A stretch of 64,000 bases of DNA from Geomonas oryzisoli (GTDB lineage: Bacteria; Desulfobacterota; Desulfuromonadia; Geobacterales; Geobacteraceae), in assembly GCF_018986915.1 (NCBI RefSeq), contig NZ_CP076723.1, forward strand, positions 248,001 to 312,000, given 5' to 3'. The position numbers were made by a program, and so were the translations under genes. Of the stretch, positions 1 through 64,000 are shown in pieces (position 1 is the stretch's first letter; every line of letters starts with the position of its first letter). The notes beneath the pieces were generated by a model that saw only the letters and a program-made list of their open reading frames with translations, was not told where the DNA came from and searched no databases.

Positions 1-192
1 GCAAGCGACATCTACGCGCCGGTTTCGGGCAAGGTGACCGAGGTGAACCAGGCGCTGGACGAAGCACCGGAGCTGGTGAACCAGGGGGCCGAGTCGCAGG
101 GATGGATCTGCAAACTCGAAGGGGTCAATGAAGCCGAACTTGGCGCGCTCATGGATGCCGCGGCCTATGAAGAATACCTGAAAGGACTGTGA
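1..192 (+). CDS. gcvH: Glycine cleavage system H protein, 5'-truncated by the window edge
   Basis: H protein carries the lipoyl arm that shuttles the aminomethyl group between the P, T and L proteins of glycine cleavage. Only the C-terminal 63 codons are present. They open with [12 protein letters not shown], the stretch that directly follows the lipoyl-lysine motif ESVKA, so the modified lysine should lie about two codons upstream of the window. The rest ([14 protein letters not shown], then YLKGL at the C-terminus) fits the family. The stop at 190-192 is one base before the gcvPA start, so the genes are co-transcribed. Confidence 0.93.
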
Positions 193-193
193 C

Positions 194-1531
194 ATGGGAT
201 ACTGCCCAAACACGCCGGATGACATCCGGGACATGCTGGCGGTGATCGGCGCGGCCAGCGTGCAGGAGCTCTTCGCCCCGATCCCCCCGGAACTGCGCGC
301 CAAATCATTCGACCTCCCGCCGGGCATGTCCGAGTTGGAGCTCATGCGGCTCATGAGGGAGAAGGCCGCCGCCTGCGGCGCCGACATCACCCCCTTCATC
401 GGCGGGGGCATCTACGACCACTTCATCCCCGCCGCCGTCGACCACCTCGCCTCCCGCGCCGAGTTCTACACCGCCTACACCCCGTACCAACCCGAATGCG
501 CGCAGGGGACACTCCAGGCGCTCTACGAATACCAATCCGCCATCTGCCGCCTGACCGGGCTGGAGGCGTCCAACGCCTCGCTCTACGACGGCGGCACCGC
601 GGTGGCGGAGGCCGCGCTCATGTCGCTGCGCATCACCGACCGGCACAAGGTCGTCCTCGACGCGTCCGTGAACCCGTTGCACCGGGAGATCGTGACGGGG
701 TATCTGCACGGGCTGTCGGCGGAAGCGGTAGTGGTGGCGCCGGACGGCTGCGCCTCCGACCTTGCCCGCCTGATGGCCTCCATCGATGACGAGACCGCCG
801 CGGTGATCGTGCAAAGCCCCAACTTCTTCGGGTCGGTGCAGGACTTCAGGGAGCTGGCGCAGAAGGCGCACGACCACGAGGCGCTCCTGGTCGTCTCCTG
901 CTACCCCATCGCCCTGGGACTCGTGGCCAGCCCCGGCGAGATGGGAGCGGACATCGCGGTAGGCGAGGGGCAAAGCCTGGGCAACCACGTCTCCTTCGGC
1001 GGTCCATACTTCGGCTTCATCGCCACCCGCAAGCGCTTCATCAGGAACCTCCCCGGCCGCATCGCCGGCGAGACCATCGATCACCAGGGGCGGCGCGGGT
1101 TCGTGCTCACCCTGCAGGCGCGCGAGCAGCACATCAAGAGGCACAAGGCCACCTCCAACATCTGCAGCAACCAGAGCCTGTGTGCCCTGCGCGGCCTCAT
1201 CTTCTGCGCCGCCCTCGGGAAAAAGGGGTTCGAAGATCTGGGCCTTTTGAACTACGACAAGGCGCAGTACGCCAAGTCGGTACTCGGCGCGGTGCGCGGG
1301 GTGGACCTGCTCAACCCCGGCGCCACCTTCAACGAGTTCACCGTGGCCCTTCCCAAGGACGCGGCCGAAGTGGTACAACGGCTGCTCGACAAGGGCGTGG
1401 CGGCGGGAGTGCCGCTGGGACAGTACTACCCCGGCATGGAGCGGGCGCTGGTGGTGACCGTGACCGAAAAGCGGACCAAGGAAGAGATCGATCGCCTGGC
1501 GGCGCTGCTTGAGGAGGTGTTATGGAGCTGA
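194..1531 (+). CDS. gcvPA: Glycine dehydrogenase (decarboxylating) subunit 1
   Basis: Alpha-type half of the split P protein of the glycine cleavage system (445 aa, normal for the two-subunit form). With GcvPB it decarboxylates glycine and passes the aminomethyl group to lipoyl-GcvH. The start motif [17 protein letters not shown], the central [20 protein letters not shown] and the later [15 protein letters not shown] are hallmarks of this subunit. It follows gcvH by one base and overlaps gcvPB by 10 bp, as expected for translationally coupled subunits made in equal amounts. A long minus-strand ORF across it is a high-GC shadow. Confidence 0.95.
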
Positions 1532-2961
1532 TCTTCGAGAAATCCGTCTCCGGACGCACCGGCGTCAGGGTCCCGTTGAGCGACGTTCCCACCGCGGCGC
1601 CACTGCCGGACGAGCTGACGCGCAAGGAGCCGGTGCGCCTGCCCGAGGTGGGCGAACTGGATCTGGTGCGCCACTACACCAACCTCTCGCGCAGGAACTT
1701 CTCAGTCGATACCAATTTCTACCCGCTGGGCTCCTGCACCATGAAGTACAACACCAAGGTGACCGAGAATGTCGGCGGGCTCTTCGCCTCCTGCCATCCC
1801 ATGCTGGCGCTGCTTCCCGGAGGGGACAAGCTGGTGCAGGGACCGCTTGCCGTCATTCACGAACTGGAGCGCCAGCTGGCCGAGATCACCGGCATGGAGG
1901 AGGTGACCACCCAGCCACTGGCCGGCGCCCACGGCGAGATGACCGGCATCATGGTGATCGCCGCCTACCACAAGGCGCGCGGCGATGAAAAGCGGAAATA
2001 CGTCATCGTCCCGGACTCCTCGCACGGCACCAACCCGGCCAGCGCCGCCATGGCCGGCTACGAGATCGTGACCGTTCCGACCGCCCCTTACGGCGACATG
2101 GACCTCGACCTGTTCCGGCAGGCGATGAACGACGAGGTGGCGGCGGTGATGCTGACCTGCCCCAACACCCTGGGGCTCTTCAACCCGCACATAGCCGAGA
2201 TCTGTGCCATCGCCCACGAGGGGGGCGCGCTCACCTACTACGACGGCGCCAACCTCAACGCCATATTGGGCAAGGTCCGGCCGGGGGACGTCGGCTTCGA
2301 CGTCATCCACGTCAACCTGCACAAGACCTTCGGCACCCCGCACGGCGGAGGCGGCCCCGGGAGCGGCCCGATCGGGGTGCGTGGCGACCTGGTCCGTTTT
2401 CTCCCCACCCCGCGCGTTGTGCGCCGGGACGACGGCAGCTACGCCGTGGAAGACCATCCCGAAGGGATCGGGCGCGTCTCCGACTTCTTCGGCAACTTCG
2501 CCATCATGATGCGCGCCTACGCCTACATCACGCTTTTGGGGCGCGAGGGGCTGATCGAAGTGAGCGAGCAGGCGGTCCTCAACGCCAACTACATGATGGC
2601 GAGGCTCAAGGAAGAGTACGACCTTCCCTTCGACCAGACCTGCATGCACGAATGCGTCTTTTCAGCGAGCCGGCAGGTGCAAAGCGGCGTGCACGCCATC
2701 GACGTGGCGAAGTACCTGATCGACCGGGGCTTCCATCCGCCGACCGTGTACTTCCCGCTCAACGTCAAGGAGGCGATCATGATCGAGCCGACCGAGACCG
2801 AGAGCAAGCAGACCATGGATGCCTTCATCGAGGTGATGCTGGAAGCGGCGCGGCTGGCCAGGGAGAATCCGGAGCGGCTGCACCAGGCGCCGGTGACCAC
2901 CCCGGTCGGACGCCTCGACGAGACCCGCGCGGCGAGGATGCAGCAGGTGTGCTGCGAATAA
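1522..2961 (+). CDS. gcvPB: Glycine dehydrogenase (decarboxylating) subunit 2
   Basis: PLP-carrying half of the split P protein (479 aa). The PLP-binding lysine is Lys268 in [16 protein letters not shown], and [16 protein letters not shown] is the conserved substrate-side motif. The ATG at 1522 lies inside the end of gcvPA with a GGAGG ribosome-binding site at about 1512-1516. With gcvH and gcvPA it forms the glycine cleavage operon. The T protein gene is not visible and may lie upstream of the window. The gene is followed by a paired inverted repeat element. Confidence 0.96.
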
Positions 2962-2982
2962 AACCAAAAAGCAAAGGCAAAA

Positions 2983-3181
2983 CCATTGGCCACGGAGAAA
3001 ATCTGAGAACATCTGAGGAAAGACAAAAGCGGAGAAAGAACTTTACGGAAAGGCTACAGGATGCAGCCATCCATGGCTAAAGCGAAGCAGCGGATGTGTG
3101 GCCACTGTTTCTGCTTTTGCTGTACCCCTAAAAGTCTTTTGTATTTCTCAGATTTCCTCAGATTTTCTCCGTGGCCAATGG
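2983..3181. repeat. Inverted-repeat element between gcvPB and the lipoyl ligase-family gene
   Basis: Two arms of about 35 bp, CCATTGGCCACGGAGAAAAT... at 2983-3018 and its near-perfect reverse complement ending ...TTCTCCGTGGCCAATGG at 3147-3181, enclose about 130 bp with further weak pairing. The same arm occurs at 6259-6324 and as a pair at 21510-21640, so this is a dispersed, non-coding, MITE- or REP-like family. The right arm ends 13 bp before the next gene's start codon. Confidence 0.8.
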
Positions 3182-3194
3182 TCTAGAGGTTTTG

Positions 3195-3995
3195 ATGTGT
3201 AAGTGGCGATTGATAGATACGGGACCGCTGGAAGGCCCCGCCAACATGGCCCTGGACGAGGCGCTGCTCAACTGTTTCCAGAACGATCCCACCCGGCCGG
3301 TCCTGCGCCTGTACGGCTGGACCCCTGCAACGCTTTCCGTGGGCCGCTACCAGAACGCGGCGGTCGCACTGGATCTCGGTCTTTGCCAGGATGAAGGGGT
3401 GCCGGTGGTACGCCGCATGACCGGCGGCGGCATCATCTACCACACGGCGGAGGTGACCTACAGCGTGGTCTGCGCTCCGGAACATCTGGGCGACCGGACC
3501 GGGGTCAAGGACGGCTTTCGCAAACTCTGCGGCTTCCTGCTCGGCACCTACCAGCGCCTGGGGCTCGATGCCCGCTTCGCCGTAGACTGCAATCCGGGCG
3601 AGGAGCGGCTGGGAGAGCGGACATCCTTCTGCTTTGCCGGCAAGGAGGAGTTCGACGTGGTCGTGCGCGACCGCAAGATCGGCGGCAACGCCCAGCGCCG
3701 CCTGTCGGGTGCAATCCTGCAACATGGCTCGATCCCGCTGGAAAACAGGGTGCAGCAGGGAATGCGTTACCTCAAAGAACCGGCACCCGGCGCGGCACGT
3801 TCCGTGAGCCTGGCGGAACTGGGGCACACCCCGGAACCGGACCAACTGAAGCGTCTGCTGGTCGAGTCGTTCCAGGAGCGCATGGGGGTGGAACTGCTCC
3901 CGGAGCCGCCGACCGAACAGGAGCTGGTGACCGCGGGAAAGCTGGAGCAGCACAAGTACCGCTGCCCGAGTTGGACCATCGAGGGGCGGAGCTAA
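3195..3995 (+). CDS. LipM-like octanoyltransferase / lipoate-protein ligase A family protein
   Basis: Member of the BPL/LplA/LipB acyltransferase fold, expected to place octanoate (or lipoate) on GcvH and on E2 subunits. VVRRMTGGGIIYHT is the family nucleotide/acyl pocket motif. Cys146 in SFCFAGKEEFDVVV and Lys161 in RKIGGNAQRR match the acyl-thioester Cys and the conserved Lys of Bacillus LipM; LplA ligases lack that Cys. Length (266 aa) also fits LipM (about 278 aa). The start ATG at 3195 is preceded by AGAGG; a GTG at 3171 is in frame but lies inside the repeat arm. It sits next to lipA, which would insert the sulfurs. The exact activity (transferase or ligase) is inferred. Confidence 0.8.
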   Translation: MCKWRLIDTGPLEGPANMALDEALLNCFQNDPTRPVLRLYGWTPATLSVGRYQNAAVALDLGLCQDEGVPVVRRMTGGGIIYHTAEVTYSVVCAPEHLGDRTGVKDGFRKLCGFLLGTYQRLGLDARFAVDCNPGEERLGERTSFCFAGKEEFDVVVRDRKIGGNAQRRLSGAILQHGSIPLENRVQQGMRYLKEPAPGAARSVSLAELGHTPEPDQLKRLLVESFQERMGVELLPEPPTEQELVTAGKLEQHKYRCPSWTIEGRS

Positions 3996-4012
3996 AGGTA
4001 AACGATGCGAGT

Positions 4013-4126
4013 CCCCTCTCCCCCTGGGAGAGGGTGCCCGAAGGGCGGGTGAGGGCTCTGGCAACTACCGTAATGTTGCCTTTGGCAACTCCCTCACCCT
4101 GACCCTCTCCCGGAGGGAGAGGGGAT
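4013..4126. repeat. REP-like inverted repeat upstream of lipA
   Basis: CCCCTCTCCCCCTGGGAGAG... at 4013 and the complementary ...CTCTCCCGGAGGGAGAGGGG ending near 4123 can fold into a long hairpin that occupies nearly the whole gap before lipA. Related C/G-rich hairpins occur at 60930-61020. It has no coding potential. Confidence 0.65.
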
Positions 4127-4147
4127 GTGGACGGTTTTGGGGGTGGA

Positions 4148-5032
4148 ATGGAAGTTTTGCGCAAGCCGGAATGGCTGCAAAAGAAAGTGAACCCGGCCGC
4201 ACACGCCGAGATGGAAGGAATGCTGAGGGAACTAAACCTCAACACCGTCTGTCAGCAGGCCCGCTGCCCCAACATCACCGAGTGTTTCCGGCAGAGGCAG
4301 GCGACGTTCCTGATCCTCGGGCGTGCCTGCACGCGGCTTTGCTCCTTCTGCTCAGTCTCGAAGGAAGTGCCCCTGCCGCCGGAGCAGGGCGAGCCGGTCG
4401 CGGTAGCCGAGGCCGTGTGCCGTCTGAAGCTCTCCCACGTAGTGATCACCAGCCCTACCCGTGACGACCTCGCCGACGGCGGTGCCCGGCAGTACGCCGA
4501 GACGGTCGCCGCCATCCGCCATGCCTCCCCCGCAACGAAGATCGAACTGTTGATTCCGGATTTCCAGGGGGATCTGGAGGCGCTTAAGACGGTGTTGGCG
4601 AGCGCGCCGGACATCTTGGGGCACAACCTTGAGACGGTGCCGAGGCTGTATGCGATCCGTTCGGGCGCCGATTACCGGAGATCCTTGCAGCTTCTGGCCA
4701 ATGCGCACAGGCTGGAACCGGAACTGAAGACCAAATCGGGATTGATGCTCGGGCTGGGTGAAGAGGAGAACGAACTGCTCGCCGTGTTCAGTGATCTGGT
4801 GGAGGTCGGCTGCAGCTATCTGAGTCTCGGCCAGTATCTCGCTCCCAGCCGGCAGCACTACCCGGTGCAGCAGTTTATCGAGCCGGAGCGCTTCGACCGG
4901 CTAAAGCAGCAGGCCCTTGCCGCCGGCCTTCTCCACGTCGAGAGCGCCCCCTACGTTCGGAGTTCGTACATGGCCGAGAGGTACGGGGAAAGGGGCGAGG
5001 GGACTGGCTCCGCCGGGTGCCTGTCCCCTTAG
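4148..5032 (+). CDS. lipA: Lipoyl synthase
   Basis: Radical SAM enzyme that inserts two sulfurs into octanoyl groups on lipoyl domains (294 aa from ATG 4148). The auxiliary cluster cysteines are C35-x4-C40-x5-C46 in CQQARCPNITEC. The radical SAM cluster is C61-x3-C65-x2-C68 in CTRLCSFC. The RSSYMAE motif near residue 272 supplies the serine ligand of the auxiliary cluster. An ATG at 4127 is in frame, but 4148 begins the conserved EVLRKPEWLQKK. The last residues (about GTGSAGCLSP) and the stop are encoded by a dispersed palindromic repeat at 4999-5028. This gene completes the lipoyl pathway with the LipM-like protein upstream. Confidence 0.96.
   Translation: MEVLRKPEWLQKKVNPAAHAEMEGMLRELNLNTVCQQARCPNITECFRQRQATFLILGRACTRLCSFCSVSKEVPLPPEQGEPVAVAEAVCRLKLSHVVITSPTRDDLADGGARQYAETVAAIRHASPATKIELLIPDFQGDLEALKTVLASAPDILGHNLETVPRLYAIRSGADYRRSLQLLANAHRLEPELKTKSGLMLGLGEEENELLAVFSDLVEVGCSYLSLGQYLAPSRQHYPVQQFIEPERFDRLKQQALAAGLLHVESAPYVRSSYMAERYGERGEGTGSAGCLSP
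4999..5028. repeat. Dispersed 30-bp palindromic repeat, copy 1 (inside the lipA 3' end)
   Basis: GGGGACTGGCTCC...GGTGCCTGTCCCC. Further copies are at 6152-6181 (inverted), 40200-40228 and 41221-41250. This copy is translated as the lipA C-terminal tail; the TAG stop follows at 5030-5032. Confidence 0.8.
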
Positions 5033-5064
5033 GATGCTGAGCAGAAAGGAGCGTTCCCGTCCCT

Positions 5065-5140
5065 CCCGAAGCGCTGCAAAAGGCCTAAGGTTCCCCCCTT
5101 CGCAAAGGGGAGGACGCGAGTTCACGTGCAGCGCTTTTGT
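5065..5140. repeat. Composite repeat with GAAGCGCTGCA arms and C-rich hairpin
   Basis: The motif GAAGCGCTGCAAAAGGCCT is followed by TTCCCCCCTTCGCAAAGGGG and then TGCAGCGCTTTT, an inverted copy of the first arm. The first part recurs at about 6200-6252 in the same orientation. No gene fits here. Confidence 0.6.
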
Positions 5141-5213
5141 GAACAGCAGATAGGCGTCGCTGGACTTCGCGGATAAACCTTCACGAGGTGGGGGCGGGGG
5201 GATCTTGTGGCGC

Positions 5214-5543
5214 TTATTCCCCCAGTGAATCCAGCACGTTCTTCAAATGGGCGAAACCCGATGCTGCCGTAGGCCAACCGGCATAGAACGCGATATGCGT
5301 GATCGCCGCCACCAGCTCTTCCTTGGTCAGCCCGTTCTCCAGTCCCTTCTTGAGATGAAATTCCACCTGCTCGATCCGGTTCAGCGCCACCAGGCACGTA
5401 ACCGTGATCAGGCTCTTGTCCCGCGGCGACAACTCCGGCCGCTCCCAGATCTCCCCGAACAGGAAATCCTTGGTCAGCCTGGCAAAGTCCGGGGCCACCG
5501 CCTCCAGATCGCTCATCCCTTTTGCTGCTTCAGGTTTTGCCAT
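5214..5543 (-). CDS. Carboxymuconolactone decarboxylase family protein
   Basis: A 109-aa all-helical protein of the CMD/AhpD-like fold. SPRDKSLITVTCLVALNR and the ending GLTKEELVAAITHIAFYAGWPTAASG are typical of the PcaC-like branch. It lacks the CxxC pair of AhpD, so peroxidase-reductase activity of that kind is unlikely. It lies 21 bp downstream of the flavodoxin gene on the same strand, so the two are probably one transcript, and a redox or detoxification role is inferred from that pairing. The substrate is unknown. Confidence 0.85.
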   Translation of the reverse strand: MAKPEAAKGMSDLEAVAPDFARLTKDFLFGEIWERPELSPRDKSLITVTCLVALNRIEQVEFHLKKGLENGLTKEELVAAITHIAFYAGWPTAASGFAHLKNVLDSLGE

Positions 5544-5564
5544 TGTGTCCTCCTGTGCGGCTCA

Positions 5565-6086
5565 TTATGCCGCCTCGGCAATACCGAGTTTGCGTAGCCA
5601 GTCCGATAGTTTCTGCCCGGCCCGGTTGACCTCGCCGCCGCGAATGGCAAGTCCTTCGAGGACCGTAGCGCCGGGACAGAGATCCCTGATGTCCCGCGCG
5701 CTTTGCCCTAAGCCGGTGCCTTCATGGGTGATGAACGGCACGATGGCCTTATCGCCGAAATCGTGTCCAGCCAAGTATGTCATGACCGGCGGTGCTACCG
5801 TGTTCCACCAGTTCGGGGAGCCTACGAACACGACGTCGTAGTTGGCGACGCCGGTACCCTTTGTCTTCAGCTCCGGCCGGTGCCCCGTCCGCAGTTCCCG
5901 CTTCGCCTGGTTCACGACTGTGTCGTAATCTTGAGGATATGGTTGTGCCGGTATCAGTTCGAGCAGGTCGCCACCCACCATCCGGTTGATCTGCCGGGCA
6001 CATTCCCTGGTGTTACCTGAATGCGAGAAGTAGACGGTCAGCACCTTCCACCCCTCAAAGCTCGCCTTGTTGCTTTCATTGCTCAT
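5565..6086 (-). CDS. Flavodoxin family protein
   Basis: A 173-aa FMN-binding electron carrier of the flavodoxin_4 type. The N-terminal VLTVYFSHSGNTRECARQI is the FMN phosphate-binding loop, and VFVGSPNWWNTVAPPVMTYL provides the isoalloxazine-stacking region. The ATG at 6086 has AGAGG about 8 nt upstream; an in-frame TTG one codon earlier is less likely. It is the first gene of a two-gene unit with the CMD-like protein. The partner reductase or substrate is not evident. Confidence 0.87.
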   Translation of the reverse strand: MSNESNKASFEGWKVLTVYFSHSGNTRECARQINRMVGGDLLELIPAQPYPQDYDTVVNQAKRELRTGHRPELKTKGTGVANYDVVFVGSPNWWNTVAPPVMTYLAGHDFGDKAIVPFITHEGTGLGQSARDIRDLCPGATVLEGLAIRGGEVNRAGQKLSDWLRKLGIAEAA

Positions 6087-6151
6087 CAAAACATCCTCTC
6101 TGTACTGCTTTTTGTTTATCAGCTCCGTCAGGCACTAAAGGGGAGTCCTAA

Positions 6152-6252
6152 GGGGACAGGCATCTTACGGAGCCAGTCCCCCGGCAGCCGTTGCCCACGA
6201 AGCGCTGCACAAGCCCTCACGTCCCCCCCTTGATAAAGGGGGGCAGGGGGGA
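6152..6252. repeat. Dispersed 30-bp palindrome copy 2 plus composite C-rich repeat
   Basis: GGGGACAGGCATCTTACGGA...GCCAGTCCCC at 6152-6181 is the inverted form of the lipA-tail repeat. From about 6200 follow GAAGCGCTGCACAAGCCCT and CCCCCCTTGATAAAGGGGGG, matching the block at 5065-5115. The flavodoxin/CMD pair is therefore bracketed by two similar repeat blocks. Confidence 0.65.
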
Positions 6253-6258
6253 TTTGCC

Positions 6259-6324
6259 CAGATTTCCTCAGATTTTCTCCGAGCCTACGCGCTGAGCGCT
6301 ACGGCCCGCAAGCGTGGCCAATGG
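6259..6324. repeat. Interrupted copy of the CCACGGAGAAAATCTGAG repeat
   Basis: CAGATTTCCTCAGATTTTCT at 6259 leads to TTCTCCG (ends 6281); TGGCCAATGG resumes at 6315. The two halves of the arm seen at 3147-3181 are split here by a 33-bp insertion (6282-6314) containing GCGCTGAGCGCTACGGCCCG. The repeat encodes the C-terminal tail of the metallo-hydrolase gene on the minus strand. Confidence 0.7.
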
Positions 6325-7422
6325 TTTGGATTTTGCCGCGATCAGCGCCGGGTCCGCAGCGACCGCCGCCCACCACGGCCTGTCCTGGGTGGCTGCTGAT
6401 GAGTAGACCGGTTCGCCCATAACCGGCATGGCCACCTCGATGTTGCATGCCTTCGCTAGGGAGAGGATCCTGTCGAACGGTTCGCGCCACGCGTGCATAG
6501 ATAGGTCGAAGGTGCCGTTGTGGATCGGCAACATCCGTTTTCCCCTGAGGTCGAGGTGTGCCTGCACGGTTTCTTCCGGCATCATGTGCACCCCCGCCCA
6601 GTTCACGTTGTAGGCTCCGGCCTCGAGGAGGGTGAGGTCGAAGGGGCCGTACTGTTCGCCGATCCGTTTGAAACCGTGGAAATAGCCGGAGTCCCCACTG
6701 AAAAATACCCGGAAGCCGGGAGCGAGGATGGTCCAGGAGTTCTGCAGGGTCTGGTTCTTGTTGAAGAGGCCGCGGCCGGAGAAGTGCCTGCAGGGAGTGG
6801 CGACCAGGCGGATGTCGTCCACCTGCGTCGACTGCCACCAGTTCAACTGTCGGACCTTGGCGGCGGGGACACCCCAGCCCGTTATGATGTCGCCCACGCC
6901 GATCGGCACCAGGAAGTGCTCCGTCTTGCCCGCCAACTTGACGATGGAATCGCGGTCGAGGTGGTCGTAGTGGTCATGAGAGATGATCACGGCCTTGAGG
7001 GGAGGTAATTCCTCGATGCTGATCGGCGTCTGGTGGAATCGCAGCGGACCCGCCCACTGTACCGGTGACGCCCGGTCGGAGAACATCGGGTCGGTGAGCC
7101 AGAAGGCATCCTGCAGCTTCAGGAGCACGGTGGAATGGCCGATCCTGAAGGCGGTGTTGTCGGGCGCGGCGAGCAGTGCTTCGCGGGACAGCTTGTGGAC
7201 CGGGATTGCCCCTTTAGGACGGGTGTCGGCAGGTTTGTTGAAGAAGAAATTCCACATGACGCGGGTTGATTCGAGCACTCCTCCGGTGGTCATTACGTCT
7301 CCTGTTGTTTCTTTGGCGGCTTCCGTCGACCTCTCATGGCCGACTCCGCCGCCGCTACCTACTGTCATGACTGTTAAGCCTCCGACAACCACTACCGTGA
7401 TTATTTTACGCTTCAGGTTCAT
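6268..7422 (-). CDS. MBL-fold metallo-hydrolase (UlaG / NAPE-PLD-like), probably exported
   Basis: A 384-aa metallo-beta-lactamase-fold protein. ISHDHYDHLD is the HxHxDH zinc-binding motif; GHSTVLLKLQDAFWLTDPMFSDRASP and the later FSGDSGYFHGF and PIHNGTFDLSMHAW fit the UlaG/NAPE-PLD-like branch. The first about 25 residues (KRKIITVVVVGGLTVMTVGSGG) look like a signal peptide or anchor. The substrate is unknown. The C-terminus (roughly the last 15 residues) is encoded by an inserted dispersed repeat, so the native 3' end has probably been replaced. It lies between the flavodoxin and alcohol dehydrogenase genes without close coupling. Confidence 0.8.
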   Translation of the reverse strand: MNLKRKIITVVVVGGLTVMTVGSGGGVGHERSTEAAKETTGDVMTTGGVLESTRVMWNFFFNKPADTRPKGAIPVHKLSREALLAAPDNTAFRIGHSTVLLKLQDAFWLTDPMFSDRASPVQWAGPLRFHQTPISIEELPPLKAVIISHDHYDHLDRDSIVKLAGKTEHFLVPIGVGDIITGWGVPAAKVRQLNWWQSTQVDDIRLVATPCRHFSGRGLFNKNQTLQNSWTILAPGFRVFFSGDSGYFHGFKRIGEQYGPFDLTLLEAGAYNVNWAGVHMMPEETVQAHLDLRGKRMLPIHNGTFDLSMHAWREPFDRILSLAKACNIEVAMPVMGEPVYSSAATQDRPWWAAVAADPALIAAKSKPLATLAGRSAQRVGSEKI

Positions 7423-7514
7423 TTGTTCCCAGTGGAGCCACCGGCCCGAGGCGGCCGCGCCGGTGGCGTATATTTTTGGAGCTTTCGGACTTTGTGGGAA
7501 GCTGCCTTGCTGCC

Positions 7515-7537
7515 CCCCCTCCCTTGACGGGAGGGGG
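7515..7537. terminator. C/G-rich hairpin downstream of the alcohol dehydrogenase gene
   Basis: CCCCCTCCC / GGGAGGGGG stem with a 5-nt loop, about 15 bp beyond the minus-strand stop. There is no clear T-run, so it may be a REP-type hairpin rather than an intrinsic terminator. Confidence 0.4.
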
Positions 7538-7551
7538 ACATTCAGGCGAAC

Positions 7552-8610
7552 TTATTCCGCTTTCAGCGACGCCATGTCGATGGAGAAGCGGTACTTCACG
7601 TCCGACTTGACCAGTCTTTCGTAGGCCTCGTTCACCCTCTGGATCGGGATCACCTCCACGTCGGAGGTGATGTTGTGCTGCCCGCAGAAGTCGAGCATCT
7701 CCTGGGTTTCAGCGAGTCCGCCGATGAGCGAGCCGGAAACGCTGCGCCGGCCGAAGAGAAGCGCGAAGGAGGAAAGGGCGAGCGGCTTGTCCGGCGCGCC
7801 GACCAGGGTGATGTTCCCTTCCAGCGCGAGCATGTGGATATAGGCGTTCAAGTCGTGGTCGGCGGCGATGGTGTCGAGGATGAAGTTGAAAGTCCCCGCG
7901 TGCTGCTTCATCTGCTCCGCATCGGTGGAGATGATCACCTCGTCGGCGCCCAGGCGCAGGGCGTCCTCTTTCTTGCCGGGCGAGGTGGTGAAGACCACGA
8001 CGTGGGCGCCGAATCCCTTCGCGAATTTGACTCCCATGTGGCCGAGGCCGCCCAAACCTACCACGCCGACCTTCTTGCCCTTGATGTCGCCCCAGCGGTG
8101 GATGGGGGAGTAGGTGGTGATTCCGGCGCAGAGAAGCGGTGCGACGCCTGCCAGGTTCAGGTTGGTGGGGACGCGCAGCACGAAGTGCTCGTCGACCACG
8201 ATGCTGTCCGAGTAGCCGCCGTAGGTTACCCCACCCAGGTGCTTGTCAGGGGAGTTGTAGGTGAAGGTCGCGTTGGTGCAGAACTGCTCCAGGTTTGCCT
8301 CGCAACTCGGGCAGCTGTGGTCGGAATCGACCAGGCAGCCGACCCCCGCCAAGTCGCCCGGCTTGAACTTGGTGACCGCGGAACCGACCTTGGTGACGCG
8401 TCCCACGATCTCGTGTCCCGGCACGCAGGGATAGATGGTGGGCATGACGCTGTTCCACTCGTCGCGCACGGTGTGCAGGTCGGAGTGGCAGATGCCGCAG
8501 AAAAGGATTTCGATCTGGACGTCGCGGTCGGTCGGCTCGCGGCGCTGAATGGTGGTCGATGCCAGCGGGGCAGTCGCGCTGGCGGCGGAATATGCTTTTG
8601 CCTTATACAT
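7552..8610 (-). CDS. Zinc-dependent NAD(P) alcohol dehydrogenase (YahK/CAD-like)
   Basis: Medium-chain dehydrogenase, 352 aa, probably reducing aldehydes with NADPH. FCGICHSDLHTVRDEW holds the catalytic Cys and following His. VPGHEIVGRVTKVG is the conserved zinc-ligand region. CLVDSDHSCPSCEANLEQFC is the structural-zinc four-cysteine lobe. GLGGLGHMGVKFAKGFG is the Rossmann loop. AGGAGG precedes the ATG. It lies just downstream of an aldo/keto reductase on the same strand, with a divergent AraC regulator beyond, a layout like E. coli yqhC-yqhD-dkgA; an aldehyde-response unit is inferred. Confidence 0.9.
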   Translation of the reverse strand: MYKAKAYSAASATAPLASTTIQRREPTDRDVQIEILFCGICHSDLHTVRDEWNSVMPTIYPCVPGHEIVGRVTKVGSAVTKFKPGDLAGVGCLVDSDHSCPSCEANLEQFCTNATFTYNSPDKHLGGVTYGGYSDSIVVDEHFVLRVPTNLNLAGVAPLLCAGITTYSPIHRWGDIKGKKVGVVGLGGLGHMGVKFAKGFGAHVVVFTTSPGKKEDALRLGADEVIISTDAEQMKQHAGTFNFILDTIAADHDLNAYIHMLALEGNITLVGAPDKPLALSSFALLFGRRSVSGSLIGGLAETQEMLDFCGQHNITSDVEVIPIQRVNEAYERLVKSDVKYRFSIDMASLKAE

Positions 8611-8631
8611 GGTTGATCCTCCTGTTTTTTG

Positions 8632-9953
<1,322 letters not shown>

Positions 9954-10871
9954 ATGGAAAACGCAATTGAAACTTTGAGGTGGAGCGTTGCCCGATGGAC
10001 CGAACGCGAAGAGTTGTTCGAGACGCCGATCCCCGGTCTGTCGTTGTTCAAGAGGGAAGAAGTCACCGAGCCCACGAGCGGCATGTACGAGCCGAGTGTC
10101 TGCCTGGTGGCCCAGGGTGCCAAACGCGTGCAACTGGGCGATGAAACCCTGACCTACGACGCCAATCACTTTCTGATTACGTCGGTGCATCTGCCCACGG
10201 TGGTGCAGATCATCGAGGCAAGCCCGGAGAAGCCGTACCTTGGCCTGAGGCTGATGCTCGACCTGCGCGAGGTCTCGCAACTGATGCTGGACAGCAACCT
10301 TCCCCAGCCCCGCACGCAGCAATCCAGCCGCGGCATGGCGGTAGGCGAGGTGAACTTGCCTCTTCTGAGCGCCTTCCAGCGCCTGATCGACCTGCTTGGG
10401 GAGGAGAAGGATATTCCCATCCTCGCACCGATGATCCAGCGGGAGATCATTTACCGGCTGCTGGTGGGAGACCAGGGGGCGCGCCTGCGCCAGATGGCTT
10501 CGGCGGGAAGCCAGAGTCAGCAGATCGCCCGGGCCATCGACTGGCTGAAGGGCAATTTCTCCAGCCCGTTACGCATCGACGATCTGGCCACCAAGGTCAA
10601 CATGAGCACTTCGACCTTCCATCACCACTTCCGGACGCTGACCGCCATGAGCCCGTTGCAGTACCAGAAAATGCTGCGTCTGAACGAGGCTCGGCGCCAG
10701 ATGCTGACCGAGCGCGTAGATGCCACCACGGCCGCCTTCAACGTCGGCTACGAGAGCGCCTCCCAGTTCAGCCGCGAATACAGCCGCCTGTTCGGAACAC
10801 CGCCGTTGCGGGACATCACCCACCTGCGCCGCATGGCTAGCGGTGACCTGACCACCTCTGTCTCGGCGTGA
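9954..10871 (+). CDS. AraC family transcriptional regulator (AraC_N type)
   Basis: A 305-aa regulator. The N-terminal half (VCLVAQGAKRVQLGDETLTYDANHFLITSVHLP) matches the AraC_N domain found with YqhC-like regulators. The C-terminal about 100 residues hold two HTH units (RIDDLATKVNMSTSTFHHHF and the later NVGYESASQFSREYSRLFG). The start ATG 9954 has GGAGGT 7 nt upstream. It diverges from the aldo/keto reductase and alcohol dehydrogenase, which it probably controls. The minisatellite begins about 30 bp after its stop. Confidence 0.9.
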   Translation: MENAIETLRWSVARWTEREELFETPIPGLSLFKREEVTEPTSGMYEPSVCLVAQGAKRVQLGDETLTYDANHFLITSVHLPTVVQIIEASPEKPYLGLRLMLDLREVSQLMLDSNLPQPRTQQSSRGMAVGEVNLPLLSAFQRLIDLLGEEKDIPILAPMIQREIIYRLLVGDQGARLRQMASAGSQSQQIARAIDWLKGNFSSPLRIDDLATKVNMSTSTFHHHFRTLTAMSPLQYQKMLRLNEARRQMLTERVDATTAAFNVGYESASQFSREYSRLFGTPPLRDITHLRRMASGDLTTSVSA

Positions 10872-10902
10872 CCCGCCCATCCTGCTGGCGCATCCCCGGG
10901 CC

Positions 10903-11391
10903 CTTCACCTAAAGTGGGAAGACCATCACCTAAAGTGCGAAGGTCATCACCCAAAGTGCGAAGGTCATCACCCAAAGTGCGAAGGTCATCACCCAAAGTG
11001 CGAAGGTCATCACCCAAAGTGCGAAGGTCATCACCCAAAGTGCGAAGGTCATCACCCAAAGTGCGAAGGTCATCACCCAAAGTGCGAAGGTCATCACCCA
11101 AAGTGCGAAGGTCATCACCCAAAGTGCGAAGGTCATCACCCAAAGTGCGAAGGTCATGACCTAAAGTGCGAAGGTCATCACCCAAAGTGCGAAGGTCATC
11201 ACCTAAAGTGCGAAGGTCATGACCTAAAGTGCGAAGGTCATCACCCAAAGTGCGAAGGTCATCACCCAAAGTGCGAAGGTCATCACCTAAAGTGCGAAGG
11301 TCATCACCCAAAGTGCGAAGGTCATCACCTAAAGTGCGAAGGTCATCACCTAAAGTGCGAAGGTCATCAACCAAACGGTGATGACCTTCGC
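10903..11391. repeat. 21-bp minisatellite, about 22 units, closed by a perfect hairpin
   Basis: Units beginning CATCACCCAAAGTGCG repeat every 21 bp. The first (10903-10923) is degenerate, 21 more run from 10924 to 11364, and a partial unit follows. Variation is confined to CATCACC/CATGACC and CCC/CCT. The array ends in a 13-bp perfect stem, GCGAAGGTCATCA (11357-11369) with TGATGACCTTCGC (11379-11391), formed by one inverted half-unit. Because 21 is a multiple of 3, repetitive ORFs appear in several frames (for example a DDLRTLG heptad on the minus strand); none has a convincing ribosome-binding site. Confidence 0.9.
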
Positions 11392-11500
11392 TAAACGGTT
11401 TGCACCTTTCGCCGAAAGGATGATGCCTTTTTCGGCTGAAGCATCTTCCGGCTTTCCGAGGAAGAGAAGCGTGGGCTCAGTGGGCGGCCGCGGCTAAGGA

Positions 11501-11740
11501 TCATTGCTGATCTTCGATGTTCCAGTACCCCGGCTTTGCGCAGATGCTGAGCTCTTCAGAATCCTTTTGTGAAGCAGCCGGCTCCCGGGGTTGCGCCGCT
11601 GCTTCCTTGGTGAGGATTACCATTTCGACCTCCTCCCCCACGTGGCTCTTGATCACACCGACATCCTGGCCTTTCTTCAACTCGAGGACTATGTGGCCAT
11701 CGTCGTCCTGTCCAATTATCCCCGTTGCTCTCAGTTTCAT
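11501..11740 (-). CDS. Small hypothetical protein
   Basis: A 79-aa soluble protein of unknown function. The ATG at 11740 has an AGAGGGGG ribosome-binding site; a longer frame to 11932 exists but lacks one. MKLRATGIIGQDDDGHIVLELKKG is a short beta-rich start, and the tail is hydrophilic with one Cys. It is not recognised. It lies alone between the minisatellite and a terminator hairpin. Confidence 0.55.
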   Translation of the reverse strand: MKLRATGIIGQDDDGHIVLELKKGQDVGVIKSHVGEEVEMVILTKEAAAQPREPAASQKDSEELSICAKPGYWNIEDQQ

Positions 11741-11890
11741 GGATAACCCCCTCTGTTGATGTGGTCGGGAAAAAGTACCCACGAATCGTGCCATGTCGTT
11801 AGAGAAAGTCAATGTGGCGGATGGGGAGATGTGCGCCCCAACTATCAGCGGGCCTAGTATCTGCGGGAGTAAGGCGGGGACAGTAACGAA

Positions 11891-11947
11891 AAGAGCGGCT
11901 GCTTCGCAGCGACTACCGTGATGGTATCGCAACGAAGAGCCGCTCTT
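11891..11947. terminator. Branched hairpin terminator after the TlpA-like gene
   Basis: AAGAGCGGCT (11891-11900) pairs with AGCCGCTCTT (11938-11947), with an inner GCTGC/GCAGC stem. A T-rich run follows on both strands (CTTTTCGTT on minus, TTGTTTTT on plus). It lies just downstream of the minus-strand TlpA-like gene. Confidence 0.65.
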
Positions 11948-11973
11948 GTTTTTCTACGTGCGGCTGACAGCGC

Positions 11974-12498
11974 CTATTCGGCGAGCAGCCTCTTGATGGT
12001 GTCTTCCATCGCTTTCGCGGTCTGGTCGGAGAAGCCCTGGAACCTTTCCACGACCACGCCTTTCTTGTTGATCACGAAGACGGTGGGGATGGAGCGCAGT
12101 CCGTATTCGGTCTGCATCTCCTCGCCTGCTATGGCGACCGGGTAACTGATCCTGCGTTCGTTGATGAAGTTCTTGACGTCGCGGTCGCTTCCTTCATCGA
12201 CGCTGACTCCCAGTACCTGCAGTCCCTGCTTGCCGTACTTGGCCTTCAGCGAGTTCAGGTGGGGGATGGCCTCCTTACAGGGGATGCACCAGGTGGCGAA
12301 GAAGTCCATCACCAGGACGTAACCCTTGTAGTTGTTCAAGGAGATCGGCTGGCCGGAAGTCGTGGTCAGCTTGATCGGCGGAGCGGGGTCCCCTTTCTGC
12401 AGTATGGCGGCTGCCGGCTGGATGAACAGCAGTTGGGCTGCCAGCGCGAACGGGGTGATTCTCAACAGGTATTTCTTCAACTGCATCTGCTTTTTCAT
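11974..12498 (-). CDS. TlpA-like periplasmic thiol:disulfide oxidoreductase
   Basis: A 174-aa thioredoxin-fold protein with an N-terminal signal peptide (LLRITPFALAAQLLFIQPAAA). FFATWCIPCKEAIPHLN holds the redox CxxC (CIPC), and RSIPTVFVINKKG contains the cis-Pro loop. It is a likely reductant in the periplasm for cytochrome c maturation or related thiols, which suits a cytochrome-rich organism; this role is inferred. It begins one base after the stop of the thioredoxin gene, so the two are co-translated. Confidence 0.88.
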   Translation of the reverse strand: MKKQMQLKKYLLRITPFALAAQLLFIQPAAAILQKGDPAPPIKLTTTSGQPISLNNYKGYVLVMDFFATWCIPCKEAIPHLNSLKAKYGKQGLQVLGVSVDEGSDRDVKNFINERRISYPVAIAGEEMQTEYGLRSIPTVFVINKKGVVVERFQGFSDQTAKAMEDTIKRLLAE

Positions 12499-12499
12499 T

Positions 12500-12829
12500 T
12501 TACAGAGCCTTATTGATCAGGGCCTCCAGCTGGGCTTTGGGGATGGCGCCGACGACCTGGTCAAGCACCTTGCCGTCCTTGATCAGGATTACGGTGGGGA
12601 TCCCGCGCACGCCGTACTTGCCGGGGGTAGCCGGGTTGTCGTCAACGTTGACTTTGCCTACTTTAACGCGTCCTTCATATTCGGACGCCACGGTATCGAT
12701 GAGGGGAGCGATCGCTTTGCACGGGGCGCACCAGGTGGCCCAGAAGTCTACCAGCACCGGGATGTCGGACTGCAGGACTTCCTTCTCAAAGTTGTCGTCG
12801 GTAAAGGTATGTACGTTTTCGCTGGCCAT
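12500..12829 (-). CDS. trxA: Thioredoxin
   Basis: A 109-aa cytoplasmic thioredoxin. [17 protein letters not shown] carries the redox pair as WCAPC rather than the common [21 protein letters not shown] is the cis-Pro motif. No signal peptide is present. It is the first gene of a two-gene unit with the TlpA-like protein, pairing a cytoplasmic and a periplasmic thioredoxin-fold protein. Confidence 0.92.
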
Positions 12830-13052
12830 GGAACCATCTCCTTTAATAAAAAAGTGAGTTCTACTATAAAGGAGCGGTTAAAAAAAGCAAGGAGTAAATG
12901 CCCCCTTGGTGAGAGACAACTAAAGTCTGCAAACCCCTCTGCATCGTTCATGTATTCAGCATTGACAGGGCGCAGGGATAGGCTCATATTGGGGCGGCCG
13001 CCCCGGGATAAACATCCGATCCCCAGGTCTCGCGGGGCGCTCAGGAGTGCTC

Positions 13053-13727
13053 GTGCGACATTACCCGATAAACCTGAACCTGAAGGGGCGACTGGTGGTA
13101 GTGGTGGGTGGCGGCAAGGTGGCGGCCCGCAAGGCGGCACGGCTTGTCGATGCCGGTGCGCGCGTCACCGTCGTGGCCCCCGCCGTCGAGGAATCGCTCG
13201 CCGCTTTTGCCGCGCAGGGGCGCATCGTGCATCTGTGTCGGAATTACCGGTGCGGGGACCTTGCCGGCGCCACTCTCGCCTTCGCCGCTACCAGCGAACC
13301 TGCCGTCAATCGTGAGGTGGCCCGGGAGGCGCGCGAACTGAACATACTGGTCGATTGCGTGGATCTGCCGGACGACGGCGACTTCGTGACACCTGCCGTT
13401 CTCGAGCAGGGGGACCTCCTGATAACCGTCTCGACAGGTGGAGCGAGCCCTTCTCTGTCAAAACGGATCGTTGAACGACTGAGGTCCCAGTTCGGTCCTG
13501 AATACGGTGAGGCGGTTGCCCTTTTAAATGCCCTCCGTGAAAAGCTATTGACTGAAAAGGTGGGGAACGCATACAATGACACGGTTTTTGCCGAGCTTGC
13601 CGCGCTGGATCTACCCGCGCTAATCAAAAACGGGCAGAGAGATGCCATAGACCAGATACTCCTGAAGCTCTCCGCTGCCGGGGCCACACCGGGCTCGGTA
13701 GGGGCAGGAAAAGAGGACCCTTCATGA
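13053..13727 (+). CDS. Precorrin-2 dehydrogenase / sirohydrochlorin ferrochelatase (siroheme synthase N-terminal type)
   Basis: A 224-aa protein like the N-terminal half of CysG or Met8/SirC. It oxidises precorrin-2 to sirohydrochlorin with NAD+ and may insert iron. YPINLNLKGRLVVVVGGGKVA is the Rossmann motif, and VSTGGASPSLSKRI is the conserved later motif with the active-site region. The start GTG 13053 has AGGAG 5 nt upstream; GTG 13047 overlaps that site. It opens the tetrapyrrole operon, with ccsA overlapping its stop by 4 bp. Confidence 0.88.
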   Translation: MRHYPINLNLKGRLVVVVGGGKVAARKAARLVDAGARVTVVAPAVEESLAAFAAQGRIVHLCRNYRCGDLAGATLAFAATSEPAVNREVAREARELNILVDCVDLPDDGDFVTPAVLEQGDLLITVSTGGASPSLSKRIVERLRSQFGPEYGEAVALLNALREKLLTEKVGNAYNDTVFAELAALDLPALIKNGQRDAIDQILLKLSAAGATPGSVGAGKEDPS

Positions 13728-14539
13728 ACGCCTTGCTCTTCAACAGCACCCTGGTCATCTACGCGGTCGTCACCGCGGTCTACCTGATCTACTTGCTCAA
13801 ACCGAAGGAATCCCTGGGCAAAACCGCCCTCTGGCTCACCCTGGCCGGCTTCCTCGTGCACTGCGGTTTCACCTTGAACCGCTTCCTCGAGGCCGGGCAC
13901 ACCCCGATCACCAACCTGCACGAATCGCTTTCCTTCTTCAGCCTCTCGGTGGTGGGCATCTTCCTGCTGCTGGAAAGGCGTTACAAGATCAGCATCCTCG
14001 GCTCGTTCATGATGCCGGTGGCTCTCTTGATCATGGCGATTTCCGCCTCCTTCTCGACCATCATTCCGCCTTTGAATCCGGCCCTGAAGAGCAAATGGCT
14101 CGCGGTCCATACCATCATGGCCTTCCTGGGCTACGCCGCCTTCGCCATTTCCTTCGGCGTCAGCATCATGTACCTGATCCAGTCGCATTTCCTTAAAACG
14201 CGCAAGCTGGGCTCCATGTTCCAGAAACTGCCGTCGCTGGACGTCCTGGACGACATCAGCTACCGCTGCCTCACCTTCGGTTTCCCGCTGCTTACCTTTG
14301 CCATCATCTCCGGCGCCATCTGGGCCGAAACGGCCTGGGGCACCTATTGGAGCTGGGATCCCAAGGAGACCTGGTCGCTGATCACCTGGTTCATCTACGC
14401 CGCGCTGCTGCACGGCAGGCTCACCACCGGCTGGCGCGGCAGGAAAGCCGCGATGCTCTCCATCTTCGGCTTCGTCATCATGCTCTTCACCTTCCTCGGC
14501 GTAAACCTGTTGCTGCCGGGGCTGCACAGCTATAAGTAA
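13724..14539 (+). CDS. ccsA: Cytochrome c assembly protein, CcsA/HemX type
   Basis: A 271-aa polytopic membrane protein with about eight hydrophobic segments and the WWD-type heme-handling motif [19 protein letters not shown]. Flanking His residues are candidates for heme ligation. CcsA-family proteins move heme to the periplasm for covalent attachment to c-type cytochromes; small HemX-like members next to hemA have also been linked to control of HemA levels. ATGA overlap with the gene upstream and 32 bp to hemA place it in the heme operon. Which of the two roles applies cannot be decided here. Confidence 0.87.
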
Positions 14540-14571
14540 GAGGGATTTCCCCAGAAGGGGCAGGGATTGTT

Positions 14572-15873
14572 ATGAACATTATTGTGGTCGGGCTTTCGCA
14601 TAAAACTGCCGGAGTTGAGGTCCGGGAAAAGGTTGCTTTCTCCCCCACCCAGATGGAGAAGCCGCTCAACGCCCTCGTGGCGCTCCCCGACATCACCGAG
14701 GCCGTGATCGTTTCCACCTGCAACCGCGTGGAGATCTACGCTACCACCCGCGACGTCGCCGGCGGCATGGCTCGCCTGAAGCGCTTCCTTGCCGACTATC
14801 ACAACTTTCCGCTGGAGACGCTCGAGAAGCACCTCTACAGCTACCACGGGGAGGAGGCCACCCGCCACGTCTTCCGCGTCGCGTCGAGCCTCGATTCCAT
14901 GGTGGTCGGCGAGCCGCAGATCCTCGGGCAGATCAAGACCTCCTACGGGTACGCCGCCGAGTTCAAGAGCTCCGGCATCATCCTGAACCGCTTCCTGCAC
15001 AAGGCTTTCTCCGTCGCCAAGAGGGTAAGAACCGAGACCAAGATCGCTTCGTCCGCGGTCTCCGTCGCCTTTGCCGCCGTGGAACTGGCCAAGAAGATCT
15101 TCGGCGAGCTCTCCGACAAGACGGTCCTCCTCATCGGCGCCGGCGAGATGTGCGAACTGGCCGCCAAGCACTTCATCAACGTGGGCGTGCGCGGCGTCAT
15201 GGTCACCAACCGTACCTACGAACGCGCCGAGAAGCTTGCCGAGGAGTTCGACGCCAAGCCGGTGCACTTCGAGGCCCTGATGGACCACCTCCCCAAGGCG
15301 GACATCATCCTCTCCTCCACCGGAGCCCCGCACTTCATCATCCACGAGAAGGACATGGAAGACGTGCTGCGCCGCCGCAAGCTGAAGCCGATGTTCTTCA
15401 TCGACATCGCCGTGCCGCGCGACATCGATCCCAAAGTCAACGATGTGGAGAACTGTTATCTCTACACCGTCGATGACCTCAACGGCGTGGTGGCCACCAA
15501 CCTGGAGCAGCGCAAGGTCGAGGCGGCCAAGGCCGAGGCGATCGTCGAGCAGGAGATCGGGCAGTTCTTCAAGTGGCTCTCGTCGCTGGACGTGACCCCG
15601 ACCATCGTGGCCCTCAGGAGCCACTTCGACGAGATCAGGAAGGCGGAACTGGCCAAGACCCTGTCCAACTGGAAGGATCTCCCTCCCGGTGCGGACAAGA
15701 AGATGGAAGCTCTGACCAACGCCATCATGAACAAGCTGCTGCATCATCCGACCAGCCTGCTGAAGAGGACCGACCAGGGAAGCCGCAACGATCTCTACGT
15801 CGATGCCCTGCGCCATCTCTTCGACCTGGAGACGGGCGAACAGCAGGAAAGCATGATGGAACTGGAAGACTGA
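14572..15873 (+). CDS. hemA: Glutamyl-tRNA reductase
   Basis: First committed enzyme of C5-pathway tetrapyrrole synthesis, reducing Glu-tRNA to glutamate-1-semialdehyde (433 aa). [11 protein letters not shown] has the catalytic Cys near residue 50. [12 protein letters not shown] and the NADPH-binding [17 protein letters not shown] follow, then a helical dimerisation domain. It sits between ccsA and hemC in one transcription unit. Confidence 0.96.
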
Positions 15874-15951
15874 GAGGCAGGTTAAGGTTAAGGCTAAGGT
15901 TGAGCAAAAAACGATACATCTTGAAATGATCCAAATATAAAGGAGAAGTAC

Positions 15952-16908
15952 ATGGCGCTGAAAGAGCTGAGAATAGGAACCCGCGCGAGCCAGCTCGCAC
16001 TCTGGCAGGCAAACTGGGTCAAGTCCGAGCTGGAAAAACGCTACCCCGACATGACCGTCACCTTGAAAAAGATCAAGACCATCGGCGACAAGATCCTCGA
16101 CGTGCCGCTGGCGCAGGTGGGTGGCAAGGGACTCTTCGTGAAGGAGATCGAAGAAGCGATGCTGCGCGGCGAGATCGACATCGCGGTGCACAGCATGAAG
16201 GATGTGCCGACCGAGTTCCCGGAAGGCCTGGGCCTGTACTGCATCACCGAGCGCGAAGATCCCCGCGACGCGGTCATCTCCAAGGGTGTCAAGTTCCTTG
16301 ACCTGCCGCAGGGCGCCCGCATCGGCACCTCGGCGCTGCGTCGCCAGGCGCAGCTTCTAAAGGTTCGTCCCGACCTGGAGATGGTCATCATCCGCGGCAA
16401 CGTGCAGACCCGCATGGACAAGCTGGAGACCGAAGGGCTCGACGCAGTCATCCTGGCCGCCGCCGGCCTGAACCGTCTCGGCTTTGCCGATCAGATCACC
16501 GAGCTGCTCCCGACCGAACTGTCGCTTCCGGCCATCGGCCAGGGCGCCCTCGGCATCGAGTGCAACCTCTCCAACGAGGACGTGAAGGACGCCATCTCCT
16601 TCTTCAACCACCCGGACACCAGCCGTGCGGTGCGCGCCGAGCGCGCCCTGCTGTGGCGCTGCGAGGGCGGCTGCCAGGTACCCATCGCCGCCTTCGGCGA
16701 AGTGACCGGCGACGAGCTCAAGCTGACCGGCTTCATCGCCTCGGTCGACGGCAAGGTTTCCGTGAAGGGTGTGGTTACCGGTCCGGCCGACGACTGCGAG
16801 AAGCTGGGTGTGAAGCTTGCCGAGCAGCTTCTCTCCGAGGGCGGCCACGCCATCCTCGCCGAGGTGTACCAGCGTGAAGTTTCCCGGGAGAAGGAAATCC
16901 CGGTATAA
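15952..16908 (+). CDS. hemC: Porphobilinogen deaminase (hydroxymethylbilane synthase)
   Basis: Joins four porphobilinogen units into hydroxymethylbilane (318 aa). The dipyrromethane cofactor is attached to Cys241 in CEGGCQVPIAAF. IGTRASQLALWQANWV at the start and VHSMKDVPTEFP with the catalytic Asp are family signatures. AAAGGAG precedes the ATG. It follows hemA after 78 bp, which contain TTAAGG-like short repeats. Confidence 0.96.
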   Translation: MALKELRIGTRASQLALWQANWVKSELEKRYPDMTVTLKKIKTIGDKILDVPLAQVGGKGLFVKEIEEAMLRGEIDIAVHSMKDVPTEFPEGLGLYCITEREDPRDAVISKGVKFLDLPQGARIGTSALRRQAQLLKVRPDLEMVIIRGNVQTRMDKLETEGLDAVILAAAGLNRLGFADQITELLPTELSLPAIGQGALGIECNLSNEDVKDAISFFNHPDTSRAVRAERALLWRCEGGCQVPIAAFGEVTGDELKLTGFIASVDGKVSVKGVVTGPADDCEKLGVKLAEQLLSEGGHAILAEVYQREVSREKEIPV

Positions 16909-16909
16909 T

Positions 16910-17028
16910 CCACCTTCGCCAAGGCTTCGGTGGACAAGTCCCACTTTACCAGTGAGTCTGTCCGCCGAAGCCCGTGTGAAGACGGCGCGATGATTGGAGC
17001 TTGCCCACCGAAGCCTTGGCGAAGGTGG
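16910..17028. repeat. Palindromic element between hemC and cobA-hemD
   Basis: A perfect 24-bp inverted repeat: CCACCTTCGCCAAGGCTTCG... at 16910-16933 and its reverse complement at 17005-17028, with a 71-bp loop holding another partial copy (CCGCCGAAGC). The left arm starts inside the last bases after the hemC stop. It can form a strong cruciform or RNA hairpin inside the operon. Confidence 0.85.
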
Positions 17029-17123
17029 GTGGTTACAGCTTTTGCTTTTTTCATTTTAAAGGCTAACGGTTCTACCTTAGCCTTTTGCCTTTTGCGCACG
17101 ACACTCTCTTTTCCTGGTGCGAG

Positions 17124-18665
17124 ATGACTGCTGAAACGACAAAGAAGGGCTACGTCTACCTGATCGGCGCGGGTCCCGGTGACCCGGGGCTGATCACGGT
17201 GAAGGGCCGTGACTGCCTGGCCAAGGCCCAGGTGGTGATGTACGACTACCTGGCCAACGACGAACTGCTGCGGCTCGCTCCCAAGGGGGCGGAGCTTATC
17301 TATGCCGGCAAGGTCGGGGGCGAGCACAACCGCGAGCAGAGCCAGATCAACGACCTGCTGGTGCAAAAGGCGCTTTCCGGCAAGGTGGTGGCGCGGCTCA
17401 AGGGGGGAGACTCCTTCATCTTCGGCCGCGGCGGTGAGGAGTGCGAGGCGCTGGTGGCGGAGGGGATTCCGTTCGAGATCGTACCGGGCATCACTGCTGC
17501 CGTCGGCGCCACCAGCTACGCCGGGATCCCGCTTACCCACCGCGGCGTGACCACCTCGGTCGCTTTCGTTACCGGGCACGAGAAGAAGGGGAAGGCATCC
17601 TCGGAGATCGACTGGGAAGGACTCTCCCTCGGGAGTGGCACCGTGGTCTTCTACATGGGGGTCACCAACCTGCCGCACATCGCGCAGAGCCTCATGGAGC
17701 ATGGCCGGGCGCCGGAAACCCCGGTGGCGCTGATCCGCTGGGGAACGCGGCCCGAACAGGAGGTGCTGGTCGGCACGCTGGCCGATATCGCGGAAAAGGC
17801 GCGCACCGCAGGCTTCAAGGCACCCGCCATCACCGTGGTCGGCGAAGTGGTCAACCTTAGGGAGACGCTGCGCTGGTTCGACAACCGGCAGCTCTTCGGA
17901 CACTCGGTCCTGGTCACCCGCGGCGCCGATCAGGCGGGGGAATTCACCTCGATGCTTGAGCAACTGGGAGCCCGCGCCTACTGCTGCCCGACCATCGAGA
18001 TCGCCGCACCGCACAGCTATGCCGCACTCGACGAGGCCATCGACGCCATCGACAGCTTCGACTGGGTCGTTTTCACCTCGTACAACGCGGTCAAATACTT
18101 CTTCGAGCGACTTACCGAACACGGCTTCGACAGCCGGGCTCTCGGCCGTTGCCGCGTCTGCGCCGTCGGCCCCAAGACCGCCGCGGCCCTTGCCCCTTAC
18201 GGGATCCGCCCCGACCTTATCCCCACCGATTACAAGGCCGAGGGAGTGGTGGCGGCTTTCTCCGAGCTGGACATGAACGGCAAGTGGGTGCTGTTCCCGA
18301 AAGGGGATCGTGCCCGCGAAGTGATCCCGGAAGAACTGGGCCGCCTGGGGGCGCAGGTAATCGCACCGGTGACCTACGCCAACCATACACCGGCGACCAT
18401 TCCGGAGGAGGCACTGCTGGCACTTGAGGAGAAGCGTGTCGACTGTGCCACCTTCACCTCCTCCTCCACGGTCCGCAACCTCGCCGACATCCTCGGGGAA
18501 AACAGGTTCCTGCACCTCATGGAAGGGGTAAAGGTCGCCTCGATCGGCCCGATCACCTCCAAGACCTGCAGGGATCTGGGTTTGGAAGTGCACATGGAGC
18601 CGGCCGAGTTCACCCTGGAGGCCCTGTCGCGGGAAATGATCAGGTTTTTCGGCGGGAAGATTTAG
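17124..18665 (+). CDS. cobA-hemD: Fused uroporphyrinogen-III C-methyltransferase / uroporphyrinogen-III synthase
   Basis: A 513-aa bifunctional protein. Residues about 8-250 are a SAM-dependent methyltransferase (YLIGAGPGDPGLITVKG, VARLKGGDSFIFGRGGEE) that makes precorrin-2. Residues about 255-510 are a HemD domain that cyclises hydroxymethylbilane to uroporphyrinogen III. The fusion places both fates of uro'gen III in one chain; the precorrin-2 product feeds the dehydrogenase at the start of the operon. ATG 17124 starts the conserved region. A TTG at 17085 is in frame, but the sequence between has no family match. Confidence 0.93.
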   Translation: MTAETTKKGYVYLIGAGPGDPGLITVKGRDCLAKAQVVMYDYLANDELLRLAPKGAELIYAGKVGGEHNREQSQINDLLVQKALSGKVVARLKGGDSFIFGRGGEECEALVAEGIPFEIVPGITAAVGATSYAGIPLTHRGVTTSVAFVTGHEKKGKASSEIDWEGLSLGSGTVVFYMGVTNLPHIAQSLMEHGRAPETPVALIRWGTRPEQEVLVGTLADIAEKARTAGFKAPAITVVGEVVNLRETLRWFDNRQLFGHSVLVTRGADQAGEFTSMLEQLGARAYCCPTIEIAAPHSYAALDEAIDAIDSFDWVVFTSYNAVKYFFERLTEHGFDSRALGRCRVCAVGPKTAAALAPYGIRPDLIPTDYKAEGVVAAFSELDMNGKWVLFPKGDRAREVIPEELGRLGAQVIAPVTYANHTPATIPEEALLALEEKRVDCATFTSSSTVRNLADILGENRFLHLMEGVKVASIGPITSKTCRDLGLEVHMEPAEFTLEALSREMIRFFGGKI

Positions 18666-18698
18666 AGTTTAACCACAGAAAGCAAAAGGAGAATTGGT

Positions 18699-19718
18699 AT
18701 GTTCTACCCGGTGTACAGAGCGAGACGAATTCGGGGCAAGGAAGTCTTCAGAAACATGGTCAGGGAGACCGCCATCTCCGCCAACGACCTGATATACCCG
18801 ATGTTTACCGCCTTCGGCAAGGGGATCAAGAAAGAGATCTCGTCCATGCCGGGCATCTACCAGCAGTCCATCGAGAACATCGTCGAGGAGGCCCAGGAGG
18901 CTTACGAGCTGGGCGTTCCGGCGGTGATCCTGTTCGGTATCCCGGAGCAGAAGGATGCCATGGGTAGCGATGCCTACTCCGAGACCGGCATCATCCAGGA
19001 GACCATCCGCGCCATCAAGAAGGAAGTACCCAAACTCGCCGTCATCACCGACGTCTGCATGTGCGAGTACACCGACCACGGCCACTGCGGCGTGATCAAG
19101 AACGGCGACGTGGACAACGACGAGACCCTGGAGCTTTTGGCCCGCGAGGCCCTTTCCCACGCCCGGGCGGGCGCCGACATGGTTGCCCCCTCCGACATGA
19201 TGGACGGCCGCGTGGCCGCGATCCGCGAGTCCCTGGACAACAACGGCTTCAATCACATCCCGCTGATGAGCTACGCCGTCAAATACGCCTCAGGCTACTA
19301 CGGCCCGTTCCGCGAGGCTGCCGAGTCGACCCCGCAGTTCGGTGACCGTCGTTCCTACCAGATGGATCCGGGCAACAGGCTCGAGGCGATCCGCGAGGCG
19401 CGGATGGACGTCGAGGAAGGCGCCGACATCCTGATGGTCAAGCCGGGCCTGCCGTATCTCGACATCGTGCGTGAGGTGAGAAACGAGTTCAACCTCCCCA
19501 CCGCCGTGTACAACGTCTCCGGCGAGTACAGCATGGTGAAGGCCGCCGCCAAGATGGGGTGGATCGACGAGGACCGCGTCGTCATGGAGACCATGATGTC
19601 CTTCAAGCGCGCCGGCGCCGACCTGATCCTGACCTACCACTCCAAGGAAGTGGCGAAGCTGCTGAGGAAGGGGTACGAGGCCGAACTGAACGGCCGCTGC
19701 GGCTGCGGCTGCAGGTAA
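18699..19718 (+). CDS. hemB: Porphobilinogen synthase (delta-aminolevulinic acid dehydratase)
   Basis: Condenses two 5-aminolevulinate molecules to porphobilinogen (339 aa). [14 protein letters not shown] is the cysteine-rich active-site metal motif of zinc-type enzymes. [18 protein letters not shown] and [11 protein letters not shown] provide the two Schiff-base lysines. The tail ends GRCGCGCR, an unusual Cys-rich C-terminus of unknown purpose. It is the last gene of the heme operon, followed by a strong terminator. Confidence 0.96.
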
Positions 19719-19721
19719 ACG

Positions 19722-19933
19722 AGAACACGTTCAACGTTCTGCGTTCAACGTTTGACTCTTGTCTTCCTCCTTCGGCACCATTGTGGTGACGGCAGGGGAG
19801 AATGCGAAAAAAAAGGCCTTCGGGGTGTTCCCGAAGGCCTTTTTGCTTGGTTCTATTCAGATGCCGTCGCGGCAATCTCGCCAACGGTGGTACTTACTGG
19901 AACGTTGAACGTTGAACGTTGAACGTTGAACGG
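19722..19933. repeat. GTTCAAC/GTTGAAC repeats bracketing the hemB terminator
   Basis: Left (about 19728-19752): AACGTTCTGCGTTCAACGTT. Right (about 19891-19931): AACGTTGAAC repeated in tandem every 8 bp. The two blocks are reverse complements of each other, so the whole 210 bp is a loose inverted repeat with the terminator in the middle. Confidence 0.65.
19807..19846. terminator. Bidirectional intrinsic terminator between hemB and the cupin gene
   Basis: AAAAAGGCCTTCGGG / CCCGAAGGCCTTTTT perfect stem with a 5-nt loop; A-run before and T-run after, so it works for hemB (plus) and the convergent cupin gene (minus). Confidence 0.9.
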
Positions 19934-19936
19934 CCG

Positions 19937-20269
19937 TTAAGCCCTTATCATGACCAGCAGCATCTTGAAGCGCTTGACCGCGCGCAGGGAGTGGGGCTTG
20001 TTGGCAGGCATGATGATTATCTCGCCTGCCGAGACGTTATGGGCGGTACCTTCGATGTTGATCTCAGCCTCACCATCCAACACCTGCACGAAGGCATCGT
20101 AAGGAGCGGTGTGCTCGCTCAATCCTTCACCGGCGTCGAAAGCGAAGGCGGTGATGGTCCCCACCGGTTTGTCTATGACCGTCCTGCTAACCACCGCGCC
20201 GTCCTGATAGCCAGCCAGATTCACCAGGTTCAATGCTTCGCCCAGAGCAACACCTTTTTTCTCTGCCAT
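19937..20269 (-). CDS. Cupin domain protein
   Basis: A 110-aa single-domain cupin. GLSEHTAPYDAFVQVLDGEAE is the first cupin motif, with metal-binding His and a Glu further on, and GEIIIMPANKPHSLRAVKRFK is the second. Such small cupins often bind a metal and stabilise or isomerise small molecules; the ligand is unknown. AAGGAG precedes the ATG. It converges on hemB across the shared terminator and diverges from the RNase Z-like gene. Confidence 0.88.
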   Translation of the reverse strand: MAEKKGVALGEALNLVNLAGYQDGAVVSRTVIDKPVGTITAFAFDAGEGLSEHTAPYDAFVQVLDGEAEINIEGTAHNVSAGEIIIMPANKPHSLRAVKRFKMLLVMIRA

Positions 20270-20384
20270 TGTCCTATCTCCTTTTTCAGTAAGTTTACCT
20301 AGATTGTTTTTCTTGATTCGAACTGTAACCCGTACTGAGAGTGTTGCAATTGATGCAGGTCAATCTAATGGTAAAATTCTGCGC

Positions 20385-21461
20385 ATGCCCAAACCTTTCC
20401 GCTACCTCGAACCTACCTTCTTCGCAGGACTGTTCGACGACCCGCTGCTTTTAGTCCGGGTCCGTCCCACCGGTCGCGCCCTTCTTTTCGATTGCGGCAA
20501 GATGCATCACCTCGCCAAGAGGGTCTACACCTCCATCGACGCCATCTTCATCAGCCACGCCCACATGGACCATTTCATGGGGATGGACAGCGTCATCCGC
20601 CACAGCCACGCCTCGCCGCGCACTATCGACGTCTTTGGTCCTCCGGGACTGTCCAAGCGCATGGCCAGCAAGTTCGCGTGCTATGACTGGAACCTTGCCG
20701 ATACCTTCTGGGGGAATTTCAGGGTCAACGAGGTGGGCGCGAACGGCCGGGTCGCGAGCACGCTCTACAGCGGCCCGGAGGCGTTCCTCGCCAGTTCCGA
20801 AGGGGAGAGAAACGGCGTCCTTTACGGCAACCGCCACCTCACCGTGAGCGGGACCCAGTGTGAACATCACATTCCGGTGATGGCCTATCGCATCGACGAG
20901 GGGGCCGCCTTCGTGCTTGACGACGAGCGCATGGCGGCGGAAGGAGTACGGAAGGGTGAGTGGCTCAAGGACATGGAGAAGCTGTTCCATGACGGGATGG
21001 AGGGGAGGGCGGTCAGGTATCTGCATGAGCGCGGCGGGCGTGTCGAAGAGGCGGTTGCGCAGGATGCCGCGGCGTTGTACCAGCGCATCAGGACGTTCGA
21101 ACAGCCGGCGAGCATCGGGTACGTGACCGATATCGGGTATTCCGAGGAGAACGTTGCCAAGCTCGCGGGGTTGGTGCAGGGGGTGACCCTGTTGGTATGC
21201 GAGTGTGCCTTCCTGGCGTCCGAGAAGGCTAAGGCCGGGTTGTCGCGCCATCTCTGCACGACCCAGTTCAACGAGCTCCTGGACCGGTTGCGCCCGAGAT
21301 ACGTGCTGCCGATGCATTTCTCCAAGACCTACCAGAGGGGGAGCGAGACCTTGTACCAGGAGATCGAGCCCCCGTCCGGGGTCACGGTTCTCAAGATCCC
21401 CGACCGGCTCACCCCGCGCCCCATCATGGAAAGCGAGGTGCCGCGGCCGATTGAGATGTGA
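20385..21461 (+). CDS. RNase Z-like MBL-fold hydrolase
   Basis: A 358-aa metallo-beta-lactamase-fold protein. FISHAHMDHFMGMD carries HxHxDH; IDVFGPPGLSKRM and the later LVCECAFLASEKAKAGLSRHLCTTQF and YVLPMHFSKTY match the ElaC/RNase Z architecture. The region is longer than in classical tRNA 3'-endonucleases, so it may act on another phosphodiester. I place the start at ATG 20385, where family similarity begins (PKPFRYLEPTFFAGLFDDP); an upstream in-frame TTG would add 27 residues. The ribosome-binding site is weak. Confidence 0.78.
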   Translation: MPKPFRYLEPTFFAGLFDDPLLLVRVRPTGRALLFDCGKMHHLAKRVYTSIDAIFISHAHMDHFMGMDSVIRHSHASPRTIDVFGPPGLSKRMASKFACYDWNLADTFWGNFRVNEVGANGRVASTLYSGPEAFLASSEGERNGVLYGNRHLTVSGTQCEHHIPVMAYRIDEGAAFVLDDERMAAEGVRKGEWLKDMEKLFHDGMEGRAVRYLHERGGRVEEAVAQDAAALYQRIRTFEQPASIGYVTDIGYSEENVAKLAGLVQGVTLLVCECAFLASEKAKAGLSRHLCTTQFNELLDRLRPRYVLPMHFSKTYQRGSETLYQEIEPPSGVTVLKIPDRLTPRPIMESEVPRPIEM

Positions 21462-21462
21462 G

Positions 21463-21676
21463 CCTCACGCAAAGTCGCAAAGGCGCAAAGAAAGAAAAAA
21501 GGCAAAACAATTAGCCACGGAGCAAATCTGAGGAAATCTGAGACTGCAAAAACAAAGAAAGGGTAAAAGCTTTTTGGTTTTACCCCAAGTCACGTGTTTG
21601 GTTTTCTCCGAAGTTCTCAGATTTTCTCCGTGGCCAATGGGGTTGCTTTTCTTTGCGTCTTAGCGGCTTTGCGTGA
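21463..21676. repeat. Nested inverted-repeat element, about 210 bp
   Basis: Outer arms CACGCAAAGTCGCAAAGGCG (about 21470) and the inverted TTTGCGTCTTAGCGGCTTTG (ending near 21674) enclose inner arms of the CCACGGAG...ATCTGAG family (21510-21542 and 21606-21640) and a central GGGTAAAA/TTTTACCC hairpin (21561-21585). It fills the gap before the YciH-like gene. Confidence 0.75.
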
Positions 21677-21708
21677 CACGCCCTGGTTTTTCTGCTACAA
21701 AGGCAGCC

Positions 21709-22071
21709 ATGAAAAAGTCCAGTTCCAGCGATGCTCCGCTTGTCTACTCCTCGGAATTCGGCCGCATGTGCCCCGGCTGCGGCAAACCCGTCAACGCCTG
21801 CGCCTGTAAGAAGTCGTCGACGCCCGCCGGTGACGGCACGGTGCGCGTAAGGCGCGAAACGAAAGGGCGCGGCGGCAAGACGGTCATCGTCATCACCGGC
21901 CTCCCGCTCGACGCGGCGGCGCTCACCGCGCTTGCGGGCGAACTGAAGAAACGCTGCGGCTGCGGCGGCACCGCGAAGGACGGCGTCATCGAGATCCAGG
22001 GCGACCATGCCGAAACCCTCATGGCCGAACTCGCCAAGCGCGGCTACAAGGCGAAGCGCGCCGGGGGGTGA
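21709..22071 (+). CDS. yciH: SUI1/YciH-family translation initiation factor-like protein
   Basis: A 120-aa protein with a short N-terminal zinc-ribbon-like segment (CPGCGKPVNACAC) and a C-terminal SUI1/eIF1 fold: GKTVIVITGLPLDAAALTALAGELKKRCGCGGTAKDG, with the conserved CGCGG turn, then IQGDH. Bacterial YciH binds the 30S subunit and affects initiation fidelity, mainly under stress. ATG 21709 is chosen because upstream sequence belongs to the repeat element. Confidence 0.87.
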   Translation: MKKSSSSDAPLVYSSEFGRMCPGCGKPVNACACKKSSTPAGDGTVRVRRETKGRGGKTVIVITGLPLDAAALTALAGELKKRCGCGGTAKDGVIEIQGDHAETLMAELAKRGYKAKRAGG

Positions 22072-22078
22072 AAGCCGG

Positions 22079-22276
22079 CTATTCCACCGAAAACGACTTC
22101 CCTTCCAGTTCCACCCGATCACCGGGACGCAGTTTCCTGCCGCGGCGCAGTTCCACCTCGCCGTTCACCGATACCATCCCCTCGGAGATGATGATCTTCG
22201 CCTCGCCACCCGAAGAGACCGCATCCACCGCCTTCAGAAAACTGTCCAACTTGATAAACTCCGTGTCGATCTTCAC
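22079..22276 (-). CDS. S4-domain RNA-binding protein (YbcJ-like)
   Basis: A 65-aa protein that is almost entirely an S4 RNA-binding domain: FIKLDSFLKAVDAVSSGGEAK, then MVSVNGEVELRRGRKLRPGD. YbcJ-like proteins bind structured RNA, probably rRNA. The start is GTG 22276, with GGAGG just upstream; an in-frame GTG at 22303 would add nine residues but lies ahead of that site. It converges on yciH, 7 bp apart. Confidence 0.8.
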   Translation of the reverse strand: MKIDTEFIKLDSFLKAVDAVSSGGEAKIIISEGMVSVNGEVELRRGRKLRPGDRVELEGKSFSVE

Positions 22277-22371
22277 GCATCCTCCAATCTCTATGACTGC
22301 CACCGTTATGGCGCGGTTGAACTTATCACACTTTTCTGCTAAAAAGGGGCATTTCGCAAAGGAGATTGTGC

Positions 22372-22935
22372 ATGTATACCACTAACGATTTCAAGAAGGG
22401 GCTCGTCATCAAACTGGACGGCGCTCCCTGTGTCATCATGGATGTAGCCTTCCAGTCCCCCTCCGCCCGCGGCGCCAACACCATGGTGAAGACCAAGTAC
22501 CGCAACCTGCTCACCGCCCAGGTGCTTGAGAAGACCTTCCGCTCCGGCGACAAGGTGGACGAGGCCGATTTCGAGCGCCACAAGGGGCAGTTCCTCTACG
22601 CCGACGGCGGCCGCGGCATCTTCATGGACCTCGAGAACTACGAGCAGTTCGAGATGGAAGAAGACAACTTCGAAGCCATCGCACCCTTCCTGCTGGACGG
22701 CACAGAAGTCCAGCTCGGCATCTTCCAGGAGCGCATGGTCAGCGTCGACCTCCCCATGGTCGTCGAACTGGTGGTGACCGAAACTGCTCCCGCGCTTAAG
22801 AACGCCACCGCCACTGCGCAGACTAAGGAAGCGGTGCTTGAGACCGGCCATCGCCTGCAGGTTCCGCCGTACCTCGAGACCGGCGAGAAGATCAAAGTCG
22901 ACACCCGCGACGGCCGTTTTATCTCCCGCGCTTAG
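22372..22935 (+). CDS. efp: Elongation factor P, EfpL/YeiP-like
   Basis: Three-domain tRNA-mimic factor (187 aa) that relieves ribosome stalling at polyproline stretches. At the tip loop of domain I it has QSPSARGANTMVKTKYRN. Here Arg stands where classical EF-P has a modifiable Lys, as in E. coli EfpL/YeiP (QSPTARGAATLYKMRF). The C-terminal VTETAPALKNATATAQTKEA and QVPPYLETGEKIKVDTRDGR also resemble that branch. GGAG lies 7 nt before ATG 22372. It is usually annotated simply as EF-P; the subfamily call rests on my alignment by eye. Confidence 0.9.
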   Translation: MYTTNDFKKGLVIKLDGAPCVIMDVAFQSPSARGANTMVKTKYRNLLTAQVLEKTFRSGDKVDEADFERHKGQFLYADGGRGIFMDLENYEQFEMEEDNFEAIAPFLLDGTEVQLGIFQERMVSVDLPMVVELVVTETAPALKNATATAQTKEAVLETGHRLQVPPYLETGEKIKVDTRDGRFISRA

Positions 22936-22962
22936 TCAGTCATAAAAATTAGAAGAAAAGGG

Positions 22963-22991
22963 TTGACACAGTCGACGATTCAAAGTATAAA
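22963..22991 (+). promoter_or_regulatory. Sigma-70 promoter of the tRNA-Phe gene
   Basis: TTGACA (22963-22968), 17-bp spacer, TATAAA (22986-22991), ending 11 bp before the mature tRNA. Confidence 0.85.
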
Positions 22992-23002
22992 GTTGGTCTC
23001 TT

Positions 23003-23078
23003 GCCCAGATAGCTCAGTCGGTAGAGCAGAGGATTGAAAATCCTCGTGTCGGCGGTTCGATTCCGTCTCTGGGCACCA
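23003..23078 (+). tRNA. tRNA-Phe (anticodon GAA)
   Basis: A 76-nt cloverleaf. The acceptor stem GCCCAGA pairs with TCTGGGC; the D-loop reads AGCTCAGTCGGTAGAGC; the anticodon stem-loop has GATTGAAAATC with anticodon GAA; the T-arm contains GGTTCGATTCC; CCA is encoded. It has its own promoter and terminator, so it is a single-gene unit. Confidence 0.97.
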
Positions 23079-23090
23079 CCAGAAAGTAAA

Positions 23091-23124
23091 GAGGCCAGCT
23101 AGAAATAGCTGGCCTCTTTTTTTT
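23091..23124 (+). terminator. Intrinsic terminator of tRNA-Phe
   Basis: GAGGCCAGCTA / TAGCTGGCCTC stem with AAA-type loop, followed by TTTTTTTT. Confidence 0.93.
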
Positions 23125-23173
23125 ATTCCAATACGAGCCCGATGGGATCTGGCGAAAGTAGCAGGAGGCATCA

Positions 23174-23605
23174 ATGCACCTGAACACCGATCACTTTGCC
23201 CGCTGCATTAGGACCCTCGAAAGCTCCCTCACCCTTCTCGCCGCATCCGATCCTGACAGCATCGATTACGAAATATACCGGAACGCAGTCGTCAAAGGTT
23301 TCGAGTTGACGCTGGAAACCGGCGGGAAGCTGCTCCGTAAGGCTCTTAAGGCGTACACCGGCAGCCCGAGAGAAGTCGACAGTCTCACCTACAAGGATGT
23401 GCTCAGGCATGCGTCGAAGCATGGACTGTTGGATGCCCATGCCGTCGAACGCTGGTTCCGCTACCGTGACAACAGAAACAGCACCGCTCGCGATTACGGT
23501 GTCGGGTTTGCCGAGGATACGCTGAAGCTGCTGCCTGGCTTCATCGTTGATGCCCGGGCGCTGGAGGCTACCCTATTGGAGCGTTTAGGTAATGCCGAAG
23601 CTTGA
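23174..23605 (+). CDS. HepT/HI0074-like nucleotidyltransferase partner protein
   Basis: A 143-aa four-helix protein of the HI0074/HepT group, the partner of MNT-type nucleotidyltransferases. WFRYRDNRNSTARDYGVGF is the family motif, but the His of the HepT RNase signature (Rx4-6H) is replaced by Arg106. If the family logic holds, the RNase activity is lost and the protein may only bind the substrate or partner. It overlaps the nucleotidyltransferase gene by 14 bp. Confidence 0.82.
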   Translation: MHLNTDHFARCIRTLESSLTLLAASDPDSIDYEIYRNAVVKGFELTLETGGKLLRKALKAYTGSPREVDSLTYKDVLRHASKHGLLDAHAVERWFRYRDNRNSTARDYGVGFAEDTLKLLPGFIVDARALEATLLERLGNAEA

Positions 23606-23915
23606 TTTGCGTCCTGAATGGCTGGAGATGGTTCGCCACCTGCTGGCAGTGCACCTTCCCGATGCCGAGGTACTCGCTTACGGCAGCCGGGTCCAGGGAA
23701 TGTCTCACGATGGCAGCGATCTGGATCTGGTGGTGCGCAACGTTGCCGATCTCACCCAGCCCCAGAGCAATCTGTTTGAACTGAAAGAGGCCTTTACCGA
23801 CAGCAACATCCCCATTCTCGTCGACGTCTTCGATTGGGCGCGAATTCCTGAGAGCTTTCGGGAAGAAATTGAGAGAAGAGGAACCGTGCTGGTGCAAAGC
23901 GGCAAGCGCCTGTAG
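23592..23915 (+). CDS. MNT-type nucleotidyltransferase (MntA-like)
   Basis: A 107-aa minimal nucleotidyltransferase. AYGSRVQGMSHDGSDLDLVV carries the GS...DxD catalytic motif, and LVDVFDWA supplies the third carboxylate. In HepT/MntA modules the MNT protein AMPylates and neutralises the HepT toxin. It overlaps the partner gene, the usual order and coupling. Given the changed HepT motif the pair may be a degenerate or repurposed module. Confidence 0.85.
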   Translation: MPKLDLRPEWLEMVRHLLAVHLPDAEVLAYGSRVQGMSHDGSDLDLVVRNVADLTQPQSNLFELKEAFTDSNIPILVDVFDWARIPESFREEIERRGTVLVQSGKRL

Positions 23916-23962
23916 GGATAAGGGCGAAACAACACCAACCAATGACGTCCACTCCTCATGAC

Positions 23963-23996
23963 AAAAGGGGCCAGTGTTTCTGCAACTGGCCCCTCT
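23963..23996 (+). terminator. Intrinsic terminator after the MNT/HepT pair
   Basis: AAAAGGGGCCAGT / ACTGGCCCCTCTT hairpin with a 9-nt loop; weak T-run. Confidence 0.7.
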
Positions 23997-24408
23997 TCGT
24001 TTATTTTGCCTCTTTCGCGACCGTAAAATGAGCTTTACCCCAACGGCTGAGGCATCCTCGGTCTCCCTGCCAAGCCCAGGCGCTGGATGCTGCGCGAGTA
24101 TGCCAACCTGCTGCGCCCACGGGAATAGAGGTGAAGGGGGATGCGAAAATACCTTTTACTTTTTACTTAATTGTAGAAGAACGTTTTAGTTGTACTATTT
24201 ACCAGGACCTTGGTTGACAGGGCGAGAATTACTGTCATAGACAATTCGATGTGGGATTCCCAAGCGGGATGCCAAGCATTGTTAGTAGGAGAATGCTTTT
24301 GCTTTGACTGATTCCCTCCTCTGCTGATAGTGGAGGAATAGGACACTCTTGAATAAAACCCCACAGAGCAACGGCAGCTTTCTGAAGCGGCCGTTACCAA
24401 GGACATGC
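23997..24408. promoter_or_regulatory. Intergenic region upstream of the sensor kinase operon
   Basis: About 410 bp without a credible gene, AT-richer than the flanks. TTGACA at 24214-24219 with TAGACA 18 bp downstream is a weak promoter candidate for the kinase operon. A GGAGG at about 24331-24335 lies upstream of the alternative TTG start at 24349. Confidence 0.35.
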
Positions 24409-26901
24409 ATGACGGCTCCCCCTTCTGTCGAAAAGCTGCTCCGTTGGACGTATCCGCTCTGCATCGTCGCGAGGACCCTATTTACCTCCCCTCAGGTTTT
24501 TGCCTTTTGCCTTTTATTGTTCCTCACCTGCCTCCTCCCTGCCGCCGCGACCGCTTCCGAAAGAACCGTGACCGTCGGCGTCTACCAGAATCCGCCCAAA
24601 ATCTTCACCTCCGATGCCGGCAAGCCAACGGGCATCTTTATCGACCTCATCGAGCACATAGCCGATAAAGAAGGGTGGCGCCTGCGCTACGTCTCCGGCA
24701 CCTGGAGCGAAGGTCTGGAACGCCTGCAGAAGGGGGAGATCGACTTGATGCCGGACGTCGCCTACACGGCGGAGCGGGAAAAGATCTACACCTTCAACAA
24801 GATTCCCATCCTGTCCGGCTGGTCGCAGGTCTACGCGCGCAAGGGGAGCGGTATCCAGTCGATCCTGGATCTCAACGGCAAGCGCGTGGCGGGTCTCGAG
24901 AAGACCATTCAACTGGAAACCGTGGACCGGCTGGCCAAGAGTTTCGGACTCAAAGTGACCCTGGTTCCCGTCTCCAATTACAAGACGGAGTTCCAGATGA
25001 TCGCCGCGGGGCAGGTGGACGCCGGGGTCACCAACCGCTACTACGGGTTGATGTTCGCCAGGAAGTCCGGCCTTGAAGATACCCCCATCATGTTCGATCC
25101 GGCACCCTACCTGTTCGCCGCGCAAAAACCGACCTCCGAGGCAACCCAGCAGTTGCTGGACGCCATCGACCGCCACCTTGCCGGGATGAAGAACGATCCC
25201 CGGTCCGCTTACTACACCGTGCTGAAACGATGGACCTCCGAGGAGGTCGATTGGAAACTGCCGCTGTGGCTTGAGTTTTTGGGGCCGGTGCTGGGAATCG
25301 CCCTGCTGCTGACCATGGTCGGGGCCATCGTCCTGAAGCACCAGGTCAAGGCGCGCACCAAGGAGCTGCAGCTGATCAACCAGGAGATGGAGCAGCGCAT
25401 CGAGGAACGGACCCGCTCGCTCCAGGAGGCGAACTCCAAGCTGCGTACGACCATGGATGAGCTGGCCGTCGCCAAGGAGGGGGCCGAGGCGGCCAACCGT
25501 GCCAAGTCGCTGTTTCTCGCCAACATGAGCCACGAGATACGCACGCCGCTCAACGCGGTGCTGGGCTTCAGCCAGATCGTGCTGCACGATCCGCAGTTGT
25601 CGCCGGAGAACCGCCACAACCTCGAGACGGTGAACCGCTCCGGCGAGCACCTGCTGGCCCTGATCAACGATGTGCTCGACATGGCCAAGATCGAGTCGGG
25701 GCGGGTGACCGTAGAGAAGGCGCCCTTCGACCTCCCCGGGCTGCTCCGGGAAGAGACGGAACTCCTTACGCCCAAGGCGCTGGCCAAGGGGCTGCAGCTG
25801 GTACTCGAGGTTCAGACGGACCTGCACCCGTACGTAACGGGAGACGCGGGCAAGCTGCGCCAGGTGGTCATCAACCTGCTCGGCAACGCCATAAAGTTCA
25901 CAGAGCAGGGAGGAGTCTCGCTGCGTGCCCGGACCACGGAGCGGGATGGGGCGCTGTGGCTCGAGGTGGAGGTCCAGGACAGCGGCCCGGGGATCGACAC
26001 GGAGGATATCCAGAACGTTTTCGGGGCTTTCGAGCAGGCCGAGATGGGACGCAGAACCGAAGGGGGGACCGGACTGGGGCTCGCCATCAGTCGCCAGTAC
26101 GCCAGGCTCATGGGGGGGGAGCTCACCGTAACCAGCGAGCCGGGGCATGGGGCGTGCTTCCACCTGACCCTGCCGGTCACCGAGGCGGAGCGCCCGGCGG
26201 CACCGGTGCGGGGGGCGCTCCCGCGCCTGGCGCGTCTGAAGGCGGGGCAGCAGGCCTGGCGGGTGCTCGTGGTCGACGACCGGGATACCAACCGGGAGAT
26301 CCTGGTGAAGATGCTGGCCCCGGTCGGTTTCGAGACCATCGAGGCCAAGGACGGAAAGAGTGCCGTCGCGCTCTTCTTGGCCCGGGCGCCGCACCTGGTC
26401 CTCATGGACGTCGTGATGCCCGTGATGGACGGCCGCGAGGCGACCAGGCGCATCCGCGCCCTCCCCGAGGGGAGGGAGGTTCCCATCATCGCCGTCTCTG
26501 CCAGCGTCTTCGAGGAGCAGTTGCGCGATGTGATGGAGGCCGGGGCCGACGATTTCCTGCGCAAGCCGTTTCGGGAGGAAGAGCTGCTGGAGAAGATCGC
26601 CCGACTGCTCCCGGCGCAGTTCGCCGATGAGGAGGTCGAGTCTCGCCCGCCGACGCCGGATGGGCCCTTTTCGGAGCAGAGCTTCGCGGAGGAACTGGGG
26701 GGGGTATCCTGCGAGCTGCGCGAAGCGCTGGTCGCGGCAGTCAGGGAGCTGGACCGGGGGCGGGTGGTGGCGCTGCTTGCGGAGCTGGCGGCGGTCGCAC
26801 CCCAGGCCGCCGACCGCCTGCTGGGCCATGCCGAGAGCTACCGTTTCGACCTGATCGAGCAGGCGCTGCTGCGATCCCCGGAGCAGGGGGAGCAGGGATG
26901 A
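24409..26901 (+). CDS. Hybrid sensor histidine kinase with periplasmic solute-binding (SBP_bac_3) sensor and receiver
   Basis: About 830 aa. After a signal/anchor segment, residues about 45-260 are a type-3 solute-binding sensor ([13 protein letters not shown]...[11 protein letters not shown]) that should bind an amino-acid-like ligand in the periplasm. A transmembrane helix follows ([16 protein letters not shown]), then a coiled coil, HisKA with His375 in [14 protein letters not shown], the HATPase domain, and a receiver with phospho-acceptor Asp667 in [11 protein letters not shown]. The last about 75 residues (ending [12 protein letters not shown]) form a helical tail also found in the next gene. 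The start is uncertain: ATG 24409 has AAGGA 5 nt upstream; TTG 24349 would add 20 residues. The stop overlaps the next gene by 4 bp. Confidence 0.88.
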
Positions 26902-29135
26902 TCCGGCGCCGGCCCCATTGGCGCGTGCCCGTCGTGGTGCTGACGGGACTGCTGGTCACCGTGGTGCTCTTCTTCCTGGTGCGCAAATCGGAACTTGCCT
27001 CCTTCCAGTCACGCCTGGAACGCGATGTTTCCAACTGTGCCGACACCTTCGGCAACAGGGTCGACGACACGGGCATGGTGCTGATGGCCCTGCGCAACCG
27101 TTTCGCCTCGAGCAACGAGGTGAGCAGGGGGGAGTTCACCATCTTCACCGAGTCCTTCCTCAGGGGACACGCCGAGATCAAGGCGCTCTCCTGGAACCCT
27201 GCCGTGCTGCGAAGGCAAAGGGGCCGCTTCGAGGAGGAGGGGCGCAGGGAGTTCGGCTCCGGTTTCGTCCTCACCGAACGCAATGCCGCCGGGGTGCGCG
27301 TACCTGTGCGGGATCGGGATTGTTACTATCCCGTCTGGTACATCGAGCCGATGGCGGACAACGGCAAGGCGATCGGTTTCGACGTGGGGTCGGACCGGGT
27401 GCGTCTTGCCGCGCTGGAACGGGCGCGCGACACCGGCACGGCGACGGCGACGGAGCGGATCAAGCTGGTGCAGGACCGGGCCTCGACCTACAGCGTGCTG
27501 GTATTCCACCCGCTCTACGCGAAGGGGCTTCCCACCGCGACGGTGGCGGAGCGCCGGGCGGCGTTTCTGGGCGCCACCGTTGCCGTCATCAACATCGAAC
27601 AGCTCCTGGTGGCCACCTACGGGGGCGCGACCCCTTTGGGTCTCGACTTCGATCTCCTCGATCTTTCCGCCCCCTTCGGCGAGCAACTGCTGTACCGGTG
27701 GAGCAGCCGGCAGCAGGCGCAGGCGACCTGGTTCGCGCCGCTGCTCCCCCCTGCCCGGACCCTGGTCCGCAACTTCGAGTTCTGCGGGCGCCGGTGGGGG
27801 ATGAAGCTATCTCCCAGCAGGGAGTACCTGGAACGCAACGCGCCGGTGGCCTACTGGCTGCTGCTGCCGGCCGGGGCGATGCTCAGCGCGTTCCTGGGAT
27901 TGTACTTCCGGACAATTTACGCACAGCGCGAGGAGCTGGAACGGCTGGTGCGGGCGAGGACGGCGGAGCTGCAGTCCAGCGAGGCGACCCTGCGGGAGCT
28001 GAACGTCCATCTCGAGGAACGGGTCAAGGACAGGACCAGGCAGCTGGAGGGGGCGATCGAGGCGCTGTCCCTGGCCAAGGAGCGCGCCGAGGTGGCCAAC
28101 CGGGCCAAGAGCGTTTTCCTGGCCCACATGAGCCACGAGATCCGCACCCCGCTGAACGCGATCCTGGGCTTCAGTGAGATAACTCTGCATGACGCCACCC
28201 TCTCCGCCGAAAAACGGCACAACCTGGAAATCATCAACCGTTCCGGCGAAGAGCTCCTGGCACTGATCAACGACGTGATCGAGGTCTCCCGGATCGAGGC
28301 GGGGAGCGCCACCCTGGAGCGTCGCGTTTTCGAGCCCCGCTCCCTGCTGGATGAGGTCGTGGCCGGCTTCCTTCCCGAGGCGCGCGCCAAGAACCTGCAG
28401 CTGGTTCACGAGCCGGCTGGGGGGCTGCTGAGCTGCGCCGCCGCAGACGAGGCAAGGCTCCGCCACGTCCTGGGCCACCTGGTGGGCAACGCCGTAAAGT
28501 TCACCCGCGAGGGGGGCGTCGTCGTGCGCAGCCGCACCGGCACGCGCAACGCAACCCCGTGGTTGGATGTGGAGGTACAGGACAGCGGACGGGGGGTCGC
28601 CGCCGAAGACCTTGAGCGGATCTTCAACGCCTTCGAGCAGGCGCAGCTGGGGGAAGGGGACCTCGGAGGGACGGGGCTTGGTCTGACCCTCAGCAGGCAG
28701 TATGCCCGCCTGATGGGGGGCGATATCACCGTGCAGAGCACCCTGGGGCAGGGTTCCTGCTTCCATTTCAGCGTGCCGCTCAGCCATGCCACCGCCGAGG
28801 AGGTGGCGGACGCCCTGCGCAGCCGGCCGCATCGGCCGGGCTTGGAGCAGAAGCCGGAACCGGTGCCGGCGGAACTGGACCTGGAACTGGACCGGTTGCC
28901 GCGAGAGCTTTGCCGCAGCGTGGCCGCAGCGGCCAGGGGGCTTGACAAGAACCGTCTGTTGGAGCTGCTGGAACCGGTAGCGCAAAGCGCACCCGGGGTC
29001 GCCCGGCGGCTTAAGGGGCTCGCGGAGAGCTACCGTTTCGATCTGATCGAGGAGCTGGTCGGGGCGGCAGGGGGGGAAGGACGGCACAGGTGCCACGAGG
29101 GGGGCACCCCCGGAAGGGATAGGAGCGGGACATGA
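26898..29135 (+). CDS. CHASE-domain sensor histidine kinase
   Basis: A 745-aa membrane kinase. Residues about 15-35 are the first transmembrane helix and about 45-270 a periplasmic CHASE domain ([30 protein letters not shown]). A second transmembrane helix is near 310-335. HisKA has His413 in [15 protein letters not shown], followed by HATPase with GTGLGL. It has no receiver, yet its C-terminus (about 670-735) keeps the helical tail that follows the receiver in the upstream kinase, suggesting tandem duplication and receiver loss. ATGA overlaps at both ends couple it to its neighbours. Confidence 0.87.
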
Positions 29136-30397
29136 CACAGGGCAGAGGGAACATCCTGGTGGTCGACGACACTCCGGCCAACCTGCAGCTTTTGGAGTCG
29201 ATCCTGCAGGAGCGAGGCTACACGGTCCGGGCGGCCATCAACGGCCGTCTCGCCATCAAGGCGGCCCGGCTCCAGCCCCCCGACCTGGTCATGCTGGACA
29301 TAAACATGCCGGAGATGAACGGCTTCGAGGTGTGCCGCGAGCTGAAGAACGACCCCGGGTTGGCCGGCATTCCCGTGATCTTCGTGTCGGCGGCGGTGGA
29401 AACCGCGGACAAGCTGCACGCCTTCGAGGAAGGGGGGGTGGACTACGTCACCAAGCCTTTCCAGCCGCTGGAGGTGCTGGCCCGGGTGGAAACCCATCTC
29501 GAGCTGGCCAGGGTGCGCGCGGAACTGGAGCGGCAAAACCAGGCCCTGGCGCGGGCGCTGCAGAACCTGACCCGGGCGCAGACCCAGCTGGTCCAGTCGG
29601 AGAAGATGGCGGCGCTGGGACTGTTGACCGCCGGCGTCGCCCACGAGCTCAACAACCCCCTCAACTTCATATCCGCCAGCGTCCAGGGGCTGCAAAAGAC
29701 GGTGGCCCCGGTCGACCAGCTGATGGTGCTCTGCCAGGACCTGGCGGGGGGGGAGGCCGGCGCGGTGCCGGGGCGGCTCGAGGCCTGGATCGGAGCCAAC
29801 CACCCCGAGGAGCTGCGCCAGGAGATGAACGAGCTGGTGAGTAACGCCTGTTACGGTGCCAACAGGGCCGCCGAGATCGTCGCCAGCCTGCGCATATTCT
29901 CCCGGCTGGATGAGGCCGACAGGAAAAACGTCAACCTGCATGAATGCCTCGATGCCGCCCTGCTGCTGTTGCACAACCGCTACAAGGACCACATCCGCAT
30001 CGAGCGCCGCTACGGGGACCTCCCTTTGTGGCTGTGCCAGCCGGGAAGGCTCAACCAGGTGTTCATGAACCTTTTGGGAAACGCGGTGGACGCCATCAAC
30101 GCCAAGCCGGCTCATGCCGCCAACGACGTGATCCGGGTCAGCACCAGGCTGGAGGAGCGCGAGGGGCACTCCTGCGCCGTCGTCGAGATCGCGGACACGG
30201 GGATCGGCATGAGCGACGAGGTCAAGCAGCATCTCTTCGAGCCGTTCTTCACCACCAAGGAGGTGGGGGGCGGGGTCGGCCTCGGGCTGGCCATCTCGCA
30301 CGGCATCGTGCGCGACCACGAAGGGAGCATCGAAGTGGAGAGCCAGGCCGGGCAGGGGAGCCTGTTCCGGGTGGTGCTGCCGCAGTTCGAAGCCTAG
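29132..30397 (+). CDS. Cytoplasmic receiver-histidine kinase protein
   Basis: A 421-aa soluble protein. The N-terminal receiver (about 5-120) has Asp56 in VMLDINMPEMNG and the conserved Lys in YVTKPFQP. A coiled coil leads to HisKA with His171 in TAGVAHELNNPLNF and an HATPase domain (GIGMSDEVKQHLFEPFFTTK, GGGVGLGLAI). It lacks transmembrane helices and a sensor, so it probably takes phosphate or signal from the two membrane kinases encoded upstream; this is inferred from operon position. Confidence 0.87.
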   Translation: MTQGRGNILVVDDTPANLQLLESILQERGYTVRAAINGRLAIKAARLQPPDLVMLDINMPEMNGFEVCRELKNDPGLAGIPVIFVSAAVETADKLHAFEEGGVDYVTKPFQPLEVLARVETHLELARVRAELERQNQALARALQNLTRAQTQLVQSEKMAALGLLTAGVAHELNNPLNFISASVQGLQKTVAPVDQLMVLCQDLAGGEAGAVPGRLEAWIGANHPEELRQEMNELVSNACYGANRAAEIVASLRIFSRLDEADRKNVNLHECLDAALLLLHNRYKDHIRIERRYGDLPLWLCQPGRLNQVFMNLLGNAVDAINAKPAHAANDVIRVSTRLEEREGHSCAVVEIADTGIGMSDEVKQHLFEPFFTTKEVGGGVGLGLAISHGIVRDHEGSIEVESQAGQGSLFRVVLPQFEA

Positions 30398-30415
30398 GGG
30401 AAAGGAACTTCAACC

Positions 30416-32698
30416 ATGGAAGACCTGCAATCCGCCGCCAGACCGAAACTGCTGTATGTCGACGACGAGCGCCCGAACCTGGTGGCCCTGCGCGCGCTGT
30501 TGCGCGACACCTACGAGGTACTGATAGCGGAGAGGGCGGAGGACGCCTTCATTTTGCTGGAGAGCCATGACATCCCCCTGATCGTGTCCGATCAGCGCAT
30601 GCCGGGCATGACCGGCACCGAGTTCCTGGAGAAGGTGGCGGAGGCCTATCCCGACAACGCCCGCATGATCCTCACCGGGTATGCCGACATCGACGCCGTC
30701 ATCGAGGCCATCAACCGCAGCCAGATCTACTACTACTTCAAGAAACCGTGGAACGAGACCGAAATCCGCCTTACCCTGGCCAACGCGCTGGATTCGGTCC
30801 GGACCCGCCGCAAGCTGATCGACAGTGAACGCCGGTTCCGGAGCACCTTCGAGCAGGCGGGGCTGGGAATCGCCCACCTCCAACTGCACGGGGAGATCCT
30901 CAGGGCGAACAGCCAGTTGCAGGAATTCCTGGGGAGATCGGAGGCGGAGTTGCTGGGGCAGCCGTTCCGGAACTGGTTCGCCGGGTTCGACCCCGAGGAG
31001 CTGCTGTCGGCGCCGGGCCGGGTCGCGGTGCGGGAGGCGTCGGTGCCGGTCCCCAGCGGGGCGCGCTGGAGCCGCCTTACCTCTTCAGTCTCGCTGGACG
31101 GCAAGGGAGTCCCCGATTACCTGATCGCCCTGGTCGACGACCTGACCGAGCGCAGGCATACCGAGGAGCAGGTGATCAAGCTGTCGCACGCCGTCGAGCA
31201 GTGCCCGGTGTCGATCCGCATCACCGACCGCAACGGAGTGGTCGAGTTCGTGAATCCCAGGTTCACCGAGATGACCGGTTACTCGGCGGAGGACGTGGTA
31301 GGCAAGCCCGCGGACGTCTTTCTCACCTCGCAAGACGACGCCGGCAGCGCGAAGAGCGAGCTGCAGGCCTGCCTCGCCGCCGGCGCCGCATGGGAAGGGG
31401 AGCGGTTGCACCACAGAAAGGACGGCGCATCCTTCTGGGCCAGGGTCACCGTTTCGCCCATCAGCAACAGGCAGGGGGAGGTGACCCACTACCTGATCCT
31501 GAAGGATGACATCACCGAGCGGCACAAGCTCGAGGAGCAGCTCAGGCAATCCCAGAAGATGGAGGCGATCGGGCAGCTCGCCGGCGGCGTCGCCCATGAC
31601 TTCAACAACATCCTCATGGTCATCATGGGGTTTGGTTCGATGCTCACCGCGGACGCCCTGCTGAGCTCGCAACAGAAGGAGAAGGTGGAGCACATACTCG
31701 AGTCGGCGGACAAGGGGGCCCAGCTCACTGCAAGCCTGCTCGCCTTCTCGCGCAAACAGGTGATGAAGCTCGAGGTGGTGAACCTAAACGATGTCATCCT
31801 CCACGTGGAGAAGTTTCTGACCCGGGTCATCGGCGAGGATGTCCAGCTCAGGTCGGTGCTCAGCGCCGCTCCACTGTCGGTCAACGTCGACTGCGGCCAG
31901 ATCGAACAGGTGCTGATGAACCTCGCTACCAACGCCCGCGACGCCATGCCCAAGGGAGGTGTGCTGACCATAGAGACGTCGAGTCAGGCGCTCGAAGAGC
32001 GTAGCGTCATGCCCCACGATACCGGCGAACCGGGCAACTACGCAGTCATTTCCGTCTCCGATACCGGCCTGGGCATGGACGAGGCAACCCGGTCCAGGAT
32101 CTTCGAACCCTTTTTCACCACCAAGGAGCAGGGGAAGGGGACCGGGCTCGGTATGTCCATCGTGTACGGCATCGTCAAGCAGCACAACGGATACGTCAAC
32201 GTCTACAGCGAACCGCAGGTCGGCACCACCTTCCGCATCTATCTCCCGCTCATCGAGACGGTGGAGGCGGGCCAGAGGCGGCAGGGGGATTTCGCCCCCC
32301 CCAGGGCGGGATCGGAAACCATCCTGGTCGCCGAGGACGAGCCGGTCCTGCGCGAGCTGCTGCAAAGCATCCTCACCGAGTACGGTTACCGGGTCATCCT
32401 AGCCGAGGACGGGCTCGATGCGGTCGAGAAGTTCCGCGCGGCGGAGAGCGTCGACCTGGTGCTGATGGACATGATCATGCCGAGGATGAACGGCAAGGAG
32501 GCCTGCGACTCGATCAGGAGCACGGCACCGGGGGTGAAGGTGGCGTTCACGAGCGGCTACACCAGGGATTTCGTGTACCTGCGCGATTCCATAGACGCCG
32601 GAACCGAGCTGATCATGAAACCGGTGCAGCCCATGGAGCTCTTGCGGCGGGTGCGGGACATCCTGGACAGGGAACCGGCGGCTGGAGCCCGTGTCTAG
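30416..32698 (+). CDS. Hybrid REC-PAS-PAS-histidine kinase-REC protein
   Basis: A 760-aa soluble phosphorelay protein. REC1 is about 10-125 with Asp59 in LIVSDQRMPGMTG, a receiver of the RpfG/HupR type with an FKKPW motif. Two PAS domains follow (about 135-250 and 255-375). HisKA has His394 in GGVAHDFNNILMV, then HATPase, and REC2 has Asp685 in VLMDMIMPRMNG. It begins 18 bp after the previous gene and is the last tightly linked member of the operon. It has no DNA-binding output, so the final effector lies elsewhere. Confidence 0.87.
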   Translation: MEDLQSAARPKLLYVDDERPNLVALRALLRDTYEVLIAERAEDAFILLESHDIPLIVSDQRMPGMTGTEFLEKVAEAYPDNARMILTGYADIDAVIEAINRSQIYYYFKKPWNETEIRLTLANALDSVRTRRKLIDSERRFRSTFEQAGLGIAHLQLHGEILRANSQLQEFLGRSEAELLGQPFRNWFAGFDPEELLSAPGRVAVREASVPVPSGARWSRLTSSVSLDGKGVPDYLIALVDDLTERRHTEEQVIKLSHAVEQCPVSIRITDRNGVVEFVNPRFTEMTGYSAEDVVGKPADVFLTSQDDAGSAKSELQACLAAGAAWEGERLHHRKDGASFWARVTVSPISNRQGEVTHYLILKDDITERHKLEEQLRQSQKMEAIGQLAGGVAHDFNNILMVIMGFGSMLTADALLSSQQKEKVEHILESADKGAQLTASLLAFSRKQVMKLEVVNLNDVILHVEKFLTRVIGEDVQLRSVLSAAPLSVNVDCGQIEQVLMNLATNARDAMPKGGVLTIETSSQALEERSVMPHDTGEPGNYAVISVSDTGLGMDEATRSRIFEPFFTTKEQGKGTGLGMSIVYGIVKQHNGYVNVYSEPQVGTTFRIYLPLIETVEAGQRRQGDFAPPRAGSETILVAEDEPVLRELLQSILTEYGYRVILAEDGLDAVEKFRAAESVDLVLMDMIMPRMNGKEACDSIRSTAPGVKVAFTSGYTRDFVYLRDSIDAGTELIMKPVQPMELLRRVRDILDREPAAGARV

Positions 32699-32814
32699 CC
32701 TGCTGGGGGGCAATGGTGCCAGGTGAGGGGGCGGCTGCTGCCGGGAAAGCAGCAGTCGGTGAAGATCTGGGGCAGCCTTTCACAGATGGCAGCTGACAAA
32801 GGCAACTTTAAGGT

Positions 32815-34998
32815 ATGGATAAGCTGAATCCAAATACAGACGCTGACACCGCCTTGGCCAAGTCAGTCAATGTCCTAAAGCGACACCTGTTTTCTGGCGT
32901 GCTGTTGCTGAACCTTGTCGTGGCCGGGATGATAACTTTCACCGTGGTGCAAAGCAGGGAAGCGTATCGCAGCCGGGCCGAGATAACGACCCAGAACCTC
33001 GCCAAGGTGATCGATGCCAACATCTCCGGCATCGTTTCCAAGATAGACATCGCCCTGCTCGCGGTCTGCGACGAATATGAGCGACAGCTTACAACGGGGG
33101 CGATAGCACCAAAGGAACTGAACAGCTTCATCGTGCGCCAGCACAAAAGGCTCCCCGAGCTGGTAGCTCTCAGGGCCACCGATCCTTCCGGCATGGCCAT
33201 CTACGGCCCCGAAGTCACGCCGGCCACCACCAAGAGTCTCGCCCACCGGGACTACTTCAGCTCTCAGCGTGACAACCCGGCCCTTGGTCTGGTGATCTCG
33301 AAACCCCTGGTGGGAGGCATCTCCGGGAGATGGATGATTGTGCTTTCCAGAAGAGTCAACTTCCCCGATGGCTCGTTCGCCGGTCTGGTCTATGCCGGCA
33401 TCACGCTCGACTACCTCTCGCAAAGCTTCGCCACGGTCAACGTCGGCAAACAGGGATTGTTGTCCCTGGTGGCGGCAGACCGGACCCTGTTGGCGCGTTA
33501 CCCGAAGCTTAGTCGTCCGCCGGGGGCGCCGGAAGTAAAGATCGAGTCGCCGCAGTTCAAGGCCTTGCTGGCGTCCGGGCAGGAATCCGGCACCTACCGG
33601 GCCAAAAGCAGCGTCGACGGACGCGACCGCATCTACTCCTTCAGGAAGGTATCACTGTCGCAGCCGCTCTATGTCTTCGTGGCCCTGGCTACCGCCGACT
33701 ATCTTGCCGGCTGGTACGGGGAGGTTTACCACGGCGTTTTTTTCATGCTGGTCTTCCTGATCATCACCATCGCCCTCGCACTGATCTTCAGCAGGCAGTG
33801 GGATCGCAGTCGCAGGGCGGAGCAGGCGCTGAAGGCGTTGGAAGACGAGCGGCTGAAAATGGAGAAGCTTGAATCGCTGGGGGTGCTGGCAGGGGGCATA
33901 GCGCATGACTTCAACAACATCCTGACCGGAATCCTGGGCAACATCTCCTTTGCCAGGCTGCAGATAGCGCCGGTGCACGGTGCACAACCGCTGCTGGAGG
34001 CGGCGGAGAAGGCAGGTCTGCGCGCCGGGGACCTGGCCAAACAGCTGCTTACCTTTGCCAGGGGGGGAGCGCCGGTCCGCGAGGTCTCCTCGGTGGCGTT
34101 CCTGGTCGATGAGGCCGTTTCCCTCACCTTGAGCGGTTCCAACGTGAAGGGGGTGGTCGACATCCCGCCCCACCTGAGTGCGGTCCAGGCCGACGTGGGG
34201 CAGATGTGCCAGGCATTCAGAAACATCATCATCAATGCGGCACAAGCCATGCCCGATGGCGGGGTGCTGAACATCGCCGCGCGCGACGTACTGCTCGATG
34301 CCGCTAACACGGTCAAGCTTCCCCCCGGACCCTACGTGGTCATCGACTTCACGGACCACGGCCCGGGGATCCCGGAGACTTCGCTCAAGAAGGTTTTCGA
34401 TCCCTACTTCAGTACCAAGCCCAAGGGGAGGGGCCTGGGGCTCGCGTCGACATACTCCATCGTCAAAAGGCATGGCGGCAGTCTCAGTGTCGTTTCACGA
34501 GTCGGTGAGGGGAGCACCTTCACCATCCACCTCCCCTCCCTGGGCAGGGCGTTCCAGGCGCAGGAACCGGAGGCGACGGCGTCCGGGCAGGGATCGCTTG
34601 CCCCGGTTTCCATACTGGTCATGGACGATGAGGAAGTCATACGCCAGCTTGCGGAAGGGATGCTGCAGCATTTGGGGCACCGGGTCCGTACCTGTGCGGA
34701 CGGGACGGAAGCGGTGAGTCTTTACCGGGAGGCTCTGCAGGCGGGGAGGCCTTTCGGTCTGGTTCTGACCGATCTTACCGTCCCGGGAGGAATAGGGGGG
34801 CGCGAGGCCGCCCAGCAGATCCTGGCGCTGGATCCCCAGGCGCGCCTTGTGGTGATGAGCGGCTATTCGAACGACCCGGTCATGGCCAGCTTCCGGGAGT
34901 ACGGCTTCGTCAAGGCCCTTTACAAGCCGTTCGGGGTCGAGGCGCTGGCCGCGCTGCTGGAATCGCTGCCCTCGCTGACGCGAGAGGAAAACAGCTGA
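32815..34998 (+). CDS. Cache-domain hybrid sensor histidine kinase
   Basis: A 727-aa membrane kinase: a first transmembrane helix at about 22-42, a periplasmic double-Cache sensor (about 45-295), a second transmembrane helix (VFFMLVFLIITIALALIF, about 303-322), HisKA with His364 in GGIAHDFNNILTG, HATPase (DHGPGIPE, GRGLGLAS), and a C-terminal receiver with Asp653 in VLTDLTVPGG. It follows the four-gene operon after 116 bp and may have its own promoter. It converges on the next kinase. Confidence 0.87.
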   Translation: MDKLNPNTDADTALAKSVNVLKRHLFSGVLLLNLVVAGMITFTVVQSREAYRSRAEITTQNLAKVIDANISGIVSKIDIALLAVCDEYERQLTTGAIAPKELNSFIVRQHKRLPELVALRATDPSGMAIYGPEVTPATTKSLAHRDYFSSQRDNPALGLVISKPLVGGISGRWMIVLSRRVNFPDGSFAGLVYAGITLDYLSQSFATVNVGKQGLLSLVAADRTLLARYPKLSRPPGAPEVKIESPQFKALLASGQESGTYRAKSSVDGRDRIYSFRKVSLSQPLYVFVALATADYLAGWYGEVYHGVFFMLVFLIITIALALIFSRQWDRSRRAEQALKALEDERLKMEKLESLGVLAGGIAHDFNNILTGILGNISFARLQIAPVHGAQPLLEAAEKAGLRAGDLAKQLLTFARGGAPVREVSSVAFLVDEAVSLTLSGSNVKGVVDIPPHLSAVQADVGQMCQAFRNIIINAAQAMPDGGVLNIAARDVLLDAANTVKLPPGPYVVIDFTDHGPGIPETSLKKVFDPYFSTKPKGRGLGLASTYSIVKRHGGSLSVVSRVGEGSTFTIHLPSLGRAFQAQEPEATASGQGSLAPVSILVMDDEEVIRQLAEGMLQHLGHRVRTCADGTEAVSLYREALQAGRPFGLVLTDLTVPGGIGGREAAQQILALDPQARLVVMSGYSNDPVMASFREYGFVKALYKPFGVEALAALLESLPSLTREENS

Positions 34999-35046
34999 AG
35001 TCGGGGGCGCCCGCGGCAACGCCTGCGCAGGCCGGGGAAACCAAGC

Positions 35047-37914
35047 TTACTGTGCCAGCATCTGGGCGATCTTCTCGTTAAGCTTCCTCGCGTCCAGCGG
35101 TTTGGGGATGTAGTGCATCCCTTCCTCCACGATGCCGCGCTGGGCCACGATGTCGGCGGTGTACCCCGACATGAACAGCACCTTCACCTCCGGCCGGATC
35201 GCCCTGATCCGCTCGGTCATCTCCCGCCCGTTCATCCCCGGCATCACCACGTCGGTCAGCACCAGGTCGATACTCTCCCCCTTGCCGCAGATCTCGATGG
35301 CCTGTGTCGGGCTCTGCGCCTGGATCACTGTGTACCCCATCTCCTCCAGCATCCGGGTCGTGGTCCACAGGAGCATCTCCTCGTCCTCCACCAGGAGCAC
35401 GGTACCGCTGCCGGTGGAGGGGATGGCGGCGTCGACCTCCTCCGCATCGGGCTTCGCATCGGGCAGACGCGGGAAGTAGATGGTGAACACGGTGCCGTGC
35501 CCCGGCTCGCTGTAGACGGTGATGAACCCGTTGTTCTGTGAGACGATGCCGTACACGGTGGCGAGGCCGAGCCCGGTCCCAACGCCCAGCCCCTTGGTGG
35601 TGAAGAACGGCTCGAAGATGTGATCCCGGGTTTCCCGGTCCATGCCGATGCCGGTGTCGCTCACGGTCAGCTTCACGTAGTCGCCGGGGGTGCAGCCGGA
35701 GTGATGCCGGCAGTAATCGGCGTCGAGGCGGACGTTGGCGGTCTCGATGTTGAGGGTGCCGCCGTCGGGCATGGCGTCGCGCGAATTGGCCGACAGGTTC
35801 ATGAGGATCTGGTCCACCTGGGACGGGTCGATGAGGACGGTCCAGATGGAGGTGGTCGGCTTGAAGCTGAGGCGGATATCCTCGCCGATCAGGCGGCAGA
35901 GCACCTTCTCCGCGTCGATGATCTGGCTGTTCAGGTTCACCGCCTTGGGCGAGACGATCTCCTTCCTGGAGAAGGCCAAAAGCTGCCGGGTGATCTCGCT
36001 GGAGCGCTGCGCCGCCTTCAGGATGTGCTCCAGGTACTTCTGCACCGGCGTGTCTTCGGGAAGCCGGTGCCGGCACAGTTCTGCCGAGCCGATGATGACG
36101 CCGAGCATGTTGTTGAAATCGTGCGCCACGCCGCCGGCCAGGCGTCCCACCGATTCCATTTTCTGCGACTGCCGCAGTTGCTCCTCCAGCTTCTTGTGTT
36201 CGGTCACGTCGCGCCAGATGCAGTAGTACACCTGATGATCCTGGATGTTGACGATCTTCGCGTTCACCTCGATGTTTCTCAGTTCACCGCTGCGGGTCCG
36301 CTGCACCGTCTCGAAGCTGCCACTGCCGCTGGCGAGGATATCGGCGATGCGCCCGCGGGTCTCCTCGTGCGTCTCCCGCGCTTCCACGTCGAAGATCGAC
36401 AGTTGGGCGAACTCTTCCCTGCTGTACCCCAGTTGCCGGCAGGCGGCGCCGTTGAAATTGATGAAGCGCGCCGTGGCCGGATCGATGATGACGATGCCGT
36501 CGGGGGACTGCTCCAGGAGGATGCGGTTGAACTGGGACTCCTCCTCGATCGCCCTCTCCATCTTCTTGCGCTCGGTGATGTCCGTGATGACGGCTATGCG
36601 GCAGGTTCTCCCCTTGTACGCCAGGTCGTGAGAGGTGACGACGATGGGGAACACGGTGCCGTCCTTGCGCCGATGGTGCCACTCACCGACATAGGTGTGG
36701 CCGGAAAGCCGCGCGGTCACACTGGCGATCTTTTCTTTCTCCTCTTCCGGGTAGAGGTCGATCAGGTGCAGCGATAGCACCTCCTCCCTGGTATAGCCGT
36801 AGCCGATCAGGAAGGCTTCGTTGACCGCCACCATCTCCATGGTGCCGCGTTCGTAGATGAGCATCGGGGCCGGGTTGTGCTCGAACATGTCGCGGTAGCG
36901 CTGCTCGCTCGCCCTCAATTCCGCTTCCGCTTCCCGGTGGGCCTCCTCCTCCTTGACGATCACCATCGCCTTGACCACGAACATGGAAACGGCCACCCCT
37001 CCCGCCAGCAGGATCAGCACGGCCAGCACCAGCCGGTTCCGGTACGCCGTAAGGGAGGCGAGGATTTCACGTTCCGACGACGTCACGGCGATGGACCAGA
37101 AGGTGTTGCCCATGCTTATGGGGTGGTAGACGGCGAGTTGCCGGGCCGGGGCGCCGTCGGGATCCCCGTCGGCGGGAGCGGTGTAGGTCGCCGTGCCGGA
37201 GCGCCCCTGCAGCATCTGCTTAGCCATGGCGAGCAGGGACGGGTACCCCTTGCCGTTGGCGAAGATGCTCCGGCCGCTGTGTCCGGGAACAGGGGAGTAG
37301 AGCTCGGTCCCGTCACGGCTGATCACCCAGGCGTGCCCAGTCTTGCCGATCCTGATCACGTCGAGGTAGCGCCCGGCGAGGTTCTGGAAGTTGATGACGA
37401 TGGCGATGCTGCCCCTGAAGCGGCTCCCCTGGTACACCGGCACGTGCAGGGCGATGGCGTCGTACCCCTGCACCGCCCTGAACACGTCGCTCACCACCGG
37501 TATCCGGGTGCGCAGCAGTTCCTGTATGTGCTTTTGCGACGAGATGTTCCTGCCGGCCGCCTCGCGTTGCGGGATGCTGACCAGGACGATGCCGTTCTCG
37601 TCCACCCGGGTGAAGGAGCGGATCTGCTCCCTGTGGGCGTCGTAGAAAAACTCCATCTGCTGCCGACCGGAGGCATCCGCCGCTGCGATCTCTTTCATGC
37701 GCGCCATGGAGGTGAGGATGCCGGTCCAGGTGCTGAAGTAGTCCTGGATTCCCTGGGCCGCCTGCTTGGCGTGGATCATCTGCTCGTCGTGCAGCCTCGA
37801 TATGGCGGACTCCCTGGCCTGCTGGTAGGCAAACAGGAAGACAAGGCCGCACAGGCAGGTACAGATGAGGACCAGGAATGCCAGTGCCGGTTTCTGGATC
37901 AGGCTTCGTTTCAT
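35047..37914 (-). CDS. Cache-PAS-PAS hybrid sensor histidine kinase
   Basis: A 955-aa membrane kinase on the minus strand. Transmembrane helix 1 is at about 10-30, a periplasmic double-Cache domain at about 33-285, and transmembrane helix 2 at about 294-317. PAS1 (about 340-450) and PAS2 (about 460-575) follow, then HisKA with His598 in GGVAHDFNNMLGV, HATPase (GVGTGLGLATVYGIV) and a receiver with Asp888 in VLTDVVMPGMNG. It converges with the preceding kinase, 48 bp between stops. The ligand is unknown. Confidence 0.88.
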   Translation of the reverse strand: MKRSLIQKPALAFLVLICTCLCGLVFLFAYQQARESAISRLHDEQMIHAKQAAQGIQDYFSTWTGILTSMARMKEIAAADASGRQQMEFFYDAHREQIRSFTRVDENGIVLVSIPQREAAGRNISSQKHIQELLRTRIPVVSDVFRAVQGYDAIALHVPVYQGSRFRGSIAIVINFQNLAGRYLDVIRIGKTGHAWVISRDGTELYSPVPGHSGRSIFANGKGYPSLLAMAKQMLQGRSGTATYTAPADGDPDGAPARQLAVYHPISMGNTFWSIAVTSSEREILASLTAYRNRLVLAVLILLAGGVAVSMFVVKAMVIVKEEEAHREAEAELRASEQRYRDMFEHNPAPMLIYERGTMEMVAVNEAFLIGYGYTREEVLSLHLIDLYPEEEKEKIASVTARLSGHTYVGEWHHRRKDGTVFPIVVTSHDLAYKGRTCRIAVITDITERKKMERAIEEESQFNRILLEQSPDGIVIIDPATARFINFNGAACRQLGYSREEFAQLSIFDVEARETHEETRGRIADILASGSGSFETVQRTRSGELRNIEVNAKIVNIQDHQVYYCIWRDVTEHKKLEEQLRQSQKMESVGRLAGGVAHDFNNMLGVIIGSAELCRHRLPEDTPVQKYLEHILKAAQRSSEITRQLLAFSRKEIVSPKAVNLNSQIIDAEKVLCRLIGEDIRLSFKPTTSIWTVLIDPSQVDQILMNLSANSRDAMPDGGTLNIETANVRLDADYCRHHSGCTPGDYVKLTVSDTGIGMDRETRDHIFEPFFTTKGLGVGTGLGLATVYGIVSQNNGFITVYSEPGHGTVFTIYFPRLPDAKPDAEEVDAAIPSTGSGTVLLVEDEEMLLWTTTRMLEEMGYTVIQAQSPTQAIEICGKGESIDLVLTDVVMPGMNGREMTERIRAIRPEVKVLFMSGYTADIVAQRGIVEEGMHYIPKPLDARKLNEKIAQMLAQ

Positions 37915-38090
37915 TGACTGGGGCGTCCTTCAGCCGGAGAGAATGGGAGTGCGCTACGGCTCTTATCGGAATTTCGTGGGGAAAAATGAAGTGATAGTGA
38001 AAGGCATAGGCGCGGGGCTGATCGTTGAAAAAGCCGGGACGGTCGCTACAATAGGTGAGCTTATTTTAATTTATGCTGTGGGGGCTTGCC

Positions 38091-39587
38091 ATGGAAAGCT
38101 ACAAGGAAATTGTCGCTCTAGTCCTCGCTGCAGCCACTGCCTTCTTCTACCTGCTCTGGTTCTTGCTCCCCCCCGTCCGCCTGGTCTGGCGCTGCCTCGC
38201 CATCCAGGAAAACCTCCCCGTCCTGAACACGCTTAAGGCCTGCTATGACTCCGCCTGGCCCTTCCGCCCGGCCTTGTTCAGAAGGCAGATGCGGCTGTGG
38301 CTGGAGCTGCGGCTTTTGCACCCCAAGCCGCGCCGTGAGCCCAGGTGGTTCTTCGACGCGAAGACCAAGCGCTACCAGCTGCAGTACGACGACACTGCCT
38401 ACCGGCAGGCTGTGGCCGAGTGGAAACGCTCGACCCGCGCCAAGTTCGGGGCGCTCAAGATCAAGGAGAGGGAGCCGGTGATCGAGGTGGTGGACGTCTT
38501 CCGCCTCAATGACGACGGCACCAAGGACGGCATCAAACAGTACCTGCTTGCCGTGTCCCAGTTGAGACTCTCGCTGGACGAGCAGGCCTCGTTTCTGTGC
38601 AGCGTCAAGATCGAGCACGGCTTTTTGTTGCCGCTGAACCTCCTGGCGGGGCTCATGTCCCGCTTCGCCGACGACTGGGATCCCATCATCTCCTGTTACG
38701 ACCGCATGGCCGACCGCGCCTTCTCTCCGCAGCAGATGACCATCTTCAACCTGTGGCTGCTATGGGGGCCGAGCGTGCCCATCTGCAGCTGCGACCAGTG
38801 GGGCGGGCCGGTCACCCTGCAGTACGGCTTCGGCGACGAGAACAATTCCGTGCGGGTCAGGGTGAGGGACGAGAGGAAGGAGCAGTTGCTGGCCGATCTG
38901 CGCAAGGCGGTGGCGGCGAGAAGCAGCACCGCCCACCCCGCCCTGCATGCCAGCGTCACCGGGAGGCTGTGGCCCCCAAGCAGCTTTTTCCAGGGGGAGA
39001 TCTGCGGGGCGCAGCAGGAGCTTTTGAACCCGGACCGCGAGGCCTTCATCCTCGAGTACGAGGGGCACAGCGTGATCGGCAATCCGGCGAGCTCGAGGCT
39101 TTTCTACACGGGGTACGTGTGGGCGCTGTTCGTGGTGGGGCGGGAGCAGAAGCCGACCGGGGAGCAGGTGCGCCAGGAGCCGTGGCTGCACGTGATCCCG
39201 TTCTTCGAGCACGGCAACATCGTGGACGAGTCCTGCTACAACATGGCCAAACTGCAGCTGGCGCTCAAAGTGATCAACTTCGTGAAGACCAGCGGTCACC
39301 TGGAGGCCGACCCGGGGCTCGCCCCGTTGAGGCTTTGGTACGTGTGTGCCCTGGACGACTCCGGGTGCGGGCGCGATATCGAGGTGCTCCCCAAGGGGAA
39401 GAGCATCCGCGGCATCCTCGACGAGCTGCTCTCGGAGAGCGAGCACAGGCCGCTCAAGAAGCGGATCGTCACCGACGACCGCGGTTATTGCCAGTTCCTG
39501 TCGGGGTGCCACCTGTCCAAGGTGGTGTCAGGGCTCTTCGACGCCATCGCCGGAAGCACGGGGCGCGGTGCGGGCGGGCAGGGTTAG
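38091..39587 (+). CDS. Large hypothetical membrane-anchored protein
   Basis: A 498-aa protein I do not recognise. One N-terminal membrane helix (IVALVLAAATAFFYLLWFLLPPVRLVW) is followed by about 460 largely soluble residues, so it is probably cytoplasm-facing and anchored. Notable features are a Trp-rich middle, a CSCDQWGG patch and a conserved-looking GKSIRGILDELLSE near the C-terminus. ATG 38091 has a G-rich site upstream; ATG 38073 is also in frame. It ends 4 bp inside the convergent DUF4337 gene. Confidence 0.7.
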   Translation: MESYKEIVALVLAAATAFFYLLWFLLPPVRLVWRCLAIQENLPVLNTLKACYDSAWPFRPALFRRQMRLWLELRLLHPKPRREPRWFFDAKTKRYQLQYDDTAYRQAVAEWKRSTRAKFGALKIKEREPVIEVVDVFRLNDDGTKDGIKQYLLAVSQLRLSLDEQASFLCSVKIEHGFLLPLNLLAGLMSRFADDWDPIISCYDRMADRAFSPQQMTIFNLWLLWGPSVPICSCDQWGGPVTLQYGFGDENNSVRVRVRDERKEQLLADLRKAVAARSSTAHPALHASVTGRLWPPSSFFQGEICGAQQELLNPDREAFILEYEGHSVIGNPASSRLFYTGYVWALFVVGREQKPTGEQVRQEPWLHVIPFFEHGNIVDESCYNMAKLQLALKVINFVKTSGHLEADPGLAPLRLWYVCALDDSGCGRDIEVLPKGKSIRGILDELLSESEHRPLKKRIVTDDRGYCQFLSGCHLSKVVSGLFDAIAGSTGRGAGGQG

Positions 39588-40174
39588 GAGAGGGCCTTGA
39601 CCAGGGCGGTCGGGTGCAGCGCGAGTCCGAACAGGCCGGCCACTCCCATCACGAAGCCGAAACCTGCGAAGGCCAGCGCCAGGTAGAGGAGCTTTCTTTT
39701 TCCCGTCAGCGAGGTGATGGCCAGCATCGCCAGCGAAACCGCCAGGGTGGCGTCGGAAAGGTCGAACTGGTCGTCCCGGTAGTTCAAGTCATCGTACTGC
39801 TTGCCCAGGCCGTTGGCCTTGTCGGCGAGCTTCGCTTCCTCCACCTTGTAGCGGGCGATGTTGTCGCTGTACTGCTTCTGCTGCGCCGCCAGGGGTGCCG
39901 ACACCTTGCCCGGCGCCAGGGATGCGAGGGCCGCCACCTGGTTCAGCCCCAGCTCGGCCAGGTGCTGTTTGAGTTTCTTGGCCTGGTACTCGTTCCAGGC
40001 GTCCACCTGGTCCGACTTCGCCTGCAGCATGGCCTGGACGATGTTGTCGTCCTTCACCTTGCAGACCGCCATGAAGACCGATATGAGTGCAACTGCGATG
40101 GCGACCCAGTTGTTGAGGGTGTTTCTGGCTTCGGACGAATCGAGCCTGTTCTGCAGGTCGTTCAGTTCTGACAT
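39584..40174 (-). CDS. DUF4337 family membrane protein
   Basis: A 196-aa protein matching the DUF4337 pattern: the N-terminal EARNTLNNWVAIAVALISVFMAV with a membrane helix, a helical region (WNEYQAKKLKQHLAELGL, IARYKVEEAKLADKANGL), then two more membrane helices. Function is unknown. It is convergent with the 498-aa unknown protein with a 4-bp overlap of their ends. A dispersed palindrome lies 26 bp before its start. Confidence 0.8.
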   Translation of the reverse strand: MSELNDLQNRLDSSEARNTLNNWVAIAVALISVFMAVCKVKDDNIVQAMLQAKSDQVDAWNEYQAKKLKQHLAELGLNQVAALASLAPGKVSAPLAAQQKQYSDNIARYKVEEAKLADKANGLGKQYDDLNYRDDQFDLSDATLAVSLAMLAITSLTGKRKLLYLALAFAGFGFVMGVAGLFGLALHPTALVKALS

Positions 40175-40199
40175 CAGCGTTCTCTCCTTTTAAACCACA

Positions 40200-40228
40200 G
40201 GGGACTGGCTCCGCAGGTGCCTGTCCCC
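40200..40228. repeat. Dispersed palindromic repeat, copy 3
   Basis: GGGGACTGGCTCCGCAGGTG...CCTGTCCCC, same family as 4999-5028. Confidence 0.8.
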
Positions 40229-40328
40229 CTTCGTCACGGGCAGAAACACATTTTAGATGACACTTTCTTGCATTCAAGTGACAAAGAGATGACAAAGCGG
40301 TCATCTTGAGAGAGTCGCACTACGAAAA

Positions 40329-40361
40329 AAGGGGCTGCCGTACTGAAACGGCAGCCCCTTT
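40329..40361 (-). terminator. Intrinsic terminator of the periplasmic protein gene
   Basis: GGGGCTGCCGT / ACGGCAGCCCC stem with a 6-nt loop; on the minus strand it is followed by TTTTTT. Confidence 0.87.
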
Positions 40362-40382
40362 GTCATGCGGAACCGTAGCAGC

Positions 40383-41042
40383 TTACGGCGTCTGGAACAG
40401 GATGCCGGAAACAAGGGTGTCGGGGATCTGGGCGCCGGTCGGTTCAATGAGGTAGGCGGAGTACTTGACGCTGGTGATGCTCACCGAGCCTGGAACGAGG
40501 GTAGCGCCGTCGGGGATCAGGGCCGGGTCCACGATCTCGTCAAGCGGCACGATGGAGTAGAGGGCGCTCCAGTCGTAGCCGGTGATCCTGCCGTTGGGGT
40601 TCAGGCGGCCATCCTTGGTGACGGTCGGCGCCTTGACGGCTTTCATGCCGCTGGCAGAGAGCTTCTGCGTGGTCTTCACGGTGGTGTCGATGTTGAACGC
40701 CTTGTCCTCGGCAAACTCCTTGTTGGTGCAGGCGCCTTCGCCGATGATCTGGATGGTGCCATCCTTCTTTGTCTTGGCGCAGGACACGGTGCCGGTCTCG
40801 GTGACGATCTGGTACAGGAAGGAATAGTCGAAGGAGTAGTCGACGACGACTGACTTACCGCTCTGGATGGCACCGTTGTTAACGGACCCGCTGATGGTCA
40901 CGTCGCCGCCGGTGCTGTCTCCGTGGTTGGTGTAGGTCGCGCTGACGACCTTGAAGTCGCCGGTTACGTCTGCGGAAGCGCCGGTTACATTGCCGGCCAG
41001 GCATGCCAACGTTGCAAGTGCTGCTACGAGTATCTTTTTCAT
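40383..41042 (-). CDS. Exported hypothetical protein
   Basis: A 219-aa protein with a clear signal peptide (MKKILVAALATLACLAGNVTGASA). The mature part is beta-rich with many Thr, Ser and Val, and two Cys (TVSCAKTK, EGACTNK) close enough to form a disulfide in the periplasm. It is not recognised. It is a single gene with its own terminator; the next gene upstream is on the same strand but 225 bp away across a dispersed palindrome. Confidence 0.72.
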   Translation of the reverse strand: MKKILVAALATLACLAGNVTGASADVTGDFKVVSATYTNHGDSTGGDVTISGSVNNGAIQSGKSVVVDYSFDYSFLYQIVTETGTVSCAKTKKDGTIQIIGEGACTNKEFAEDKAFNIDTTVKTTQKLSASGMKAVKAPTVTKDGRLNPNGRITGYDWSALYSIVPLDEIVDPALIPDGATLVPGSVSITSVKYSAYLIEPTGAQIPDTLVSGILFQTP

Positions 41043-41220
41043 TTCTGCCCTCCATAGGATTAAATGGCATGCGGTGCCGATAGATGGTCCTACGTATAAG
41101 ACAGAAATATCAAATACTGAATATATACCCGGTTATAAACCGTCTATATCTTTGGATATATTTGCTGAAGGAGGAGGCTGGGACGGGGGCGATAGACCAC
41201 GAAAGGAAGGAGGGGAAGGA

Positions 41221-41250
41221 GGGGACTGGCTCCGCCAGGTGCCTGTCCCT
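41221..41250. repeat. Dispersed palindromic repeat, copy 4
   Basis: GGGGACTGGCTCCGCCAGGT...GCCTGTCCCT, same family as 4999-5028; it lies 16 bp beyond the stop of the EIIA-like gene. Confidence 0.78.
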
Positions 41251-41266
41251 TCCTCTGTTATCAGCG

Positions 41267-42058
41267 TCACTTCCCTCCGAAAGTCCTGAGCGCGAGGCAG
41301 TCGATGAGGAGACGCTCGCCGGTGAAGGAGGCTTCCTTGCGTTTGACGATGCGCCAGCCGCCGGTGTTGAAGGCGCTGTGCCCGGTCAATTCCTGGGCCA
41401 ACCCCGGGAACCCTTCCAAAAGCTCGACGAGCGCCTGGTCATGGCCCAGCACGACCGGCTTCAGACCGTCGCCCACCAGGATGGTGATCGGCTCGACGAT
41501 GAGATTCGCCAGGTCGTAAGGCGCGGGTTCCACTGCGGCAGCCTTTCCCTGCAGGCGGATCATCCGCGCGCGCGAGTCGGGGCCGACGGTCCCCTTGGTG
41601 GTACTGATCAGGTCGAGCAGGTGATCGCGGATGTCGTTCAGGCTGTCCGCCGCGTTCAGCCGCTCTATCTCCGGGTAGATCTCCAGCGCCTTGGCCAGGA
41701 GGGAAACCTCGCGCAGGTAGTTGCTGCGCTGGTTCTCCGGCACGAGGTACATGGCGATCACCTTGACCGGCTTGCCGTCGGGTGAGCCGTAGTCGATCCC
41801 CTTCGGGCTCCAGCCGACGACGCAGATCAGGTCCTCTTCGAAGGGGACCCGGGCATCCGGGCAGGCCCACCCCTTGCCCAGGGCGGTCTTGGAGGTTCCC
41901 TCCTTGGCGAGGATCAGCCCCGCGACGTCGGTATCCGGCGGCAGCGACGGGACGGCCTCGAGGATGTGAGCCAGGAAGCGGAGCGCATCTTCCTTGTCGT
42001 AGTCATCAGGTATCTCGAGGAGTCGTCCTTCCTGTAGTGCGTCGAGCAAGCTGTCCAT
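41267..42058 (-). CDS. PTS EIIA-like (PtsN/fructose type) protein, active His replaced
   Basis: A 263-aa protein. Residues about 1-155 align with PtsN/EIIA-fructose: LGKGWACPDARVPFEEDL corresponds to GIGNGIAIPHGKLEED, and AMYLVPENQRSNYLREVSLLAKAL follows in register. The phosphorylated His is Asp68 here, so it cannot be a PTS phosphocarrier in the normal way. The C-terminal about 100 residues (SRARMIRLQGKAAAVEPAPY...) are unlike EIIA and unrecognised. Its ATG overlaps the mgtA stop (TGATG), so it is co-translated with the Mg transporter, and a regulatory role there is inferred. Confidence 0.78.
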   Translation of the reverse strand: MDSLLDALQEGRLLEIPDDYDKEDALRFLAHILEAVPSLPPDTDVAGLILAKEGTSKTALGKGWACPDARVPFEEDLICVVGWSPKGIDYGSPDGKPVKVIAMYLVPENQRSNYLREVSLLAKALEIYPEIERLNAADSLNDIRDHLLDLISTTKGTVGPDSRARMIRLQGKAAAVEPAPYDLANLIVEPITILVGDGLKPVVLGHDQALVELLEGFPGLAQELTGHSAFNTGGWRIVKRKEASFTGERLLIDCLALRTFGGK

Positions 42059-44742
42059 CAGTCACCTCCAAAGCGGTTGAAGAACCAGGTCTTCACGAAG
42101 TGGGTCAGTATCGAGTACGTCAACAGGAAGCCGATGATCCAGACCCAGTAGACCGGCGGCAGCGGCACCAGGTTGAGCGCCGCGGCGAAGGGGGAGTAGG
42201 GGAGCCAGGCGCCGATGCCCATGATGCCCAGGGTAGTCAACGTCATCGGAAGCGAGGCGCAGCTGCCGAAGAACGGTATGCGCCGGGTCCTGATGATGTG
42301 CACGATCAGGGTCTGGGTCAGAAGCGACTCCACGAACCACCCGGTCTGGAACAGCTTGGCGAGCCCTTCCTGCTGCAGCGCGGTGACGCCCGGTGCGTTG
42401 TAGGCGGCACAGCCGAAAACATACCACATGAGGGCGAAGGTTGCGTAGTCGAAGAGCGAACTGATCGGCCCCACGCAGAACATGAAGCGTTTGATGTTCT
42501 CGATGTTCCACTTGAGCGGCTTGGCCACCAGCTCGGGGTCGACGCGGTCGGTCGGGATCCCCGTCTGCGAGAAGTCGTATAGGAGGTTGTTGGTCAGGAT
42601 CTGCACCGGCTGCATGGGAAGGAAGGGGAGCAGGTAGCTCGCGCCCATCACGGAGAACATGTTGCCGAAGTTGGAGGAGGCCCCCATCCTGATGTACTTG
42701 ACGATGTTGGCGAAGACCCGGCGCCCTTCCATGATCCCCTCTTCGAGGACCAGAAGGCTCTTCTCCAGGAGGACGATGTCGGCGGTTTCCTTGGCGACGT
42801 CCACCCCGGAGTCGACCGAGATGCCGACGTCGGCGGCCTTGAGCGCCGGCGCGTCGTTGATGCCGTCCCCCAAAAAGCCGACCACGTGGCCGCTCGCGCG
42901 CAGGCTGCGTACGATCTGCTCCTTCTGGGCAGGGGAGAGCTTGACGAAGATGTCCACCTCCTGCACGACCGCGGCGAAATCCTCGGCGCTGACCCGGGAG
43001 AGCTCGGCGCCGGTAAGCATCCGGTCCGCCTTGAGTCCCACGTTGGTGCAGACCCTCTGGGTGACCAGGCCGTTGTCGCCGGTCAATACTTTCACCCGCA
43101 CCCCCGCTTCCTGCAACAGTCCCAGCGCCTCGCTGGCCTGCGCCTTGGGCGGATCGAAGAAGGCGATGAAGCCCAAAAGGATCATCTGCGACTCGTCCTT
43201 CACCTCGAACTGGGTCTTCTCGCGCGGGAACTCGCGGTAGGCGATGGCAAGCACGCGGAAGCCGTCGCGATTGTGTCGCTCAACCTCCTCGAAGAGATTG
43301 TCACGGATCATGTCGAAGAGCGGGTAGACCTCCTCGCCGATCTGGTAGTGGCTGCAGCACTCGTAGATCTCCTCCACGGCGCCCTTGCAGATGAGCACGT
43401 GGTCACCCTCGAAGTCCACGACCACCGACATGCGGCGGCGCTGGAAGTCGAAGGGGAGCTCGTCCACCAGGCGACACAGCTGCACGTTCATGTCGGTGTG
43501 GTCGAGGATGGCGCGGTCGATCAGGTTCCTAAGCCCCGTCTGGTAGTGGCTGTTCAGGTAGGCGTAGGTGAGGACGTCCTCGCTGGTGCGGCCGGTCAGG
43601 TCGACGTACTTCTCCAGGACGACCTTGTCCTGGGTCAGGGTGCCGGTCTTGTCGGTGCACAGGATGTCGATGGCCCCGAAGTTCTGGATGGAGGGGAGCC
43701 TCTTGATGATCACCTTCTTGGCGGCCATGGTAAGCGCGCCCTTGGCGAGGTTCACCGTCACGATCATCGGGAGCATTTCGGGGGTGAGGCCGACGGCGAT
43801 GGAGAGGCCGAAGAGGAGGGCGTCGACCCAGTTCCCCTTGGTCATGCCGACGATCATGAAGACGGCGGCGGTCATCACCAGCATGAAGCGGATCATGAGC
43901 CAGGTGAAGGAGCGGGTCCCCTTGTCGAAGCTGGTTTCCTCCGGCTTCTCGGCGAGCGAGGCGGAGATGGAGCCGAACAGGGTGCGCACGCCGGTGTTGA
44001 CCACGACGGCGCGGGCCGAGCCGCTGTTGACGCTGGAGCCCAGGTAGCAGGCGTTGGGGAGCTCCCAGGCGGAGAGCCCGGCCTCGTGCTCCTTGTCTAC
44101 CAGCGCGCTCTTTTCCACCGGCATCGATTCGCCGGTGAGTGCGGACTGGCTGACGAAGAAGTCCTTGGCGGAGAGGAGCCTGACGTCGGCGGGGATGATG
44201 GAGCCGGCCATGAGGAGCACGATGTCGCCCGGCACCACGTCGGAGATGCGGATCTCGGTCTCCTCGCCGTCCCTGAGCACAAGGGTGCGCGACTGCACCC
44301 TCTTGCCCAGCGCCTCGACCGCCTGGCCGGAGCGGCGGTCCAGGATGAAGGAGAGCCCGACGCTCAGGATGATCATGGCGCCGACGATGCTGGCCGACTT
44401 GGTCTCGCCGACGATGCCGGAGATGATGGCGATCACCAGGAGCTGGATGACCAGCGGGCTCTTGCAGCGCTCCAGGAGGTCGGCCACGACGCCCAGGCGT
44501 TTGGCATGGGCCAGTTCGTTGGCACCGTACTCGTCGAGGCGCTTTTCGGCCTCCTCGGTAGTGAGCCCTTCCTTGGCCTTGGTGTCGAGCTCTTTGAGCG
44601 TGTCGCGCACCGACATCGAGCAGAGCTCGACCAGGCGGCGCTCGCTGGCGCCCTGGGTGGCGGTTTTCTGCGCTGCTGAGCGCTGGGCGGGAGGCTGGTG
44701 CTTCGAGGAACGCCCGGTAGGTATATTGGAAATAATGAACAT
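42058..44742 (-). CDS. mgtA: Magnesium-translocating P-type ATPase
   Basis: An 894-aa P3B-type ATPase importing Mg2+. Cation_ATPase_N is at about 45-120. ALTGESMPVEK is the actuator motif. ILCTDKTGTLTQDKVVLEKY is the phosphorylation site. FLGDGINDAPALKAADVGIS is the hinge motif. The C-terminal membrane bundle follows. ATG 44742 has AGGAGAAGG upstream; a GTG at 44760 is in frame. The transcript starts with an M-box Mg2+ riboswitch about 430 bp upstream, so expression should rise when Mg2+ is low. The EIIA-like gene follows. Confidence 0.95.
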   Translation of the reverse strand: MFIISNIPTGRSSKHQPPAQRSAAQKTATQGASERRLVELCSMSVRDTLKELDTKAKEGLTTEEAEKRLDEYGANELAHAKRLGVVADLLERCKSPLVIQLLVIAIISGIVGETKSASIVGAMIILSVGLSFILDRRSGQAVEALGKRVQSRTLVLRDGEETEIRISDVVPGDIVLLMAGSIIPADVRLLSAKDFFVSQSALTGESMPVEKSALVDKEHEAGLSAWELPNACYLGSSVNSGSARAVVVNTGVRTLFGSISASLAEKPEETSFDKGTRSFTWLMIRFMLVMTAAVFMIVGMTKGNWVDALLFGLSIAVGLTPEMLPMIVTVNLAKGALTMAAKKVIIKRLPSIQNFGAIDILCTDKTGTLTQDKVVLEKYVDLTGRTSEDVLTYAYLNSHYQTGLRNLIDRAILDHTDMNVQLCRLVDELPFDFQRRRMSVVVDFEGDHVLICKGAVEEIYECCSHYQIGEEVYPLFDMIRDNLFEEVERHNRDGFRVLAIAYREFPREKTQFEVKDESQMILLGFIAFFDPPKAQASEALGLLQEAGVRVKVLTGDNGLVTQRVCTNVGLKADRMLTGAELSRVSAEDFAAVVQEVDIFVKLSPAQKEQIVRSLRASGHVVGFLGDGINDAPALKAADVGISVDSGVDVAKETADIVLLEKSLLVLEEGIMEGRRVFANIVKYIRMGASSNFGNMFSVMGASYLLPFLPMQPVQILTNNLLYDFSQTGIPTDRVDPELVAKPLKWNIENIKRFMFCVGPISSLFDYATFALMWYVFGCAAYNAPGVTALQQEGLAKLFQTGWFVESLLTQTLIVHIIRTRRIPFFGSCASLPMTLTTLGIMGIGAWLPYSPFAAALNLVPLPPVYWVWIIGFLLTYSILTHFVKTWFFNRFGGD

Positions 44743-45163
44743 CCTTCCTTCTCCTGTCACTTACGTGCTGCTAGGTGGCGCCTGAGTGCGGCGGACCACG
44801 GCCTTGCACCGGCACGCCGAGAGGGATGCCGGGAAACGGTCACGCGAGGTGCGGCTGTTCGGAGAGTACGCGCAAAAGAATGACGTAGCTGTTCGCACTC
44901 CGGCCTGCACGCGGTCGGGCAGACGAACTGCCGCCGATGCGTGAACCGATCGGTGATTGCACTTAAGAGGGAGTGGGTACGACAACTCCCCGCTGCTTCT
45001 TCATGTCCCGTTCTTGGGCGGAAAGCGGGTCAAAGCAGGCAGGGAAGGAGGAAGGCTTTGAAAGGAGGCTAGCGCCGCAGGAACGGGATGGGTAACGGAT
45101 ATTCGCTACTATGACTGTCCAATTTGTAGAACCACCACCTTTCCGGTTTGACGTGAGGGTACG
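44743..45163 (-). other. mgtA 5' untranslated region downstream of the riboswitch
   Basis: About 420 bp between the riboswitch terminator and mgtA. Only short, unsupported ORFs occur (for example 44963-45175 minus). One ATG near 45003 opens a 13-codon frame ending VVVPTPS that could be a leader peptide, but nothing confirms it. Confidence 0.5.
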
Positions 45164-45190
45164 AAAAAAGGCCACGGGAGAACCCGGGCC
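45164..45190 (-). terminator. Intrinsic terminator of the M-box riboswitch
   Basis: On the minus strand GGCCCGGG-TTCT-CCCGTGGCC followed by TTTTTT (45164-45169). It lies about 20 nt after the aptamer's closing stem, as expected for a transcription-terminating expression platform. Confidence 0.85.
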
Positions 45191-45373
45191 TGAACGTCTG
45201 CCTGTGATTCCCCTCTCGTAGGTTTTCGGCAGAGCACAACGTAGGTCGCGGGGACCAGCTACCTTAAGTAAAGCCTTAATCCGGCAATACCTGGTCTACC
45301 CATTGGCGTCTTTCGACGTTTCCGGGCAGTAGCCTGTGTTTGTGCAAACGCCTCATCTTAACGAGGAACTTGA
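45191..45373 (-). promoter_or_regulatory. M-box (ykoK) Mg2+ riboswitch controlling mgtA
   Basis: Read on the minus strand, the aptamer runs about 45366 to 45211. The closing stem pairs CCTCGTTAAGATGAGG with CCTACGAGAGG. The highly conserved core is present: GGCTACTGCCCGGAAACGTC then GAAAGACGCCAATGGGT, followed by CTTAAGGTAGCTGG and GTGCTCTGCCGAAAACCTAC. These match the Bacillus ykoK leader nearly base for base in the core. A terminator follows, then mgtA. M-box RNAs fold when Mg2+ binds and stop transcription, so high Mg2+ should turn mgtA off. A TTATAA at 45380-45385 is a plausible -10. Confidence 0.93.
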
Positions 45374-45437
45374 TGAGCCTTATAAGTAGGTGAAACTGCG
45401 TCATTTTGGAGACGCCGCATTCCTAGCTATTTGTCCA

Positions 45438-45456
45438 AAAATTTGTACCAGCTTTG
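45438..45456. other. Candidate left attachment site of the integrated element
   Basis: AAAATTTGTACCAGCTTTG; the same 19 bp occurs in direct orientation at 55214-55232 with two mismatches. The pair encloses all the element genes and the large integrase sits at the right end. Confidence 0.55.
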
Positions 45457-45672
45457 AACAGTCATTGCAAGCCTTTTCTCCCTGGCAATTAAGGTTGCGT
45501 CTGTAGATACCACACCGCCCTAAGCCTGCAATTCTCAAGCGTATAGTTTTATATTAAACTATTTATCAGGTGTTACGCCTGCCTACCCCAAGTCTCAATC
45601 CTTCCACCAAATCTAGTACACGCCACTCTCTACATCGCCCCACACGAACGGGAAACTCCCCCACACCTCTTC

Positions 45673-45842
45673 CTGATTTTTTTTCATCTGTCGCGGAAAA
45701 ATCGGCGACTTCTACGTACATATATTAGTAGGGCAGTATTTCTGACCATACATGGACTGATTTTTTTTTACGATTTGGTGGCAGAAAACGGCGACTGGCC
45801 CGTACATAAATAAGTGAGGAGTATTTCTATCACTACAAGGAG
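45673..45842. repeat. Two tandem imperfect 85-bp repeats upstream of the replication gene
   Basis: Copy A 45673-45756, copy B 45757-45842. Shared blocks in order: CTGATTTTTTTT, CGGCGACT, CGTACATA, GTATTTCT and a final purine-rich ribosome-binding-like GGA. Between the blocks the sequences differ. The array ends at the Shine-Dalgarno of the replication protein; a replication origin or duplicated promoter module is possible. Confidence 0.7.
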
Positions 45843-45852
45843 TGAAGAGTAA

Positions 45853-46857
45853 TTGAATGAAGTAGGTTTACACCAGCTTCGGTTCTACCCCAGGGAAGCG
45901 CCGTTGCTAGACATTCATGGCATGGTCCATGAGTCGAGTATCAAATCCATCGCAAAGCAGCTGTTCAACTTAGAACTGTCCCAGTTCACTCACCTGAAAA
46001 ACCGAACGTCTCACAAGAGAAAGTACCGCGACGCCTGGAGCTTCAACGAACAAATCATCATCTTCGCCAACGACTTCACCAAACGGAAAAACATTAGCAT
46101 CGAGATCAACGGATCAGCTTTCGATCATGCCTGTATCAACGTCGAGAAGGTCTGCAAGATCATTGCGGAAGAGTACGTGGTCGGAGCGTTACATGCGAAA
46201 ATCGACACCCTGGAGACGTCGTTCAAGACGCTGTATCGGTGCTACCAGCACGAAGCGGTCACCGCTAAGACAATGAAAGGCTCCGACCGCTCCAGCAAGA
46301 CCAAGACTCTTGTCTTCGGCGCAGATCCTAAGAAGTACGAGATTTACGAGGCCGGTCTGTACCACCCCCACATCAGCAACCCCAACCTGTGCAGGCATGA
46401 GCTGAAGCTGGAACGTGAGTACGCTCGCATGTTCTTTGATGAGTGGCGCAAGGCACCCGAAGAGCTTGAGCACCTGATTAAGTCGTACATCGCCGGTCAG
46501 TTTGGCGTGAAGTTCAAAAAGCTGTCATCTGACTCCAACGTAGGCCGTCGCCTGACACTACCAATGTGGGATAGCTGGCTGTCCAGCTCCAAGCCAAAAC
46601 GGTTCGACCGAGTAGCACCGCGTAAGCCGCAGGTTGCTAACCAGCGGGTAGCTCTTGAGGCTCGGATGCTGAAGACTCGGTTGGAGATTGGCGAGGCTGA
46701 GTGGGAAAGGGCGCTCGCAAATGCGGATCTTGCTTTTCACCTCGACCGCCACCCCGACGAGAAGTCAACTGAGCGGCAACTAGCTTTTGATTTTGCGGAA
46801 GGGGGAATCCCGGACACCGTGCAGGACCTAGAGGTAGAGGACGAACTGCAGTTTTAA
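45853..46857 (+). CDS. Putative rolling-circle replication initiation protein (Rep_trans/RstA-like)
   Basis: A 334-aa protein. KTLVFGADPKKYEIYEAG followed by LCRHELKLEREYARMFFDEW resembles the iGsrkSdk..iYdKg...RvElelrgeyA pattern of the Rep_trans replication initiation factor family (phage and plasmid rolling-circle initiators); the Tyr in EIYEAG would be the candidate nicking residue. ISIEINGSAFDHACINVEK resembles the upstream motif of that family. The start is TTG 45853 with AAGGAG 9 nt upstream. It is the first gene of the element. The family call is from motif resemblance only and could be wrong. Confidence 0.5.
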   Translation: MNEVGLHQLRFYPREAPLLDIHGMVHESSIKSIAKQLFNLELSQFTHLKNRTSHKRKYRDAWSFNEQIIIFANDFTKRKNISIEINGSAFDHACINVEKVCKIIAEEYVVGALHAKIDTLETSFKTLYRCYQHEAVTAKTMKGSDRSSKTKTLVFGADPKKYEIYEAGLYHPHISNPNLCRHELKLEREYARMFFDEWRKAPEELEHLIKSYIAGQFGVKFKKLSSDSNVGRRLTLPMWDSWLSSSKPKRFDRVAPRKPQVANQRVALEARMLKTRLEIGEAEWERALANADLAFHLDRHPDEKSTERQLAFDFAEGGIPDTVQDLEVEDELQF

Positions 46858-46992
46858 GTAGATCCTCTCTATAAATACATCTCTCCTGATACATACACAT
46901 TGCCAGAAGATCCCGACATTTCACAACAATATCGCATTTAGATGTTTCAATTTCACAGTGCGATGAGGTGCCGAGGCTTTAGCCGAGGCTGT

Positions 46993-47029
46993 GGAGGTGC
47001 GAGTTTAGGGCCGCAGGCCCTGCACCTCC
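46993..47029. other. Strong two-part hairpin after the replication gene
   Basis: GGAGGTGC (46993-47000) pairs with GCACCTCC (47022-47029), and inside it AGGGCC pairs with GGCCCT around a GCA loop. A CCGAGGCT direct repeat lies just upstream. No T-run follows, so an origin or RNA structure is as likely as a terminator. Confidence 0.55.
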
Positions 47030-47070
47030 TTCAACTGATAACAACCAACATCAACATAGGAGCAGCACCC

Positions 47071-47316
47071 ATGACCACCGAAGCACGCTACAACCAGATC
47101 CAGGACATCTTTGACAGCAACGAAGCCGACAAGGGGCTTCACGCCGATCAAGTCGCAACCGTAAAGGCAACCATCGAGGCCGTCTACCGCAAGACCCCGG
47201 CGATCCTCCTCAGGCACCTGGACACCATGAAGGCCAAACATGACACCGGAACCCTTGTCCAACTTCGGGACATCGCAAAGTCCCTCCTGGAGATCCTGGA
47301 GGCCGATCTTGCTTAA
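47071..47316 (+). CDS. Small hypothetical protein of the mobile element
   Basis: An 81-aa, helix-rich, acidic protein (KATIEAVYRKTPAILLRHLD, QLRDIAKSLLEILEADLA). AGGAG lies 8 nt before ATG 47071. Its stop overlaps the start of the next gene. It is not recognised; size and position suit an early or regulatory phage or plasmid gene. Confidence 0.62.
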   Translation: MTTEARYNQIQDIFDSNEADKGLHADQVATVKATIEAVYRKTPAILLRHLDTMKAKHDTGTLVQLRDIAKSLLEILEADLA

Positions 47317-47527
47317 CGAAAACCTGAAGGCCTTCATCGACCGCACCGCCGAGGAGATCCGCAAAGGAGATCCTGAAACCGTAGCTCACCTGGATGACTT
47401 CGAGTTGAAGGCCTTGATCCTGGACAAGATCCGGGAACAGGCCGAGGCCGAAGCAGACGGCATGATTGCCGCCGCCACCATGACCGAAATCGTCAAGGCC
47501 CTCCGCGCCCTCACAACCAAACTCTAA
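47309..47527 (+). CDS. Small hypothetical protein of the mobile element
   Basis: A 72-aa helical protein (NLKAFIDRTAEEIRKGDPET, DDFELKALILDKIREQAE). Starts at TTG 47309 with GGAGG 6 nt upstream, overlapping the previous gene by 8 bp, which supports coupled translation. Unknown function. Confidence 0.58.
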   Translation: MLNENLKAFIDRTAEEIRKGDPETVAHLDDFELKALILDKIREQAEAEADGMIAAATMTEIVKALRALTTKL

Positions 47528-47639
47528 TCCCTCCGCAGCTTCAGCAACTGCGGCCCACCCGGCGGGGATGCGCCGGGTTCTCCACAGGCGGCGGGGCTTC
47601 ATTCCCCCCGCCGCCTCATTTACCAATCCGAGGAAAAAC

Positions 47640-47855
47640 ATGATCGAAACCTACCACAGCCAATCCGGCCACTCCTTCACCTCTCTGCCGCTCGCCCCCG
47701 TCGAAATCTACACTGACAGCGACATGGAAGGCCTCTACATCGGCAACACCGTCACCGCCGTCACCGGCGAGCGGTTCACCATCCTGGACTCTAAGAACAT
47801 CCACGACCGAACCTACAGGCTGCTTCTCCTCCCAGTTGCCCAGGAGGTTGCATAA
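47640..47855 (+). CDS. Small hypothetical protein of the mobile element
   Basis: A 71-aa beta-rich protein (VEIYTDSDMEGLYIGNTVTA, RTYRLLLLPVAQEVA). ATG 47640 with AGGA upstream. Its TAA overlaps the next ATG (TAATG). Unknown. Confidence 0.6.
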   Translation: MIETYHSQSGHSFTSLPLAPVEIYTDSDMEGLYIGNTVTAVTGERFTILDSKNIHDRTYRLLLLPVAQEVA

Positions 47856-48079
47856 TGCCCGTCCCTCGTTTGATGGTGGCGTTCCGAGTCGAGATGATCG
47901 ACGGCACGGTCACCTCTGGCACTGTAGCCGTTCCCGGCACCGACCCCGCCGCAGCCTGCACTGCAGTCGCTGGCGCGATCCGCACTCGCAACACCGCAGC
48001 GGCCCGACATTCGGCTTTTGCTGGCATCGACCCGGCCCAGGTAGAAGACCTCTCCGTGCAATGCATCGGACCCGCCTGA
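47855..48079 (+). CDS. Small hypothetical protein of the mobile element
   Basis: A 74-aa protein (LMVAFRVEMIDGTVTSGTVAV, AAACTAVAGAIRTRNTAAAR). GGAGG lies inside the end of the previous gene and the start is coupled by TAATG. A hairpin terminator follows. Unknown. Confidence 0.6.
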   Translation: MPVPRLMVAFRVEMIDGTVTSGTVAVPGTDPAAACTAVAGAIRTRNTAAARHSAFAGIDPAQVEDLSVQCIGPA

Positions 48080-48112
48080 TTCCAGCATCACCTACAACCC
48101 AGACCATCACCC

Positions 48113-48138
48113 AGACCGGCCCCGACAAGGGCCGGTCT
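48113..48138 (+). terminator. Hairpin after the small-gene cluster
   Basis: AGACCGGCCC / GGGCCGGTCT perfect 10-bp stem with a 6-nt loop and a short TTTC tail. Confidence 0.65.
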
Positions 48139-48146
48139 TTCAGTCT

Positions 48147-48320
48147 ATGGAGATCCACTTGCAGCTTCACAACGTCACCTACGCACACCGCGTAGGAAAC
48201 AAGACTGTCACCCGTTCCTGCCGCATCCCAGCGAACTCTCCCGTGACCGCAGAGCGCATCGTCAGGAGATGGTTGTCGCTCGGCGGCATCTGGCCGTGCT
48301 CCGTCACACCAGATCCCTGA
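48147..48320 (+). CDS. Very small hypothetical protein
   Basis: A 57-aa basic frame (MEIHLQLHNVTYAHRVGNKT..., RIVRRWLSLGGIWPC) beginning 8 bp after the hairpin. No good ribosome-binding site, so the call is tentative; the position between two real genes on the same strand supports it slightly. Confidence 0.35.
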   Translation: MEIHLQLHNVTYAHRVGNKTVTRSCRIPANSPVTAERIVRRWLSLGGIWPCSVTPDP

Positions 48321-48409
48321 ATACGACCTCTAAATTCAGCTTTTAACGGGACTTTCTGTCCCGGCCTATACCTACCTATCCCTTAAATCGTTAAAAAGGA
48401 AATTTCGCA

Positions 48410-48742
48410 GTGGTTTACCATCAGCTCCACCTTCCCAGACGCAATAACTTCGAGATCCCCTTCGCTGGAGATCGTACCAAATGCCCCTTCTGCGGAGCCT
48501 ATGGCTTCACCACCGGCACTCGTTGCCGGTGCGGTGTCTGGAATCCATCCGAGAACAGCTACAAGAGGCCCAGGCCGACGAACCGCAGGAAGACCCCGCC
48601 GTCTACTTCGCCGATCTACAAACCGATGCACGACGGCCTCGCCGACCACGATCCGCACCGCGACCAAGACGAACTAACACCGTACCGCGCCCAACTCGAC
48701 AAGATCCATGATCCCGCAGCCGATGCACTGTGGGAGGACTAA
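48410..48742 (+). CDS. Small zinc-ribbon-like protein
   Basis: A 110-aa protein with CPFCGAYGFTTGTRCRCG, a probable zinc-binding knuckle pair, and a basic, proline-rich rest. Starts at GTG 48410 behind GGA. Such proteins in phages often bind nucleic acid; no specific family is recognised. It ends inside the start of the Rha-like frame. Confidence 0.55.
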   Translation: MVYHQLHLPRRNNFEIPFAGDRTKCPFCGAYGFTTGTRCRCGVWNPSENSYKRPRPTNRRKTPPSTSPIYKPMHDGLADHDPHRDQDELTPYRAQLDKIHDPAADALWED

Positions 48743-49126
48743 CATCAAACCGATAGCACCGACCACTGCCGGCATTGTGACCGTCGCAGGCGGTGAGCCT
48801 CGCACATCCACCTTAACTATCGCTAAAAGCCTTGAGATTGAGCAACGGGCGGTGATCCAGCTTGTCCACACTTACCAGACCGACCTGGAGGAGTTCGTCC
48901 ACATGACATTTGAAATGCGTGTGGTTCTCAGGCCCCAAGGCCGGGGAAGCCCAGTCTAGCCGCAATGTTGGATGAACAGCAGGCATCTGCCTTGTTGACC
49001 TCCGCTAAGAACACCGAGATGGCATGTTCCTATAAGAAGGCGTTAAATGGGATGCGAAATGTTCTGCACTTCAGTACGCTTTTGAATGTTAAAGCGCAAA
49101 CGTGGCTTTCTTTTAAACCTCAATGA
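48708..49126 (+). pseudogene. Rha-like phage regulatory protein gene with a frameshift
   Basis: The first frame (48708-48959) contains GGEPRTSTLTIAKSLEIEQRA, then VIQLVHTYQTDLEEF, the N-terminal Rha pattern (GrpvTtSl.iAe...h..Vi.lir). It stops at TAG 48957-48959. The next frame continues without a gap as SLAAMLDEQQASALLTSAKN, then TEMACSYKKAL, the following Rha motif (LNEeQAtfLLTl.rNT..v..fK..Lv). One missing base in the CGGGGA run near 48935-48940 would restore a single protein of about 139 aa. Rha proteins interfere with phage immunity or regulation. It could be a mutation, a sequencing error or programmed frameshifting. Confidence 0.65.
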
Positions 49127-49619
49127 AATCTATAAGATTTGGTATCTCATCAACCTTTGAAAATTTCCGTTCTATTTTTGCGCGTAATGGAGATTTACTG
49201 ATGGCATCCTTTATATTATATTTATAAGTGTTTATTTCGACCTCAACAAGCATTGAGTACATTGGTGAACCAGGTGGCTCGTTATCTCTGATTTGTCTTA
49301 ATATGTTTACTGTCTCAGGTATCGTGGAATTGCAAATAACACTGAGTCTTTCAACCTTTTCCATCCATTCAAACATATTATTGGCAATGCTGCCTCTCTC
49401 TCTAGTTATAGAATTAGGAATATAATCTCCGCGGTGTTGATTTCTGTTAGCTTCTTCCACTAAGATTTTACAGTATTTGTAATATACGTTGGCTATTGTA
49501 TTAGCAAGTTCGACTGGTAAGTCGGTGACTGTACCCAGTTTATTTTTAATCATAGATGCAGTCATATCAATAATTTTAGTGTTCACTACTTCCCTCCATT
49601 GTGGTGAAAACAAGGTCAT
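49113..49619 (-). CDS. AT-rich hypothetical protein, second gene of a cargo pair
   Basis: A 168-aa soluble, largely helical protein (DLPVELANTIANVYYKYCKI, FEWMEKVERLSVICNSTIPE) of unknown function. Base composition is far more AT-rich than the rest of the window, a sign of recent transfer. Its ATG overlaps the stop of the gene upstream (ATGA). Position in a mobile element between phage-type genes suggests accessory cargo, possibly defence or immunity, but nothing in the sequence proves it. Confidence 0.65.
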   Translation of the reverse strand: MTLFSPQWREVVNTKIIDMTASMIKNKLGTVTDLPVELANTIANVYYKYCKILVEEANRNQHRGDYIPNSITRERGSIANNMFEWMEKVERLSVICNSTIPETVNILRQIRDNEPPGSPMYSMLVEVEINTYKYNIKDAISKSPLRAKIERKFSKVDEIPNLIDFIEV

Positions 49620-49861
49620 TTTTTAGGGATTTCGTAGTATCCATTTATGTCCCTTGGTGGTCTAAGGATATTGTGGGAGTCAAGGTGCGCTTCAAACTTA
49701 GCATCATAAATGGGATTCAGTCCGTCAGCATTGAGCTTTTGGCATCTGAAGCAAACTAGCAACTTGTAATGGGGAACAAACTCACCATCCCATCTATGTA
49801 GTCCGTAATTAAAAAGCTTTCCGCAGAAAAAACATTTCTCTTTATGTTCGCCTTCTTCCAT
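49616..49861 (-). CDS. AT-rich small protein with two CxxC motifs, first gene of a cargo pair
   Basis: An 81-aa protein (from ATG 49861, AGGGGG upstream) with KCFFCGKLFNYG and LLVCFRCQKLNADG, four Cys suited to bind one zinc, in an HNH-like or zinc-finger arrangement, though no catalytic HNH residues are clear. An in-frame ATG at 49945 would add 28 residues lacking a ribosome-binding site. It is translationally coupled to the 168-aa gene. Function unknown. Confidence 0.6.
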   Translation of the reverse strand: MEEGEHKEKCFFCGKLFNYGLHRWDGEFVPHYKLLVCFRCQKLNADGLNPIYDAKFEAHLDSHNILRPPRDINGYYEIPKK

Positions 49862-50027
49862 GTAGCCCCCTATTGAATTGCCTGAGTTGCTGTAGGCATA
49901 ATGTTGGGATCGCTGGTTGCCCTTCGGGTGGTGAGTATTGCACATGGATCTTTAATGTTCTAGCCAAAAGATACAATTGAGAGAACATCGTTGCCTACCG
50001 CTTGCTTCTCGTCTTTGTTGTAACCGC

Positions 50028-50058
50028 CAATGTTCACTTATTGAATAAGTGAACATTG
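50028..50058. promoter_or_regulatory. Perfect 31-bp palindrome with AATGTTCACTT arms
   Basis: CAATGTTCACTTATT and its reverse complement meet around a central G (50043). It can be read as two 11-bp arms, AATGTTCACTT and AAGTGAACATT, around a 7-bp centre, the geometry of a tyrosine recombinase core site. It may equally be a repressor operator. Confidence 0.6.
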
Positions 50059-50136
50059 GGTGAATCTGGAATTTGAATGACCGCTACAGCACTTAGCTCA
50101 CTTTTCGCTCTCCATAGAAAAATAGCTCTTGTCAGT

Positions 50137-50176
50137 AATGTTCACTTATGATAGAAAACAATCACAAGTGAACATT
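50137..50176. promoter_or_regulatory. Second AATGTTCACTT inverted pair at the integrase start
   Basis: The same arms, AATGTTCACTT (50137-50147) and AAGTGAACATT (50166-50176), here separated by 18 bp and ending 13 bp before the integrase ATG. With the palindrome at 50028 this makes four copies of one 11-bp motif upstream of the recombinase gene. The 270 bp of this gap otherwise hold no gene. Confidence 0.6.
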
Positions 50177-50189
50177 GAGTGGGGGCGAA

Positions 50190-50825
50190 ATGAGCGCACA
50201 GGGAACCGAGACAACCACCGCACCGATCAAGAGCATTGCCGACATTAACCGGATCAAGAAGAGCCTGGAGGGCAACACCCGCGACCTCGCCCTGTTCACC
50301 ATCGGCATCAACGTAGCTCTTCGGGGTTCTGACCTCCTCGCGCTGAAGGTCGGACAGGTCCGCCACCTGAAAGAGGGCGACACCGTGACAGTCAAGGAAG
50401 GCAAGACCGGCAAGGTGCGCAACCTCTCCTTCAATGCCGCAGCCGTTGAAGCAGCCCAGCGTCTGATCGCTTCCATAATCGATCCCCAGGACGGCGACCT
50501 TTTGTTTCAGAGCCGGAAGCAGGCCGCCAGGAAGGCAATCATCAAGGGCACAGTCACCAAGGAGCCTAGTGCTGGTCAACTGACCATCCAGCAACTCAAC
50601 CGTCTTGTTAAGGGATGGTGTGGTGTCTGCCGGAAGTCGCAGCCCAAGGACAACTTCGGCTCTCACAGCCTGAGAAAGACGTGGGCCTACCATCAACGGG
50701 TGACCTTCGGAGAAGAACTCCCGACGCTGACGGAAATCTTGGGGCACTCCTCCCAGGCCGTCACCCTTCGGTATATCTGCATCCAGCCTGAAGAGATCCA
50801 CAACGTGTACATGAACTGCCTTTAG
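50190..50825 (+). CDS. Small tyrosine recombinase/integrase
   Basis: A 211-aa catalytic-domain-only recombinase. GINVALRGSDLLALKVGQV has the first catalytic Arg. FGSHSLRKTWAYH is the HxxR box. LGHSSQAVTLRYICI has the second His and the nucleophilic Tyr. The N-terminal core-binding and arm-binding domains of ordinary integrases are missing or very short. ATG 50190 has GGGGG upstream. Four 11-bp motif copies just upstream may be its own recombination or control sites. Confidence 0.85.
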   Translation: MSAQGTETTTAPIKSIADINRIKKSLEGNTRDLALFTIGINVALRGSDLLALKVGQVRHLKEGDTVTVKEGKTGKVRNLSFNAAAVEAAQRLIASIIDPQDGDLLFQSRKQAARKAIIKGTVTKEPSAGQLTIQQLNRLVKGWCGVCRKSQPKDNFGSHSLRKTWAYHQRVTFGEELPTLTEILGHSSQAVTLRYICIQPEEIHNVYMNCL

Positions 50826-50830
50826 ACGCC

Positions 50831-50865
50831 AGAAGGGCCGCTCCAGATCCCGGAGCGGCCCTTCT
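50831..50865. terminator. Terminator between the small integrase and a small membrane gene
   Basis: AGAAGGGCCGCTCC / GGAGCGGCCCTTCT 14-bp stem with a 7-nt loop; little T-run. Confidence 0.7.
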
Positions 50866-50873
50866 ACGTTCTA

Positions 50874-51014
50874 TCATCTCATCAGCAGCAGGTACACCAG
50901 CAAACTGATACAGCTAAGGTTGAACACACCGGCGAGATCCCGACCACGCCGGTAGAACCAGACCGCAGCGCAGGCGTGAACCAAGATCAGCGCCCCGAAG
51001 AACGATAAGTGCAT
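50874..51014 (-). CDS. 46-aa membrane protein
   Basis: A short frame with a strong GGGGGG ribosome-binding site 5 nt before ATG 51014. Two hydrophobic segments, LSFFGALILVHACAAVWFY and VFNLSCISLLVYLLLM, flank a basic turn (RRGRD), the layout of a holin or small membrane toxin. Unknown; position in a mobile element fits either. Confidence 0.5.
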   Translation of the reverse strand: MHLSFFGALILVHACAAVWFYRRGRDLAGVFNLSCISLLVYLLLMR

Positions 51015-51282
51015 TTTACCCCCCTGGTCTACCCCTTCGCCCGTTCCTAAAGTCCCGTTGAAAGCGATCCTCCGCGCCCACGCAGGCAGATCCGCCCCAG
51101 GTGGCGGCGGGGATCAAACTGGCATGGCATCCTGTGTGCTAAAAGGGAACCCCAGACCCGAGTAGGGTGTTTTAAAAAGCTATATAATTCAAGTGCTTGC
51201 AGTGGTAGCGACAGGCCCAGGCCGTTGTCAACGGTAATTGAAAAGTACCCCTTTTCGGTAATCGAAAAGTACCCCCCCGTGG

Positions 51283-52053
51283 TTATGACTGCTCGATGTG
51301 TTTAGCCAGCAGTCCGGCCTTGAGCTTCTCCTTGAGGCGGTAGCTTTCGCCCTTGATGCTGACAGAGATCGCGTGGTGCAGCACCCGGTCCAGAATGGCG
51401 CTGGCGATGACCTGGTCGCCGAAGACCTCGCCCCAGTTTGAAAAGGGCTGGTTAGAGGTCATGATCATCGCCCCTTTCTCGTACCGGCGCGAGATGAGCT
51501 GGAAGAAAAGATTTGCGCCCAACCGGTCAATGGGGATGTAGCCTATCTCGTCGACGATCAAAAGTTTAGGCTGGCAGTAAAACTTGAGCTTGTCATCCAG
51601 CCGGTTCTCCGCGTGCGCCCGTGCAAGTGCGGTAATCAGCCCCTGGGCGGTGATGAAGAGGGTCCGGTAGCCACGGCGGATCGCCTCGACTCCAAGGCCG
51701 ACCGAGAGGTGGGTCTTGCCGACGCCAGGAGGGCCAAGGAAGATTACATTTTCGCCGTTTTCGACCCAGCGGCAGGCTGAGAGCTCCTTGATCCGCTTAG
51801 GATCGAGCGACGGCTGATAAGTGTAGTCGAATGAGTCGAGCGTCTTGATGAAGGGGAGCCGTGCCATGCGGGTCCCCATCTCGGTGCGCTTGTCCTTCTT
51901 CGCGGCCACCTCTTCTTCGACCAGGCGCTGGAGAAATTCGTGATAGCCCCACTCGCCCTTGGCGGCATCCTGGAGCCAGCTATCCAGGTGGTCGGCGAGG
52001 CGGGAGAGTTTCAAGTGGCGAAGCGATGCAGCGAGGTCGGTGATCTGTTCCAT
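51283..52053 (-). CDS. istB: IS21 transposition helper ATPase
   Basis: A 256-aa AAA+ protein. VIFLGPPGVGKTHLSVGLG is Walker A; KLLIVDEIGYIPIDRLGANL is Walker B. IstB assembles target DNA for the IstA transposase. It starts 11 nt after the istA stop. Intact. Confidence 0.95.
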   Translation of the reverse strand: MEQITDLAASLRHLKLSRLADHLDSWLQDAAKGEWGYHEFLQRLVEEEVAAKKDKRTEMGTRMARLPFIKTLDSFDYTYQPSLDPKRIKELSACRWVENGENVIFLGPPGVGKTHLSVGLGVEAIRRGYRTLFITAQGLITALARAHAENRLDDKLKFYCQPKLLIVDEIGYIPIDRLGANLFFQLISRRYEKGAMIMTSNQPFSNWGEVFGDQVIASAILDRVLHHAISVSIKGESYRLKEKLKAGLLAKHIEQS

Positions 52054-52064
52054 TGGTCACCCCC

Positions 52065-53360
52065 TCACATGTTCGCTACGTGGTCGTAGATGTCGAGGTC
52101 GCGGATCATGACCTCCTCATCCTTCCACCACGGATCGAAGCGCGGCGGCTCTTCTTTTTTCTTTTCCAGCCGGTCGGTGAAGAGTCCCTGGAAGTGAGCC
52201 GGATTGATGCGCTGTTTGCCGGTCCCGACGAGCTTTTGATGCGTGGCGATGACCTCCTCGCCCTGCAGGATTCGGATCTCGTCACCCCACAGCTCAATCT
52301 GAACCGTTTGCCCAGCGAACCGCCACGGCACTGAATAACGGTTGGCGCCGAAGGTTATCATGCAGTCTCTGGCCACCTTGCGCGTGAGGGCCGTCTCCAG
52401 TCGGTAAGGCGGCACAGAATTGACGTCGATGAGCTTCTCCTCCGAGAATCTCTCGGCGGGACGGCATCCGGTGGTCCCATGGATGCGGACATCGGCGACT
52501 TCGACAATCCACTTTTCCAGTTCCCGGTTCAGGTGGTCGAGGTCGATGAAACGGCGCCCGGGCAGGAAGTTTCCCTTGATGTACTTCACGCCCGACTCGA
52601 TTTTCCCCTTGGTCTGGGGGCGGTGAGGCCGACAAAGCCGTGGATCGAAACCGAAGTGGCCGGCAAAGTCGGCGAACTTTGTGTTGAGGGTGAGTACGCT
52701 GGCCGTATGGTCGGTAACGATGGTCTTTGGATTGTCATAGAGCAGTTCTGAAGGGCGGCCACCAAACCATGCGAAAGCCTCCTGGTGGGCTGCCAGAAGA
52801 GTCGGCAGGCGCTCATCAAGGTATGCGCGAGCGAAGAGCCTGCGAGAGTAGCCGAGGACCATGGCAAAGAAGTGGATGCGGACTCTTTGGTCGCCGAGCC
52901 AGACTTGGGCGCTGCCCCAATCCACCTGCCCCTGCTTTCCGGGACCGGTCTCAAACCGCATTACGGCATCCACTCGCTGCTGGAACTCCTCGCGCAGGGG
53001 GCGCACCAACAGCTTTACCATCTCGTATCCGCCGGTGTAGCCCTTCTCCTTGAGTTCGCGGAACAAGATGGCAGCGTTGAAATTAACCTCCTCAGCACGG
53101 GAGGTGGCCCATTCATCGAATTGCGAAAGCACAGTGTCTGTTGGCTTCGGTCGCTGGTACGGCTCCCACTGCGGCTTCTTGAGGGCACGACGTACCGTTT
53201 TGACGGTCACCTCCAACTGCCTGGCGATCTCCTTCTTAGCGGTTCCAAGCCGGGCAAGCTCTCGGATCGCTCCGTACTTGTTTCTGTCGACCATGGTCCC
53301 CTCCAGCATGACAGTCTGCTGAAGGGCATCTTGCACCTGAAGCTCTCCTGGGTGAATCAT
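52065..53360 (-). CDS. istA: IS21 transposase
   Basis: A 431-aa DDE transposase. The N-terminal HTH is ARLGTAKKEIARQLEVTVKT. The catalytic residues sit in GQVDWGSAQVW (Asp), ELLYDNPKTIV (Asp) and KGKIESGVKYIKGNF (Glu). Full length, no frameshift, so the insertion may still be active. Confidence 0.95.
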   Translation of the reverse strand: MIHPGELQVQDALQQTVMLEGTMVDRNKYGAIRELARLGTAKKEIARQLEVTVKTVRRALKKPQWEPYQRPKPTDTVLSQFDEWATSRAEEVNFNAAILFRELKEKGYTGGYEMVKLLVRPLREEFQQRVDAVMRFETGPGKQGQVDWGSAQVWLGDQRVRIHFFAMVLGYSRRLFARAYLDERLPTLLAAHQEAFAWFGGRPSELLYDNPKTIVTDHTASVLTLNTKFADFAGHFGFDPRLCRPHRPQTKGKIESGVKYIKGNFLPGRRFIDLDHLNRELEKWIVEVADVRIHGTTGCRPAERFSEEKLIDVNSVPPYRLETALTRKVARDCMITFGANRYSVPWRFAGQTVQIELWGDEIRILQGEEVIATHQKLVGTGKQRINPAHFQGLFTDRLEKKKEEPPRFDPWWKDEEVMIRDLDIYDHVANM

Positions 53361-53451
53361 TTTCCCCTCCCTGTGATGTGAGGGGGGTACTTTTCAATTA
53401 CCACAGGGGGGTATTTTTACATCATCGCTGACACCGTAGCCGGAATGTCCC

Positions 53452-55023
53452 TCAAACAGCGCCGTGCTTCGTACCCTTCCGCGCTCTGGTCCCGTCAGCG
53501 GGATACAGGTACTCCAACTCATACAGAAGATCTGCCTTTAGTGTGGCGAAATCTAACTCGTACACCAACTTCTCCAGGTCGTCACGGTACATCGTTAGAT
53601 TGTCAAGGAGTTGGTGCAGGTAGATGGTATCCATGCCGTGTTTGACGTGCCCCATGAGCGTCAATCGAACTGAGTCCGCAATCCTGCCGTGAAGTCTGGT
53701 GTCAAAGGTGGCTCTGCAACTGTGAAAGGTTTTGGACCGTAAAGTGCTTTTTATCCCAGTTGCGTACAGGATTTCATTGAACCTTTTTCTGTAGTTTTCG
53801 ATGGTAACAGGAAAGATTTTATCTTTTTGTTTTCCTGCAAACTCAAGTAGTCCGAGTTCGATTAGGTTGCTATGTACTGGCACCATCCGTATGCTGGCTA
53901 CATTGTTTTTTGTCAGCTTTGTAAAATCAAAATACGTAACACCGTTGTAGGTCTTTATATCGTTTTTAGTAAATGAGGCTTGTTCAGTTGATCTGAACCC
54001 AGTATATATGAACATCAGTATTAGGTACGTCAGTTCTAGCTGGCTTTGCCGGTCACTTACCTTATGAGGCTTGTTGTTAATAACATATGAAAAGAAAGTG
54101 TTAAGCTCGCTGAATGAGTACGGCAAGTTTGCCTTTTTGACTTTCTCCTCGCCATGCTTCTTAGGAGAGACAATGGTGGGCACCCGGTCAATGTGTCCAA
54201 ACTCTTTAAGGTGATTGAAGAAAAACCGCAAGTAGCGCAGCCTTGTATCTGCAGACGCCTTGTTGAGGCCCTTCTTGCCGTTCTTTTCTTCCATCATGAA
54301 GAGCGTCAGTTTCTTGTAGTCCAGATCGAGAAGAGACTCGACCGGCACGTCCTTACCGTCCAGCCACCGAGTTAGCTGCTTGAGAGCCTGCTTATCGCTG
54401 TTGAGGGTGGAAGCATCCATTGGCCGGTAGTGTACAGTATCGGCTGGCGCTTCACGGTGCGCTTTGTACAGCTTTATCGCTTCACTGAGTAGCAACTGCT
54501 TCTGAGGCGGTGGCGCAGATGCAACAGGCTTGAGGTCAGGTGCAGGTGCAGGTTCCTGCCTCTGAGTCGGGGCCAGTACAGCAGATGGTATTTGAAGAGT
54601 CTGCACCCCCACGAACTCCCACTCATCGCTGGCCGTCAGTGTCCATCCCTCGTCAAGGCGTACCTGGATCGCAACGAGATCCGGGTGGGGTGCGAGTCCG
54701 GCCTCCTGCTCTACGACCCAACCGGGGCCAAAACTCTGAGTAGTAGTTACGCTGACGTGGGTTTGAGTGCCAGGATGCAAACGCCGGAAGATGGTTACAG
54801 CCTCTGCGGTGATGGTGGGCGGGGTGTACATTCGTTTACCTCTGATTTCGTGGAACTGCTTTTGGAGATCAGCGAGCGCAGGGTACAGCAGTTTTCGTGC
54901 GTCGGCGAGGCATCTGGTTCGCAGACTACGCTTAATTTCGCGGGTTCTGTAGTGGTCTTTTAGGTCAGGAGGGACTACCAGACGGAGGTAGTAGGTACGG
55001 TTGATTTTGGTCAGATAGGTCAC
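53452..55023 (-). CDS. Large tyrosine recombinase/phage integrase
   Basis: About 523 aa. The N-terminal YLTKINRTYYLRLVVPPDLK resembles the DUF6538 arm domain. A variable linker follows, then a SAM-like core-binding domain and the catalytic domain: FIYTGFRSTEQASF (Arg), TFHSCRATFDTRL (HxxR), LMGHVKHGMDTIYLHQ (second His/Tyr). GTG 55023 has AGGA upstream and starts at the usual position for the family; ATG 55032 is also in frame. It sits at the right edge, 190 bp inside the candidate att site, as expected for the element's own integrase. The IS21 right end lies 18 bp beyond its stop and left the gene intact. Confidence 0.87.
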   Translation of the reverse strand: MTYLTKINRTYYLRLVVPPDLKDHYRTREIKRSLRTRCLADARKLLYPALADLQKQFHEIRGKRMYTPPTITAEAVTIFRRLHPGTQTHVSVTTTQSFGPGWVVEQEAGLAPHPDLVAIQVRLDEGWTLTASDEWEFVGVQTLQIPSAVLAPTQRQEPAPAPDLKPVASAPPPQKQLLLSEAIKLYKAHREAPADTVHYRPMDASTLNSDKQALKQLTRWLDGKDVPVESLLDLDYKKLTLFMMEEKNGKKGLNKASADTRLRYLRFFFNHLKEFGHIDRVPTIVSPKKHGEEKVKKANLPYSFSELNTFFSYVINNKPHKVSDRQSQLELTYLILMFIYTGFRSTEQASFTKNDIKTYNGVTYFDFTKLTKNNVASIRMVPVHSNLIELGLLEFAGKQKDKIFPVTIENYRKRFNEILYATGIKSTLRSKTFHSCRATFDTRLHGRIADSVRLTLMGHVKHGMDTIYLHQLLDNLTMYRDDLEKLVYELDFATLKADLLYELEYLYPADGTRARKGTKHGAV

Positions 55024-55213
55024 GATCCGCATTCCTCACTTTGTACAAGGTTTTGTACCAAGCCAGGAATGGGCGCTGAATCACCACTTTGACCATCAAT
55101 GATTTCGCTAGGTTAGGAAGGGTGAGATTCTGTTCTAACGAGGAATTCGGTGCTGCTATGCGTATGTAGTCGGAGCCTGGCGGGTTTGCGGAACTCCCGA
55201 CGCGGTCTGACCG
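55024..55213. other. Integrase upstream region with TTGTAC motifs
   Basis: No gene. TTTGTACAAGGTTTTGTACC at about 55039-55058 repeats the TTTGTAC core seen in both candidate att sites and could be arm-type integrase sites or the promoter region. Confidence 0.4.
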
Positions 55214-55232
55214 AAAATTTGTAACAGGTTTG
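55214..55232. other. Candidate right attachment site of the integrated element
   Basis: AAAATTTGTAACAGGTTTG, direct repeat (17 of 19) of 45438-45456, just outside the large integrase gene. Confidence 0.55.
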
Positions 55233-55282
55233 GAGGCGGGTGGCAAGCAAAAAGTACCGCAGGTGGAGCCGACTTAGGACGA

Positions 55283-55316
55283 CGAAGGCCACCGCGGCGA
55301 GCCGCGGTGGCCTTCG
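55283..55316. terminator. Long GC-rich hairpin outside the element's right end
   Basis: CGAAGGCCACCGCGGC / GCCGCGGTGGCCTTCG, a 16-bp perfect stem downstream of the minus-strand gene at 55347. No strong T-run. Confidence 0.6.
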
Positions 55317-55346
55317 TCTGTGGAAGACGTGGTGCCGGATGAGATG

Positions 55347-55625
55347 CTAGTGGCCGGGCTTGTTCAAATCATCCAGGATATCGTTGGCTTCTTTCAGTTT
55401 TTCTTGGAGTTTTTTCAGCTCGTCGGCCGTGTAGACCCTGTGCCCCTTGTTGATCTCGCCCTGTAGCTTGGCGATCTTCTGCTGGATGCTGTCTACCTCG
55501 TTTCTGCAGTTTTTCGAGATGAGCAGGCATTCGTCTTTGGAACCCATGCCCATGTCAGCGGCAAACGTCGGTACGCTGCCCAGTGCCAGGAACCCTGCCA
55601 TGACAATCAAAGCGATCCTCTTCAT
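55347..55625 (-). CDS. Small periplasmic coiled-coil protein
   Basis: A 92-aa protein with a signal peptide (KRIALIVMAGFLALGSVPTFA). The mature part is helical: KDECLLISKNCRNEVDSIQQ with two Cys, then LQGEINKGHRVYTADELKKL with heptad-like spacing. Start ATG 55625 has AAGGAGG upstream. It is a short-lived or stress-type envelope protein by appearance only; function unknown. Confidence 0.75.
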   Translation of the reverse strand: MKRIALIVMAGFLALGSVPTFAADMGMGSKDECLLISKNCRNEVDSIQQKIAKLQGEINKGHRVYTADELKKLQEKLKEANDILDDLNKPGH

Positions 55626-55677
55626 CGTGTGCCTCCTTGTCTGTAGTGTCCTTGTCGCAATGTGACATCCGGAATAA

Positions 55678-55705
55678 GTAGTAGCACCCCCGCTACCTGT
55701 GTCAA
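55678..55705 (-). promoter_or_regulatory. Candidate sigma-70 promoter of the small periplasmic protein gene
   Basis: On the minus strand TTGACA (55705-55700), 16-bp spacer, TACTAC (55683-55678). Confidence 0.45.
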
Positions 55706-55776
55706 GTGATGCCGAAGGTCCGGGCACCCTGTGACATAGGATGGAACTGCTGATCCAATTATCTCACAATATGACT

Positions 55777-58359
55777 CTACAGGATAGCCATGAAGATGAC
55801 CGCGGCCGCCAGGAGGAGCAGGCGGTGCCCGATCAGCGCCCGGGGGGGGAGGCCGTCCTGGCGCTGCAGTTTGCCCAGGATGACCCAGGAGAAGAGGGCG
55901 GCGAGCAGCAGCAGAGGGTAGATGAGCAGGCGCAGCGTTCCCAGTTCCGGGGTCAGCGCCGCCGCGTCCAGGAGGTTGCCGAGGCGCAGCGCGTCCACCA
56001 GGAGCGGCACGATTCCGGCGCCCCCCTCCACCAGCGCCCGGAAGAAGATCATGAACAGGCCGGCCACCGCCAGCGGCAGGTAGGCCAGACCGCTGGTGGT
56101 GAAGACCGAGCGCCAGCCGGTGCCGCGCACCGTGGCCGAGGCGAGGCCGGCGAGGACGGTGAAGCCCGCCACGATGGCCAGGGCCAGCAGGTAATCGTTG
56201 ACGCTCCAGAGGGTGCGCGTGAAGATCTCGGGAGGGCGGCCCGCCAGCAGCGGCGTACCTTTGGCGGCGATTACCACGCCGATCAAAGTGGTGCTGAAGA
56301 GCGCTTCGCGGAAGCCGCGCCGGGCCCGGTTGAAACCGCCCCAGGTGGGGTTTCTCAGGTCGAGTTGCATGGAGCGGTGCGGACAGCTCCGGACGCAGTT
56401 AAGGCAGAGCACGCAATGATCGGAGCTGTCGACGCCGGAAGGGTGCAGCCCCATCGGGCACCCCTTCTCCTTGATGCAGTCGTCGACGCGGCAACGGCTC
56501 AGGCAGACGTTGTGGTTACTGTGCATCTCCAGCGGCGAGATGCGCGACACCAGGCTTACGATCCGCCCCAGGGGACACAGGAACTTGCACCACCCCCGGC
56601 GGCCGATCACCAGGTCGGCGCTGACGGTGGCGCAGAGGATCCCGGAAAGGAGCACCCCGGTAGCACCGGCGTAGCTGAACATGCCGGTCGCCTGCTCCAG
56701 AAGAAGAATCGCCACCAGTGCCACGAAAGAGAGCGACGGTCCCCAGCGGCGCAGCCAGGGGGCGGGGTCGCGCACCACGCGGCTGGAAACCCCCAGGTAC
56801 TCCCCGATCGCCTCCATGGGACAGAAGCTGCACCAGCCGCGGGCGAAGAGGAAGGCGGTGACCAGAAGCGCCGGCCACCCGATGGTCCACGCGATGAGGT
56901 TGGCGGCGTTGTGCTGGCGCGGGCCGAACAAGGTGTAGAGCGTGACGCCGAGAAAGAGCGGCACGGTGAGCCAGCGCAACAGGCGCGGGAAGCGCGGGTT
57001 CCTGGCCAGGTTCTCCACGGCGGGGAGGGTGAGCAGGTTGAAACGCCCGTCACCGAAGGGGTGCCCCTGCAGCGAGATGTGCTCGGGCTGGATCTCGTCG
57101 TCGTTGCAGACCACCACCGCGCGGGAGACGACCTGGTACAGTTCGCTCGCGTTCAGGGGCCAGTCGTGGTCCACCAGCCGGTTCAGGGCGTCCTGGGAGA
57201 GGCGGCGCACCTCTTTGTGGTGCTTGGCGTTCAGCGACTTCAAAAGGCTCCGGGCTATGACCGGGATGTCCTTTTTGCGCTCCCTGAGCGGCACGAGCTC
57301 CAGGGTCTCACCGGAGAGCTTCTTGAACAGCACCGCGTGGAACTTGCCGCTGTCCACCAGCGGCTGCAGGGGCTTACCGCTGGTGGCGATGATGCGCACC
57401 TGCGCGCTTCTGAGCTTGGTCTCGCCGCGACGGGTGAAATGGCCGCTCTCCATGAAATCGACCAGTTCCTCCTGCACGGCGGCGGAGAGGCAGTCGATGT
57501 TCCTCAAGATGATGTCGCCGCCTGCGGCGAGCTCGATCATGCCGCGCCTGACCCGACGGGCGTACATGGCCCCCTCGGGGGCGTGGCCGAACAGGGCCGC
57601 CTCCTGGGCGAGGCCCAACAGGAGCGAGTTCTGCTGGGCGGAGTCGCTGGCGGAGCATTCCTCGCCCATGACCGGGGGAGGAGAGGCGCAGTCGAGAAAG
57701 AGGACCGGACGGTCCCCGGTGCTGTGGAAATGGATCAGGCGGGCGGCGAGGTCCTTCCAGGTTCCAGGTTCGCCGAGGATGAGGACGTGGCTCCTGGTGT
57801 CGGCCAGGTGCTGCAGTCGCTGGTTCAAGAGGCGCACCCAGGGGGAGGTGCCGGGGAACTCACCGAATTCGGGAAGGAGCTGCCAGCCGATGATGTTGGT
57901 GATCACCTCGCGGTGCTCGCTCTCCTCGCGCTGGTGGCGGTGCGCCCAGCTCCCCAGCTGCGCCGCAAGGATGCGGCTCAGGTTGGCATAGAGCAGGGGC
58001 ATGGCCTCCAGCAGTTCCTCGAAGTGTTCCCGGGTGAGACGGGCGGCCTGAACCTCGGTGATCGCGCGCACGTCGGCGGAGCGCATCTCGTCGGTGAGGA
58101 TGGCGCGCTCGCCGATCACGTTGCCGATGCCGAGCTCGGTGAGGTTGAGGATCTGCCCGGAGCGGTCCAAAAGCTCCACCCGGATCCTCCCGGAGAGGAT
58201 CACGTAGAGCTCCTGTGCCGGCTCGTGCCTGGCCAGGATGACGTCGCCCGCGGCGAAGTCGCGCAGCTCCAGGCGCTGCGCGATGCGCTGCAGGTCGTTT
58301 TCGTTGAGGCCGCTGAAAAGGCGGATGCCCGAAATGGTCTCGGAACTGATTGAAGCCAT
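55777..58359 (-). CDS. cNMP-binding / degenerate sigma-54-type AAA+ / membrane polyferredoxin fusion protein
   Basis: An 860-aa multidomain protein. Residues about 10-125 form a cyclic-nucleotide-binding (Crp-type) domain (LFSGLNENDLQRIAQRL, LSGRIRVELLDRSG). About 160-395 resemble an NtrC-type AAA+ domain, but Walker A is GEPGTWKD, the GAFTGA loop is GAMYAR and Walker B reads IILRNID, so ATP hydrolysis and sigma-54 contact are probably lost. About 430-700 are NapH/NosR-like: RGWCSFCPMEAIGEYLG, RGWCKFLCPLGRI and the ferredoxin cysteines CVLCLNCVRSCPH between membrane helices. More helices end the protein. It probably senses a signal and controls or carries electron flow at the membrane; the exact role is unknown. 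Confidence 0.82.
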   Translation of the reverse strand: MASISSETISGIRLFSGLNENDLQRIAQRLELRDFAAGDVILARHEPAQELYVILSGRIRVELLDRSGQILNLTELGIGNVIGERAILTDEMRSADVRAITEVQAARLTREHFEELLEAMPLLYANLSRILAAQLGSWAHRHQREESEHREVITNIIGWQLLPEFGEFPGTSPWVRLLNQRLQHLADTRSHVLILGEPGTWKDLAARLIHFHSTGDRPVLFLDCASPPPVMGEECSASDSAQQNSLLLGLAQEAALFGHAPEGAMYARRVRRGMIELAAGGDIILRNIDCLSAAVQEELVDFMESGHFTRRGETKLRSAQVRIIATSGKPLQPLVDSGKFHAVLFKKLSGETLELVPLRERKKDIPVIARSLLKSLNAKHHKEVRRLSQDALNRLVDHDWPLNASELYQVVSRAVVVCNDDEIQPEHISLQGHPFGDGRFNLLTLPAVENLARNPRFPRLLRWLTVPLFLGVTLYTLFGPRQHNAANLIAWTIGWPALLVTAFLFARGWCSFCPMEAIGEYLGVSSRVVRDPAPWLRRWGPSLSFVALVAILLLEQATGMFSYAGATGVLLSGILCATVSADLVIGRRGWCKFLCPLGRIVSLVSRISPLEMHSNHNVCLSRCRVDDCIKEKGCPMGLHPSGVDSSDHCVLCLNCVRSCPHRSMQLDLRNPTWGGFNRARRGFREALFSTTLIGVVIAAKGTPLLAGRPPEIFTRTLWSVNDYLLALAIVAGFTVLAGLASATVRGTGWRSVFTTSGLAYLPLAVAGLFMIFFRALVEGGAGIVPLLVDALRLGNLLDAAALTPELGTLRLLIYPLLLLAALFSWVILGKLQRQDGLPPRALIGHRLLLLAAAVIFMAIL

Positions 58360-58846
58360 CGTTCTCCCGGCTTCGGCAGGAGGTTACCCGGTGCGGTGGC
58401 GCTTGGCCCGGGGCGGGCTGCCGAAGAGGGTTACGATGGTAGCGTAAAAGGCGGGGCAGTGTCTAAAACGTATACCGCGCAAAGGGTTGCGGGCGCGTAT
58501 ACGTCGATCCACTCTCCCCCTCCCGCAAGGTTCATCCGGGAATTTCGGGGGCGCGGAAAGTGTGACCTACGAAGTGGTGCACGTGAACCAGAGCTCCCCC
58601 CCTTGCGAAGGGGGGACGGGGGGGATTTGCCTTGGTTTCACGCCGTTGGTGTGGTGAAGCTGGCTATTCTATTGAAACTTTTGCGGAAGGGCCAAACAGA
58701 GGCAAAATCAAATCCCCCCTATCCCCCCTTCGCAAAGGGGGGGACTGTGATGCTTGTGCAACCTTGTGGCCAGCTACGGCAAAGCGCCTCGGAATTCCCG
58801 GATGGACCTGCCGCAAGGGGAGGGGGAGTGTCCGATGGCGCCGGCG
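58360..58846. repeat. Intergenic region with paired C/G-rich repeats
   Basis: About 490 bp without a credible gene. CCCCCCTTGCGAAGGGGGGA at about 58598 and CCCCCCTTCGCAAAGGGGGG at about 58723 are two hairpin repeats related to those near 5093 and 6225; with flanking ATTTG/CAAAT they also form a larger inverted pair. Promoters for the fusion gene must lie near 58360-58450. Confidence 0.6.
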
Positions 58847-60079
58847 TCACCAACTGCGGCGTAATGCCGCCACCAGGCGGCGCGCGCCGTGCAGCGCGCC
58901 CAAGGGGCCCTTGTCGGAGCCGTAGGGGAGATCGCCGCCGACGGTGACCTTCCAGGTGTCGGTGACGTTGTAGCCGACCTCACCCTTCAAGAGGCCGTCG
59001 CCACGCGTGAGGCCGCAGTCCCAAACCAGTTTCCAGACGCCCCACTCCTCGGTCTGGTTCCAGGCGACGATGAGTGCGGGGAGCAGGCCGCGGTCGAAGA
59101 GGAGGGTCGGATCGACCGGCGGATCGATGGCGTTGCCGGCCAGGGTGATCAGGAGCGTGCCGTCGCCGAAGCCGCGCTCGACGCTCAAGGTGCCGATCAG
59201 GGCGTCGCCCAGTTCCCGGTCCGCCGAGAAGAGGGCGGCCACCTCGCCGCGCAGGACGTAGGGCCCGGCCACCCGCGACACCTCGACGCCGACGCCGTGC
59301 TCGCGCGGGTAGCGCCGTCCGACCGAGATCACCGGGACCGGACCGGTCTGCAGCGCAGGGTCAAGGGAGAACTCGAGAATGGGGGCGGGACGCACGCCGC
59401 TTCGTGCCCAGACGCCGAGGTCCCAGTCGCCGTGGGTCGCCAGGAGGCGCAAGGCGGCGAAGCCGGGAAGCGGCGGTTGATCATCCTTCTCGTAGAATCG
59501 GGTCCCTTCCGGAAGGGCGCCCGACGCGATGGGCGCGTTGCGGCTGCCCAGGGGGGGGAGGCGCCAGGGTGTGGTCACCGGCACCAGCACCGCCTGGTAA
59601 CGCAGGTTCTCTTCCTGTCCGCTCAGGCGGATGGCCCACAGCGGCAGCTTCTCATCGGCAAAGGGATCGGTGACGTCGCGGGGGAGGAAGGCGTCGGCGG
59701 GGGAGTAGCCGTCGGTCTTGCCCCAGCCGAGCTGGAAGCGCCCGAGCTCCAGGTCGTGCGACGGGGCGAGCGGGACGCGCAGCCAGAGCTCCGGGACCGA
59801 GATAGGCGGCCGGCGGAGCTTTCGGTCGGCGGGGTCGAAAACCAGGGGGGTCGTCTGCGGCGCGGTGAGCCATTCGGCGCGCAGGGAGGCGGTGAACTGG
59901 CTCTCGGCGAGGCGCTGCTCCCACTTGTTGTAGAGCGTGCCCCAGCCGGCGCCGTACGGTTCGCCGGAGAAGCGCTCACCGTAGGCAAACCCCTTCAGCT
60001 CCGCGTAGCCTGAGAACCCTTCGGCCAGCGCGGAGCAGGGGAGGAGGAGCAGGAAAAGGATTAGGAGCCGGGTTATCAA
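58847..60079 (-). CDS. Outer-membrane beta-barrel-like protein
   Basis: A 410-aa protein with a signal peptide (ITRLLILFLLLLPCSALA) and a mature chain of alternating short beta-strands rich in aromatic residues and Gly (GYAELKGFAYGERF, ELGRFQLGWGKTDGYSPADAF), like DUF1302/alginate-export-type barrels. It lacks the final Phe of many porins, ending ALRRSW. It overlaps the LolA-like gene by 4 bp, so it belongs to the export operon and may be its outer-membrane component or target. Confidence 0.68.
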   Translation of the reverse strand: MITRLLILFLLLLPCSALAEGFSGYAELKGFAYGERFSGEPYGAGWGTLYNKWEQRLAESQFTASLRAEWLTAPQTTPLVFDPADRKLRRPPISVPELWLRVPLAPSHDLELGRFQLGWGKTDGYSPADAFLPRDVTDPFADEKLPLWAIRLSGQEENLRYQAVLVPVTTPWRLPPLGSRNAPIASGALPEGTRFYEKDDQPPLPGFAALRLLATHGDWDLGVWARSGVRPAPILEFSLDPALQTGPVPVISVGRRYPREHGVGVEVSRVAGPYVLRGEVAALFSADRELGDALIGTLSVERGFGDGTLLITLAGNAIDPPVDPTLLFDRGLLPALIVAWNQTEEWGVWKLVWDCGLTRGDGLLKGEVGYNVTDTWKVTVGGDLPYGSDKGPLGALHGARRLVAALRRSW

Positions 60080-60882
60080 TCGCCCCCCTCGCGGGTCAGG
60101 TTCTGCAACGTGAAGCGGCTGGCGGGCTGGGGACGGTTGAAGGAGATCTGCTTCAAGGTCACCGTGGTGTGGCTTCCCTTCTTCAGGTCGGTCATCTCCA
60201 TGCGCGCGGCGACGTAGTGCCCCTCGACGTTCTTGATGTCCGAGAGGATCAGGCGCTTGGCCGGCTCCTTGTCACCCTTCCTGATCAGGTCCTCGCGCAC
60301 CAGGTAGAGGATGTCCTTTCTCAGGTAGAGGATCCGCTTCTGGTAGATGGACTTGCCCCCTTTCTCCAGCGGGATGGCGGTGATGACCCAGCAGGGCTGG
60401 CCGTCCAGCGTTTCCTCGCCCTGCAGTGCGACCTTGTACTTCTCGTGGTCGAACTCCTCCATGTCCTCGTAGTTGAAGTCGGTGCCCACGAAGGAGGCGT
60501 CGCGGTCCTGCGGAGCGATGCGCCGCTCCCGTTTCATGGAGGGGAGGTAGAGCCACTGGTCCGGGTTGTCCGAGCCCGGCCGCGGCAGGGAGAGAAAGCC
60601 GACCCCCTTCACCTCGGGAGGATCGGTGAAGCGGATCAGGTTCTTCGAGTCGCCCGCGTACCCCTGGCGATAGCTGTTCCACCCCTTCTTGCGGACCTTC
60701 CCCTCCTTGTTGACCACGGTGAGGTCGCCTGAGTACTGCTGGGTCTTGGTGCGGTGCCGGCTCTCGGATTCCTTCAGGAGCGCGCGGGCATCCAGCGCGG
60801 CGAGGGCCGGGGCGGCGCAAAGCGGCAGGAGAAGGGCGGCTGCGAGCAACAAAAGAAGCGATTTGAAACCTTTGCGGGTCAT
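60076..60882 (-). CDS. Outer membrane lipoprotein-sorting (LolA-like) protein
   Basis: A 268-aa periplasmic protein with a signal peptide (LLLLAAALLLPLCAAPALA) and the family features: RKKGWNSYRQGYAGDSKNLI, then FTDPPEVKGVGFLSL, QWLYLPSMKRERRIAPQDRD and FVGTDFNYEDMEEFD. Proteins of this group resemble LolA/VioE-type lipid carriers. It lies between an FtsX-type permease (153 bp upstream) and an outer-membrane barrel (overlapping), so it probably carries a lipid or lipoprotein across the periplasm. Confidence 0.87.
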   Translation of the reverse strand: MTRKGFKSLLLLLAAALLLPLCAAPALAALDARALLKESESRHRTKTQQYSGDLTVVNKEGKVRKKGWNSYRQGYAGDSKNLIRFTDPPEVKGVGFLSLPRPGSDNPDQWLYLPSMKRERRIAPQDRDASFVGTDFNYEDMEEFDHEKYKVALQGEETLDGQPCWVITAIPLEKGGKSIYQKRILYLRKDILYLVREDLIRKGDKEPAKRLILSDIKNVEGHYVAARMEMTDLKKGSHTTVTLKQISFNRPQPASRFTLQNLTREGGD

Positions 60883-60929
60883 GGTGCAAAACCTCCTTGT
60901 TTGGATGAAAACCTTCGTGCGGTGTCCAC

Positions 60930-61020
60930 TAGCTCCTCTCCCTGGAGGGGGAGGTTGGGAGGGGGGGCACAGCGCGACTTTCCCCCTCCCCGTCCCTCCC
61001 CCTCCGGGGGAGGGGGCCCT
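60930..61020. repeat. REP-like hairpins between the permease and LolA-like genes
   Basis: TCCTCTCCCTGGAGGGGGAG and CCCTCCCCCTCCGGGGGAGG blocks, similar to the hairpin ahead of lipA. They could attenuate read-through inside the operon. Confidence 0.6.
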
Positions 61021-61035
61021 GTTGGACGACGTACT

Positions 61036-63588
61036 CTACTCGTACTCTATCGCCTCGGTCACCTTGACCCCGGCCGCTTGTCGGGCGGGGATCCCTGCGG
61101 CCAGGAAAGACACCACGGGAAGGGCGACCAAGAGCTGCCCCAGCACCTCCCACGGGTAGTGGTGCGGCATGGCCCACCCGGTGAATGCCTTGGCTACCGG
61201 CCCCTCCATGAACGATGCGAACAGGTTGCCCGCGGGAAGCGCGAGCATGAGCCCCACCAGGGCGAGCACCAGTGCCTCCAGCACCACGCTCCTCGCGATC
61301 TGCCCGGGGAGTGCCCCAAGCGCCTTCAGGATCCCGATTTCCCGGGTGCGCTCGGCCACCGAGATGAGCAGCGAGGTGACGATGCCGAGGAAGGCGACCC
61401 CGAGCGCCAGCAACACGGTGATGCGCATGACGGCGTAGAAGGCGTCGATGGCCTTGCCGATCTCGTCCTTGAACTCGCGCTGGGTGGAGATGAGCGCGGG
61501 ATAGCGGCCGGAGAGCTTGGCGCGGATGGCATCGCGCACCCTGCCGGGGTCCGTCCCCGGCGTCACCGAGACGTCGTAGATGTCGACCCGGTCGTCCTGC
61601 CAGTGCCTGAGAAAGACCTTGCGGTCCAGGAACACGGCCCCCTGGTCGGAGGAGTAGTCGCGGATGACGGCGGCGATGGGAAACTCCACCATGCCGCCCG
61701 GCGTGTTGAGCGGCACCTTGTCGCCCACGCTGAGGCCGAAGCGGTCGTGGAAATTCTCGGTGACGGCGCACATCTCCTTGTTTATGAGTCCCTCCCGCAT
61801 GGCATCGCGATTGCCCTGGGCGAAGTCGTAGCGCACCCGCTGCATGAGGGTGTCCATCTCCACCGAGCCGACCAGGATCTGCCTGCCGTGAAACTGCGGC
61901 CTGATGGCGCGGTAGCTCTCCACTGTGCGCACGCCGGGGAGCGCCAGGATCTCGCCTTTCACCGCGCCGGGGTAGAGGAAGTCGGGACGCGAGAAGTTGG
62001 CAGAGGCGCGCACGAAGAGATCGCAGGTGAGGATGTCGTCCATCCAGCGTACGATGGTGAGCCGGGTGGAACCCATGTACCCCCCCAGCCCCAGCACGAA
62101 GGTGAGGGAAAGGGCCATGGCCATGATGGTGCCGGCACTGCGGCGCGGATTGCCCAGGAGCGAATCCGACGAGAGCGGCCCGGCGGAGGGGAAAAGGCGG
62201 GTGAGCAGCGGGCCGAGTGCGACCAGGACGGCGCGGGAGAGCGGGCCGATCAGGAGCACGAGGCCGATGCCGCCCAAAAGGAGCACCGACAGTACCAGGC
62301 CGTTCCCCTTGACCACGTTGCTGAGCGCGAGCCCCACTGCGCCGGCCACCAGGGCGGCCCCGGCGGCGATGCGCGACGCCACCCGACGCTGCACCTTGGC
62401 CTGGAAGGATCCTTTGGCGAAGGCCTCGGTAGGGGAGATGCGCGAGGCGGAGAGGGCCGGTCCCCAGGCCCCCACCAGCGAGGCGACCAAGCCGAGCAGC
62501 ATGGACTGCAGCACGATGGCCGGGGTGAGGTGCACGACGCCCGAGCCGGAGATGCCGTACACCATCTCGGTGCTCTGCCCCATGCTCACCAGGAGCGCCT
62601 GCGAGAAGGCGGTGCCGGCCAGGCAGCCGAGCGCGCCGCCGAGGAGGCCGATGATGAGGGCTTCGGCCAGGAACAGGACCTGCACCTGGCGCGGCGTGGC
62701 GCCGAGGGCGCGCAGCGTGCCGATGTCGCGGCGACGACGGTTCACCGACACGTTGAAGGCGTTGAAGATGAGGAAGATGCCGATGGAGAGGGCGAAGGCG
62801 CTGGAGACGTTGAACCCGGCGGTGAAGTTGGCCACCAGCCGCTCCATCTGTTCGCCGCGCCTGGCTGGGGTCTCCACGCGGTAGGCCGGGCCGAGCGCCT
62901 TTTGCAGCATCTCGGTCCCCTGGGCGACCGTGACGCCGTCCTGAAGCCGCACGTCGATGCGGTCGAAGCGCCGCCCGCGGCCGAAGAGTTCCTGCGCGGC
63001 ATAGACGTCCACCACCATCAGGTTGCCGCCGAAGGCCTGGGCGAAGCCCTTGGGGCTCATCAGGCCGCGCGCGGTCACCTTTCTGACGCCGCTGGGGACC
63101 TTGACGGCAAGCGAGGTGCCGGTAGTAAGCCCGGCGCGCTTGGCGAACTCGCGGGTGAAGAGGGCGGAGTCGGGCTGGGCCAGGAAGAGCAGCGGGTCGT
63201 CGAGGTCGGCGTCGTCACCTTCGAAGCCGTAGTCGCGCATCTCCCGGTCCCCCAGCAGATCGACGCCGATCACCATCAGGCTCCCCAGTTCCCCCTTTTC
63301 CGGGACCACGATCTGCTCGATGACCGGGGAGGTAGCCCTGATGCCGGGCATGTTCCTGAGCCGCTCCTGCAGCGCTTCCGGGACGCCCCCCTCCATGGTC
63401 ACCTGGAGCTGCGCCTTGCCGGCGACGCGGTCCACCGTCGAGCCGATGCCGACTACCAGTGCGTCCTGCGCCGTTTTGATGGAGCTGAAGGTGGTGACGC
63501 CGACCACCACCCCCAAGAGGGTGAGGATGGTCTTGGCCAGGTGGCGCCGGGCGTAGGAGAGGGAGAGGTGCCGCAGCAGGAACCTCAT
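61036..63588 (-). CDS. ABC transporter permease, duplicated FtsX-type
   Basis: An 850-aa inner-membrane protein with the 8-helix layout of fused FtsX permeases: helix 1 at about 20-40 followed by a large periplasmic MacB_PCD-like domain to about 260, an FtsX domain with three helices (about 265-400), linker helices around 410-450, a second periplasmic domain, and a second FtsX domain at the C-terminus (ITVLLALGVAFLGIVTSLLI). LSLSYARRHLAKTILTLLGVVVGV is the typical start. It overlaps the ATPase gene by 4 bp and should extract lipoprotein, lipid or another envelope substrate with the LolA-like protein. Confidence 0.9.
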   Translation of the reverse strand: MRFLLRHLSLSYARRHLAKTILTLLGVVVGVTTFSSIKTAQDALVVGIGSTVDRVAGKAQLQVTMEGGVPEALQERLRNMPGIRATSPVIEQIVVPEKGELGSLMVIGVDLLGDREMRDYGFEGDDADLDDPLLFLAQPDSALFTREFAKRAGLTTGTSLAVKVPSGVRKVTARGLMSPKGFAQAFGGNLMVVDVYAAQELFGRGRRFDRIDVRLQDGVTVAQGTEMLQKALGPAYRVETPARRGEQMERLVANFTAGFNVSSAFALSIGIFLIFNAFNVSVNRRRRDIGTLRALGATPRQVQVLFLAEALIIGLLGGALGCLAGTAFSQALLVSMGQSTEMVYGISGSGVVHLTPAIVLQSMLLGLVASLVGAWGPALSASRISPTEAFAKGSFQAKVQRRVASRIAAGAALVAGAVGLALSNVVKGNGLVLSVLLLGGIGLVLLIGPLSRAVLVALGPLLTRLFPSAGPLSSDSLLGNPRRSAGTIMAMALSLTFVLGLGGYMGSTRLTIVRWMDDILTCDLFVRASANFSRPDFLYPGAVKGEILALPGVRTVESYRAIRPQFHGRQILVGSVEMDTLMQRVRYDFAQGNRDAMREGLINKEMCAVTENFHDRFGLSVGDKVPLNTPGGMVEFPIAAVIRDYSSDQGAVFLDRKVFLRHWQDDRVDIYDVSVTPGTDPGRVRDAIRAKLSGRYPALISTQREFKDEIGKAIDAFYAVMRITVLLALGVAFLGIVTSLLISVAERTREIGILKALGALPGQIARSVVLEALVLALVGLMLALPAGNLFASFMEGPVAKAFTGWAMPHHYPWEVLGQLLVALPVVSFLAAGIPARQAAGVKVTEAIEYE

Positions 63589-64000
63589 CTGTCACCTCCC
63601 GGTGCGGCACCGTCGTCCTCGACCAGGCCGTCCCTGAGACGAATGAGGCGGTCGCAGGCGGAGGCTGCCTCGCGGTCATGGGTCACCATGACGATGGTGG
63701 TGCCGCGCCGGCCGTGGATGGAGCGGAGCAGGGCAAGGATCTCCTTGCCGCGGGCGCTGTCGAGGTTGCCGGTCGGTTCGTCGGCCAGAAGCAGCGGCGC
63801 GTCGGTGACCAGGGCGCGTGCGATGGCGACGCGCTGGCGCTCGCCCCCGGAGAGCTCGTCGGGGAGGTGGTCGGCGCGGTGTTCCAGTCCCACCTCGGCC
63901 AGCACCCGCTCCACGCGGGCCTCAGCCTCCTTGGCGGGGATCCCGGCAAGCCGCAGCGGCAGCGCCACGTTCTGCCTGACCCGCAGCGTGGGCATCAGGT
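63585..64000 (-). CDS. ABC transporter ATP-binding protein (MacB/LolD-like), 5'-truncated by the window edge
   Basis: C-terminal about 138 residues of an ATPase. ELSGGERQRVAIARALV is the ABC signature, LLLADEPTGNLDSARGKE is Walker B plus D-loop, and VMVTHDREAA holds the switch His. Walker A lies beyond the window. It overlaps the permease start (ATGA), completing a MacB/LolCDE-type transporter. Confidence 0.93.
   Translation of the reverse strand, partial: LMPTLRVRQNVALPLRLAGIPAKEAEARVERVLAEVGLEHRADHLPDELSGGERQRVAIARALVTDAPLLLADEPTGNLDSARGKEILALLRSIHGRRGTTIVMVTHDREAASACDRLIRLRDGLVEDDGAAPGGDR

Follow-up and report, generated by a model that had tools for sequence, protein, structure and literature searches.

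The window, as we call the whole stretch of 64,000 nucleotides analysed, contains a gene for a protein that we read as, probably, a membrane electron-transfer protein of NapH-like type whose regulatory head has been repurposed and does not hydrolyse ATP. The head joins a cyclic-nucleotide-binding-type (cNMP-type) sensor domain to a degenerate AAA+ domain of the kind found in sigma-54 activators (bEBPs), and both precede a membrane ferredoxin module. We found no description of this architecture in the titles and abstract openings listed by searches of the open-licence PMC literature.

Domain order of the gene

The open reading frame begins with an ATG codon and encodes 860 residues. Its features, all on the minus strand, are as follows.

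55777..58359, minus strand: the whole gene, 860 aa, with a cNMP-type domain, a degenerate AAA+ domain and a NapH-like membrane ferredoxin module (ORF call, Pfam, relatives)
57940..58359, minus strand: cyclic-nucleotide-binding-type sensor domain, residues 1-140, with the cassette GERAILTDEMRSADVRA and its Gly83, Glu84, Arg93 and Ser94 (Pfam, cassette alignment)
57865..57939, minus strand: linker, residues 141-165, identical in 7/7 orthologs compared, with 19/25 positions invariant in 16 orthologs
57070..57864, minus strand: bEBP-type AAA+ domain and lid, residues 166-430, catalytic residues replaced (Pfam, motif alignment, predicted fold)
57751..57774, minus strand: Walker A, GEPGTWKD, with the third Gly replaced by Trp201 and Lys202 kept (motif alignment)
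57553..57594, minus strand: L1 loop, where the expected GAFTGA site reads LFGHAPEGAMYARR (motif alignment)
57493..57522, minus strand: Walker B site, GGDIILRNID, with Asp-Glu replaced by Arg286-Asn287 (motif alignment)
57313..57348, minus strand: arginine-finger segment GKFHAVLFKKLS, both Arg replaced, FREDLYYRL-like in most controls (motif alignment)
55780..57054, minus strand: membrane ferredoxin module, residues 436-860, about nine predicted helices, N-terminus inside (hydropathy, positive-inside count, low-confidence model)
56812..56841, minus strand: first CxxCP motif, RGWCSFCPME, Cys510 and Cys513 (family alignment)
56695..56697, minus strand: Glu555 in the third predicted helix, invariant in 62/62 (hydropathy, family alignment)
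56566..56601, minus strand: second motif, RRGWCKFLCPLG, of the CxxxCP type, Cys591 and Cys595 (family alignment)
56377..56511, minus strand: ferredoxin segment, Cys619, 623, 628 and 634 and Cys649, 652, 655 and 659 (family alignment)
55780..56319, minus strand: C-terminal five-helix extension past the NapH-matching part, with His845 in 55/62 (hydropathy, profile match, alignment)

Pfam places cNMP_binding at residues 33-118 (70.3 bits, cut-off 27.5), Sigma54_activat (PF00158) at residues 172-350 (83.8 bits, cut-off 20.2), AAA_lid_14 at residues 359-429 (63.2 bits, cut-off 27) and Fer4_5 in two stretches (25.9 bits, cut-off 22), with a further Fer4 match at residues 646-661 falling under its cut-off (15.3 bits, 21.1). 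Together with the reading frame and hydropathy, these matches bear out the fusion of a Crp-type sensor, an NtrC-like ATPase and a membrane iron-sulfur unit proposed in the initial annotation. The absence of a DNA-binding domain, claimed there too, is confirmed: Pfam returns no helix-turn-helix, winged helix or other DNA-binding domain for the 860-residue protein, and in 62 aligned family members the spacer from the end of the lid (residue 430) to the start of the first helix (residue 457) is only 27-30 residues long, such that a DNA-binding domain cannot fit between lid and membrane. A DNA-binding domain is also absent from a few true sigma-54 activators.

Replaced and conserved residues in the AAA+ domain

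The family comprises 62 distinct proteins: that of the window, 59 from its phylum and two from cyanobacterial plasmids. A blastp score of 185 bits against the window protein, and not any motif, divided members from controls; genes fetched twice were merged if their last 700 residues were identical, and two fragments without a readable AAA+ core (L057 and L082) were excluded. The 11 control activators are seven matches from the same genome as the window and four from other loci. The family's occurrence is not due to chance, yet it is patchy, with matches at E<=1e-50 in 36 of 141 genomes of the order and 9 of 29 genera; as genome searches scored at most two or four first-look candidates per genome, the counts are lower bounds. 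The 36 include one 333-aa fragment (G085) and one frame without the cNMP domain (L058, in G098).

GAFTGA and the Walker B Asp-Glu, both reported as lost in the initial annotation, are each present in 0/62 family proteins and 11/11 control activators, so that the loss is family-wide and the homologs with both motifs intact that were named as counter-evidence number none among the 62. The partial loss of Walker A claimed at the same time applies to 34/62, the window protein among them, but the third Gly is intact in 28/62 (the position is Trp in 31 and Glu in 3, and the Lys is kept in 59/62). Beyond what had been noted, the changes extend to both arginine-finger positions (His341 and Lys347) and to sensor II (Ser405), and across the family the second finger Arg is retained in 6/62 and the sensor II Arg in 2/62. 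In a fold search with a structure model, the predicted fold of the AAA+ region matches the AAA+ domains of FlrC, NtrC1 and PspF. The evidence says that family members cannot work as sigma-54 activators. Domain libraries match them to these activators, however, and lists of activators drawn from PF00158 alone would include them; the two cyanobacterial plasmid copies are deposited as 'nitrogen assimilation regulatory protein' and 'cyclic nucleotide-binding domain-containing protein'.

Purifying selection acts on the dead AAA+ domain. Over seven ortholog pairs (7 of the 15 ortholog loci), its dN/dS is 0.048-0.227, compared with 0.088-0.255 for the C-terminal membrane part, and it is the lower of the two in six pairs, L048 being the exception (0.227 against 0.218). 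Within a 31-member ortholog group the replacements are fixed, with Trp201 and Lys202 in 31/31, Arg286 in 30/31 and Asn287 in 31/31, and Pfam still recognises the AAA+ domain in the distant headed proteins that were scanned. When 395 genomes were searched with the module only, a query blind to the state of the AAA+ domain, at least 28 places with an AAA+ head were found, 27 of them among the 62 and the other being the fragment L082. In the AAA+ tree a single split sets the family apart from the controls (62 and 11 proteins), but because its support shifted with rerooting (0.454 or 1.0) it is unused as evidence.

Membrane module, sensor domain and gene surroundings

All twelve cluster cysteines are retained in 62/62. 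The family mean of Lys plus Arg per residue is 0.129-0.186 in predicted inner loops and 0.043-0.091 in outer loops, and the N-terminal half and the cluster motifs are predicted to lie on the cytoplasmic side. Two AlphaFold models, built with 16 close orthologs each, have mean pLDDT values of 61.1 and 56.0 and poor membrane parts (pLDDT mostly 30-65 before residue 690), although the second, low-confidence model contains nine long helices. At this quality no contact between head and membrane can be seen, and only the AAA+ fold match was used from them.

The module also occurs by itself and behind other domains. A profile search of 395 genomes gave at least 32 places with a head-less module (E below 1e-83, frames of 450-500 aa), and the module is also found behind cytochrome c, YHS or cupredoxin domains; some heads carry an extra domain (FHA in L071, GAF in L068). 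The module tree puts 19 head-less proteins together with one headed protein (support 0.994), and therefore head and module come apart in evolution. The headed modules are not monophyletic and one of two outgroup proteins, the genome's own NapH-like protein, falls inside the ingroup, leaving the root of the tree and the history of head gain and loss uncertain.

The phosphate-binding cassette residues Glu84 and Arg93 are both present in the window protein and occur in 52/62 and 37/62 of the family, respectively, and the cNMP domain is missing from the frame read in two of the 62 (L058 and L081). A role as cyclic-nucleotide receptor is putative; searches of the window's own genome for cyclases of classes I, III and IV gave no match (PF00211, PF01295 and PF01928 all negative).

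No conserved neighbour naming a redox partner was found beyond close synteny in 52 loci read with a home-made gene caller, and none there that ties the gene to metals or nitrogen oxides. Genes beside the head-less modules (by eye, trp genes and priA-like and degP-like genes) vary between groups and suggest no function. In both cyanobacterial plasmid copies cysK is directly downstream, and a link to sulfide was considered on this basis, but the available part of PMC5061849 neither mentions 'cysteine synthase' nor describes such a protein, so that the adjacency is only a lead. An intact NtrC-type regulator with GAFTGA adjoins the gene in 4/52 loci (L088, L090, L100 and L101). Upstream regions were scored against what we take to be the sigma-54 promoter consensus. 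Sites with at least 10 of 12 consensus letters are present in 5/50 regions, and 7/50 reach p<0.05 against mononucleotide shuffles (2.5 expected); the window gene has only 5/12 letters, and control of the gene itself by sigma-54 was rejected. In L088 and L090 a sigma-54-like site begins 36 and 52 bases before the gene, respectively, so that at these two loci the adjoining regulator seems to act on the gene.

A probable regulatory head, its alternatives and known systems

In the reading that we favour, the working part would be the C-terminal module of about nine helices, whose two CxxCP-type motifs and two-cluster ferredoxin would face the cytoplasm and which may, like NapH, carry electrons between the quinone pool and a partner, either soluble or in the membrane. 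The N-terminal half would be a former sigma-54 activator that has shed its hydrolysis residues, sigma-54-binding loop, arginine fingers and DNA-binding domain, has gained a membrane anchor, and may now act as a scaffold, conformational or oligomeric, that does not hydrolyse ATP. A signal that binds to the cNMP-type domain could then pass through the conserved linker and AAA+ fold to the near-fixed-length spacer and the first membrane helix, which lies beside the CxxCP loops and would open or close electron transfer. In all this we infer cluster occupancy, the quinone link, gating, the oligomer and the ligand. As judged from sequence, a control head of an electron-transfer protein would fit both the constraint on the AAA+ domain and the occurrence of the module alone or behind other N-terminal domains. 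The idea in the initial annotation of a regulator converted into such a head is thus supported in part, by the AAA+ losses in 62/62, the constraint and the head-less modules, while Walker A is lost in only 34/62 and the likeness to NosR is weak. If correct, a transcription motor became the regulatory domain of a membrane protein, with substitutions at its catalytic residues that became fixed in one clade, and a head that gates flow would permit fast post-translational setting of membrane electron traffic by a cytoplasmic signal.

More tentatively, the dead AAA+ domain could gate a quinone-linked iron-sulfur conduit in response to a second messenger or to adenylate state, as one of a general class of switches. 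Lineages with an intact P-loop (third Gly in 28/62, Lys in 59/62) might read ATP/ADP without hydrolysis, whereas in the window's clade Trp201 would plug the pocket and the cNMP site alone would control the gate. Such a gate would mean direct, transcription-independent control of electron flow from transcription-factor parts in the window's phylum and cyanobacteria.

Signals could also run the other way, with the iron-sulfur module sensing redox or quinone state and the cNMP-AAA+ head serving as an output that docks soluble partners. Conservation of the head under purifying selection, the extra FHA and GAF domains and surroundings without a dedicated redox partner agree with this, but FHA, GAF and cNMP domains are usually inputs, the head-less and cytochrome-, YHS- and cupredoxin-fused modules resemble electron carriers rather than sensors, and a candidate output partner was not found, so that we regard reversed flow as doubtful. 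That the AAA+ domain is a functionless relic of a decaying fusion has in its favour the many missing catalytic residues, but is rejected on dN/dS (0.05-0.23), with the replacements fixed in 31 orthologs and distant copies still recognised by Pfam also against it, and we give it very little credence.

Two alternatives keep a link to transcription. The dead AAA+ domain might mix into bEBP rings and hold real sigma-54 activators inactive at the membrane, which would suit its sequence and fold match, the adjoining regulator in 4/52 loci and the 51 bEBP-like matches in the genome (among them this gene and a few that match only in the membrane or cNMP part), seven of which were checked and have intact motifs. 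However, the residues of the arginine fingers and sensor II, which have roles at the ring interface and in nucleotide sensing, are mostly lost (second finger Arg 6/62, sensor II Arg 2/62), and the sites in L088 and L090 make the gene look like the regulator's target. Cyanobacteria, as is commonly said, have no sigma-54, and the one cyanobacterial control genome gave no sigma-54 family match; if they have none, the plasmid copies cannot serve sigma-54, and their persistence argues against a sigma-54 role and leaves mixing into rings unlikely. A membrane-bound transcription factor on a sigma-70 route has a precedent in the GAFTGA-less NtrC proteins of Caulobacter and Rhodobacter, which regulate sigma-70 promoters according to the available part of PMC10274813. 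The window protein has no DNA-binding domain in its Pfam results and a spacer that leaves no room for one, and this is the explanation we consider the least probable.

Among known systems, the best curated (NCBIfam) match of the membrane part is NapH/MauN (TIGR02163, NF007013), although at 42.8 bits (E 4.4e-11) it is far under the cut-off of 213. Common to both are two CxxCP-type motifs at helix ends followed by two groups of four Cys, predicted to be cytoplasmic. NapH/MauN proteins have four membrane helices and end after the ferredoxin, whereas the window protein continues for about five more helices at the C-terminus and carries a head of 434 residues; NapH relays electrons between the quinone pool and a partner. 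There is no nap-like cluster around the window gene, and the genome's own NapH-like protein sits elsewhere, adjoining an apparent molybdopterin oxidoreductase (by eye). NosR is a membrane iron-sulfur protein with an extra, sensory-looking N-terminal half that is periplasmic; the window protein likewise has an extra N-terminal half, but a predicted cytoplasmic one, its 15 bits fall far short of the cut-off of 1000 (NF046105), and Pfam finds no FMN-binding domain in it. Of the NapH/NosR-like label, the NosR half is weak (15 bits against 1000, compared with 43 against 213 for NapH/MauN).

With the bEBPs (NtrC, NifA, PspF, FleQ) the AAA+ domain and lid align and the fold agrees, but the family is without GAFTGA and Walker B in 62/62, its fingers and sensor II are mostly replaced, and the DNA-binding domain is absent. 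The GAFTGA-less NtrC proteins likewise lost the sigma-54 loop, but they are response regulators that keep their DNA-binding domain and are not membrane iron-sulfur proteins. Crp/Fnr regulators share the cNMP-type sensor domain (70.3 against 27.5) but have a winged helix that the window protein lacks. The same long membrane module is found, without the cNMP-AAA+ head, in a '4Fe-4S binding protein' that is carried by Deinococcus and haloarchaeal plasmids and by many genomes of the window's phylum (443-452 aa in two translated annotated plasmid copies). Identity is 23-28% where measured, and others were found by profile.

Domain architecture and relatives

The ORF at 55777-58359 (reverse strand) has 860 codons counted from ATG, and Pfam places the following domains in its product:

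residues 33-118, cNMP-binding domain
residues 172-350, Sigma54_activat AAA+ domain
residues 359-429, AAA+ lid
C-terminal to the lid, Fer4_5 membrane ferredoxin, two stretches

This domain order bears out the initial annotation, which had placed cNMP-binding, AAA+ and membrane ferredoxin domains in one protein, and the architecture is real and conserved. The AAA+ part scores 125-136 bits against the NCBIfam NifA, NorR and PspF models, whose cut-offs are 444-529, and in the full-length predicted structure it matches activator structures by fold comparison. The genome itself is one contig of 4.85 Mb. Named relatives are mostly from Geomonas (68-97% identity), with others in Citrifermentans bremense (81%) and four Geobacteraceae MAGs (57-81%); the phylum of the Geobacteraceae is Desulfobacterota in GTDB.

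Relatives were present in 36 of 141 genomes of the order and 9 of its 29 genera (E<=1e-50; G085 contains a fragment and G098 lacks the cNMP domain), and in 20 of 395 genomes of the phylum (E<=1e-45). With a profile restricted to the membrane module, 76 of the 395 matched (E<=1e-25, at most four candidates scored per genome); this profile is blind to the AAA+ domain, so that intact AAA+ domains could have turned up. The 62 distinct proteins compared below, all with an AAA+ domain that could be read, comprise 31 from the window ortholog group, 29 others of the phylum that are more distant, and two from cyanobacterial plasmids. The module-only search gave 28 AAA+-headed places, 27 of which are among the 62 and one of which (L082) is a fragment.

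A constrained AAA+ domain lacking catalytic motifs

None of the 62 proteins has a GAFTGA-like loop and none has the Walker B Asp-Glu, whereas all 11 sigma-54 activators used as controls have both. The proposed loss of these motifs thus holds across the homologs surveyed, including those from the module-only search. The further claim that part of Walker A is lost stands in part: the third glycine is replaced in 34 proteins (Trp in 31, Glu in three) and kept in 28, and the lysine is retained in 59. The sensor II arginine is retained in two of the 62 and the second arginine-finger arginine in six, and replacements are fixed in the ortholog group (Trp201 in 31/31, Arg286 in 30/31, Asn287 in 31/31). 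Judged by these motifs, the AAA+ domain is dead throughout the family.

Low dN/dS and linker conservation make decay of the domain very unlikely. Against seven orthologs, pairwise Nei-Gojobori dN/dS was 0.048-0.227 in the AAA+ domain and 0.085-0.286 in the cNMP domain; in the helix-ferredoxin part it was 0.014-0.175, and in the C-terminal helices 0.088-0.255. The stretch of 25 residues that links the sensor to the AAA+ domain is identical in all seven, with 19 of its 25 positions invariant across 16 orthologs.

The membrane module, its heads and its surroundings

Twelve cysteines (510, 513, 591, 595, 619, 623, 628, 634, 649, 652, 655 and 659) and Glu555 are kept in 62/62 proteins, and His845 in 55; by these residues the redox part is intact. 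Hydropathy indicates nine helix-like segments, and the predicted structure has nine long helices at low confidence. Positive charges favour an inner position for the N-terminus, for the two CxxCP-type loops and for the ferredoxin (family mean K+R per residue 0.129-0.186 in predicted inside loops vs 0.043-0.091 outside). Only 27-30 residues separate the lid end from the first helix across the 62, so no DNA-binding domain fits there, in agreement, between lid and membrane, with the annotated absence of one.

The cNMP cassette of the window protein has both Glu and Arg; Arg93 is kept in only 37/62, and the domain is missing from the frame read in two. The genome has no match to PF01295, PF00211 or PF01928 (the class I, III and IV cyclase families, respectively), despite containing cNMP-type domains. 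Cysteine invariance and kinship with NapH suggest that the module is most likely an electron relay at the membrane. From the domain order, the conserved linker and the selection on the protein, the head most likely passes a signal to it; the head would then be a non-hydrolysing regulatory scaffold, with the signal starting at the cNMP-type domain and reaching the first helix and the CxxCP loops. Of the proposed conversion of a regulator into a control head, the dead, constrained AAA+ domain on an intact redox module is upheld, and control of electron flow is what we infer.

The module also occurs with other heads:

L165:5082-7301 (+), cytochrome c in front of the module
L166:5647-7833 (+), YHS domains in front of the module
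L167:6139-8115 (-), YHS domains in front of the module
L170:2406-4274 (-), cupredoxin/COX2-like domain in front of the module

Larger heads are FHA-cNMP-AAA+ (L071) and cNMP-GAF-AAA+ (L068). By eye, L166-L168 adjoin genes resembling a molybdopterin enzyme, a NapG-like ferredoxin and a further NapH-like protein. The phylum search by module profile also found 32 places (E below 1e-83) with frames of 450-500 aa, too short to hold a head, and head-less relatives are present on Deinococcus and haloarchaeal plasmids. In a large head-less group (module ~455 aa), six loci (L154, L156, L158, L159, L160, L174) adjoin trp genes by eye; neighbouring genes at these six gave no function. A tree of the module from 64 proteins groups 19 that are head-less with one headed protein (support 0.994), and its headed proteins are not monophyletic, suggesting either that heads were lost or that they were gained more than once; the root is uncertain, as the NapH-like protein of the same genome, added as outgroup, fell inside the ingroup.

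Some observations weigh against the reading of a regulated electron-transfer protein: besides the two proteins in which the cNMP domain is missing, neighbouring genes at 52 loci named no redox partner, and in four of these loci an intact NtrC-type regulator adjoins the gene. Sigma-54 promoter-like sites (11/12 letters) start 36, 52 and 93 bases upstream of the gene in L088, L090 and L093, respectively. The first two have a divergent NtrC-type regulator next door, and the gene there looks like a sigma-54 target and not an activator. Upstream of the window gene there is no site of this kind. Other features nearby include mobile-element genes:

58578-58629 and 58709-58760, 52-nt inverted repeat (81% complementary, arms 79 nt apart) with G/C runs, within further inverted arms in the gap upstream of the gene
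55347-55727 (-), small secreted-looking protein just downstream, true start probably MKRIALIV, no Pfam match, relatives in four other Geomonas loci
53452-55032 (-), integrase with a DUF6538 domain
51283-53360 (-), IS21-type element with IstB (Pfam); 52065-53360 resembles a transposase by eye

Plasmid copies outside the phylum and comparison with known systems

The full architecture is also encoded on two cyanobacterial plasmids, and there too the AAA+ domains are dead:

L114:5872-9509, cyanobacterial plasmid copy
L115:5869-9560, cyanobacterial plasmid copy

Among the best 20 of 2114 matching plasmid records, only these match from sensor to ferredoxin (each 77% of query covered, 26% identity). 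Directly 3' of both is cysK (gap of 5 or 17 bases), and glutaredoxin, DsrE, rhodanese-like, MerR or ArsP genes lie within 7 kb, a thiol/sulfur-flavoured region. At L118:5097-5411 on a second Pseudanabaena plasmid, a 104-aa ORF annotated 'sigma 54-interacting' overlaps a match of 60% identity with part of the cyanobacterial plasmid protein. Neither plasmid record matches the sigma-54 DNA-binding family, which matched only 4/14 control genomes, the control cyanobacterium Synechococcus elongatus not among them. To our knowledge, cyanobacteria lack sigma-54.

We found no description of the combination of cNMP, dead AAA+ and membrane ferredoxin domains in our searches of the open-licence literature. 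A study of Desulfovibrio listed 37 activators by PF00158 and then checked each for GAFTGA (PMC4641369); its main text has no occurrence of 'cyclic nucleotide' or '4Fe-4S'. NtrC proteins without GAFTGA are described as acting at sigma-70 promoters (PMC10274813). The individual components are of known kinds, and the membrane part is kin to NapH, at 42.8 bits under a 213-bit cut-off.
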